In this document: positions 1-38,139 of the stretch, in pieces
How positions within the stretch are numbered: position 1 is the first letter of the stretch
Layout: every line of letters begins with the position of its first letter
Made by a program: the position numbers and the translations under genes
From: Chloroflexia bacterium
GTDB lineage: Bacteria; Chloroflexota; Chloroflexia; Thermomicrobiales; CFX8
Direction of reading: 5' to 3'
Length of the DNA stretch: 38,139 bases
NCBI GenBank assembly: GCA_030431755.1
Contig: JAUIIK010000040.1
Location: 1-38,139, forward strand
The notes under the pieces: model-generated
The model's input: the letters and a program-made list of their open reading frames with translations, nothing else
The model's database searches: none
Told to the model about the DNA's origin: nothing

Positions 1-72
1 GGTGCCCCTCACGCCAGCGCTGCGATCCATGCGTACGTTCGAGGGATGCGACTGCCGGGCGTGAGGGGCACC
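1..72. repeat. Inverted repeat at window edge, 15-bp perfect arms
   Basis: Bases 1-15 (ggtgcccctcacgcc) are the exact reverse complement of bases 58-72, with a 42-nt spacer. The element starts at the first base of the window, so its true left limit is unknown. I see no coding sequence between 1 and 316; this repeat and the one at 167-242 account for most of that stretch. It could be a REP-like or MITE-like intergenic repeat or part of a terminator for a gene to the left. Confidence 0.6.
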
Positions 73-166
73 CCTTGGGTCCACGCCCCTATATCGATCG
101 CGACAGCCTCACCGTGAATCGGTATAACACCGTTACACCGTGATGCTGGCGAAACTCCGGCGCCCC

Positions 167-242
167 CGTAGGGCAGGGGCTCGTCCCCTGCCGCGTCCAC
201 ACAGATCACCCGAACCGGCAGGGGACGAGCCCCTGCCCTACG
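167..242. repeat. Nested palindromic repeat, copy A (27-bp perfect arms)
   Basis: Arms 167-193 and 216-242 are perfect reverse complements over 27 bp around a 22-nt loop. Each arm is itself palindromic: GGCAGGGG, CTCGT, CCCCTGCC gives an 8-bp hairpin with a 5-nt loop. A second copy lies at 17218-17294 with the same length, the same CTCGT core and the same outer bases. The two copies differ at four positions per arm, and all changes keep both the short and the long pairing. This is direct sequence observation; the function (mobile REP/MITE, mRNA end structure or protein site) is unknown. Confidence 0.85.
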
Positions 243-316
243 CCGTCGAGTTAATTCCTGTCATCCACAGCGCACAGGTGTCTTGGCATTGCGCGAGCGT
301 CGAGAGAGCAGGAACT

Positions 317-1012
317 CTACGCACGCAAATCAAGCCCGAAGGCGCGTTGCAGCCCCTGCACTCCGGTGTCGGTGATGTGCAGCGAGCGGCCTTCGGCCTC
401 GCGCGCGATCCAACCCAGTTCGAACAACCGCTCGGCCAGCGCCGCGCCAAGAGACCCCGCCAGATGCGGTTGGCGCTCGCTCCAGTCCAGACAGGTCCGC
501 GCGAAATAGCGCCGCTTGCGCCGCGCCGCCTCGACATCAATGCCAAAGCTGCGTAGCCAGCCCGCGCCACTTTCCGTCACCTGGTAGTTCGCGTCATCCT
601 CGACCAGCGACCCGTTGCCTACCAACACCTGTGTCAGACCGACGCCTAGCGAACCGGCGATGTGGTCGTAGCACATCCGGGCATGGCGCAGCTCCTGCTG
701 GGCCGGACCGAAGGAAGCCCGGGCCGGCCGCGCCTGGCCGCCAGCCAGCACCAGCAACGACTCCAGCGTCTCGGCAACTTTCGGGGCGGCGAGGCGGTAG
801 TAGCGGTGGCGTCCCTGCTTGTCGACGCGCAGCAGCTCGCTCTCGAGTAGACGGGCCAGATGAGCGCTAGCCGTGGCCCGGCTGACGCCGGCGATGTCCG
901 CCAGCTCGGTTGCCGTCCGGGCTCGCCCATCGAGGAGCTCGAGCAGGATCGCCGAACGCGCCGGTTGGCCGAGCACTGCCCCGATCTCCGTCAGATTCTG
1001 ATCCGTCACCAT
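317..1012 (-). CDS. ArsR-family winged-helix transcriptional regulator
   Basis: A 231-aa protein with an N-terminal ArsR-type winged helix (residues about 8-75): the segment ATELADIAGVSRATASAHLA is the helix-turn-helix, followed by a wing ending in RHRYYRLA. The C-terminal 150 residues are longer than in small metal sensors and show no obvious metal-binding cysteine pair, so the signal is unknown. The gene is divergent from the MFS-P450-monooxygenase operon, with about 107 bp between start codons, and is the likely local regulator of that operon. It probably binds as a dimer in this gap; an imperfect GACA-N3-TGTC element is at 1084-1094. The family call is firm; target and effector are inferred. 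Confidence 0.85.
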   Translation of the reverse strand: MVTDQNLTEIGAVLGQPARSAILLELLDGRARTATELADIAGVSRATASAHLARLLESELLRVDKQGRHRYYRLAAPKVAETLESLLVLAGGQARPARASFGPAQQELRHARMCYDHIAGSLGVGLTQVLVGNGSLVEDDANYQVTESGAGWLRSFGIDVEAARRKRRYFARTCLDWSERQPHLAGSLGAALAERLFELGWIAREAEGRSLHITDTGVQGLQRAFGLDLRA

Positions 1013-1119
1013 AGTTCGCTCCTCATCGAAATATGTCGTGCATCCTCACCCTACAGTGGATCCAGTCCAGGTGCAATAGCGCCGACAGATTGTCAGATGA
1101 AGCTGAAGGGGTAACTGAT

Positions 1120-2376
1120 ATGAAGCATGCGGGGTTGGACAGCCAGCCGTTCTACGGCTGGTACGTCGCGCTTGGCGTCGGCCTCACCGCCTTTATCGCC
1201 TGGGGCGCTGGCTTCTACCAGCTCGGCGTCTTCGTCCACGCGTTTCATGACGAGCACGGCTGGGGGCTCACCGAGCTCTCGCTAGGCACGACGCTCTTCT
1301 ACATCATCGTCGGGCTCGCGAGCCTCGTGACCGGGCGGTTGATCGACCGCTACAACCCCCGCCGCGTGCTGATCACCGGATCACTGGTCCTTGCCGCCGG
1401 CGTGTTGCTCTACGGTCAAGCGACGGCGCTCTGGCATGTCTACCTGGCTGACGCTGTGCTGGCGGCCGGCTTTGCCGGGACGAGCACGCTGGTTCTCGGG
1501 GCTATCGTCGGCCGTTGGTTCCGGCGGCGGCGCGCCTTCGTCATGACGCTGGCGCTGAGTGGCGCGCCGCTCGGGGCGCTCGCGCTCGTGCCGGCCAGCA
1601 CACTGCTAATCAACCGCTACGGCATCCAGGACGCCAGCTACATCATGGCTGCGGCCGCCCTGGCCATCGTCCTGCCAATCGCGCTCTTCCTGATCGAGGA
1701 CGACCCCGCCTCGCGCGGACTGAACCTCGACGGCGACGCGCAGCCACCGGGCAAGCAGGCAGTTGTCGAGGACGCTGTCTGGAACGCGCGCTCGGCGGCG
1801 GCGACGTCAGTCTGGCAGCTACTAACCCTCTCCTTCGCGCTCATCATGCTCTGCCAGGTCGCCTATCTCGTCCATCAAATCGCCTTCCTCTCGCCAATCG
1901 TCGGGGCCGGCCGGGCCTCGCTCTTCGTGAGCATCACGGGCGCGGCGGGAATCGCCGGGCGCTTCGCAGGCGGCCTGGGCGACCAGTATCCGAAGCATCT
2001 CATGCTGGCCTGCTACTGCCTGCTCCAGGCTGCCGGAGTCCTGCTCGCGGCGATGACGACCGAGCCGGCGTTGCTGATGGTCGCCGCGGCGCTCGTCGGC
2101 TTCACGATGGGCAACACCGTGGCGCTCCAGCCGGTGTTGATGGCCGAGCGCTTCGGCATGCGCTCGTACGGCACGGTCTTTGGCCCGGCGTCGCTGCTGA
2201 CCCAGTTCGGCGCGGCTGTGGGCCTGACGCTTGTCGGGTTCCTCGCGGAACAGACGGGGTCGTATGCCACGCCTTTCGCGATCACCGGCGGCCTAGCGGT
2301 CGTCGCCGCGCTGGCGGCTGCTCTCTCCGGGCAGGTCGCCCTGCGGCCATCACCACAGATCCCGGCAACGGCCTAG
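1120..2376 (+). CDS. MFS transporter (oxalate/formate antiporter-like)
   Basis: A 418-aa polytopic membrane protein with about 12 hydrophobic segments. The first half contains the MFS loop signature TGRLIDRYNPRRVLITG and the second half the related GRFAGGLGDQYPKHLM. The opening FYGWYVALGVGLTAF is typical of the oxalate/formate antiporter and monocarboxylate-like MFS group. An in-frame ATG exists at 1033, but the ATG at 1120 has an AAGGGGT ribosome site about 8 nt upstream and removes a non-family N-terminus, so I use it. It is the first gene of an operon, its stop directly abutting the P450 reading frame, and probably moves the substrate or product of that P450. Substrate is not predictable from sequence. 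Confidence 0.85.
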   Translation: MKHAGLDSQPFYGWYVALGVGLTAFIAWGAGFYQLGVFVHAFHDEHGWGLTELSLGTTLFYIIVGLASLVTGRLIDRYNPRRVLITGSLVLAAGVLLYGQATALWHVYLADAVLAAGFAGTSTLVLGAIVGRWFRRRRAFVMTLALSGAPLGALALVPASTLLINRYGIQDASYIMAAAALAIVLPIALFLIEDDPASRGLNLDGDAQPPGKQAVVEDAVWNARSAAATSVWQLLTLSFALIMLCQVAYLVHQIAFLSPIVGAGRASLFVSITGAAGIAGRFAGGLGDQYPKHLMLACYCLLQAAGVLLAAMTTEPALLMVAAALVGFTMGNTVALQPVLMAERFGMRSYGTVFGPASLLTQFGAAVGLTLVGFLAEQTGSYATPFAITGGLAVVAALAAALSGQVALRPSPQIPATA

Positions 2377-2391
2377 ATGGAGAGGAATGTT

Positions 2392-3555
2392 ATGTCGCTT
2401 CGATCTCGAGTTGAACCGACCGACCCCGTCGACGCCGTGACGGCAGACAATCCCTACGGGTACTACGCCCGGCTCGTCGCCGAACGGCCGCTCTACTTCG
2501 ATCACCGGCACGGCCTATGGGTAGTCTCCAGCGCACCCCTGGTCGAGGAGTGCCTGGAGTCGCGCGACTTCGGCGTGCGGCCGGCGAGCGAGCCGCTCCC
2601 GCCAGCGCTGGCCGGCTCGCTCGCCGGGGATGTCTTCCTGCGGCTCATCCGCATGACCGACGGCAGCCGCCACCGGCAATGCCGGCCGGTTGTCACAGGA
2701 GCCATGAGCGCGCTCACAGTCTCGACCATTGAGACGGCAGCCGCCAAGGTCATCGAAGATCTCGCGCAACACATCGTCGACGAACCACTAACCCGGCGGC
2801 TCGACCGCTTTGTCGCGGAGTTCCCGCTCGGCGTCACGGCGCGCCTGGCCGGCGTCTCACGCGACGCGCTACCAGATGTCACCCGGCACATTGCCGCGTT
2901 CGTCGCCGCGCTTCGGCCGGGCAGCACCATGGGCGAGGTTGAGCGTGGCATGATCGCCGCCGGGAACCTCGTCGAGCAGTTCGACAGGCCGCCTGCGCCG
3001 GACATCGCGCCACTCCGCTTGCCCCACACGCCAACCGTCGACCACGCCACGGCTGTCGCGAACACCATCGGCCTGCTTGTCCAGACATACGAGGCGACGG
3101 CAGGGCTGATCGGGAACGCGCTCGTGCAACTCCAGCGCGATGACGCAAGCGGAGTCCCGGCACCGGAGATCGACGAGCGTTTCCTGCGTGAAGTTGCCCG
3201 CTTCGATGCGCCGGTCCAGAACACGCGGCGCTATGCCCTCCGGGATTGCCTGCTCGGTGGCGCATCGTTGCGTTGGGGCGATGCGGTCCTCGTTGTCCTG
3301 GCCGCCGCCAATCGCGATCCCGCGGTCAACCCGAATCCGCACGACTTTGACCCCGACAGACGGGCAGCCCGGCTCTTTACCTGGGGACATGGATCGCACC
3401 AGTGCCCGGGCCAGCAGCTCTCCCTCGCCATCGCGCGGATTGGCCTTGCGGCCCTACGCGCCACCATCACCGATCATGCGACACTACCGACGCACATCGG
3501 ATATCGACCGCTCGGAAACGCCCGCATCCCGGTGTTCTCGGATTCGTCAGCATGA
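2392..3555 (+). CDS. Cytochrome P450
   Basis: A 387-aa soluble P450, the usual length for bacterial class I CYPs. Visible family marks are the ExxR motif (EVAR, residues 267-270), an I-helix region near TYEATAGLIG, and the heme loop FTWGHGSHQCPG with the axial Cys at 338. Such enzymes activate O2 at heme using electrons from a ferredoxin or similar partner; no redox partner gene is adjacent. The start at 2392 is preferred over the ATG at 2377 because GGAGAGG lies 6 nt upstream of it. The gene sits between an MFS transporter and an ABM-type monooxygenase, which suggests a small oxidative catabolic or detoxification unit. Substrate unknown. Confidence 0.92.
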   Translation: MSLRSRVEPTDPVDAVTADNPYGYYARLVAERPLYFDHRHGLWVVSSAPLVEECLESRDFGVRPASEPLPPALAGSLAGDVFLRLIRMTDGSRHRQCRPVVTGAMSALTVSTIETAAAKVIEDLAQHIVDEPLTRRLDRFVAEFPLGVTARLAGVSRDALPDVTRHIAAFVAALRPGSTMGEVERGMIAAGNLVEQFDRPPAPDIAPLRLPHTPTVDHATAVANTIGLLVQTYEATAGLIGNALVQLQRDDASGVPAPEIDERFLREVARFDAPVQNTRRYALRDCLLGGASLRWGDAVLVVLAAANRDPAVNPNPHDFDPDRRAARLFTWGHGSHQCPGQQLSLAIARIGLAALRATITDHATLPTHIGYRPLGNARIPVFSDSSA

Positions 3556-3571
3556 GGAGCGAAGCAGAAGG

Positions 3572-3913
3572 ATGATTGCAGTTATCTTCGAAGTGCTGCC
3601 CGCCGAGGGCCGCAAGGACGAATACCTGGCCATCGCCGCCGAGCTACGGCCGCTGCTCGACGAGATCGACGGCTTCATCTCCATCGAGCGCTTCCAGAGC
3701 CTGGTCAATCCGGAGAAGATCCTCTCGCTCTCTTTTTGGGAGAGTGAGGAGGCGGTGGAGACCTGGCGGGCACGCACCGAGCACCGGGATGCTCAGATCA
3801 AGGGGCGCACCGCGATCTTCGACGATTACCGCCTGCGGATCGCCGGCGTCATCCGCGACTACGGCTTGCGCGAACGCGAGCAAGCCCCGCAGCCGCCACC
3901 CGAGCAAGACTGA
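3572..3913 (+). CDS. Antibiotic biosynthesis monooxygenase (ABM) family protein
   Basis: A 113-aa single-domain protein of the dimeric alpha/beta-barrel ABM family. It opens MIAVIFEVLPAEGRKDEY, continues with PGL-equivalent GFISIERFQS, the central SFWESEEAVETWR and a HRDAQIKGR segment, all typical of the family. Members are cofactor-light oxygenases or quinol/heme-related enzymes acting in the cytoplasm. The ATG at 3572 follows the P450 stop by 16 nt and has an AGAAGG site just upstream, so it is the third gene of the transporter-P450 operon. A longer open frame starting at 3140 overlaps the P450 and is rejected as the start. The C-terminus is a proline-rich tail. Exact reaction not predictable. 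Confidence 0.85.
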   Translation: MIAVIFEVLPAEGRKDEYLAIAAELRPLLDEIDGFISIERFQSLVNPEKILSLSFWESEEAVETWRARTEHRDAQIKGRTAIFDDYRLRIAGVIRDYGLREREQAPQPPPEQD

Positions 3914-3963
3914 GCCAGCGAGCGACCGGCTCCCTTTCCTACTATCCCCGGAGGCTCCAAAAG

Positions 3964-3997
3964 CAACAAGCTTGTTGAGTCTGCTGCAAGAGCAGAC
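3964..3997. repeat. Two adjacent palindromes upstream of the DUF255 gene
   Basis: A perfect 14-bp palindrome CAACAAGCTTGTTG (3964-3977) is followed after one base by a 7-bp hairpin GTCTGCT-GCAAG-AGCAGAC (3979-3997). TGCTGCAA recurs at 4003. No T-run follows, so it does not look like a classical terminator of the ABM gene. It lies about 160 bp before the DUF255 gene and may be an operator pair or a processed mRNA structure. The rest of 3914-4153 shows no gene. Confidence 0.5.
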
Positions 3998-4153
3998 AGG
4001 TGTGCTGCAACGAACCCTTAGCGCCCGCGCCACCATGACGTGTTGACGCCAGCCAGAATGTCGCTATGGGAAACTCGCGCACCGTCTCGCCCGCGCATGC
4101 CCGTATCCTTGAGCCAGTGCATTGCAACGACATTCACTGGAAACGAGCGCTGA

Positions 4154-6187
<2,034 letters not shown>

Positions 6188-6193
6188 GCGTGC

Positions 6194-6856
6194 ATGGAGA
6201 ACCAGCAAGACCGGGTCGCCGACGATATCGTCCGTGATATCGAGGCGCTAGCGGACCGCTCGACGCAATCGATCAGAAGAGTGCGCCGGGCGTACTCGCA
6301 GCAACTGAAACGCGAGTCGGCCGAGGATGTGCTGGCTGTGGCTATGGCGCTGGTTGGCCGGCAACGCTGGGTCGCCTACGAGCTCGTTTACCACCATCCG
6401 CACGGCTTCGACGTGATCGACATCGACGTGGTCGAGGCATTGGGGCAGGGGCTGGACGGCTGGCAGGCGGTCGACACCTTCGGGCGCTACATCTCCGGGC
6501 CGGCCTGGCGGCTGGCCAAGATCAGCGACGATGACATCCGGCGTTGGGCAGGCTCCAGCGACCGCTACTGGCGGCGCGCGGCGCTCGTCTCGACACTCGG
6601 CCTCAACCTCCGGGCCGCCGGCGGGACAGGCGACACCCGGCGCACGCTCGATATCTGCGCCCTCCTCGCCAACGACCGCGACGACACCATCGTCAAGGCG
6701 CTCTCCTGGGCGCTCCGCGAGCTGGTCATCTGGGACCCCGACGCGGTCGAGGCGTTCCTCGCCGACCACGATGATCTCCTCGCGCCACGGATCAAGCGCG
6801 AAGTCCGCAACAAGCTCACAACGGGCACGAAGGCAGGCACACCGCGCGCATCGTAG
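6194..6856 (+). CDS. DNA alkylation repair enzyme, AlkD-like HEAT-repeat protein
   Basis: A 220-aa all-helical protein. Segments such as WVAYELVYHH, DDIRRWAGSSDRYWRRAALVSTL and TIVKALSWALRELVIWDPDAVEAFL match the pattern of the DNA alkylation repair (AlkD/AlkC-like) HEAT family, whose members excise bulky or cationic alkylated bases by wrapping DNA without base flipping. Start is 6 nt after the upstream DUF255 gene and the ATG (6194) fits an operon arrangement. The aromatic and acidic positions of AlkD cannot be confirmed without an alignment, so substrate activity is inferred from family only. Confidence 0.8.
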   Translation: MENQQDRVADDIVRDIEALADRSTQSIRRVRRAYSQQLKRESAEDVLAVAMALVGRQRWVAYELVYHHPHGFDVIDIDVVEALGQGLDGWQAVDTFGRYISGPAWRLAKISDDDIRRWAGSSDRYWRRAALVSTLGLNLRAAGGTGDTRRTLDICALLANDRDDTIVKALSWALRELVIWDPDAVEAFLADHDDLLAPRIKREVRNKLTTGTKAGTPRAS

Positions 6857-6966
6857 GGGTGAAGACGAGCTCACTCGTGATGCATCAAGATAAGCCGTTC
6901 ACATGCGCGGTTCCCGGATTCGGTCCGCACACAGCGCCATGCCGCATACGCCACTACACCATCATG

Positions 6967-7132
6967 GGCATTCCGAGAAAGGCCTTGCGCCTGAGGGATC
7001 TCCGACCGACAGCGCCGCGCTCCAGCGAAGACTGTCACGGTCGCCGACGCCCGGTTGTTCACCGTTTCCTTCACCGGCGGGTGGCACGCTCGCAACAAGA
7101 TCCCTCGGGCGCAAAGCCTTCCTCGGGATGCC
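6967..7132. repeat. Long imperfect inverted repeat in a gene-free gap
   Basis: Arms 6967-7001 and 7098-7132 are reverse complements at 31 of 35 positions (two of the four differences would be G-U pairs in RNA) around a 96-nt loop. Both arms end in GAGGGATCT/AGATCCCTC. The whole gap 6857-7448 holds no convincing gene; a further perfect 7-bp hairpin GCGACGC-GCT-GCGTCGC is at 7321-7337. The structure resembles intergenic MITE-like elements, but no transposase is present. Confidence 0.7.
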
Positions 7133-7448
7133 ATATTCGGTGCGCGACGTGTGCCATCGGAGTGGCTTGGCGGCGTGCGGCGGATTGACCGGGCGCAAAC
7201 GTCCTACCTTACACCTAATGTGAAATTCAGTTAGAGCATTCGTGTTGCCAGGTTCGCGTGGTCGCGACTACCAGTGCTACCGACGCCGTGCCGTTCCAGG
7301 GAACCCTTGCCCCTGTAGCTGCGACGCGCTGCGTCGCCATACCCGCTGCGCTCACCATCGGCGAATGGGGAACGCATTACCACGATTCCGTACGCGGTCA
7401 CTTCACGGTTGGTGTGCCACCGTTGTGCGATTGGGTCCAGCCAACCGG

Positions 7449-7949
7449 TTACAACAGCGCCTGCAAGCCGGCGAAGGCGATGGCAACCAGGGCGACGATC
7501 ACGATGATGGCGACGGTGATACCGAGGAACGTCGCGATGAGCTGGCGGATGGCTTTGCCCAGGCTGGCGCGTTGGGGCGGCGTCACCGTCGTGACCGGCC
7601 GGCGTCGGGTGGCTGAGCGGCGTTGGCTGTAGGTCGGCTGGCGATGGCGCACCGTCGAGCGGGGCGTCGCGTAGCGGCTACGCATCGTCTGGGCGTCGAG
7701 CCGGGCCGTGCCGGCGGCGCGGTCGTAGTCGGCGCGGGTCTCCGGGCGGGAGAGGACGGCATAGGCGGCGTTGAGGTCCTTCGCCCGCTCGCCGGCCTGC
7801 TGTTGCTCGACCGGATCGCTGAAACGGTCGGGGTGGCTCCGCCGCATGAGCTGGCGGTAGCTGCGGGTAATCTCATCGCGGCTTGCCGATGGCTCGACCT
7901 GGAGAATCGCGTAGTAGTCGATGGTCGGGTCGAAACGACGGCTGGACAC
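7449..7949 (-). CDS. J-domain (DnaJ-like) protein with C-terminal membrane anchor
   Basis: A 166-aa protein. Residues about 9-75 form a J domain with YYAILQVEPSASRDEITRSYR and the HPD tripeptide at residues 39-41, which in the family stimulates the ATPase of a partner Hsp70. A basic, low-complexity linker (about 76-130, rich in R, T and S) leads to one hydrophobic helix at about 138-163 (FLGITVAIIVIVALVAIAF) at the extreme C-terminus, so the J domain probably faces the cytoplasm from a tail anchor. It lacks the zinc-finger and substrate domains of DnaJ itself. No dnaK or grpE is adjacent; it stands alone and convergent with nothing close. Confidence 0.85.
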   Translation of the reverse strand: MSSRRFDPTIDYYAILQVEPSASRDEITRSYRQLMRRSHPDRFSDPVEQQQAGERAKDLNAAYAVLSRPETRADYDRAAGTARLDAQTMRSRYATPRSTVRHRQPTYSQRRSATRRRPVTTVTPPQRASLGKAIRQLIATFLGITVAIIVIVALVAIAFAGLQALL

Positions 7950-8089
7950 GGCGGGCGCGGACTTCCCCTGCTGCTGGAAACGGGCGGCAACGCGCTCGAT
8001 TGTACTGGAGCCGCATTCGGCACAATGCGAACAGATGATCTATTATGCTGGTTGACCGGACAGTATCGGAGTGACGAAAGGACCGACCA

Positions 8090-8587
8090 TTGCACGTTGC
8101 CGACCTGCAAAGACTCTACGATTACAGCTGCTGGATGAACGACCAGATTCTCAATGCCGCCGAGCGGGTCACGCCGGAGCAGTACAGCGCGCCCACCGAG
8201 CTCACGCCACGCAACCTCCAGGACAACCTCGTCCACATCCTCGATGTCGAGTGGAGCTGGCGGGAGACGGTCCGGACGCACGGTGAGCAGGGCGTCGGGC
8301 ACGGCGACATGCTGGAGCCGGTCGACTTTCCCGACGTCGCGACGCTCAGAGCGCGCTGGGAGGTCGAGGCAGAGAAGATGCGCGACTACCTCGCCAACCT
8401 CTCCGACGAGGAACTCGCGGCTCAAGCCCGGCCCAGCGACGACAGATTCTCGGTTGGAGAGATCCTCTACCATGCCATCATCCACGGCCTGCTGGCTCGT
8501 GTTGAGGCGGCGGTGCTGCTGACCAGCTACGGCCAATCGCCGGGCGACATTGACTATCTCAACTACGCTATGCCGGTATCCTCGTAG
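8090..8587 (+). CDS. DinB family protein
   Basis: A 165-aa four-helix-bundle protein of the DinB/YfiT type. Family histidines that would bind a divalent metal are visible: H49 in NLVHILDVEWSW and H128/H132 in EILYHAIIHGLLAR. Such proteins are metal-dependent thiol S-transferases or damage-inducible proteins of uncertain substrate. The start codon is TTG at 8090, chosen because GAAAGGA lies about 8 nt upstream and the alignable N-terminus MHVADLQRLYDYSCWMN begins here. The next gene starts 24 nt downstream, so it likely opens a DinB-hydrolase-PPOX operon. Confidence 0.85.
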   Translation: MHVADLQRLYDYSCWMNDQILNAAERVTPEQYSAPTELTPRNLQDNLVHILDVEWSWRETVRTHGEQGVGHGDMLEPVDFPDVATLRARWEVEAEKMRDYLANLSDEELAAQARPSDDRFSVGEILYHAIIHGLLARVEAAVLLTSYGQSPGDIDYLNYAMPVSS

Positions 8588-8611
8588 GATGGATATCGGA
8601 AAGGAAGAGTC

Positions 8612-9424
8612 GTGTCATTAGAAAACACACCCGTCACCCTGGCAGCGACCGGCATCACGCTCAGCGCCGAGGTTCGCCCCGGCGACGATGACTCGCCGGT
8701 CATCTGCCTCCACGGCATCTGGGACGATGGCAAGTACTTCGCCGAGCTCGCATTGCAGGGCGCGTTTGACGGTCAGCAGATGTACCTCTTCGATCTACGC
8801 GGCCACGGTGAGTCGGACAAGCCGGAAGCTGGCTATGGTCTGAACAATTACACTGACGATATTGTCGCCTTCATCACCGAACGACGGCTGGACAACGTCG
8901 TCCTCGTCGGGCATTCGCTTGGCGCGTTGACCAGCCTGCTGGTTGCCGCCGAGCTTCCGGATCGCATCCGGGCTATCGTGCTGGAGGATCCGCCGATCCC
9001 GCCGCGCTCCGGGAATGCCGAGACCTTCGCGACGCTCGTCGATCTCAAGCAGAAATCCTTCGAGACGGTCGTCGACGAGCTACGCGCCTGGCGGCCATTT
9101 ATGACCCAGGAGCAAGCCGAGAGATCGGCACGGCGTCTCCAGCAGACCGCCGACGCCGTGCTGGCTGAGGCGTCACAGGATCTCTCGGCAACGGCGACGG
9201 TTCCCGTGCCCGGCGTGACGATCCCCGCGCCGACCCTGGTGATCCAGGCAGGTAACGAGGATGAGCGCGCCTTCGGCTCGGACGGTCCCGGCCTGCTCGG
9301 CGCGGTGATTCCGAACCTGACGATCGAGACCATCCCCGAGACGAGCCACAACGTCCTGCGTGAGAAACCGGACCAGTATCGCGAGCTGGTCCAGGAGTGG
9401 TGGAGCAGTGTCCAGCCCGCCTGA
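8612..9424 (+). CDS. Alpha/beta-fold hydrolase
   Basis: A 270-aa alpha/beta hydrolase. The oxyanion segment LHGIWDDGKYF (about 33-43), the FDLRGHGES strand (60-68) and the nucleophile elbow VGHSLGA with Ser102 are clear; the catalytic His is probably His246 in PETSHNVL and the acid is near Asp217 in AGNEDERAF. Cytoplasmic, no signal peptide. The GTG start at 8612 is supported by GGAAAGGAAG upstream. It overlaps the following PPOX-type gene by 17 nt, indicating translational coupling. Substrate (ester, lactone, halide or other) is not readable from the sequence. Confidence 0.9.
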   Translation: MSLENTPVTLAATGITLSAEVRPGDDDSPVICLHGIWDDGKYFAELALQGAFDGQQMYLFDLRGHGESDKPEAGYGLNNYTDDIVAFITERRLDNVVLVGHSLGALTSLLVAAELPDRIRAIVLEDPPIPPRSGNAETFATLVDLKQKSFETVVDELRAWRPFMTQEQAERSARRLQQTADAVLAEASQDLSATATVPVPGVTIPAPTLVIQAGNEDERAFGSDGPGLLGAVIPNLTIETIPETSHNVLREKPDQYRELVQEWWSSVQPA

Positions 9425-9830
9425 GTGGGCGCTCGACTTCGTGCGCGCGGCCCGTGTCGGGCGGCTGGCGACGGCCGGTGCTGGCGCGGAGCCGCACGTC
9501 ATCCCTTGCGTCTACGTCCTGCTCGACGACGCGCTCTACTCCGTCGTCGACGAGAAGCCCAAGTCGGGCCGCCGGCTGCTGCGGCTTCGCAACATCGACG
9601 CAACCGGCAGGGCCGCGCTGGTCGTCGACCATTACGACGACGACTGGTCGCAGCTCGCCTTCGTCCTGATCCGCGGCCCGGCCACGACGATCAGCGCCAG
9701 CGATCCGCGCTACACCCCGGCGCTTGACGCGCTACGCGACAAATACCCCCAGTACCGGGAAATGTCACTAAACGATTCCGAGATGGTTGTCCTGGAGACG
9801 GAGCGGTGGGTCGCCTGGCGAGCTGAGTAG
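9408..9830 (+). CDS. PPOX-class F420-dependent oxidoreductase-like protein
   Basis: A 140-aa split-barrel flavin/F420-binding protein. It opens with PEWALDFVRAARVGRLATAG, then PHVIPCVYVLLDD, VDEKPKSGRRLLRLRNI and WSQLAFVLIRGPA, the order seen in the Rv0121-like branch of pyridoxamine 5'-phosphate oxidase-like proteins. It likely binds F420 or a flavin and reduces a small substrate in the cytoplasm. I place the start at the GTG at 9408, which overlaps the hydrolase end; an in-frame GTG at 9360 would give a non-family extension. Deazaflavin use is inferred from the subfamily look only. Confidence 0.82.
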   Translation: MSSPPEWALDFVRAARVGRLATAGAGAEPHVIPCVYVLLDDALYSVVDEKPKSGRRLLRLRNIDATGRAALVVDHYDDDWSQLAFVLIRGPATTISASDPRYTPALDALRDKYPQYREMSLNDSEMVVLETERWVAWRAE

Positions 9831-9845
9831 ATTTCGAGGTTCCTG

Positions 9846-11864
9846 ATGAAACGCTTTACACCGACACTACTGATCGCGTTCATCCTTGCCGGGGTTGCGC
9901 CACTAACACAGGCCGTTGCAGCGAGCCCGTCACTGGCTGGCGTTCCCGACGCCGCCGGAGAGCCGTTCGAGCAGGTCTGGATGCGCACCGATCTCCCGGT
10001 CGCGGAGGGCGTCGCCGACCGCACCTGGATGTGGGGTCCTGAGCCGTTCACGGACATTCTGACCGAGCCCTACGCCGAGTCGCCCGGCGAAAGCCGTCAG
10101 GTCATCTACTACGACAAGAGCCGCATGGAGCTCACAAACCCCGACGCCGACCCATCCAGCCCCTGGTACGTCACCAACGGTCTGCTGGCCGTCGAACTGA
10201 CGACTGGCCGGATGCAAGTGGGCCACAACCAGTTCGAGCAGCGGCTGCCGTCCGAATTGAACGTCGCTGGCGACCAGGGTTTTGAGAATGGCCCAAGCTA
10301 CGCTACGTTTGGTGAGGTCGTCGGGCCGTATCAGGATTGCTGTGGTGATCGCACCGGTGAGGTCATCCAGGCGAAACTCGACCGCTCGGGGCAGACGAGC
10401 TCTGACTCGGCGCTTCAGAAGTACGACATCGAGAATGCCTACTTCGATGATGTGACTGGCAGCAACATCGCCGCTCCTTTCTGGGAATTCATGCACTCGA
10501 CGGGCCAGGTCTGGGAAGCCGGCGTGTACATCAATGCCCCACTCTTCCCCAATCCCTTCTACGCCACCGGCCGCCCCGTCAGCGGCGCATACTGGACGCG
10601 GGTCGTAGTCGGTGGGATTGAGCGGGATGTGCTGATCCAGTGTTTCGAGCGCCGTTGCCTGACCTACACCCCGGGCAACCCTGAGGGTTGGCGTGTTGAA
10701 ACCGGCAACATCGGCCGTCACTACCATGCCTGGCGCTACGCTGAGCGACCGCAGGTCGACGGGCAGATCTTGTTCACGAAGTTTGAGCAAGATGACGTGT
10801 TCGGCGGGCCGACCTCGGAACTCTACCTTGCTGATGCCACCGGTGAATTAATGATGAACCTCACCGGTGATGTGCATGGGTATGTCGACGCTTCTGTCTG
10901 GTCGCCGGACGGCTCACGGATCGCGTTTGTTGCGACAGGCAACATCGGTGTGCCCGGCGAACTCTATGTCGTCAATGCCGATGGGACCGGGCTGATCTTG
11001 CTGGCAAGTGATGTCGTCGGGGCGGCGGACTGGTCGCCGGATGGTTCGCAGCTCGCCTTCATTCGAGAGGTAAGCCCGGGTGGACCGGACAACCTTTTCG
11101 TCGTCGCGGCCAACGGCACCGGGTTCACCCAGATCACCAGCCACGCACTGGAAGATTCGGATCCCCGCTGGTCGCCGGACGGCTTGCTGATCGCTTTCGA
11201 GCGCCAGCTGAGTGAGGATGAGTCCCAGATCTTTCTCATCGAGCCTGATGGCGAGAACGAGTGGCAATTGACCGATATCCCGATTCCGCAGGAGGCGCTC
11301 TACGATCGGGTAAGTTTTTCCCGTACCCCGCTCTGGTCGCCGGATGGACGCTGGATCGCCTTCACCAGCCTGACAGGCTCAACCGTTCCACCCCCGTCAG
11401 TTATCGACGTGATGGTCATCGAAGTCGATGGAACCGATCTGACTACACTCGCCTCGACCGTGGGAGTGCGCGATCTAGTCTGGTCGCCGGATAGTGGACA
11501 CATCGCCTTCGACGAGCCGCAATATGCCGGCCGGGATCTCGACGGCAGCGCCGTCTGGATCGTAGATCTCACCGCCGGCGAAGCGACGGTTTTCGGAAGC
11601 GACTACACCAATCCAGCCGGACCTGCTTGGAGTCCGGATGGTGCGCTTGTGGCCATGCGCGGACGGATCGCGACGCCGGGAGGTGAGACCGTGCGGTGGA
11701 TCAGGGCCCTGGGGCAAGATTCCGTCTGGTCACCGGCCGGTCGCTTCATCGCCACATGGAACTTCAACGCTGGACTCGCAGTTGTGGCCGCCGACGGCTC
11801 CTCACAGTGGTTACTCAGCGACGAGGGTTGGAATCCGCGCTGGCGTCCGTCAACCAGTCCCTAG
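9846..11864 (+). CDS. Secreted protein with N-terminal unknown domain and C-terminal PD40/TolB-like propeller
   Basis: A 672-aa exported protein with a Sec signal peptide (about 1-26, MKRFTPTLLIAFILAGVAPL). Residues about 30-300 form a domain ending in CFERRCLTYTPGNPEGW and NIGRHYHAWRY, a pattern I associate with exported Chloroflexota proteins. Residues about 305-670 hold at least six PD40 repeats around WSPDG (for example VWSPDGSRIAFVA, DWSPDGSQLAFI, RWSPDGLLIAFER, LWSPDGRWIAFTS, AWSPDGALVAM), giving a TolB-type beta-propeller. The repeats are visible in DNA as recurring tggtcgccgga. Four cysteines (QDCCGD, QCFERRC) may form disulfides. Role unknown, probably binding or surface display. Starts 15 nt after the PPOX gene. 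Confidence 0.88.
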   Translation: MKRFTPTLLIAFILAGVAPLTQAVAASPSLAGVPDAAGEPFEQVWMRTDLPVAEGVADRTWMWGPEPFTDILTEPYAESPGESRQVIYYDKSRMELTNPDADPSSPWYVTNGLLAVELTTGRMQVGHNQFEQRLPSELNVAGDQGFENGPSYATFGEVVGPYQDCCGDRTGEVIQAKLDRSGQTSSDSALQKYDIENAYFDDVTGSNIAAPFWEFMHSTGQVWEAGVYINAPLFPNPFYATGRPVSGAYWTRVVVGGIERDVLIQCFERRCLTYTPGNPEGWRVETGNIGRHYHAWRYAERPQVDGQILFTKFEQDDVFGGPTSELYLADATGELMMNLTGDVHGYVDASVWSPDGSRIAFVATGNIGVPGELYVVNADGTGLILLASDVVGAADWSPDGSQLAFIREVSPGGPDNLFVVAANGTGFTQITSHALEDSDPRWSPDGLLIAFERQLSEDESQIFLIEPDGENEWQLTDIPIPQEALYDRVSFSRTPLWSPDGRWIAFTSLTGSTVPPPSVIDVMVIEVDGTDLTTLASTVGVRDLVWSPDSGHIAFDEPQYAGRDLDGSAVWIVDLTAGEATVFGSDYTNPAGPAWSPDGALVAMRGRIATPGGETVRWIRALGQDSVWSPAGRFIATWNFNAGLAVVAADGSSQWLLSDEGWNPRWRPSTSP

Positions 11865-11901
11865 CAATGCAGGTCAGCTCGGAACCAACCGCATGGCCTG
11901 T

Positions 11902-12558
11902 TCAGTTCATCACTTCCTGCGCCAGCCGAGGCGTGACGGCGACGAGGCCGAAGAGGGCTGTCGTTAGGGCCAGCACGAGCAGGTGGTTGGCGTGCGCCAG
12001 GTGGGCTTCGACGAGCTGATCGCCGAGCACCATGTGGGCCGCGGTGAAGGCCAGCGTTGCCGCGCCGACGTAGAGGAGCGCCGGAAAGCGCTCGAAGAGC
12101 TGGGCGATCCAGCCGGCCGCGAAGAGCACGACCGGCATCGAGAGCGCAACACCAACGACGAGCAGCAAGAGCGAACCACGGGCCGCACCGGCAATGGCCA
12201 GGACGTTGTCGAGGCTCATCAGGAAGTCGGCGATCATGATCGAGCCAAGCGCGCTCCAGAGTGTCGTCGGCGACGGCTGCTGCCCGGCATCCGGCTCGCC
12301 CCTGAGCAGACGGATCGTGATCCAGATGAGCAGTAGACCGCCGAGCGCCTGAAGCAGTGGGATATTGAGCAGCAACGTGGCAAGAGCGGTCAGGACAATC
12401 CTCAACACGATCGCGATGACACCCCCAGCCAGGATCGCGCGCCGACGATCACGGGGCCGTAGCCCGCGTGACGCCATCGCGATCATCAGGGCGTTGTCAC
12501 CGCTGAGGGTGATGTTCAGGATGATGATGCTCACGAGAGAGCCGATTGCTGCGATCAT
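11902..12558 (-). CDS. TerC/YjbE family integral membrane protein
   Basis: A 218-aa protein with about seven hydrophobic helices. The paired motifs of the TerC superfamily are present: NITLSGDNALMIAMASRGL near the N-terminus and DFLMSLDNVLAIAGAARG in the middle, each placing an acidic residue and Asn within a membrane helix. Family members (YjbE, Alx, TerC) export or handle Mn2+ or other metals. It converges with the PD40 gene (37 bp between stops) and diverges from a small membrane protein. I looked for a yybP-ykoY manganese riboswitch in the upstream 235 bp and did not see one. Confidence 0.87.
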   Translation of the reverse strand: MIAAIGSLVSIIILNITLSGDNALMIAMASRGLRPRDRRRAILAGGVIAIVLRIVLTALATLLLNIPLLQALGGLLLIWITIRLLRGEPDAGQQPSPTTLWSALGSIMIADFLMSLDNVLAIAGAARGSLLLLVVGVALSMPVVLFAAGWIAQLFERFPALLYVGAATLAFTAAHMVLGDQLVEAHLAHANHLLVLALTTALFGLVAVTPRLAQEVMN

Positions 12559-12793
12559 GTGTGTCTACTACATCTCTCACTCGTCTTGCGACGTACCTGA
12601 GCTATTCGAGCAGCGCTACCAGGCCTCAACGCCGACGAACCCATCTCAACGACTACGGTGTAGCGTATGTGCCCGCTGCACCGCATAACGATATACCCGC
12701 CGCCGGCGGAAATCGAACGCTGGCCGTCACGGCAGCGCGGCAGCAGTGTTGTCATGTAGGACGGTTACTGGCTATCCGATAGAAGGTCAACAC

Positions 12794-13066
12794 ATGCTCG
12801 TTGTCGGTGTCTGGGTCGTCGCACTCCTCGCGCTCACGCTCGCAGTTCTCGTCTTCCGGCGCGCGCAGCTGGCCGCCGCCAGTGCCCGTGACGACGACCA
12901 GCCAGGACTCGGGAAGTGGCTCGTGCCCTTCGTCATGGTCGGCATGATGAGCCTGCGGATCGTCGCCTCGCTGCATCGCGGAGCTGCGGTGACGCTGCCG
13001 CTCGTTATTGCCGCGGTCAGCGTCGTCGTGTTGATCACATTTGGCGCAGCGCTACGCGCTGACTAA
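12794..13066 (+). CDS. Small membrane protein, three predicted TM segments
   Basis: A 90-aa hydrophobic protein with membrane segments at about 2-20, 45-61 and 66-84, separated by a charged loop (RRAQLAAASARDDDQPG). I do not recognise a family. The ATG at 12794 has GAAGGT about 7 nt upstream; an in-frame ATG at 12746 would add a poorly coding N-terminus. It stands alone between the divergent TerC gene and the next MFS gene. Strong hydrophobic periodicity and GC-rich third positions support coding. Confidence 0.65.
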   Translation: MLVVGVWVVALLALTLAVLVFRRAQLAAASARDDDQPGLGKWLVPFVMVGMMSLRIVASLHRGAAVTLPLVIAAVSVVVLITFGAALRAD

Positions 13067-13373
13067 CGCTCGACCTCGTTCCAATCGCATGCCACTGGAA
13101 TCATCCACTTTTCCCAGGCGGTCCCACCGATGCATTGGCAACTGTCCCGCCTCCGATAGCGCATCCTGCTATCATCCCCAGCGACGTACAACACCGGAAG
13201 GTTCGACAGAACGTGCAAAGCACCCTGGAGCGTCGCTAGCGCCGTAAGCGCGTGCGTTAGGCGACGATGAAGCTGATTTGAACTGGCTTGCGGGCGACCG
13301 GAGGCTGGTTCTTGCTGTGTGAGCGCGGACACGGCACGCGACCATTCAACAGCTTAGCTTCAGGAGTTTCGGA
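13067..13373. other. 307-bp gap, no gene recognised
   Basis: No convincing coding sequence on either strand. A hairpin-capable segment with arms CGTCGC (13231-13236) and GCGACG (13261-13266) lies in its middle. I looked for the T-box AGGGTGG signature and other riboswitch cores and found none. It presumably contains the promoter of the following MFS gene. Confidence 0.5.
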
Positions 13374-14651
13374 GTGCTACGTCAACTCCCCGCCTATCCT
13401 ATCTACCTGCTGATCCAGGGCGTCTTCGGGTTCGCCTTCGTGACCTTCGCCACGCTCAGCACGCTCTACCGCATCGAGACGGTCGGGCTGAACCCCTTCC
13501 AGCTCGTGCTCGTCGGCACGGCGCTGGAGCTGGCCGCCTTCAGCTTCGAGGTGCCGACCGGCATCCTGGCCGACCTCTACAGCCGGAGGCTCTCGGTCAT
13601 CATCGGGATGTTCCTCTTCGGAATCGGCTTCATGTTCGAGGGGCTACTGCCCTACTTCATCACCGTGCTGATCGCCCAGGTCATCTGGGGCGCAGGCTGG
13701 ACCTTCATCAGCGGCGCGCGCGAGGCCTGGATCGCCGATGAGCTGGGCGAGGCGGGCATCGGCAAGGTCTACCTGCGCGGCTCGCAGATCAACCAGCTCG
13801 GACTGATCCTCGGCGTGCCGCTGGCGGTCGTGCTCGGCAGCGTCAGCCTGGCGCTGCCGATGGTCGTTGGGGGCGCGATCTTCGTCGCGCTGGGTCTTGT
13901 CCTGGTCGTCGTCATGCCCGAGCATGGCTTCACCCCCGCGCCACGGACCGAGCGCACCACCTTCGGCTCGATGGGCGACACCTTCCGCGAAGGCGTATCG
14001 ACCATTCGCGGCCGGCCGGTCTTGATCACGATCACCATCATCGCCGTGCTCTGGGGGGCTGCCTCCGAGGGCTATGACCGGCTCTTCGCCAAGCATCTAG
14101 TCGACAACTTCAGCTTTCCGGCCCTGCCGGCCGGCCCCTTCGATGACATCGTCGTCTGGTTCGGGCTGATCCAGATCGTCGGGATGGCGATCTCGATTGG
14201 CGTGGCCGAGGTCTTGCGCCGCAAGATCGACACCGACAGCCACGAGGCCGTCGCGCGGGCGCTGCTTGTCTCGACCGCGCTGGTCGTCGTCTCGTTGGTT
14301 GGCTTCGCGCTGGCCGGGAGCTTCGGTGTCGCGATCGGCTTCGTCTGGTCGCTCGCCGTCTTCCGGGAGCTGAACTACCCGCTGACGAGCGCCTGGCTCA
14401 ACCAGAATCTCTCGTCACGAGTGCGAGCCACGGTTATCTCGATGCGCAGCCAGTCCGACGCCTTCGGCCAGATGTTCGTCGGTCCCATCCTCGGGCTCAT
14501 CGCGACGGTCGTTTCATTGCGAGCCAACTTCATCGTCGCGGCAGCGATCATCATGCCTGCGCTCTATCTCTACTGGCGGTCGCTCCAGGACAAGCGCGTG
14601 CTGGCAGCACCGCCTGAGAGCGCAGCGCCGGACGACGAGGGCGGCCCGTAG
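13374..14651 (+). CDS. MFS transporter (drug-efflux-like, DHA3-type)
   Basis: A 425-aa membrane protein with about 12 hydrophobic segments. The loop 2-3 motif GILADLYSRRLSVIIG corresponds to the MFS signature, and FISGAREAWIADEL is typical of the macrolide-efflux-like (DHA3) branch. The C-terminal 20 residues are an acidic tail. The GTG start at 13374 is preceded by CAGGAG at a 7-nt spacing. The selenoprotein gene begins 61 nt downstream on the same strand; co-transcription is possible but functional linkage is not clear. Confidence 0.88.
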   Translation: MLRQLPAYPIYLLIQGVFGFAFVTFATLSTLYRIETVGLNPFQLVLVGTALELAAFSFEVPTGILADLYSRRLSVIIGMFLFGIGFMFEGLLPYFITVLIAQVIWGAGWTFISGAREAWIADELGEAGIGKVYLRGSQINQLGLILGVPLAVVLGSVSLALPMVVGGAIFVALGLVLVVVMPEHGFTPAPRTERTTFGSMGDTFREGVSTIRGRPVLITITIIAVLWGAASEGYDRLFAKHLVDNFSFPALPAGPFDDIVVWFGLIQIVGMAISIGVAEVLRRKIDTDSHEAVARALLVSTALVVVSLVGFALAGSFGVAIGFVWSLAVFRELNYPLTSAWLNQNLSSRVRATVISMRSQSDAFGQMFVGPILGLIATVVSLRANFIVAAAIIMPALYLYWRSLQDKRVLAAPPESAAPDDEGGP

Positions 14652-14712
14652 CCGGGCGCGTCTGTGCGAAACTAGAGCGCACCGGAAGCGTGGCGTAACA
14701 ACGGAGGTATCG

Positions 14713-15627
14713 ATGACGACGTTCGTGGATCTGAACGCTCCCGTCGGCTATATGCAGCGTACGCGGGACTACTACCTGGCCCTCGGCTACAACAATCCGT
14801 ACCGCTGGTCGCACTTCGATGAAGTGCCCTTCACGCCGCTCAAGAAGCCACTGGCTGAGGCGCGGATCGCCCTGATCACGACCGCCGCGCCGTACCAACC
14901 GGAAGCCGGCGACCAGGGACCGAACGCCCGCTACAACGGCAACGCAAAGTTCTACCGGGTCTACTCCGACTCAACGTCGACGGAGCAGGCGCCCGACGTG
15001 CGTATCTCGCATGTCGTCTACGACCGCGATCACACGAGCGCCGAAGACCCGCACACCTGGTTTCCGCTGGCGCGGTTGCAAGCGGCGGCGGAGGCCGGCC
15101 GCATCGGCGGGCTGACCGAGCGCTTCCACTGCGCGCCAACCAACCGTAGCCAGCGCATGACGACTGACACCGACGCGCCCGAGCTGCTCAAACGCTGCCA
15201 GGAAGATGGCGCAGACGCCGTCATCCTCGTGCCCAACTGACCGATCTGCCACCAGACCGTGGGTCTGGTCGCCCGGCACATCGAAGCACACGGCATCCCG
15301 ACGGTCATCATGGGCTGTGCGAAGGACATCGTCGAGTACTGCGGCGTCCCGCGTCACCTCTTCAGCGACTTCCCGCTTGGCAACTCCTGCGGCAAACCCT
15401 TCGATGCCGAATCGCAAGCAGCGACGTTGGAGATGGCGTTCCAACTGCTCGAGTCGGCAACGGCCGCCCGGACGACGGTCCAGTCGCCCCAGCGCTGGGA
15501 CGGCGACGCTTCGTGGAAGGCCGACTACAGCAACGCCGACCGCCTGACGCCCGCACAGCTCGCCGAGCGGAAGCGCGAGTTCGAGACCGCCGAAGCCATC
15601 GGCCGGGAGAAACGCCGCAATATGTAA
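14713..15627 (+). CDS. Selenoprotein, glycine/sarcosine/betaine reductase B-like family, Sec at residue 176
   Basis: A 304-residue protein if the in-frame TGA at 15238-15240 is read as selenocysteine (Sec176). Upstream of the TGA the frame ends DGADAVILVPN; downstream it continues without shift as PICHQTVGLVARHIEAHGIPT and on to the stop at 15627. This places the residue in a U-P-I-C-H redox motif at a strand-helix junction, as expected for the active site of the GrdB-like family. A SECIS-type hairpin follows the TGA. The start has GGAGG 5 nt upstream. There is no good ribosome site or sensible N-terminus for a separate downstream gene, whose first possible start would fall inside the hairpin loop. 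The protein is smaller than true GrdB, and no GrdA, GrdE or thioredoxin partners are near, so its substrate is unknown. No sel genes are in the window. Confidence 0.85.
15238..15269 (+). promoter_or_regulatory. Bacterial SECIS element and Sec UGA codon
   Basis: TGA (15238-15240) is followed 10 nt later by a perfect 8-bp stem, ACCAGACC (15251-15258) with GGTCTGGT (15262-15269), closing a GTG loop. The loop begins 18 nt after the TGA and starts with G. Both fit the known bacterial SECIS rule of an apical loop about 16-37 nt after the UGA with a loop G that contacts SelB. The stem is also coding (HQTVGLV), as usual in bacteria. Confidence 0.85.
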
Positions 15628-15849
15628 CGCGGTCCTCACGCTACGTCGACTATACGCCCGCCCATCAACACTGCGCCGCAAGGCACTGCGTCGCTTCCTC
15701 CGTGACCGGGGTCATGGCTATTGAAACCGGGAAGTTAGCCAAACCATCCGGTGCTACGAGATCGTTTCCGAAAAAGCGTAAGAAAGTTACTGCTCGTCGG
15801 TCCTATCTCTACAGTGGTCCAAGGGATATGTGAGATAGGAGACAGAACG

Positions 15850-17109
15850 ATGTTCAGTCCCACAACGCGCAACCGTCAGCTGATCCGTGTCGTCGCCGCG
15901 CTTGCGGTGCTTGTCGCCGCGCTCCCGCTGGGAGCGGCATTCGCCGGACAGGCAATCGACGAGCGGCCCGAGGTCGACGTCCGCATGGTCGACCGTTGGG
16001 AGATCGAGGATGGCGGCCATGTGCGCGCCACCATGATGATCCTGGTCACTGCCCGCATCGAAGGCCAGAAGGAGCAGCAGCCGTTGCCGCACGCGCGCAT
16101 CACCATGCAGCCGCTCAGTGAACCGCATGGCCGCGCATCCACCGTTGAGACTGACGAGCACGGCCTGGTCCGGATCGATGCGAACTATGACGCGTCGCTG
16201 CGCGAGAAGATGGGCGTCCAGATTCTGGACGTGATGCACCGGCTCGTGCCGCAGGGCGCCGTCTTCAACCAGCGTTTCAAGTACCACGGTGACCCGTTGC
16301 CGGCGCTCTATATCTTCGACGGTGGCAACTCCCGCATCCAGAAATTCACCACCGACGGCTACTTCATCCTGTCCTGGGGTTCGCAGGGCTTCGGAAACGC
16401 CCAGTTCTGCCCCGGCACGCATGGCCATCTCGCCGTCGACAGCGACAGCAACGTCTATGCGACCGACGCCTGCATGCGGATTCAGAAGTTCACATCCTAC
16501 GGCGCGTACCTGAATCAGTGGGGCTCGGGCGGCAACGCTCCAGGTCAGTTCCCTGGCGGGATTCACGGCATCGCGATCGACGCGCAGGACCGGGTCTGGA
16601 CAACGTCCAACAATCGCATTCAGCGCTTCGACACCAACGGCGTCTTCCATGTCTTGATCTCGACAGCCGGCGAGACAACGCTCCCCGGCGATATCGTCGT
16701 CGATCCGGATGGCGATCTCTGGGTCTACGACTGGCAGAACGTCCTCAATATCCACGAGTACTCGCTTGCCGGCGACCACCTCAGCTCGCAGATGGTGGGA
16801 ACCTTCGGAGACTTTACCTTCGATAGCGACGCAAACTTCTATGGCGCGCTGACCAATGCGGTCACGAAGATCAGCCCCGATTGGTCGACGACCGAGACCT
16901 GGGGGCCACTCGGCGGCGGCGCCGGCGCAGGGGAGTTCAACAGCCCCGAGTCGTTCGCGGTCGATGGCGATCTGATCCATATCCTCGAGCAGGGGAACAA
17001 CCGCGTGCAGACGCTGACGACCAACGGCGTCTACATCCGAACGTTTGGCGCGTTCGGCAACGGCGCCGGGCAGTTCAACGCCCCGACGGACATCGCCGTC
17101 TACCACTAG
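15850..17109 (+). CDS. Secreted NHL-repeat beta-propeller protein
   Basis: A 419-aa exported protein. An N-terminal hydrophobic helix (about 11-31, LIRVVAALAVLVAALPLGAA) ending AFAG is a signal peptide. Residues about 35-145 are an unclassified beta-rich domain; residues about 150-419 hold NHL-type repeats such as LYIFDGGNSRIQKFTTDG, IAIDAQDRVWTTSNNRIQRF and IHILEQGNNRVQTLTTNG, each followed by a GxGxxxGQF turn. The ATG at 15850 has a TAGGAGA site at 7 nt; longer in-frame starts add a charged segment ahead of the signal and are rejected. It ends in a strong terminator at 17127. Ligand unknown. The 222-bp gap upstream shows no gene. Confidence 0.87.
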   Translation: MFSPTTRNRQLIRVVAALAVLVAALPLGAAFAGQAIDERPEVDVRMVDRWEIEDGGHVRATMMILVTARIEGQKEQQPLPHARITMQPLSEPHGRASTVETDEHGLVRIDANYDASLREKMGVQILDVMHRLVPQGAVFNQRFKYHGDPLPALYIFDGGNSRIQKFTTDGYFILSWGSQGFGNAQFCPGTHGHLAVDSDSNVYATDACMRIQKFTSYGAYLNQWGSGGNAPGQFPGGIHGIAIDAQDRVWTTSNNRIQRFDTNGVFHVLISTAGETTLPGDIVVDPDGDLWVYDWQNVLNIHEYSLAGDHLSSQMVGTFGDFTFDSDANFYGALTNAVTKISPDWSTTETWGPLGGGAGAGEFNSPESFAVDGDLIHILEQGNNRVQTLTTNGVYIRTFGAFGNGAGQFNAPTDIAVYH

Positions 17110-17126
17110 CAGGGATCTCTCCAATG

Positions 17127-17163
17127 CGGAACGGGCTGTCCAGCCCGTTCCGTTTCTCTTGTT
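17127..17163 (+). terminator. Rho-independent terminator of the NHL gene
   Basis: CGGAACGGGCTG (17127-17138) pairs perfectly with CAGCCCGTTCCG (17141-17152) and is followed by TTTCTCTTGTTT. It lies 18 nt after the stop codon. Confidence 0.9.
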
Positions 17164-17217
17164 TGTGATGGATTTGATCTAACACTGATCGGATCGTGGC
17201 GAGATTCTAGTGGACCT

Positions 17218-17294
17218 CGTAGGGCTGAGGCTCGTCCTCAGCCGCTGACGGAGGCTCTGTGCAAACGCGGCTGAGGACGAGCCTCAGCCCTACG
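17218..17294. repeat. Nested palindromic repeat, copy B (27-bp perfect arms)
   Basis: Arms 17218-17244 and 17268-17294 are perfect 27-bp reverse complements around a 23-nt loop. Each arm also folds alone: GGCTGAGG, CTCGT, CCTCAGCC. Compared with copy A at 167-242, four bases per arm differ and every one is compensated in both foldings. The remainder of 17164-17411 has no gene. Confidence 0.85.
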
Positions 17295-17411
17295 AAATGT
17301 CGTCTCAATCACATAAACGGGTTGTCGCAGCCTCAATGGCAGCCGTGACCAGTCTACACGAGCCCGTTGAGCGACCTGATCGAACCGATCGCATCGTTGA
17401 TGAGCATCCGG

Positions 17412-17858
17412 TCACGAGACCGTTGCCACCAATTCCGGTTCAAGCTCCAGCCCAAACTCGATGACATGGGCAGCCTTCATGACGGCGAGGACGGCCTGCT
17501 GGATCTGCTCATCGGTCGCGTCGGGGCGGCACGGCAGGGCAATCTCATCGGCCGGGAGATCACCGGCGCCGGTCCCGAGCAGGCGGCGGGCAAAGCGGCC
17601 GACGATGCTATCGGCAGCCGGCAGCGGCGTTGCGACGCGCTCGCAGGCGATATTCTCATCCAAGATCGACGCCGCGTAGCGCGCCGCAAGCTCGGCGTCG
17701 CCACCACAAGTGAAACCCACCCGCAGGCGCTGTGTATCGATAAACGGTTCGAGATGGGCCAGAATCGTGATTCCGGTCGCGATGCGCTCGGCTGCGGCCA
17801 GCCAACTCGCGCGCTCCTCGGCAGAAACGGCGCCCTCCGGCGACCACAGCTCCAGCAT
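17412..17858 (-). CDS. Conserved-looking protein of unknown function
   Basis: A 148-aa soluble, acidic protein I do not recognise. It has an alpha/beta look (RLRVGFTCGGDAELAARYAASILDENI), no signal peptide or membrane segment, and one Cys pair region (TCGG, LPCRPD). The ATG at 17858 directly follows GGAGAG, a spacing too tight to be ideal, so the true start may differ slightly; a perfect GGGCGG-A-CCGCCC palindrome at 17871-17883 lies just upstream. A competing longer reading frame (17477-18106) runs through repeat DNA and is arginine/serine-rich, so it is rejected. It follows a 31-codon ORF on the same strand. Confidence 0.6.
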   Translation of the reverse strand: MLELWSPEGAVSAEERASWLAAAERIATGITILAHLEPFIDTQRLRVGFTCGGDAELAARYAASILDENIACERVATPLPAADSIVGRFARRLLGTGAGDLPADEIALPCRPDATDEQIQQAVLAVMKAAHVIEFGLELEPELVATVS

Positions 17859-17897
17859 CTCTCCACGTATGGGCGGACCGCCCAGCGTTGCCGGTTC

Positions 17898-17993
17898 TCA
17901 GTACTCATCCCACTTGCCGAGCCACTCACAGGCAGCGGTGTCGGCCATCTCTGCGAGCGTTTCGCGGTCCGGGTGGTTGGTTGTAGTTGACAT
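17898..17993 (-). CDS. Possible 31-aa small protein
   Basis: Reads MSTTTNHPDRETLAEMADTA then ACEWLGKWDEY and stops. The ATG at 17993 has AAAGGA at 8 nt, a better ribosome site than that of the 148-aa gene 39 nt downstream, so it may be the first cistron or a leader of that gene. Acidic, with no membrane segment. No family recognised; support is the ribosome site and position only. Confidence 0.35.
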   Translation of the reverse strand: MSTTTNHPDRETLAEMADTAACEWLGKWDEY

Positions 17994-18012
17994 GTGGTCG
18001 TTCCTTTCGATG

Positions 18013-18203
18013 TTTCCCTCACCCCCTGGCCGCGACCCGCTACGCGGGGAAAGGAGGAGCGCAGCGAGGGAGTAGGTTCGAGGGGATAGGTGCTAGCAGA
18101 CACCACGAACCCAACTTCTGCTAATCCCTATAACCTGTCACCTATCCCCTGCCCCCGCATAGCGCAGCGGAGCTGTGGGAGAGGGGGCTGGGGGTGAGGG
18201 AAA
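18013..18203. repeat. Composite inverted repeat, 14-bp outer and 12-bp inner arms
   Basis: Outer arms 18013-18026 and 18190-18203 (TTTCCCTCACCCCC and complement) and inner arms 18081-18092 and 18139-18150 (AGGGGATAGGTG and complement) are perfect. CGGAG and GCGCAGCG(A/G)-type motifs recur between them. It lies immediately after the stop of the NicO gene and before the small orphan operon, so it may work as a bidirectional terminator region, but its size and composite form suggest an intergenic repeat element. Confidence 0.7.
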
Positions 18204-18206
18204 GAC

Positions 18207-19688
18207 CTACACGATCCCTGCCCCAAACAACGACTGATAGACAATCACGATCCCGGCAACGGAGATCGCGGCGGCGCTGACCGCCGGCACAAACCTCGGA
18301 ATACGAAGCTCGAATGAGAAGCGCCGGAAGATCCAGCGCGCGTAGACCACCAGCAGGCCAATTGCAACCAGCACGGCGGCCAGCCCGAGGCTAAAGGCGA
18401 TGACGAGGACGACGCCCAGCTCCAGCCGGTCGAGCGAGATCGCGCTGAGGAGCAGGATCAGCGCCGAGGGGCAGGGCACGAGCCCGCCGCTGACACCCAT
18501 CGCCAGCAGGCCGCGGGTGGTGACATTCGTCGGCGGGGCATGGCTGTGGCCGTGGTTGGGGTCGCTGTGATCATGGACGAGCGGCCCGCTCTCCTCGCCG
18601 GTCAGCATCGACTTCACCCGCCCATAGAGCAGCGTCGCGCCGATTCCGACGACGAGAATCCCAGAGCCGACGCCGAGCCAGGGATAGAGATCTTCGGGCA
18701 GGATGAAGCGTGAAAGCGAGAGCGTCACGACGGCGAGCAAGAAGACACCGGCTGTATGCGTCAGCGTGACCGTCAATCCGAGGATGCCGGCATGCCTGGC
18801 CGTCCCGCGCGTGCCGACGAGATAGGCCGCCACGACGGCCTTGCCGTGACCGGGCGAGAGGGCATGTATCGCGCCCCAGCCGGCAGCCAGCAGGAGCAGA
18901 ATTGCAATCAGACGGGGCGTTAGTTCCGCTTCGGCGAGACGTTCTGCCAGCCGATCAGTTGCGCCGGTCGAGCGGGTGGTGGATTCCGCCACCTCGGCGG
19001 TGCGATCAGGCTCGATAGCAGGCGCTGCAATGCCGTCGCCAGGCGCAAGCTCAAAGCTCGCGGCACGCATGTCGAGCGGGCTGGAGAGTTGATCGCCAGG
19101 GTAGTTGGTGAGCCCGTCCGTGACGCTGGCGGTCAACGCGTCCGTGCCTGGCACGATGACGCCTTCGCCGCCGCGGACAACGATCTCGCGCCAGCCGAGC
19201 CTGCTGTCGTAGTTGTTGTCGCTGTAGGAGCCCGCGCCGGCTGCCTGCCAGCCATCGGGCAGCGCGCCAACGAGCGTCGCCTCAATGAAGGTCGTGGCGA
19301 GGCCGCCTTCGCCGTCACGGTAGCGCGCGCTGGCCTGATCGATTTCAAGCGCAATGCGCTCCCCGGCAACGATGAGCTCGAGATTGTCGATGATAGCGGG
19401 TAGCTCCGCGTCGACGTAGGCGCGGGATTCCGCCGGTGAAATGACGCCGTTGCCATCCGGGTCGAAGGTCGCTCGCTGCTGGAAGGTGGGGATCTCAGCG
19501 AGGTCGAGCGCGTAGTGGACAGTTACCTGGTCCTCTTCGAACACAAGATCGCTGTAGTGACTGATGGTGAAGTTGCCGAGTGGGTGGGCCGCTGCAATCT
19601 GGAGCGTGCCGAAGAGGGCAATGACCAGTATGAGCGGAATCAACAGCCGCCGTTTTCCTCCAAAGAGCCTTCGCATTCCCCTGTCCAT
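18207..19688 (-). CDS. NicO-family nickel/cobalt transporter with N-terminal periplasmic EF-hand region
   Basis: A 493-aa protein. A signal or anchor helix (about 13-33) is followed by an external domain of about 200 residues (starting AHPLGNFTISHYSDL) that includes a canonical EF-hand loop DPDGNGVISPAE near residue 76. The C-terminal half has about six membrane helices with NicO marks: AIHALSPGHGKAVVAAYLVG, LTVTLTHTAGVF, and GVSGGLVPCPSALILLL. A histidine-rich loop (HDHSDPNHGHSHAPP) lies between helices, typical of Ni/Co binding. Direction (export like RcnA or uptake) cannot be told. No B12 riboswitch was found upstream. Start may be M1 (19688) or the ATG 12 nt inside. Confidence 0.88.
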   Translation of the reverse strand: MDRGMRRLFGGKRRLLIPLILVIALFGTLQIAAAHPLGNFTISHYSDLVFEEDQVTVHYALDLAEIPTFQQRATFDPDGNGVISPAESRAYVDAELPAIIDNLELIVAGERIALEIDQASARYRDGEGGLATTFIEATLVGALPDGWQAAGAGSYSDNNYDSRLGWREIVVRGGEGVIVPGTDALTASVTDGLTNYPGDQLSSPLDMRAASFELAPGDGIAAPAIEPDRTAEVAESTTRSTGATDRLAERLAEAELTPRLIAILLLLAAGWGAIHALSPGHGKAVVAAYLVGTRGTARHAGILGLTVTLTHTAGVFLLAVVTLSLSRFILPEDLYPWLGVGSGILVVGIGATLLYGRVKSMLTGEESGPLVHDHSDPNHGHSHAPPTNVTTRGLLAMGVSGGLVPCPSALILLLSAISLDRLELGVVLVIAFSLGLAAVLVAIGLLVVYARWIFRRFSFELRIPRFVPAVSAAAISVAGIVIVYQSLFGAGIV

Positions 19689-19805
19689 CCATCCATCGCC
19701 GTGGCATCCCAGTATCTTCCCTACGGAGCCGTCAACGATTTGGATTGTCTCGCCGGCCTCTTGCGTCGCTCCGGGGCGACCGCGCTTCGGCTATGATTGG
19801 ATTGG

Positions 19806-19887
19806 TCAGCATTCAGGTTGAGGAAGTTTCAGTTCGCCAGCGTCAGATCATGGAATCGGCGCAGTGGCGCAGATGCTCGAATGCTGA
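19806..19887. repeat. Spaced inverted repeat in the NicO/antiporter divergent gap
   Basis: TCAGCATTC (19806-19814) and GAATGCTGA (19879-19887) are exact reverse complements separated by 64 nt, within the 306-bp divergent gap 19689-19994. They could be a pair of sites for a looping regulator or chance. No gene is seen in this gap. Confidence 0.3.
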
Positions 19888-19994
19888 TCGTAACGGACGC
19901 TCCGGGCCTATCTGATTGCGACACGCGCCGGCGCACCGACCGGCCAGCGGGAACCACAGCCGACTATCGACCAGTAGCCAGACTGTAGCGACCA

Positions 19995-21737
19995 GTGCCG
20001 CACGAAACCGACATCATTGCAACGCTAGCGGCGGCCGTCGTTGCCGCCGCGATTGCCGGGCATATCGCCGCCCTGCTGCGGATGCCGCCGATCCTGGGCT
20101 TCCTGCTGGCCGGCGTCGCCGTCGGCCCTTTCACGCCCGGCCCAATCGCCGATACTGGTATCGCCAACCAGCTGGCCGAGTTCGGCATCATCCTCCTCAT
20201 GTTCGGCGTCGGCATCCACTTCTCGCTGAAAGATCTGCGGGCGATCCTACGCATCGTGCTACCGGCCGCGACGGCCCAGGTCATCCTGATGGGCTTCCTC
20301 GTCGCCGGCCTGCTCAGCCTCTGGGGCTGGAGCCTCGGAACCGGCTTGCTGATGGGCATCGCGATCTCGATCGCCAGCACCGTCATCGTCGTCCACGCCT
20401 TCGACCGCCGCGGCGAGCTGGACTCGCTCCACGGCCGGGTCGCCGTCGGCTGGCTGGTGATCGAGGACCTGCTGACCGTGCTCGTGCTGATCCTCGTGCC
20501 TTTGCTGGCCGCCGACGATGGCGGCCGGTCGCTGATGACGATCCTTGAAGCGGTCGGGATCGGCATCGCCGAGGTCGTCGCGCTCTCGGTCGGCCTGCTC
20601 GTCATCGGAATGCGCGTTGTCCCGCGGCTGTTGCTCTTGACCGCCCGTTTGAACTCGCGCGAGCTGCGGCTGGTGACGGTCCTGGCGCTTGCATTGGGCA
20701 TTGCCTATGGCGCGGCGGAACTGTTCGATGTCTCCTTCGCGCTCGGCGCGTTCCTGGCCGGGCTGGTCGTCAGCGAAGCCGATATCAGCCACCAGGCGGC
20801 GGCCGATGCGCTGCCGTTGCAGGACGCCTTCGCGGCGCTCTTCTTCGTATCGGTCGGGATGCTCTTCGATCCCGCTTTCCTGCTCGACGAGCCGGTGCTC
20901 GTGATCGTGGTCGTCCTGTTGATCGTGCTGGCGAAGCCGCTGGTGACGCAGCTCCTGCTCTCGGCCCTGCACTTTCCCGACCGTCCAGGCCTGCTCATCT
21001 CAGCCAGCCGCGCCCAGATCGGCGAGTTCTCATTCATCCTCGCCAGTGTCGGGTTGGCAGAGGGCATCTTCAACGACGACCAGGTGAGCCTGATTCTGGC
21101 CGGCTCGATTATCTCGATCCTGCTGAACCCGCTGATGTTCTCCGGCGTCGGACGGGTCGCAAACCACATCCCAATGCCGCTACCGGTGCGGCTGCCCTTT
21201 CGGCCGTTCCACATCGAGCCCGCGCCGCAGTCCGAGATGCGCGGCCATGCCATCGTGCTTGGCGGCGGCCGCGTGGGAGCCCTGATCATCGCCGAGCTGC
21301 GGCACCTCGATATCCCGGTCATCGTCGTCGACTTCCACCGCGACGTCGTCGAAGCGCTGCGCGCATCCGGGATCTCATCCATCTACAGCGATGTCGCGAA
21401 CCCGCAACTAATGCGACATCTCGATCTGCCCCACGCGCGGGTGCTCGTCGTCGCGATATCCGACGAGATCGCCGCCCGGCTCTTCGTCGAACGGGTACGT
21501 GAGATCACGCCAGACCTGCCGATTGTCGTCCGCACCCACACCGAGACGGAGCGCGCCCACCTCGACGCGTTGCCCTATACCGAGGCGGTCATGGGCGAAC
21601 GCGAGCTGGCTATCGAGATGACCAGCTATGCCCTGCGCCAGTTCGGGCTGTCATCGGACGAGCTCGAAGAGGTAGAGGAGGAGTTACGCCACCTGGAAGA
21701 GGACGAAACGACAATCGCCTCGCTTGCAGACGTCTAG
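19995..21737 (+). CDS. Monovalent cation:proton antiporter, KefB/YbaL type (CPA2) with TrkA-N domain
   Basis: A 580-aa protein. Residues about 5-390 are a Na+/H+ exchanger-type membrane domain of about 12 helices (HIAALLRMPPILGFLLAGVAVGP, IASTVIVVHAFDRRGELDSLHGR, ALGAFLAGLVVSE, ISASRAQIGEFSFILASVGL). Residues about 415-535 are a TrkA-N/RCK nucleotide-binding domain with the GGGRVG Rossmann loop (about 420). It would exchange K+ or Na+ for H+ under NAD(H) or thiol control. The start is GTG at 19995. The final TAG shares the palindrome CTAG (21734-21737) with the stop of the convergent SRPBCC gene. Confidence 0.92.
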   Translation: MPHETDIIATLAAAVVAAAIAGHIAALLRMPPILGFLLAGVAVGPFTPGPIADTGIANQLAEFGIILLMFGVGIHFSLKDLRAILRIVLPAATAQVILMGFLVAGLLSLWGWSLGTGLLMGIAISIASTVIVVHAFDRRGELDSLHGRVAVGWLVIEDLLTVLVLILVPLLAADDGGRSLMTILEAVGIGIAEVVALSVGLLVIGMRVVPRLLLLTARLNSRELRLVTVLALALGIAYGAAELFDVSFALGAFLAGLVVSEADISHQAAADALPLQDAFAALFFVSVGMLFDPAFLLDEPVLVIVVVLLIVLAKPLVTQLLLSALHFPDRPGLLISASRAQIGEFSFILASVGLAEGIFNDDQVSLILAGSIISILLNPLMFSGVGRVANHIPMPLPVRLPFRPFHIEPAPQSEMRGHAIVLGGGRVGALIIAELRHLDIPVIVVDFHRDVVEALRASGISSIYSDVANPQLMRHLDLPHARVLVVAISDEIAARLFVERVREITPDLPIVVRTHTETERAHLDALPYTEAVMGERELAIEMTSYALRQFGLSSDELEEVEEELRHLEEDETTIASLADV

Positions 21738-22150
21738 TCCAGCCTTGCCTGTAATCTGCCAAGGGCGAAGTCCCAGACTTCGTTCGTTGCCGCGTAGCAG
21801 CGATCCCACGCTTCGCCTTCGCCGAACCCGGCTTCGGCGAGCCGGAAGCGCGTGCCATCCGGCGTCTGCGCGACCTGGAAGGTGACCGTCGTGCGGCCCG
21901 GCTCCGAGGGCGCGAACCACTCCATCGTGATCGACTCGCCCGGACGCTCATCGAGGATCGTCACCTGGACGCTCGCTCCGATATCCCATGTGAGCTGCAA
22001 CGCGCCGTCGGATTGCTCTTCGATCGTGCCTTCCTCGATCAGCCAGCGCTGCCAGCCAACCCGTGTTGCGATGGTCTCATAGACCGTCGCGAGATCCGCA
22101 GCGAAGATCAGCTCGCGTTCGATGGTCCGTCCGGCAGCGGGTGTGCTCAT
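21734..22150 (-). CDS. SRPBCC domain protein (AHSA1-like)
   Basis: A 138-aa START/Bet v1-like protein. The beginning TIERELIFAADLATVYETIATRVGWQRWL and the later SVQVTILDERPGESITMEWF and FRLAEAGFGEGEAWDRCYA fit the AHSA1-like (SRPBCC) fold, which binds hydrophobic ligands or Hsp90-type partners. The ATG at 22150 is chosen because GAGAGGAG lies 7-8 nt upstream; a longer frame to 22201 would overlap the preceding gene. It is 26 nt downstream of the Gfo/Idh gene and probably the last gene of that unit. Confidence 0.82.
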   Translation of the reverse strand: MSTPAAGRTIERELIFAADLATVYETIATRVGWQRWLIEEGTIEEQSDGALQLTWDIGASVQVTILDERPGESITMEWFAPSEPGRTTVTFQVAQTPDGTRFRLAEAGFGEGEAWDRCYAATNEVWDFALGRLQARLD

Positions 22151-22176
22151 ACATGGCTCCTCTCGGCAAATGTCGA

Positions 22177-23280
22177 TCAGCCGGCTTCTATCTCGGCCCA
22201 ACGCGCTTCATCGAGCGATGTTCTGATGGCCGCCAGCACGCGTTGGGCAGCGAAGCCGTCCGCGAAGCTCGGCCACGTCGTCTCACCGCTACGGATATCG
22301 GCGATGAAGCTCTCGACAAGTCGCTGGTTGTAACAGAAGAGTATGCCCAATGGAAAAGCCCCACTATTGATCGCCGGGTCGTCCGGTGGTTCGAACTCAA
22401 AGAGGATGCGATCTCGGGGATCGTCCAGCGATGTCGCCACAAGCGACTCCGAGGCGCGCCCATGCTGCTGCCAGAATAACGTGCCACGGGTTCCATAGAT
22501 CCGCATCCCGCTGGCTCCGGCCGGCAATGATGCCCATCCCGAGCGAAAGAGCGCCTGCCCACCGCTTGCATACTCGCCGATCCACGAGGCAGTGTCGTCG
22601 ACGTCAACCACGGCAGCATCGCCGGATGTCAGCGGACGTTCGGGAACGAGCGTGACGCCGTGGGCGACGACTCTTGCAAGCGGACCGCCAAACCAGAGTG
22701 CAAGATCGATCGTATGCGTGCCGTACTCGACAAAAACGCCGCCGCCGGCATGCCTGCGTTGCATCTTCCAGTGTAATGGCCGCTGTGGATCGATGAATTG
22801 TGCGTTGACGCTGATGTGCTCGAAGAGCTTGACATCGCCGATGAACCCGTCGTCGACAAGCTCGCGCATGCGCATCACAACCGGCGAGTGCCGAAAGAGG
22901 AAACCGACCTTTGCGATCCGTCCAGCTTGCTCGGCCGCCTCCAGCATCTCTTCGCCTTCGGCAACGGAGTAGGCAAGCGGTTTTTCGCAGAGGACGTGCA
23001 GACCTGCATCGAATGCTGCGACAGCGAGGTCGCGGTGCGTGCCATCCGGGGTAGCAATGACAATAGCGTCGAGCTCGTCAGGGTCGCGCAGCAGCCGCTC
23101 GGCATCGGCTTCGATGCGGGGCACATTGAATTGCGCTGCCACTCCCCTGGCAGCCTCCAGATCGGGATCCACAACCGCGATGACTTCTGCATCGGGAAGC
23201 CCGGCGAACGCCGGGAGATGGGCTCGTGAGCCCCAACTGCCCATCCCAATGATGCCGACCCGGATCGGCTTCAGCGTCAT
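22177..23280 (-). CDS. Gfo/Idh/MocA family oxidoreductase
   Basis: A 367-aa NAD(P)-dependent sugar or inositol dehydrogenase-like enzyme. The N-terminal Rossmann fold has GIIGMGSWGSRAHLPAF and ends with the family motif CEKPLAYSVAEGEEM; the C-terminal half has HWKMQRRHAGGGVFVEYGTHTIDLALWFGG with the usual GGG..D/H substrate region. Start ATG 23280 has GAGAGG at 8 nt. It follows the Dpp-type ABC permeases after 196 bp, so the transporter may feed it a sugar derivative rather than a peptide; this is inference. The 196-bp gap shows no gene. Confidence 0.9.
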   Translation of the reverse strand: MTLKPIRVGIIGMGSWGSRAHLPAFAGLPDAEVIAVVDPDLEAARGVAAQFNVPRIEADAERLLRDPDELDAIVIATPDGTHRDLAVAAFDAGLHVLCEKPLAYSVAEGEEMLEAAEQAGRIAKVGFLFRHSPVVMRMRELVDDGFIGDVKLFEHISVNAQFIDPQRPLHWKMQRRHAGGGVFVEYGTHTIDLALWFGGPLARVVAHGVTLVPERPLTSGDAAVVDVDDTASWIGEYASGGQALFRSGWASLPAGASGMRIYGTRGTLFWQQHGRASESLVATSLDDPRDRILFEFEPPDDPAINSGAFPLGILFCYNQRLVESFIADIRSGETTWPSFADGFAAQRVLAAIRTSLDEARWAEIEAG

Positions 23281-23476
23281 GGCTGACTGCCTCTCGATTC
23301 GAACCGCTCGTGCAACATGCCATCGTCGTCAGCCCGGTCGGATGCCCACGTCACTTGCCGCGCCGCCATTTGGAGCCGCGGATCATCGCCGACATCGTAT
23401 CTGGCAACCAAAAGCTCAGCGTATGACGTCACACGATTCACTGTCTGGCAATCTCACCGACGAGGGTCATGCGTGC

Positions 23477-24388
23477 CTAGGCGCGGCTTCCTGGACGTAG
23501 CGCGTCACCAATGCCGTCGCCGAGCAGGCTGAAGGCGATGCCGGTGACTACGATCGCAGCGCCGGGAATCGCGCTTATCCACCAGGCAGTCGTCATGAAC
23601 GGCTGTCCGGAGGAGATCATTGCGCCCCATTCAGGCGCGGGAGGGCGCTCGCCCAGGCCAAGATAGCTCAGACCAGCGGCCAGACCGATATAGAGCGCAA
23701 TATCAGTCATCGCAAAGACGATGCACGGCGTGATGACGTTCGGGAAGACATGCTGGGTGATGATGCGTAGGTCGTTGCCCCCGATTGCCTGCGCCGCAAC
23801 GACATACTCCTTGTTGCGCTCAGCAAGAATCGAGGAACGGATGAGTCGTGCGTAGACGATCCAGGCCACGAGAGCGACAGCGATGTACATGTTTCTGAGG
23901 CCGGGGCCGAGGACCGAAACGATAAAGATGACGAGGACGAGAAAGGGAAATGCCTGCACGATGTCCACCGCGCGCATCGCGAGCGTGTCCGCCCAACCAC
24001 CGAAGTACCCGGCAATACAGCCGATCAACACCCCGATAACAAAGGGGGAGAGAACCGCGATAACACCAACGCGCAAGTCAATCCGCGCGCCGTAGAGAAC
24101 GCGCGTAAACATGTCACGACCGAAGTTGTCGGTGCCGAACGGATGATCCAGACTCGGCGACTGGAGCGCTTCCTCAGGTACCTGCGCCTGCGGCTCGTAG
24201 GGTGTCAGCCAGGGCGCAAAGATTGCTGCTGAAACGAGAATCGCCAGGATCGACGCGCCGATGATCAGGTTTCTGCTACGCAGCCATGTCCAACGGCTGG
24301 ACTGGCGCACTTCCCGCGCGGCCCCGGCCAGCGTCGCGGACTGCCCGGCATCGACGACGGTCCGGCTGGATTCGTTGCTTACTGCCAC
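23477..24388 (-). CDS. ABC transporter permease, DppC/OppC family
   Basis: A 303-aa inner-membrane permease. It has an OppC-type N-terminal helix (NLIIGASILAILVSAAIFAPWL), PFGTDNFGRDMFTRVLYGARIDLRVG, and the cytoplasmic EAA-like loop YVVAAQAIGGNDLRIITQHVFPN that contacts an ATPase. Start is GTG at 24388, 3 nt after the DppB stop, so the two are tightly coupled. The operon carries no DppD/DppF ATPase gene. Confidence 0.92.
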   Translation of the reverse strand: MAVSNESSRTVVDAGQSATLAGAAREVRQSSRWTWLRSRNLIIGASILAILVSAAIFAPWLTPYEPQAQVPEEALQSPSLDHPFGTDNFGRDMFTRVLYGARIDLRVGVIAVLSPFVIGVLIGCIAGYFGGWADTLAMRAVDIVQAFPFLVLVIFIVSVLGPGLRNMYIAVALVAWIVYARLIRSSILAERNKEYVVAAQAIGGNDLRIITQHVFPNVITPCIVFAMTDIALYIGLAAGLSYLGLGERPPAPEWGAMISSGQPFMTTAWWISAIPGAAIVVTGIAFSLLGDGIGDALRPGSRA

Positions 24389-24391
24389 CTG

Positions 24392-25333
24392 CTAGCCCAA
24401 CTCCACTCTCGGATCGAGAAACGAATAGAGAATGTCCGTAGCCAGGTTGACGAGGATCACCATCATCGCAAAGATGAACGTCGCTGACTGCACGGTTGGA
24501 TAATCACGAGCTGCCACCGAATCAACAAGCAATGCCCCGGCCCCCGGCAGCGCAAAGACCTTCTCTGTTATGACAGTGCCGCCCATCAACCCACCGATCG
24601 TGACGCCGAAGAGCGTCACCGTCGGTATCAGCGCGTTGCGAAGCACATGCAGCGTGATGACTTTCTGCTCGGTCAACCCCTTGGCCCGGGCCGTGTTGAC
24701 GTAGTCGGAGTCAAGCGCTTCGAGGATGCTGGAGCGCAGAACGCGAATCAGGATCGGGCTGATCCCCAGCGCCAGCGTCAATGAGGGCAGGACGAGGTGA
24801 TGAAGATGTTCAGTAAATGTATCGCCATAGCCTGAGACGGGGAAGAGATCGAGCTTGATGCTGAGACCGATGATCAACAAGATGCCCGTATAGAAGGAGG
24901 GCATCACCATTGTCACCATCAAGGCCGAGCGGACGATGTTGTCAATCAGGCTGTCTTTCTTCAGCGCCGCCAGAATCCCGAGCGGCAATGAGAGCAGCAT
25001 GATGAATATGCCGGTCACAAGAACGACGGAAAGGGAGACCTTCAAGCGACTCCAGAGGAGCGTGCTCACCGGCACGCGATACTTGAGCGAATCACCGAGA
25101 TCGAGTGTTACGAGGTTGCGCAGATAGTAACCGTATTGGACATAGATAGGCTTGTCGAGGCCCATCTCGCGGGTCACGATCTCGATCTGCTGGTCGGTTG
25201 CTTTGTCGCCGAGAAAGGTCTGGGCCGGATCTCCGGGAATGGCCCGCAACATGATAAAGATGATGAGCGTGATCGCAAAGACCACAGGCACCATCTGCAC
25301 GAGCCGCCTGAGTATGTACTGCCCTCGTGACAT
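24392..25333 (-). CDS. ABC transporter permease, DppB/OppB family
   Basis: A 313-aa permease. The N-terminus YILRRLVQMVPVVFAITLIIFIMLRAIPGDPA is diagnostic for DppB/OppB, and the EAA-like loop DYVNTARAKGLTEQKVITLHVLRNALIP is present. About six membrane helices. The ATG at 25333 has GGAGG at 5 nt. It follows the binding-protein gene after 63 bp that contain a strong hairpin. Confidence 0.93.
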   Translation of the reverse strand: MSRGQYILRRLVQMVPVVFAITLIIFIMLRAIPGDPAQTFLGDKATDQQIEIVTREMGLDKPIYVQYGYYLRNLVTLDLGDSLKYRVPVSTLLWSRLKVSLSVVLVTGIFIMLLSLPLGILAALKKDSLIDNIVRSALMVTMVMPSFYTGILLIIGLSIKLDLFPVSGYGDTFTEHLHHLVLPSLTLALGISPILIRVLRSSILEALDSDYVNTARAKGLTEQKVITLHVLRNALIPTVTLFGVTIGGLMGGTVITEKVFALPGAGALLVDSVAARDYPTVQSATFIFAMMVILVNLATDILYSFLDPRVELG

Positions 25334-25350
25334 GGGAGCCTCCGGTGGGA

Positions 25351-25385
25351 CCCGAAGACGCGGATCGGCGATCCGCGTCTTCGGG
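25351..25385 (-). promoter_or_regulatory. Intercistronic hairpin between binding-protein and permease genes
   Basis: A perfect 16-bp stem, 25351-25366 with 25370-25385, closes a 3-nt loop. No T-run follows on the minus strand, so it is probably a stabilising or partially terminating structure that keeps the binding-protein transcript more abundant than the permeases, as known for such operons. The permease ribosome site lies just beyond it. Confidence 0.75.
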
Positions 25386-25396
25386 TTGCTGGCCTG

Positions 25397-27178
25397 CTAT
25401 TCCTCGATATAGGTGGTAATGAAACCGTGCGGCCCCAGCGGGTGATGGAAGTAGCCCTTAACCTTGTTCGCCAGCACATCGATATAGGGGATGTTGAACA
25501 GGTAGAACAGTGGCCCATCTTCAGCCCAGAGGCGCTGCACCTCGTAGTACATCTCCTGGCGCGCGTCCGGGTCCAGTTCGACCTTGGCCTTGAGAACGAG
25601 ATCGACTGATTCCTCGTTCAAGTAACCAGTGCGGGCGTTCCCGGAGGATTCCGGCAGGACGAAGTAGGAAAGGATCTGGTCGGGGTCGATCATGTCGTTC
25701 GTCCAGCCGCCCAGCCGCACATCGAAGTCGCCGGCTGTCGTGCGCTCGTTGACGACGGCGTTGTCGAGCGGGGTAATGACCAGATCGACGTTAATCTGGG
25801 CCCACATATCCTGGAGGGCGATGGCGATCGCTTCTTGCTGGGCATTGCCGGAGGTCACGAGCACCTCAGCTTCGAATCCGTCTGGTACGGTCGACGCCGC
25901 CATCTCTTCCTGCGCCTTGTCGAGGTCGAACGTCGGCGAGACGTTGTCCGGATTCCAGTAGAGGGCGCCGCGCGGCAGGATGCTGTTGGAAGGCTCGGCA
26001 ATACCGAACTGCACCGTGTCGATCAGACGCTCGTAGTCGATGGCATACGCCATCGCCAATCGCGCGTGCGGATCATCGAAGGGCGGATTCGGCTCGGGGT
26101 AGGCAGCGTTGACACGAGCGAAGTAGTTGTAGGCTGCCGGCGAGATGAGCACCTGGAGGTTGGAATCCCCTTGGAGCTCAGCGACGCGGTTGAACGGGAT
26201 GCTGAGCTGGCCGATGATGCCGTCGACTTCTCCCGCCTGCATCTGGAGGATCGCGCTATTCGAATCAGGCACGGTGATGACCTTGACCTCGTCGAGGTAA
26301 GGCAATCCTTCTTCCCAGTAGTGTTCATTGCGCGCAAGCAGGGTGTACTCGCTTGTGCGCCACTCTGCGATTGAGAAGGGGCCGGTTCCCATTGACATAC
26401 CGGTGAGCGCATCTTCGCCATTTTCCTCAACCCAGGCCTGCGAGACGATGGTTGAGTTGAACATGGCCAGCGCGGCCAGGATGGCTGCCTGACCTTCTGC
26501 CAACGTGAGCTCGACGGTGTTTTCATCTGGGGCGCTGATGTCCGTCACATTGACCAGGGTGAACGACCAGGGGCTCTCTTCGGTATCGCGAGCCCGCGTG
26601 AGCGACCAGACAATGTCATCGACCGTCATATCGCTGCCATCGGAAAACTTCACGCCAGAGCGGATAGAGAAGGTGTAGGTTAGACCATCTTCGGTTACCT
26701 CCCATGACTCTGCGAGGTTCGGCTCGATGCCCGTAGCAGTAACGTCAGTCTTCACCAATCCTTGATAGACGCTGTAAATCATCCAGATAACATTGTTGGA
26801 GTCGTTGAGGACCGGGTCATAGAGATCTGCATCGCCGTCACGGATGAAGACGAGGCTGCCGCCCTGGGTTCCGCTCCCGGTGGACGCTACTGTCGGTGAT
26901 GGCTCCGATTCGGCGGTCGCGCCGCCTGCGCCGGCCTCAGCTGTGGCCGTGGCAGCGCCACTGACATCCACTGAGATATCGGTCGTCGCTGTCGGGTCGC
27001 CGCCGCTGGCGTCAACTTCCGTCGAACTGCCACCGCTATCATCGTCGTCATCGTCGCCCCCGCAGGCGGCAAGCAACGCGCCGAATGCCGGAGCCGCCAA
27101 CGCCATGGCCAGGGCGCGGCGTCCAAATTCACGACGGTTCAGAAACTGGGAACTGACCAACTCATCGAGGCTCACCAT
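25397..27178 (-). CDS. ABC transporter substrate-binding protein, family 5 (DppA/OppA-like), lipoprotein
   Basis: A 593-aa exported binding protein. N-terminus: twin-arginine-like RREFGRRALAMALAAPAF followed by the lipobox LLAAC, then an acidic linker (GGDDDDDD) and a threonine/alanine-rich stretch before the mature SBP_bac_5 fold (GSLVFIRDGDADLYDPVLND, NLAESWEVTEDGLTYTFSIR, MGTGPFSIAEW). Binds peptides or other solutes. Start is placed at ATG 27178 with AGGAAGGA about 10 nt upstream; a longer frame to 27325 begins almost at the predicted promoter and lacks a signal peptide at its N-terminus. Confidence 0.92.
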   Translation of the reverse strand: MVSLDELVSSQFLNRREFGRRALAMALAAPAFGALLAACGGDDDDDDSGGSSTEVDASGGDPTATTDISVDVSGAATATAEAGAGGATAESEPSPTVASTGSGTQGGSLVFIRDGDADLYDPVLNDSNNVIWMIYSVYQGLVKTDVTATGIEPNLAESWEVTEDGLTYTFSIRSGVKFSDGSDMTVDDIVWSLTRARDTEESPWSFTLVNVTDISAPDENTVELTLAEGQAAILAALAMFNSTIVSQAWVEENGEDALTGMSMGTGPFSIAEWRTSEYTLLARNEHYWEEGLPYLDEVKVITVPDSNSAILQMQAGEVDGIIGQLSIPFNRVAELQGDSNLQVLISPAAYNYFARVNAAYPEPNPPFDDPHARLAMAYAIDYERLIDTVQFGIAEPSNSILPRGALYWNPDNVSPTFDLDKAQEEMAASTVPDGFEAEVLVTSGNAQQEAIAIALQDMWAQINVDLVITPLDNAVVNERTTAGDFDVRLGGWTNDMIDPDQILSYFVLPESSGNARTGYLNEESVDLVLKAKVELDPDARQEMYYEVQRLWAEDGPLFYLFNIPYIDVLANKVKGYFHHPLGPHGFITTYIEE

Positions 27179-27313
27179 CCACGCATTCCTTCCTACGAGC
27201 GTCGTTGAGAGATTCGGCTCGTCGGTACGGCAGGATCGCCGCCCGGCGCGGTAACTGTCGGTGAGGCGATATCCCTTCTTCGGGACATCGTCCACTGCAT
27301 TGGGCATAGAGAG

Positions 27314-27342
27314 AGGGTATTTCAAGCTTCCCGTACTGTCAA
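27314..27342 (-). promoter_or_regulatory. Putative sigma-70-type promoter of the ABC operon
   Basis: On the minus strand TTGACA (27342-27337) is followed after 17 nt by TACCCT (27319-27314). The -35 is a perfect match; the -10 is weak. It would start transcription near 27306, about 130 nt upstream of the chosen start. Confidence 0.4.
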
Positions 27343-27508
27343 CACCGACCTAGACGGGCAGATGGAGATTTGTCATGCCCACCCTCAATGAGTGAATTGC
27401 TTCATATTCTGGAAGTTGGTACATGAATGGTAGGTTATTACCTAGAATAGTTTAGCAAGATGAAACATTGTAGCGTAGCGTGACGGCCGGACGGCGCTAT
27501 CGCACCAG

Positions 27509-28225
27509 CTAGCAGCCAAGCTGATTGGCGAGGTCGAGGAAATCACTGGCGACGATATCCCAGTCACCGGTTGGTTCGAGGTCGGTCGTCTGGCCGGGGC
27601 CGTGCTCAGCGGGCCGGGCAACGAAGGCAGTCCGGAATCCAGTGGCTGCCGCCGCATGGAGATCGCCATTGTGGGCCGCGACCATCATGCACTGCGCCGG
27701 CGCGAGACCCAGGGCGCGAGCCGTGCCGAGATAGGCCTCGGGCTGCGGCTTGTAAGCACGAGCGACCTCAGCGCCGAGGATGACGTCCCAGGGCAGGCTG
27801 GCGCGCCTGGCCATGTTGACCATCAGGGCGATGTTGCCGTTCGAGAGCGTCGCCAGGATATAGCGTTGCTTGAGCCGGGTTAGCCCGGCGACGACGTCCG
27901 GCCAGGGGTCGAGCCGGTGCCAGGCGCGGTTGAAATCATCAGCCTCAGCTTCCGACAGCCCGTTGATGCCGTCGCGCTCGAGCAATGCGGCGAGACTCTC
28001 CCGGTGCAAGACATCAAGGACCGTCCAGGGCCGTTCGCCCTCCCGCACCCGCGTCATCGACGGCTGATAGAGCGCCCGCCAGTCGTCGGCGAAGCGTTCC
28101 CAATCGACGCCCGTCACACCATGCCTGGCGCCAAACTCCCGGCCCTCCCGGGCGACGCTCGAGCGCCAATCGACAACCGTCCCGAAGACGTCGAAGCCGA
28201 GCGCCTTGATGTCATCTCGATGCAT
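27509..28225 (-). CDS. Haloacid dehalogenase type II-like HAD hydrolase
   Basis: A 238-aa HAD-superfamily protein. Motif I is FDVFGTVVDWR with nucleophile Asp12; motif II is LATLSNGN; motif III is KPQPEAY; the last acidic motif is read as AAHNGDLHAA. This combination is that of L-2-haloacid dehalogenase (type II) enzymes, which convert 2-haloacids to 2-hydroxyacids, although many members act on other substrates. The start has GAGGTG about 5 nt upstream. The gene lies 25 nt downstream of a small membrane protein gene on the same strand. Confidence 0.88.
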   Translation of the reverse strand: MHRDDIKALGFDVFGTVVDWRSSVAREGREFGARHGVTGVDWERFADDWRALYQPSMTRVREGERPWTVLDVLHRESLAALLERDGINGLSEAEADDFNRAWHRLDPWPDVVAGLTRLKQRYILATLSNGNIALMVNMARRASLPWDVILGAEVARAYKPQPEAYLGTARALGLAPAQCMMVAAHNGDLHAAAATGFRTAFVARPAEHGPGQTTDLEPTGDWDIVASDFLDLANQLGC

Positions 28226-28250
28226 CGCCCACCTCGCTGGGAGCCGGCGC

Positions 28251-28433
28251 TCACGTATCAGGCTGGGTCAGGTCCGGATCGTCCTCGGGATCATAGTCGA
28301 GGTCGCCCCGCAGCCGCGTCAACGCCCAGACGAACCCGGCCAGCCCGAAGGTGATCAAAAAGGTGATCAGGAACTCGTCCCAGGTGAAGCGGCCACTGTG
28401 GAGCAGGGGCAAGGTTGGGGCGAGAGTTTGCAT
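28251..28433 (-). CDS. Small single-span membrane protein
   Basis: A 60-aa protein with one hydrophobic segment (about 21-41, FLITFLITFGLAGFVWALTRL) and a strongly acidic C-terminal tail (DLDYDPEDDPDL). No family recognised. It sits 25 nt upstream of the HAD gene in the same direction. The ribosome site is weak, so the coding call rests on the clear membrane-plus-acidic-tail design and position. The 160-bp gap behind it shows no gene. Confidence 0.5.
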   Translation of the reverse strand: MQTLAPTLPLLHSGRFTWDEFLITFLITFGLAGFVWALTRLRGDLDYDPEDDPDLTQPDT

Positions 28434-28593
28434 CGTGGTTGACAGACTCCGGCTAACGCGACGACGTCCAGGTTCCGATCAAGTATCCCCTATCGCATCA
28501 ACCAAGACCGCGCGCCTTGAAGATTGGTGTTGCGGATGACCTTCCGGATTCAGCATGCGCTGCGTTTGCTCCCGCAGGCGACCGGGTTCGGAG

Positions 28594-29151
28594 TCAGTGC
28601 GCCAGATCCTCGCGCAAGAACTCCCCGACGCGACGTTCCCGCACCGCGACCGCCAGCTTCTTCATCGTATCGTAGATGACCGGCAGCTCGAGGTAGTCGA
28701 TGAGAATCGCAGCCCAGGCTGCCCAGACAGGCAGGCTGCTGGCTGCGGCGTCACCGGTGAACTCATTGACGACGAACTCGTCGGTGATCCAGAAGATGTG
28801 CAGCCATTGCGAGTTCAGGAAGAGCAGAAAGAGCAGCGGCTTCCAGCTGAAGCCATCGCGCCGGAGCTCGTTGATGTAGATCAGCGAGACGCCCAACAGG
28901 GCCGGGATCTCGGTGTAGTCGACGATCAGGATCAGGGCGTAGAAGACTCCTTCCGGGTCAAAGAGGCTCTCGTCGAATAGCCGCAAGAAGACGACATCCA
29001 TCGTCAACCAGTAAAGATGAACGAGTTGGAGCAGGAAGAGCCCGGCTGCTACCGCGACGTTGATCGTGTAGTTGCGTTCGTACCAGTCGAAAAAGCGTTG
29101 CCAGAGATCGCGCACGTACAAGCCCCCGATTGCAACAAATCCGACCTGCAT
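28594..29151 (-). CDS. Polytopic membrane protein of unknown function
   Basis: A 185-aa protein with about five hydrophobic segments (VAVAAGLFLLQLVHLYWL, GVFYALILIVDYTEIPALLG, PLLFLLFLNSQWLHIFWI, PVWAAWAAILIDYLELPV). Acidic and His residues lie within or next to membrane helices (DYTEIP, DYLELP, QWLHIFWITDE), two of them as a repeated DY.E.P motif, which could bind a metal. No family recognised. The start at 29151 lacks a good ribosome site; a GTG at 29115 is an alternative. A Fur-like box lies just upstream, so iron control is likely. Confidence 0.7.
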   Translation of the reverse strand: MQVGFVAIGGLYVRDLWQRFFDWYERNYTINVAVAAGLFLLQLVHLYWLTMDVVFLRLFDESLFDPEGVFYALILIVDYTEIPALLGVSLIYINELRRDGFSWKPLLFLLFLNSQWLHIFWITDEFVVNEFTGDAAASSLPVWAAWAAILIDYLELPVIYDTMKKLAVAVRERRVGEFLREDLAH

Positions 29152-29161
29152 GGTCGGACAT

Positions 29162-29191
29162 GATAATCATTTCTACTTGAGAATGATTATC
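29162..29191. promoter_or_regulatory. Fur-like box
   Basis: GATAATCATT (29162-29171) and AATGATTATC (29182-29191) are perfect 10-bp inverted arms 10 nt apart. The right part, TGAGAATGATTATCG, matches the 7-1-7 Fur consensus TGATAATNATTATCA with two differences. It stands alone as AT-rich DNA in GC-rich surroundings and lies 10 nt upstream of the membrane protein start. The gap 29192-29406 shows no gene. Confidence 0.7.
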
Positions 29192-29406
29192 GTTCACTGA
29201 GGTGATAGATGCAAGGTCACGGGCATATCCGGACCGCGTCGGCCCAGCCTCTGGATGCCGATCCTGGTGCGGGACGTGCGTCATAGCTGCTGGTTGATGG
29301 CTTACGGCGGAGCGTACGGACGAACTCACTTGCCCGGGCCGGACTTGACGCACGAAGGATGGAGCCGAACGCTGCCCCGACGAATTTAGCGTAGCGTCAG
29401 CCGTCG

Positions 29407-30576
29407 TCAGCGAGTGTTTAGCGCGTTGTCCATCCGCTCAAGGGCCTGGAGCATCCTGTCGTCGGGTTGGAGCAGGGTGAAGCGCATATAGTCGCTCCAC
29501 GTCTCGCCGAAGCCGCTACCGGGGAAGACCATGACGCCGGCTTGCTGGAGCCAGAAATAAGAGAGCTGCATGGCGTCCATGCCGGTCGAGCTGATGTTCG
29601 CCCAAATATAGAACGCGCCCTGCGACGAGCCGAAGTCAAAACCCATCTCGCGCAGGCCGTCCATCAGCACCCGCCGGCGATGGGCATAGAGATCACGCAT
29701 CTCCCGCACGGCGTCCTGGGGGCCCTCCAGCGCCGCCACAGCGGCCCACTGGGAGACGGTTGGCGCGTGGACGTTGATCATCGCCTTGAGGCTGGAGACG
29801 GCCTGGATGAACTCGGCCGGCGCGGCGATGTAGCCGACCCGCCAGCCGGTCATGGCGTAGGCCTTCGAGAGGCCATTGAGCGTGATCGTCCGCTCGCGCA
29901 TACCCGGCAGTGACCCGATGCTGAGGTGCTCTGCGCCATCGTAGAGGAAATGCTCGTAGATCTCGTCGCTGATGACGATCAGATCACGCTCGATGGCCAG
30001 CCTGGCGATCTTCCGCAGCTCGTCGGGCGGGATGACGGCCGCCGTGGGGTTGCTTGGAGTGATCAGCAACAGCGCCTTCGAGCGCTCGGTCAGACAAGCC
30101 TCGATGTCGGCGGCCTGGAGGGCGAAATCGTGCTCCAGCGCCGTCGGAACGAGGACGATCTTGCCGCCGGCGAGGTTGATCGCCGTGTCGTAGGCCGGAT
30201 AGCGCGGATCCGGCACCAGTACCTCATCGCCGGGGTCGACCAGCGACTGAATCAGCAGGAAGAGCGCCTCCTGGCTGCCGGTCGTGACCAGCACCTCGGT
30301 CTCGGCGTCGACGTGGACGTTGTTCTCGCGCGCCAGCTTGTTGGCGATGGCCCGGCGTAGCTCAATCAGCCCCTGGGTCGGCGCTGGTCCGGTGCGGCCT
30401 TCGTCAATCGCGCGGTGCGCCGCCTCGATGATGTGGTCAGCCGTCGCCGAGTCGGGATCACCAAGCCCCAGGCTAATCAGGTCCGGCGTCTCGTTCGCCA
30501 GCGCCTGGAGGGTAAAGATATCGACCTCTTCGCTGGAAGCGTCGGCGGTCCTGGGTTCGGTCTGTGTCTCTGCCAC
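29407..30576 (-). CDS. PLP-dependent class I/II aminotransferase
   Basis: A 389-aa fold-type I aminotransferase. LGLGDPD, TTGSQEAL, DPRYPAY and LITPSNPTAAV are present; the cofactor-binding Asp is in ISDEIYEHFLY and the Schiff-base lysine in LNGLSKAYAMTGWRVGY (about Lys238); the C-terminal substrate Arg is in YMRFTLL. It most resembles the aspartate/alanine-type group. I prefer the GTG at 30576, with GGAAGGA upstream and normal family length, to the ATG at 30624. It is transcribed away from the origin-like zone. Confidence 0.9.
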   Translation of the reverse strand: MAETQTEPRTADASSEEVDIFTLQALANETPDLISLGLGDPDSATADHIIEAAHRAIDEGRTGPAPTQGLIELRRAIANKLARENNVHVDAETEVLVTTGSQEALFLLIQSLVDPGDEVLVPDPRYPAYDTAINLAGGKIVLVPTALEHDFALQAADIEACLTERSKALLLITPSNPTAAVIPPDELRKIARLAIERDLIVISDEIYEHFLYDGAEHLSIGSLPGMRERTITLNGLSKAYAMTGWRVGYIAAPAEFIQAVSSLKAMINVHAPTVSQWAAVAALEGPQDAVREMRDLYAHRRRVLMDGLREMGFDFGSSQGAFYIWANISSTGMDAMQLSYFWLQQAGVMVFPGSGFGETWSDYMRFTLLQPDDRMLQALERMDNALNTR

Positions 30577-30869
30577 GGTCAGTGGTCCTTCCGCCGGGGT
30601 CGCCAGTGCGGCACACGGGGCCATGCTGGAGCGAGGTTCTAGCCTGAGATGTCATTGGCAGTGGGCCGGTCGCCTCGTCCAACCTGCAGGCATCGTACCA
30701 AACGGGTTGCGTCTAACAGGCCAGGCCAAAGGCGCTGAGATTCAGACCAGGTCATCGAGGAGCAGCTCTGCGGATCATTTGCCGTCAGCGACGTCTACAG
30801 CCAGCGCAACGTAGTCCCTGCTCTCGCAGCTGCTTTGTGGGATTGGCTGAGTGGAAGGTCAACCCGAGC

Positions 30870-31000
30870 AACCACTCCTCGACGGCGACCGAGCCGACAC
30901 AGCCGTCGCACTCGGCTACCAGGAATGTATCCGGCTGGCCAGGCATCCCGGTCGCGACCGTCGGCAGCACGAGCCGTTCCACGACGACGCAGAGCTGGAG
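30870..31000 (-). pseudogene. Possible remnant of a GNAT-type acetyltransferase
   Basis: One minus-strand frame reads VVVERLVLPTVATG and then PDTFLVAECDGCVGSVAVEE, which resembles the beta-strand 2-3 region of GNAT acetyltransferases (FLVAE.DG.VVGSVAVE). Neither the expected upstream helices nor the downstream acetyl-CoA loop (RGxGxG) can be read in the same frame. It is best taken as a decayed fragment; the match is short. Confidence 0.25.
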
Positions 31001-31850
31001 CACGCCGCCCAGATAGCGAGTTATCCACAGCTTGTCCACATGCGTTGATAACCAGAATCCGCGCCAGCATCGGCAGCAGAGCGAGTTCCGCAGTTGAGCG
31101 GTAATGATACCTGTGTGCCCAGCGCAACCGTTGCAAGACACCTGCGCCAGCTACCGGAAGCCGGAGCCGCACGACGAGAACCACGAAGAACCCGAGCATG
31201 GCCGTCATCGCGATAGTAGCCGGCAGAGTGGGGCTAATGTCATCGGGGTATGTTTGCGAGCGCGGGATTGAGACTGGAGCGCGCGGTGAGTCCGGAGCCG
31301 GCCAGCGATCTCAAGAGGTTTTCGTTCCTTCACGGAGATGGCCACTCGACGCTGACTGAGCGATCGTCTGGATTGAATGTGATCGACGGTCGTGATCCGT
31401 CAGTTAAGCTGTCTGGAGTGTTCGGTGAGCGTTCTACACGGATTGCATCACGGGGCGTTCAACGTGCCCGGGGCGGTTATCGGTTGATATGCTGTGGATG
31501 GTTCCTGGCTGTCCTTTTTAATCATCAATAGAGATAGAGATATTCAGTAGGAAACAGTAGTGGCGGGGATAGTGGGGATAAGTCGCGGATGACGCGGATG
31601 CACAGGCAAAACAGCACTTACAAGGCGGCGGAGAGTTTCTCCACATCTCCACGAGCCGTTGTTGGTCATGTCAACAGCCCGGAAATTCATCCACGAGAAG
31701 CGTATACGGACAGGGATAACCCTCCGAGTTATCCCACTTCATCGTGGTGTACGTACACATCGAAATGCCTGGTTTTCCACGAATCTATCCACTTATCCGC
31801 AGAGTTATCCACATTCTGCTGTGGATGCTGGACAAGGCAAGCTGCCGATG
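31000..31850. other. Candidate replication origin (DnaA-box cluster with AT-rich block)
   Basis: Perfect DnaA boxes TTATCCACA lie at 31021-31029 and 31805-31813. One-mismatch boxes include TTGTCCACA (31032-31040), TTCTCCACA (31637-31645), TTATCCGCA (31793-31801) and, on the minus strand, TTATCCCCA (31573-31581); weaker ones are at 31494, 31739 and 31820. An AT-rich block (31515-31546, with repeated AGAGAT) in GC-rich DNA could be the unwinding element, and a 12-bp palindrome GTGTACGTACAC is at 31747. The stretch 30577-31847 has no credible intact gene. The genes usually near an origin (dnaA, dnaN, rpmH) are not in this window. It could be chromosomal oriC or a second-replicon origin. Confidence 0.6.
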
Positions 31851-32042
31851 CTGCCTGATTCCGTCCCGCTCATCGCTCTCCCGAACCTCGTCGAGGCTGG
31901 CGTTGGTCTGGTTAGTATCGCCCTGGCCGGGGTAGTGCTCGTGCTTGGGTTGCGGCGTCGTGAGTCCGGTTACGACCTGATGCTGATCATCTCCGCGCTA
32001 GTCGTCATGCTCCTGGCCGTCGGTATCCTGGCGGTGGGCTAA
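31848..32042 (+). CDS. Small two-span membrane protein
   Basis: A 64-aa protein with hydrophobic segments at about 15-34 (AGVGLVSIALAGVVLVLGLR) and 42-62 (YDLMLIISALVVMLLAVGIL) separated by RRRESG. No family recognised. The ATG at 31848 has AAGGCA about 9 nt upstream; earlier in-frame starts run through the DnaA boxes and are not believable. Two clean membrane segments support coding. Confidence 0.55.
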   Translation: MLPDSVPLIALPNLVEAGVGLVSIALAGVVLVLGLRRRESGYDLMLIISALVVMLLAVGILAVG

Positions 32043-32179
32043 GGCGCCCTGTATCGCAGTTAACCCAATTTCTGTGAAATGTGCAATATCCGGCGCGCTC
32101 GCCGGTCTATACAGTATGGATGTCGGACGGTTCCCCCGCCGGCCGGCGCCGAAGCAGAGCGAACGAGAACCTCGCGACG

Positions 32180-32222
32180 CTTCACCCCTCACATACCCTC
32201 TTACCCCTCCTCCCCTCACCAC
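32180..32222 (+). other. 43-nt G-free, C-rich tract
   Basis: No G occurs on the plus strand between 32180 and 32222 and more than half the bases are C. Such unstructured C-rich RNA is the type that Rho binds, and it is followed immediately by a terminator hairpin. The rest of 32043-32389 has no intact gene. Confidence 0.4.
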
Positions 32223-32256
32223 GCGGTCCCTGCCCCACAGGGACCGCTCTTCTCTT
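32223..32256 (+). terminator. Hairpin with pyrimidine tail (terminator or attenuator)
   Basis: GCGGTCCCTG (32223-32232) pairs perfectly with CAGGGACCGC (32238-32247), followed by TCTTCTCTT. It may end the small membrane protein transcript or act as an attenuator for the GTG-start reading frame that begins 18 nt further on. Confidence 0.7.
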
Positions 32257-32273
32257 AAGGAGACAAGAACACC

Positions 32274-32429
32274 GTGGCGCTGAAACCACGCCAGCTGAGC
32301 AGGTCATAGAAGCACAAGATTTCCTGGCTGCTTGGCGGCCTACGTTGGACCCAGGGTGGGATCACGGTCGCTCGCTGCGCTTCAGGCATTCAGCGGAAGT
32401 TAATCACTGCGTACAATGATGATCGTTGA
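32274..32429 (+). pseudogene. Broken 5' end of a gene: strong start, stop after 11 codons
   Basis: AAGGAGA (32257-32263) precedes a GTG at 32274 by 10 nt. The frame reads MALKPRQLSRS, hits TAG at 32307-32309, then continues open for 39 codons to a TGA at 32427. An excellent translation start leading to an 11-residue product suggests a truncated or nonsense-mutated gene, possibly cut by arrival of the lower-GC island whose left edge is close by. It could instead be a leader peptide. The original product is not recognisable. Confidence 0.35.
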
Positions 32430-32593
32430 GAGTTGTTGAGCGCGTCTAGCAACCGTTCTATGTCCTCGGAAGTGTTGCAAAAGTGTGGCGAAATCGTTAA
32501 ACCGCACTCGCGCAGCATATTCGCGACGTTTTCTTTCCTCGCTTGATTCACCAATGCCGTCTCAGTCTCGTGGCTATGGGCCATTTGGGACAC
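32390..32593 (-). pseudogene. C-terminal fragment of a class V aminotransferase (cysteine desulfurase-like)
   Basis: The 67-residue frame contains ANMLRECGLTISPHFCNTSE followed by DIERLLDAL, which is the usual C-terminal end of class V PLP enzymes (R.SPHFYNTEEDIDRLLEAL). The catalytic lysine and cofactor domain are missing, and no continuing frame is seen upstream (32594-32692). It is therefore a remnant, likely left by recombination at the edge of the right-hand island. Confidence 0.5.
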
Positions 32594-32692
32594 GATCGAT
32601 GCGATTTACTCGTAGCACCCGGTCATCTAGAAGATTCACGAATTCTCGAAACGGTACCAAGTGATGATGAGGATTAGCGCCGAGGCTGTTTC

Positions 32693-33427
32693 TTAGAAGC
32701 CGACAATAATTAGGATTAAGATCACGAAGACTAGTAGTGTGTTTACCGCCAGCAAGATCGCGACGTAGTTGATACGTGATCTCACCAGGGATACTTCGCC
32801 ACTGACTGTTTCGATTTTCCCTCCAGTCTCAATGCGGCTAGATTCGAGAGAGCGGATCAGCTCTTCCTGATGGTTCTGCAACGAAACGAGGATGTCTCCG
32901 TGAGTTGCACCTAGCCGATCCGCCTCTTCCTCAATCCGTCGACGCACTGAAATCAGCGTGTCGATAGATGCATCAAAGCGCTCAGCGCTGAGCTGGAAGC
33001 GCTTCTCAACCTCCTTGGTGAGTTCTTGGACACGGCCATCATGTGTGTCCATCCGTGTATCGAAGTGATCACGCGTTGTGTTCACGGAACTTATGGCCAC
33101 ATTGACTGACTCTAGCGCCGACTGTAGTGCCTCCTTCGCCACGGTGTCGAACTGCTCTGCGCTGAGTTTGAACCGACTCTCGATTTCATGGCTGAGGTGT
33201 TCAACATTCGATTCATGGGCGTCGAGGCGTTCATCAAACCGTTCGCGCGATGCACGGACGGTACGAGCTGCTCCGCTTACGGCATTCGTTGCTTCCCGCA
33301 ATAGGTTCTCGACTTGACGTAGACCTTCTTTCGCGCTGACAACCTCTTGCGTTTCCTGGGCGAGCCTGCGTATCGACTGCTCAGCCTCTAATACCTCCTT
33401 CTGTCGGGATTCGTCAGGAGATGACAT
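32693..33427 (-). CDS. Coiled-coil protein with C-terminal membrane anchor
   Basis: A 244-aa protein, mostly charged heptad-like helix, ending in one hydrophobic segment (221-243, YVAILLAVNTLLVFVILILI). It contains an internal duplication with a 58-residue offset: RERFDERLDAHE...ESRFKLSAEQFD (61-94) and RDHFDTRMDTHD...EKRFQLSAERFD (119-152). No enzymatic motif. The ATG at 33427 lies inside the helicase 3' end (14-nt overlap) and has GGGGGAG 4 nt upstream, so translation is coupled to the helicase. It may tether the helicase-nuclease to the membrane or act as a sensor or effector; this is inference. GC content is lower than the window's left part. Confidence 0.8.
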   Translation of the reverse strand: MSSPDESRQKEVLEAEQSIRRLAQETQEVVSAKEGLRQVENLLREATNAVSGAARTVRASRERFDERLDAHESNVEHLSHEIESRFKLSAEQFDTVAKEALQSALESVNVAISSVNTTRDHFDTRMDTHDGRVQELTKEVEKRFQLSAERFDASIDTLISVRRRIEEEADRLGATHGDILVSLQNHQEELIRSLESSRIETGGKIETVSGEVSLVRSRINYVAILLAVNTLLVFVILILIIVGF

Positions 33428-36400
33428 AGTCTCCCCCCTTTCGTCTCGCGTCTTGTAGATGATCCAAAAGGTAACTCATCATGATCTCAAGCGATCGGTG
33501 ACAGACTCCGCTACCGTGAGGAGCATGTTCGTAACAGTATCGGGCAGCGTCCACTTGAACCTCCTTCGAGAATTCAGCCCGCATGACTGTTTCAAGGACG
33601 TGTTGCGGTGCCTCTGGAGACATCGTCTCTGACGACATTGATGCATCAAGGACTACCCGGATGAGTTTCTTTTGGTCTTCAGTATCGGCATGGGAGAGTA
33701 GCCCCATGTTGAAGCCGGCACGAAGATTCTCCACCCCATTTCGCCATTGTGAGCCCGATATGAGAGCAAGACCTTCGAGCAACAGAAGCGTCGGATTCTC
33801 TGGATCTTCTTCGCGACTGCGTTGGCACGCTCCCAGCAGTTCGCTTAAATCACCGGTCGTGAACACTTGCGACATAATTTGCTCAACGCTGGCTGATATC
33901 TCATCAGGATCCAATCCGGCGAGTGCGGCACTAAACTCTGACTCGCCAAGATAGGTCAGCAGCCTATTTCGAAATTGACGCTCCCCATCAGGCGTTACAG
34001 CCACGCGAGCTGCGAGCAGCATGTTCCGCATAGCTGTACGTCGCTGACCCTCGATCGTATCGTAGATATGGTCGACCAATTGTCGAGCACACTCGGCCAT
34101 CGCATCTCCGAGAACAATACCGGAAGGAATGGTCTGAGACACCCGTTTTCGTGCGTGACCCGGATATCTTTCGAGAAAGGCATTAAGAGAGTTGTAGAGG
34201 TCTTCGGTCGTCGGACGGCGCAGCGAAATACAGAATTTGTTTCTCGCGTAGTCCTTCATATAGCTTTGGATCGCACCGATTTCTTGTAGTCGATAGATTG
34301 CCTTCTCGAGAATCGTCTGATATTCATCGAATCGAGCTCCCTCCAGTTCGGGAGCGTTAGGCAGATCTCGTTCCAACCAGTCGAACGCGATGTCAACCGT
34401 CTCAGGGCCAATATGGCCGGTAGGAAGATTGTCAGTCACAAATGAATCTATCACGCGTTTCATCGCAGTTAGGTCGAATTCCCGACCGCGATATGCATTG
34501 CGGTGAAACCAGAGACTCCGCAATGCATCGTCGTCTTCCCACCATTTGTCAGAATGGCTGAGATCTTCCACCTCATCGTCTCGAATCTGGTCCGGCGACA
34601 GAATTACGTCGGAACGCTCTGGATCATCATCAGTGAATATCACGATGCATCGAGAAGTCTTCTGATCTCGTCCGGCTCGCCCCGCTTGCTGATAGAACTC
34701 CTCAAGAGAGCGCGGTAGCATGGCATGGATTGTGAAGCGCACATCTGGTTTGTCAATACCCATGCCAAAGGCGTGGGTACAGACGAGAATCGGTTTCGTG
34801 CCCCGCTTGAAATCGAGTTGGAGGCGTTGTTTCTCTGCATTCCATTCGCGATCGCTCATGGGTGTTCCGCGTGGTTTAGTACCTGCATACATTCCAATAT
34901 CTAACCCAAGATCGCTTGAGAGGTCCTTTGCGATTTGATCAGTCCCAAGATCCTTTGGGTTGATGAAGTAAGAAAAGATCAGTCCGCTTGGGATTCCAGA
35001 GGGGTAGCTATCACTGTCAGACTCGTTGTCAGAGAATTCATCGATGGCACTTCGTAGAGCCTCTTTCAGTGTTTCACGACGCTGTGAGACTGGCACTTTT
35101 TGAAACACGAACTCGAGTTCTGTGCGGTCGAAGGTGGCGGGTCTGACAACCGATTCCGGGTCATCGATCCGGAGTTCACGCTGCACATCGATCAGGACGT
35201 TCTCGGAAGCCGTGCCAGTGAGCCCGACAAGCACCGGGGGATTCTCTCCATCTGTTGTGCAATAGTCCGCCAGTGCCTTGCCGATGTTGAGATAGGAAGG
35301 GCGAAAGTCATGGCCCCATTCGCTTACGCAGTGCGCTTCATCGACAACGCAATAAACGATTGGGATCCCAACGACTTTCCGTTCAATGTGCTGTCTAAAC
35401 TCGGGCATGTGCAGACGTTCCGGCGCAACGAGAGAGAAGGCGGGCCACGCCTGCTCCAATGACAGATAGCGATCATTGCGCTCGTGCCTATTGAGGCCCC
35501 CGTGTAAATCGATTGCGCGGTGAATCCCGTGCAGTCTCAGCCCCTCATACTGATCGATGATGAGTGATACCAGTGGATCAACTACGAGGGTCAACCCTGG
35601 CTGGCAGAAGGCTACGAGCTGATAGCAGATCGATTTTCCAGCTCCAGTCGGCAGCAGCCCGACCACATCTTTGATAGCCAATGCGCGCCGGACAACCTCT
35701 AGCTGCCCTCGACGGAACTCGACCTTTCGAAACAGTTGCTGTAACAGATACTCTAGAGAGTTGTCGATGCCATACCTTCGCTCCTCACTCTGGGCAACAA
35801 CCGCACTTTGCTTAGATGGCAGGAGTGGTTCCAGCAGTTGGACCGGGACAGGGGCTGGAGAGATGACTACTGGCGCAGGCTCGCGACCGAGCGCTTCCCA
35901 GGCTTTGGCTGATGGAAACCCGAAGTATGCAAAGTCCGCTGGCTCGGCCGACACAGGATCCAATCGCGGACAAGGGCTGATATCGTGAAGTTCAGCAAAT
36001 GTGCGCAGCGTCTGGTTAATCGATGCAATCACCGGGTCCAGATTCATGCCGGTTGGATTCTCAATGGTTAGTGCTCGTCTCTGCGGGTTGGCATGAAGGT
36101 GATATGCAACTGCGGTCAGAAGCTGTGCTTCGGCAACCGGTAGCGCGACGAGATCAATAAGTACTTGTCTTAGTCTCGGCTTCAATGTCCGTAGACTATC
36201 GGCTGCGTTGAGAAGGTCGTCGCCGATCGCTGTCTGTGCGGCCGTCACAACCGCGTCTAGATGCGCTTCTCTTGTAGCCACTGAGTCGGCTTCACGCACT
36301 CGGTGCACGCTCCATTGGCTTTGTCTCAAGAGAGAACTTCGTGTGTTATCCATTGCTTTAGCGGTCTGACTGCTGTGTGTCGCTGCATCATCAATCTCAA

Positions 36401-37112
36401 TGACGTGTCGGACGACGGGATTTTCGAGCCCTTCAAGACCAAGAGTATCGAACGCGAAGTCCACGCGATCTGCTTCATCGATTGTGGTTGTCCACTGTTC
36501 GAAGGATTGCACCAAACCTCCAAACTCGCGTTGAGGGCGAAACAACAGAGCGAGTCTCGAATCCCCCAGTTTGTTGGAAAGTGACTGAAAGAAGGCCGTT
36601 TCCGGTCGAGTACACAGATCTTGGTAGAGCCGATCCAGGTGAGCGACTTCTTCGTCTGACACACAGAGTTCGGGGATGAGACAAACCTTTAGGAGGGTCT
36701 GCAAATCGGGTACCTGCGATGTGACAGTAAAGCGGATCTCGCCGCTGGAGTGATCTTCGTTCCACTCCAGCACATTCGCGGCTTCGGCCTGTTGCAGGAT
36801 GAATCGCTCAAGCTCGATGCTACAGGGAGCTGGACGCCCCCTTGTTGCGTATTTATGGACCAAAGCACCGAGCAGGCGAGATTCTCGCGTAAACTCGTCT
36901 GCTTCTTCCTTGGCGGCAACGATGTCGAGCGTCATTCCGCCACGGAATCGAAACATTGTTTCCAGCTTCCGTGACGCAAACGGGGTGACTAACTGGTCGG
37001 GGTCTAGCAGCCGCATGACCGATTCGGCAGCAAATGCGGCGGACGCCGTCCGGTGAAACCACGGACATCCCTTCCATGCCAGACCCGATTGTGGTGTGCT
37101 CATGCCGTCCAC
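33414..37112 (-). CDS. Large RecQ-type helicase with N-terminal nuclease-like domain
   Basis: A 1232-aa protein. The helicase core spans about 455-825: PTGAGKS Walker A (488-494), DEAH (591-594) within [27 protein letters not shown] (630-636), [13 protein letters not shown] (781-793) and QQAGRAGRD (808-816), with the RecQ aromatic-loop-like [11 protein letters not shown]. Before it, residues 215-275 read as a DUF559/Vsr-like signature: RVDFAFD, then [11 protein letters not shown], then D..R...L...W.V.R. The region after 830 is helical and has no recognisable RecQ zinc site or HRDC domain. Ordinary RecQ is about 600 aa. GTG start at 37112 has AAGG 5 nt upstream, one base after the small ORF's stop. 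Likely unwinds and perhaps cleaves foreign DNA; role inferred. Confidence 0.88.
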   Translation of the reverse strand: [1232 protein letters not shown]

Positions 37113-37113
37113 T

Positions 37114-37302
37114 CTAACCTTGCGTTACATACATGACCCAGCAACGGGGCGGACAGCGAGGATTCAGGAAGCTGTCCATTATGTAGTCCAGTGCCTGTGA
37201 TGCGGGTCTCGGTTCGAGGTTTGTGCTACCCCGAACAAGACGATGATTGGGTGCGGCCAACGTTCGCGTGATGCGCGCATAGATGCTCAACCTCTCAAAC
37301 AT
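37114..37302 (-). CDS. Possible 62-aa protein coupled between nuclease and helicase
   Basis: The ATG (37302) overlaps the nuclease stop as TGATG, and the TAG (37114-37116) is one base before the helicase GTG, so the ORF fills the gap between the two genes exactly. The product begins MFERLSIYARITRTLAAPNH and ends PRCPPRCWVMYVTQG, with three cysteines near the end. No family recognised and no independent ribosome site. It may simply carry ribosomes across to the helicase. Confidence 0.4.
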   Translation of the reverse strand: MFERLSIYARITRTLAAPNHRLVRGSTNLEPRPASQALDYIMDSFLNPRCPPRCWVMYVTQG

Positions 37303-38066
37303 CACGACGGGAGTGGGCTGACGATGTCTTCGAGCCGGTCACGGATTTCGTCCTTGAGCTCGCGGACCGACTCTTTGCTCAGGTAGTGCACGAGCTCTGG
37401 CCAGCTTGCTTCGAGCGTCTCGCGCTGGCACTGGAAGATGCATTCCGGCTGGAGGCCTGGCGGGTTGTAGAAGAGCCTCAATTCCCGGGAGTTTGTCACC
37501 AGATACAACGGCGCATTGAGCCACTGGGCGTAGCTCCGGCCCTGACTCATCGCACTAACTGTAAGGTCGATTTTCGGCCCCTTCGCCTCGACGACGAGTA
37601 GCGCTTCGTCGTTGTCCTGATCGTCGAAGACAACGAGATCTGCTTGGTAGTGCTTCGTCTGCGACCCATGGTTGATGATGAGACGGTGCTTCAGCGACAG
37701 TTCACGCTCCGCGTAGCCGAGATGCCTGAGCAACGGTTGGACATAGTAAGACTCGACTTCCCCCTCATTGCGGAGCGGCTTCGAAGCCATATCCGCGAAC
37801 CATGCCTCATCCGGCCAGGGGGCGGTGTTCGTCGCGGTGAACGTCAACCACTCCGTCGGCCCCTCGCTGCCGAAATCTCCATCAAGCTCGACGACGAGGT
37901 GCTTATCATTCAGTAGCGCTTGAACCGCGTCAATACGTGGCTGCGTTCGCCGGTGGATGGCGAGGCGCTTCTCCCAGAACGTGCGACTGTGAATACGCTT
38001 CCGCCGGTCGTGGTCGACCCGCAGCTCGTGGCGCAACTGTGTAATCGCCTTCTCGTCAGCATTCAT
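37302..38066 (-). CDS. HsdR_N-type PD-(D/E)xK nuclease domain protein
   Basis: A 254-aa protein matching the N-terminal nuclease domain of type I restriction R subunits, without the helicase part. Catalytic-core signals: Glu105 in NEGEVESYYVQPLLRHLGY, Asp143 in YQADLVVFD and Glu160-x-Lys162 in LLVVEAKGP; then MSQGRSYAQWLNAPLYLVTNSRELRLF, the usual Q-containing motif of this family. The first 60 residues are a charged helical extension. Cytoplasmic. The ATG at 38066 is the first clear start and only 73 bases of the window lie beyond it. First gene of the four-gene coupled set. Stand-alone HsdR_N proteins are known, but this pairing with a large RecQ protein suggests a joint DNA-targeting role. 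Confidence 0.82.
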   Translation of the reverse strand: MNADEKAITQLRHELRVDHDRRKRIHSRTFWEKRLAIHRRTQPRIDAVQALLNDKHLVVELDGDFGSEGPTEWLTFTATNTAPWPDEAWFADMASKPLRNEGEVESYYVQPLLRHLGYAERELSLKHRLIINHGSQTKHYQADLVVFDDQDNDEALLVVEAKGPKIDLTVSAMSQGRSYAQWLNAPLYLVTNSRELRLFYNPPGLQPECIFQCQRETLEASWPELVHYLSKESVRELKDEIRDRLEDIVSPLPS

Positions 38067-38139
38067 CGCGCACTCGTCTCACTATGACGTCGTAAGTGTG
38101 TCTATCGGGCAGTTGATGATGTCCGGGAGCATCGTTGCA

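Follow-up and report, generated by a model that had tools for sequence, protein, structure and literature searches.

The window, i.e. the whole stretch of 38,139 nucleotides of Chloroflexia DNA analysed here, contains a frame that is open from an ATG to a TAA (14713-15627) and is interrupted solely by a TGA at 15238-15240, as seen both by direct reading and in the ORF listing. Translation of this TGA as selenocysteine (Sec) yields a protein of 304 residues with the motif N-U176-P-I-C179-H. The locus comprises the following features:

13374-14651, forward strand: MFS transporter gene (PF07690, 64.5 bits), 61 nt upstream of the selenoprotein gene
14703-14707, forward strand: Shine-Dalgarno-like GGAGG, separated by 5 nt from the ATG at 14713, read directly
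14713-15627, forward strand: predicted gene for a PrdB/GrdB-like selenoprotein of 304 residues with Sec at 176, frame ended by TAA at 15627
15238-15240, forward strand: in-frame TGA, predicted Sec codon of U176, Cys or TGA in the best 80 homologs and aligned with the prdB TGA of a prd operon
15247-15249, forward strand: codon of Cys179, which closes the UxxC redox motif, placed by alignment
15251-15269, forward strand: SECIS hairpin with stem 15251-15258/15262-15269 and loop GTG 15259-15261, supported by folding, synonymous control, and covariation

The initial annotation had described a frame running unshifted through the TGA into a U-P-I-C-H motif and had expected ordinary gene calling to split the gene. 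Its coordinates are exact on re-reading, and mechanical ORF calling returns two fragments, 14713-15240 (175 aa) and 15259-15627 (122 aa). Reading the TGA as Sec mends a gene that standard annotation would break in two. The halves on either side of the TGA are alike in codon-position GC and in conservation (about 60% identity each to homologs). A search of the window against Rfam gave no match.

An operon with the upstream MFS gene is not claimed; this association is absent from the relative in a genome of the same family, and the MFS gene is therefore left out of the system. Elsewhere in the window, frames named by eye from their translations include a cytochrome P450-like frame (2377-3555) and, within region 32693-38066, a RecQ-like helicase (33414-37112) with a restriction-type frame (37302-38066) close by.

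Decoding of the TGA at 15238

Among the best 80 homolog loci, the codon at this site is TGA in 15 and Cys (TGC/TGT) in 65, with no other residue. All 80 continue past the position and none ends there, so that both the Cys counterparts expected by the initial annotation and the continuing domain are found. The TGA homologs come from Rokubacteria, Pseudomonadota, and the same-family genome. Closest are the Rokubacteria (65-68% identity, TGA), and the gene of the same-family genome, likewise with TGA, is 66% identical. Other genomes of the class with a match mostly hold distant paralogs only (27-39% identity), nearly all with TGA. In the tree, five sequences, those of the Rokubacteria and the same-family genome among them, group at 80/91, apart from these distant Sec paralogs. 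Sec and Cys forms are clustered, with 4 changes for three states. Position 179 is Cys across the alignment with the exception of UxxU paralogs, in which a second TGA occupies this site. As judged from the aligned sequences, the comparison shows U176 and C179 to be under strong constraint.

The 65-to-15 excess of Cys over TGA among the best 80 homologs, together with the draft state of the assembly (272 contigs), would suit a formerly plain Cys protein that has become a pseudogene or contains a sequencing error at the TGA. However, the TGA recurs in 15 homologs of Rokubacteria and Pseudomonadota and in the same-family genome, the frame shows neither a frameshift nor a further stop, and its halves are equally conserved. 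Moreover, the SECIS element is retained together with the TGA, and the genome possesses Sec machinery. A damaged gene is thus highly improbable.

The perfect 8-bp stem of the hairpin lies 10 nt downstream of the TGA and the loop 18 nt; folding returns the identical structure. Published limits for bacterial SECIS elements are a loop of 3-9 nt, a stem of 4-16 bp, a spacing of 16-37 nt, an MFE <= -7.5, and a G within the first two loop positions (PMC13188914). The window hairpin falls within all of these limits, and every figure given for it in the initial annotation, which had called it SECIS-compliant, is right. When the stretch is recoded synonymously with local codon use, a stem that long appears within the searched range in 2.8% of cases, and 1.0% match the stability of the fold over 48 nt. 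Since 1-3% of synonymous recodings match by chance, the hairpin of one sequence would by itself be no more than suggestive.

The SECIS assignment rests on the homologs, as the helix is conserved and covaries in the TGA forms. In an alignment of 26 TGA-bearing sequences (the window gene and 25 other TGA homologs, among them paralogs with protein identity as low as 30-37%), pairing in the helix amounts to 89.4%, and 23 cells carry changes on both sides. When the partners are slid by 1-3 columns as a control, pairing in the same sequences falls to 9-43%. A C-G/T-A exchange at columns 15/31 is present in both subfamilies, while an A-T/T-A exchange at columns 19/27 divides the two subfamilies and may represent a single event. 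For the 45 nt beginning at the codon, folding energies average -16.0 kcal/mol in 16 TGA forms and -10.1 in the 65 Cys forms. The hairpin is missing in most of the 15 Cys homologs displayed.

The genome (5.1 Mb, 97% complete) encodes tRNA-Sec with a UCA anticodon (78 bits), selB (318 bits), selA (506 bits), and selD (363 bits). It thereby contains the full Sec pathway predicted by the initial annotation, including selB and tRNA-Sec, on whose presence that reading depended. The catalytic position of SelD is itself an in-frame TGA, and a further TGA lies at the usual Sec site of a formate dehydrogenase:

G000:C13:10733-11668 (L103), reverse strand: selD of the Sec type, TGA in STAGUASK
L147:780-2648 (G000:C193): formate dehydrogenase alpha subunit (FdhA), in-frame TGA in RTUHAPSV

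FdhA scores 648 bits against a profile cut-off of 666, with the first about 50 profile positions outside the match. At least three selenoproteins are predicted in this genome from sequence, the window gene being the likely third beside SelD and FdhA.

The initial annotation had considered a Sec pathway notable if the host were an aerobic member of the Chloroflexota without glycine reductase operons. The absence of such an operon appears to hold, PrdA/GrdE and GrdA both being unmatched (GrdA in a search without positive control), but the pathway itself is ordinary in the class, in which 101 of 158 genomes contain tRNA-Sec. The gene family and tRNA-Sec co-occur in the class significantly, though not exactly: of the 52 genomes with such genes, 42 have a tRNA-Sec match, versus 59 of the 106 others (Fisher p 0.0025, kinship ignored). 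The ten genomes with such genes and no tRNA-Sec match are mostly incomplete assemblies, with stricter filters applied.

The alternatives to Sec are translation of the TGA as another amino acid, e.g. Trp by code reassignment, or leaky readthrough; readthrough would be compatible with the sequence alone. Against reassignment, 8 of the 20 likely window genes end in TGA, which is therefore a normal stop here. Further, the partner residue in the best 80 homologs is always Cys and the Sec pathway is complete, so that decoding as anything but Sec has very little probability. Pseudogene, assembly error, and code reassignment are rejected on the homolog, SECIS, and Sec-pathway evidence. UGA 15238 is almost certainly decoded as selenocysteine at residue 176, as predicted from these comparisons. 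The window gene leaves the view of selenocysteine decoding itself unchanged.

Relation to PrdB and GrdB

The protein passes the Pfam GRDB model PF07355 with 36 bits (gathering cut-off 22). Among named families, PrdB comes closest, rather than the GrdB of the initial annotation; to each of the two, the protein is an outlying, stand-alone relative. TIGR04483 (PrdB) is the best NCBIfam match, with 88.5 bits spanning the TGA and an equivalog cut-off of 300, while both GrdB models are missed (TIGR01918, 43.7 of 65.45; TIGR01917, 40.5 of 602.2). PrdB controls from Acetoanaerobium and from the annotated prd operon of Enterococcus raffinosus reach 392 and 400 bits against TIGR04483, and both carry an in-frame TGA at the codon aligned with U176. 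The prdB of Acetoanaerobium noterae (NZ_CP154629.1, L156:3989-4660, UGTCHRS around the in-frame TGA) is unannotated; its 2.6 Mb record is labelled a plasmid and, to judge from its size, is probably the chromosome.

PrdB and the window protein share the Sec at the aligned position, the UxxC motif, about 30% identity, and the invariant residues P39, L47, D112, P118, U176, C179, R188, R214, and G223. In contrast to PrdB, the window protein extends further at both its N-terminus and its C-terminus, scores far under the equivalog cut-off, and is found alongside neither a PrdA-type proprotein nor a prd operon. Compared to GrdB, GrdF, and GrdH (PF07355, TIGR01918), it passes the PF07355 cut-off with a match that stops just before the Sec, but leaves roughly the first 200 profile positions uncovered and stays below the TIGR01918 cut-off.

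The partner proteins of the classical reductases were sought in the same genome. The PrdA/GrdE pyruvoyl proprotein (PF09338) has no match in the 97% complete genome; the same search found one match in another genome of the class (G127) and, as this recovery indicates, works. GrdA (PF04723) gave no match in a search of the genome without positive control, and no prd-type neighbours are seen around the gene in the window. With PrdA/GrdE not found and GrdA unmatched, classical D-proline or glycine reduction is most likely not the reaction of this protein.

TIGR04483 as the best NCBIfam match, as well as the alignment of the Sec position and its flanking residues with PrdB of a prd operon, would also be expected of a genuine PrdB of D-proline reductase (or GrdB of glycine reductase) whose partner escaped the search. 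Yet the score of 88.5 bits lies far from the cut-off and from both controls, the identity is low, the terminal extensions are lacking in PrdB, and neither PF09338 nor prd-type neighbours turned up. A true reductase subunit is therefore improbable, though somewhat less so than a defective gene or a reassigned codon. Instead, the window protein is probably a stand-alone PrdB/GrdB-like Sec/Cys protein and not a D-proline or glycine reductase.

Near full-length relatives are annotated in RefSeq as "glycine/sarcosine/betaine reductase selenoprotein B family protein" in Pseudomonadota, the plasmid-borne ones at 55-62% identity. The Cys homologs share the CPxCHQ motif. In contrast to the window gene with its Sec codon and SECIS hairpin, these relatives are mostly Cys forms without a conserved SECIS. 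The PrdB-like subfamily thus occurs as a Sec form in a few presumed Chloroflexota, Rokubacteria, and Pseudomonadota and as a Cys form in many more Pseudomonadota, a natural Sec/Cys pair that offers a handle on the role of the enzyme. One plasmid-encoded relative, in Roseomonas haemaphysalidis, lies beside the gene of the protein adenylyltransferase SelO in convergent orientation (L157:5971-8356), which may be chance. The SelO family has selenoprotein members elsewhere.

The window gene joins the UxxC "PrdB" selenoproteins known since 2005, when 42 such genes were described from the Sargasso Sea (PMC1088965); the GOS survey of 2008 counted 235 Sec and 110 Cys forms of PrdB (PMC2398784). Common to both sets and the window gene are UxxC, the PrdB/pfam07355 assignment, and the existence of Sec and Cys forms, there in marine bacteria. 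The earlier sequences are marine metagenome sequences, to which the window gene is likened by motif and family label, whereas the genome of the window gene supplies Sec genes of its own. In the literature, we found no paper characterising a stand-alone PrdB-like protein of the window type.

Structure model and possible function

The structure model (pLDDT 93) places Sec176 and Cys179 at the N-terminus of helix 177-192, following strand 169-173. A fold search of the PDB gave no match (best E 0.02, TM below 0.3), and a sequence search of the PDB found no relative. Because no solved structure resembles the model, the redox role is drawn from the motif and the family.

Taken together, the gene very probably encodes a stand-alone PrdB/GrdB-like selenoprotein, in which a SelB/SECIS-decoded Sec176 belongs to a UxxC redox pair. 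SelB with Sec-tRNA(UCA) would bind the hairpin just after UGA 15238, leading to insertion of Sec at 176. Sec176 and Cys179 likely form a selenol/thiol redox centre. By analogy with the chemistry of the family, the selenolate would attack the substrate and then form a Se-S bond with Cys179, which a thiol donor such as thioredoxin would reset.

The genomic context of the relatives points weakly to small-molecule catabolism. CoA-transferase III leads the commonest neighbour cluster and lies directly downstream on the same strand at 13 loci, and it follows the gene in several Pseudomonadota. As the cluster is polluted by spurious ORFs and many of the further shared neighbours are contributed by close relatives alone, this context is a weak hint. 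Around the relative in the same-family genome, the neighbours are hydantoinase B, a CMD-family protein, and creatininase.

A broader reading, which we consider evenly balanced between right and wrong, is that of a stand-alone family with the motif U/C-P-[VI]-C-H-Q, performing selenol/thiol catalysis on a small catabolic metabolite without a pyruvoyl partner, for which the label "proline/glycine reductase" would be wrong. It spans Chloroflexota, Rokubacteria, and Pseudomonadota, and the reaction would be one undescribed so far.

Candidate UxxU paralogs in the class

Seven genomes of the class (G054, G135, G131, G095, G099, G134, and G053; loci L140-L146) carry a distant PrdB-like paralog with the sequence UPIUHQS, whose two in-frame TGAs lie three codons apart and align with U176 and C179. 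At E <= 1e-60, a phylum sample of 400 genomes yielded this paralog in G095 only. From their sequences, these proteins look like UxxU selenoproteins. UxxU is on record for Prx-like, mercuric reductase-like, and FmdB-like families in a 2026 review, and PrdB is not among the families recorded in the passages of that review consulted here. Two of the carriers, G135 and G095, gave no tRNA-Sec match. Four of the UPIUHQS paralogs were placed in the tree, where they fall into a single clade (100/98). The predicted folds vary between copies; on one reading, they could form a hairpin whose loop would lie 18 nt downstream of the second TGA.
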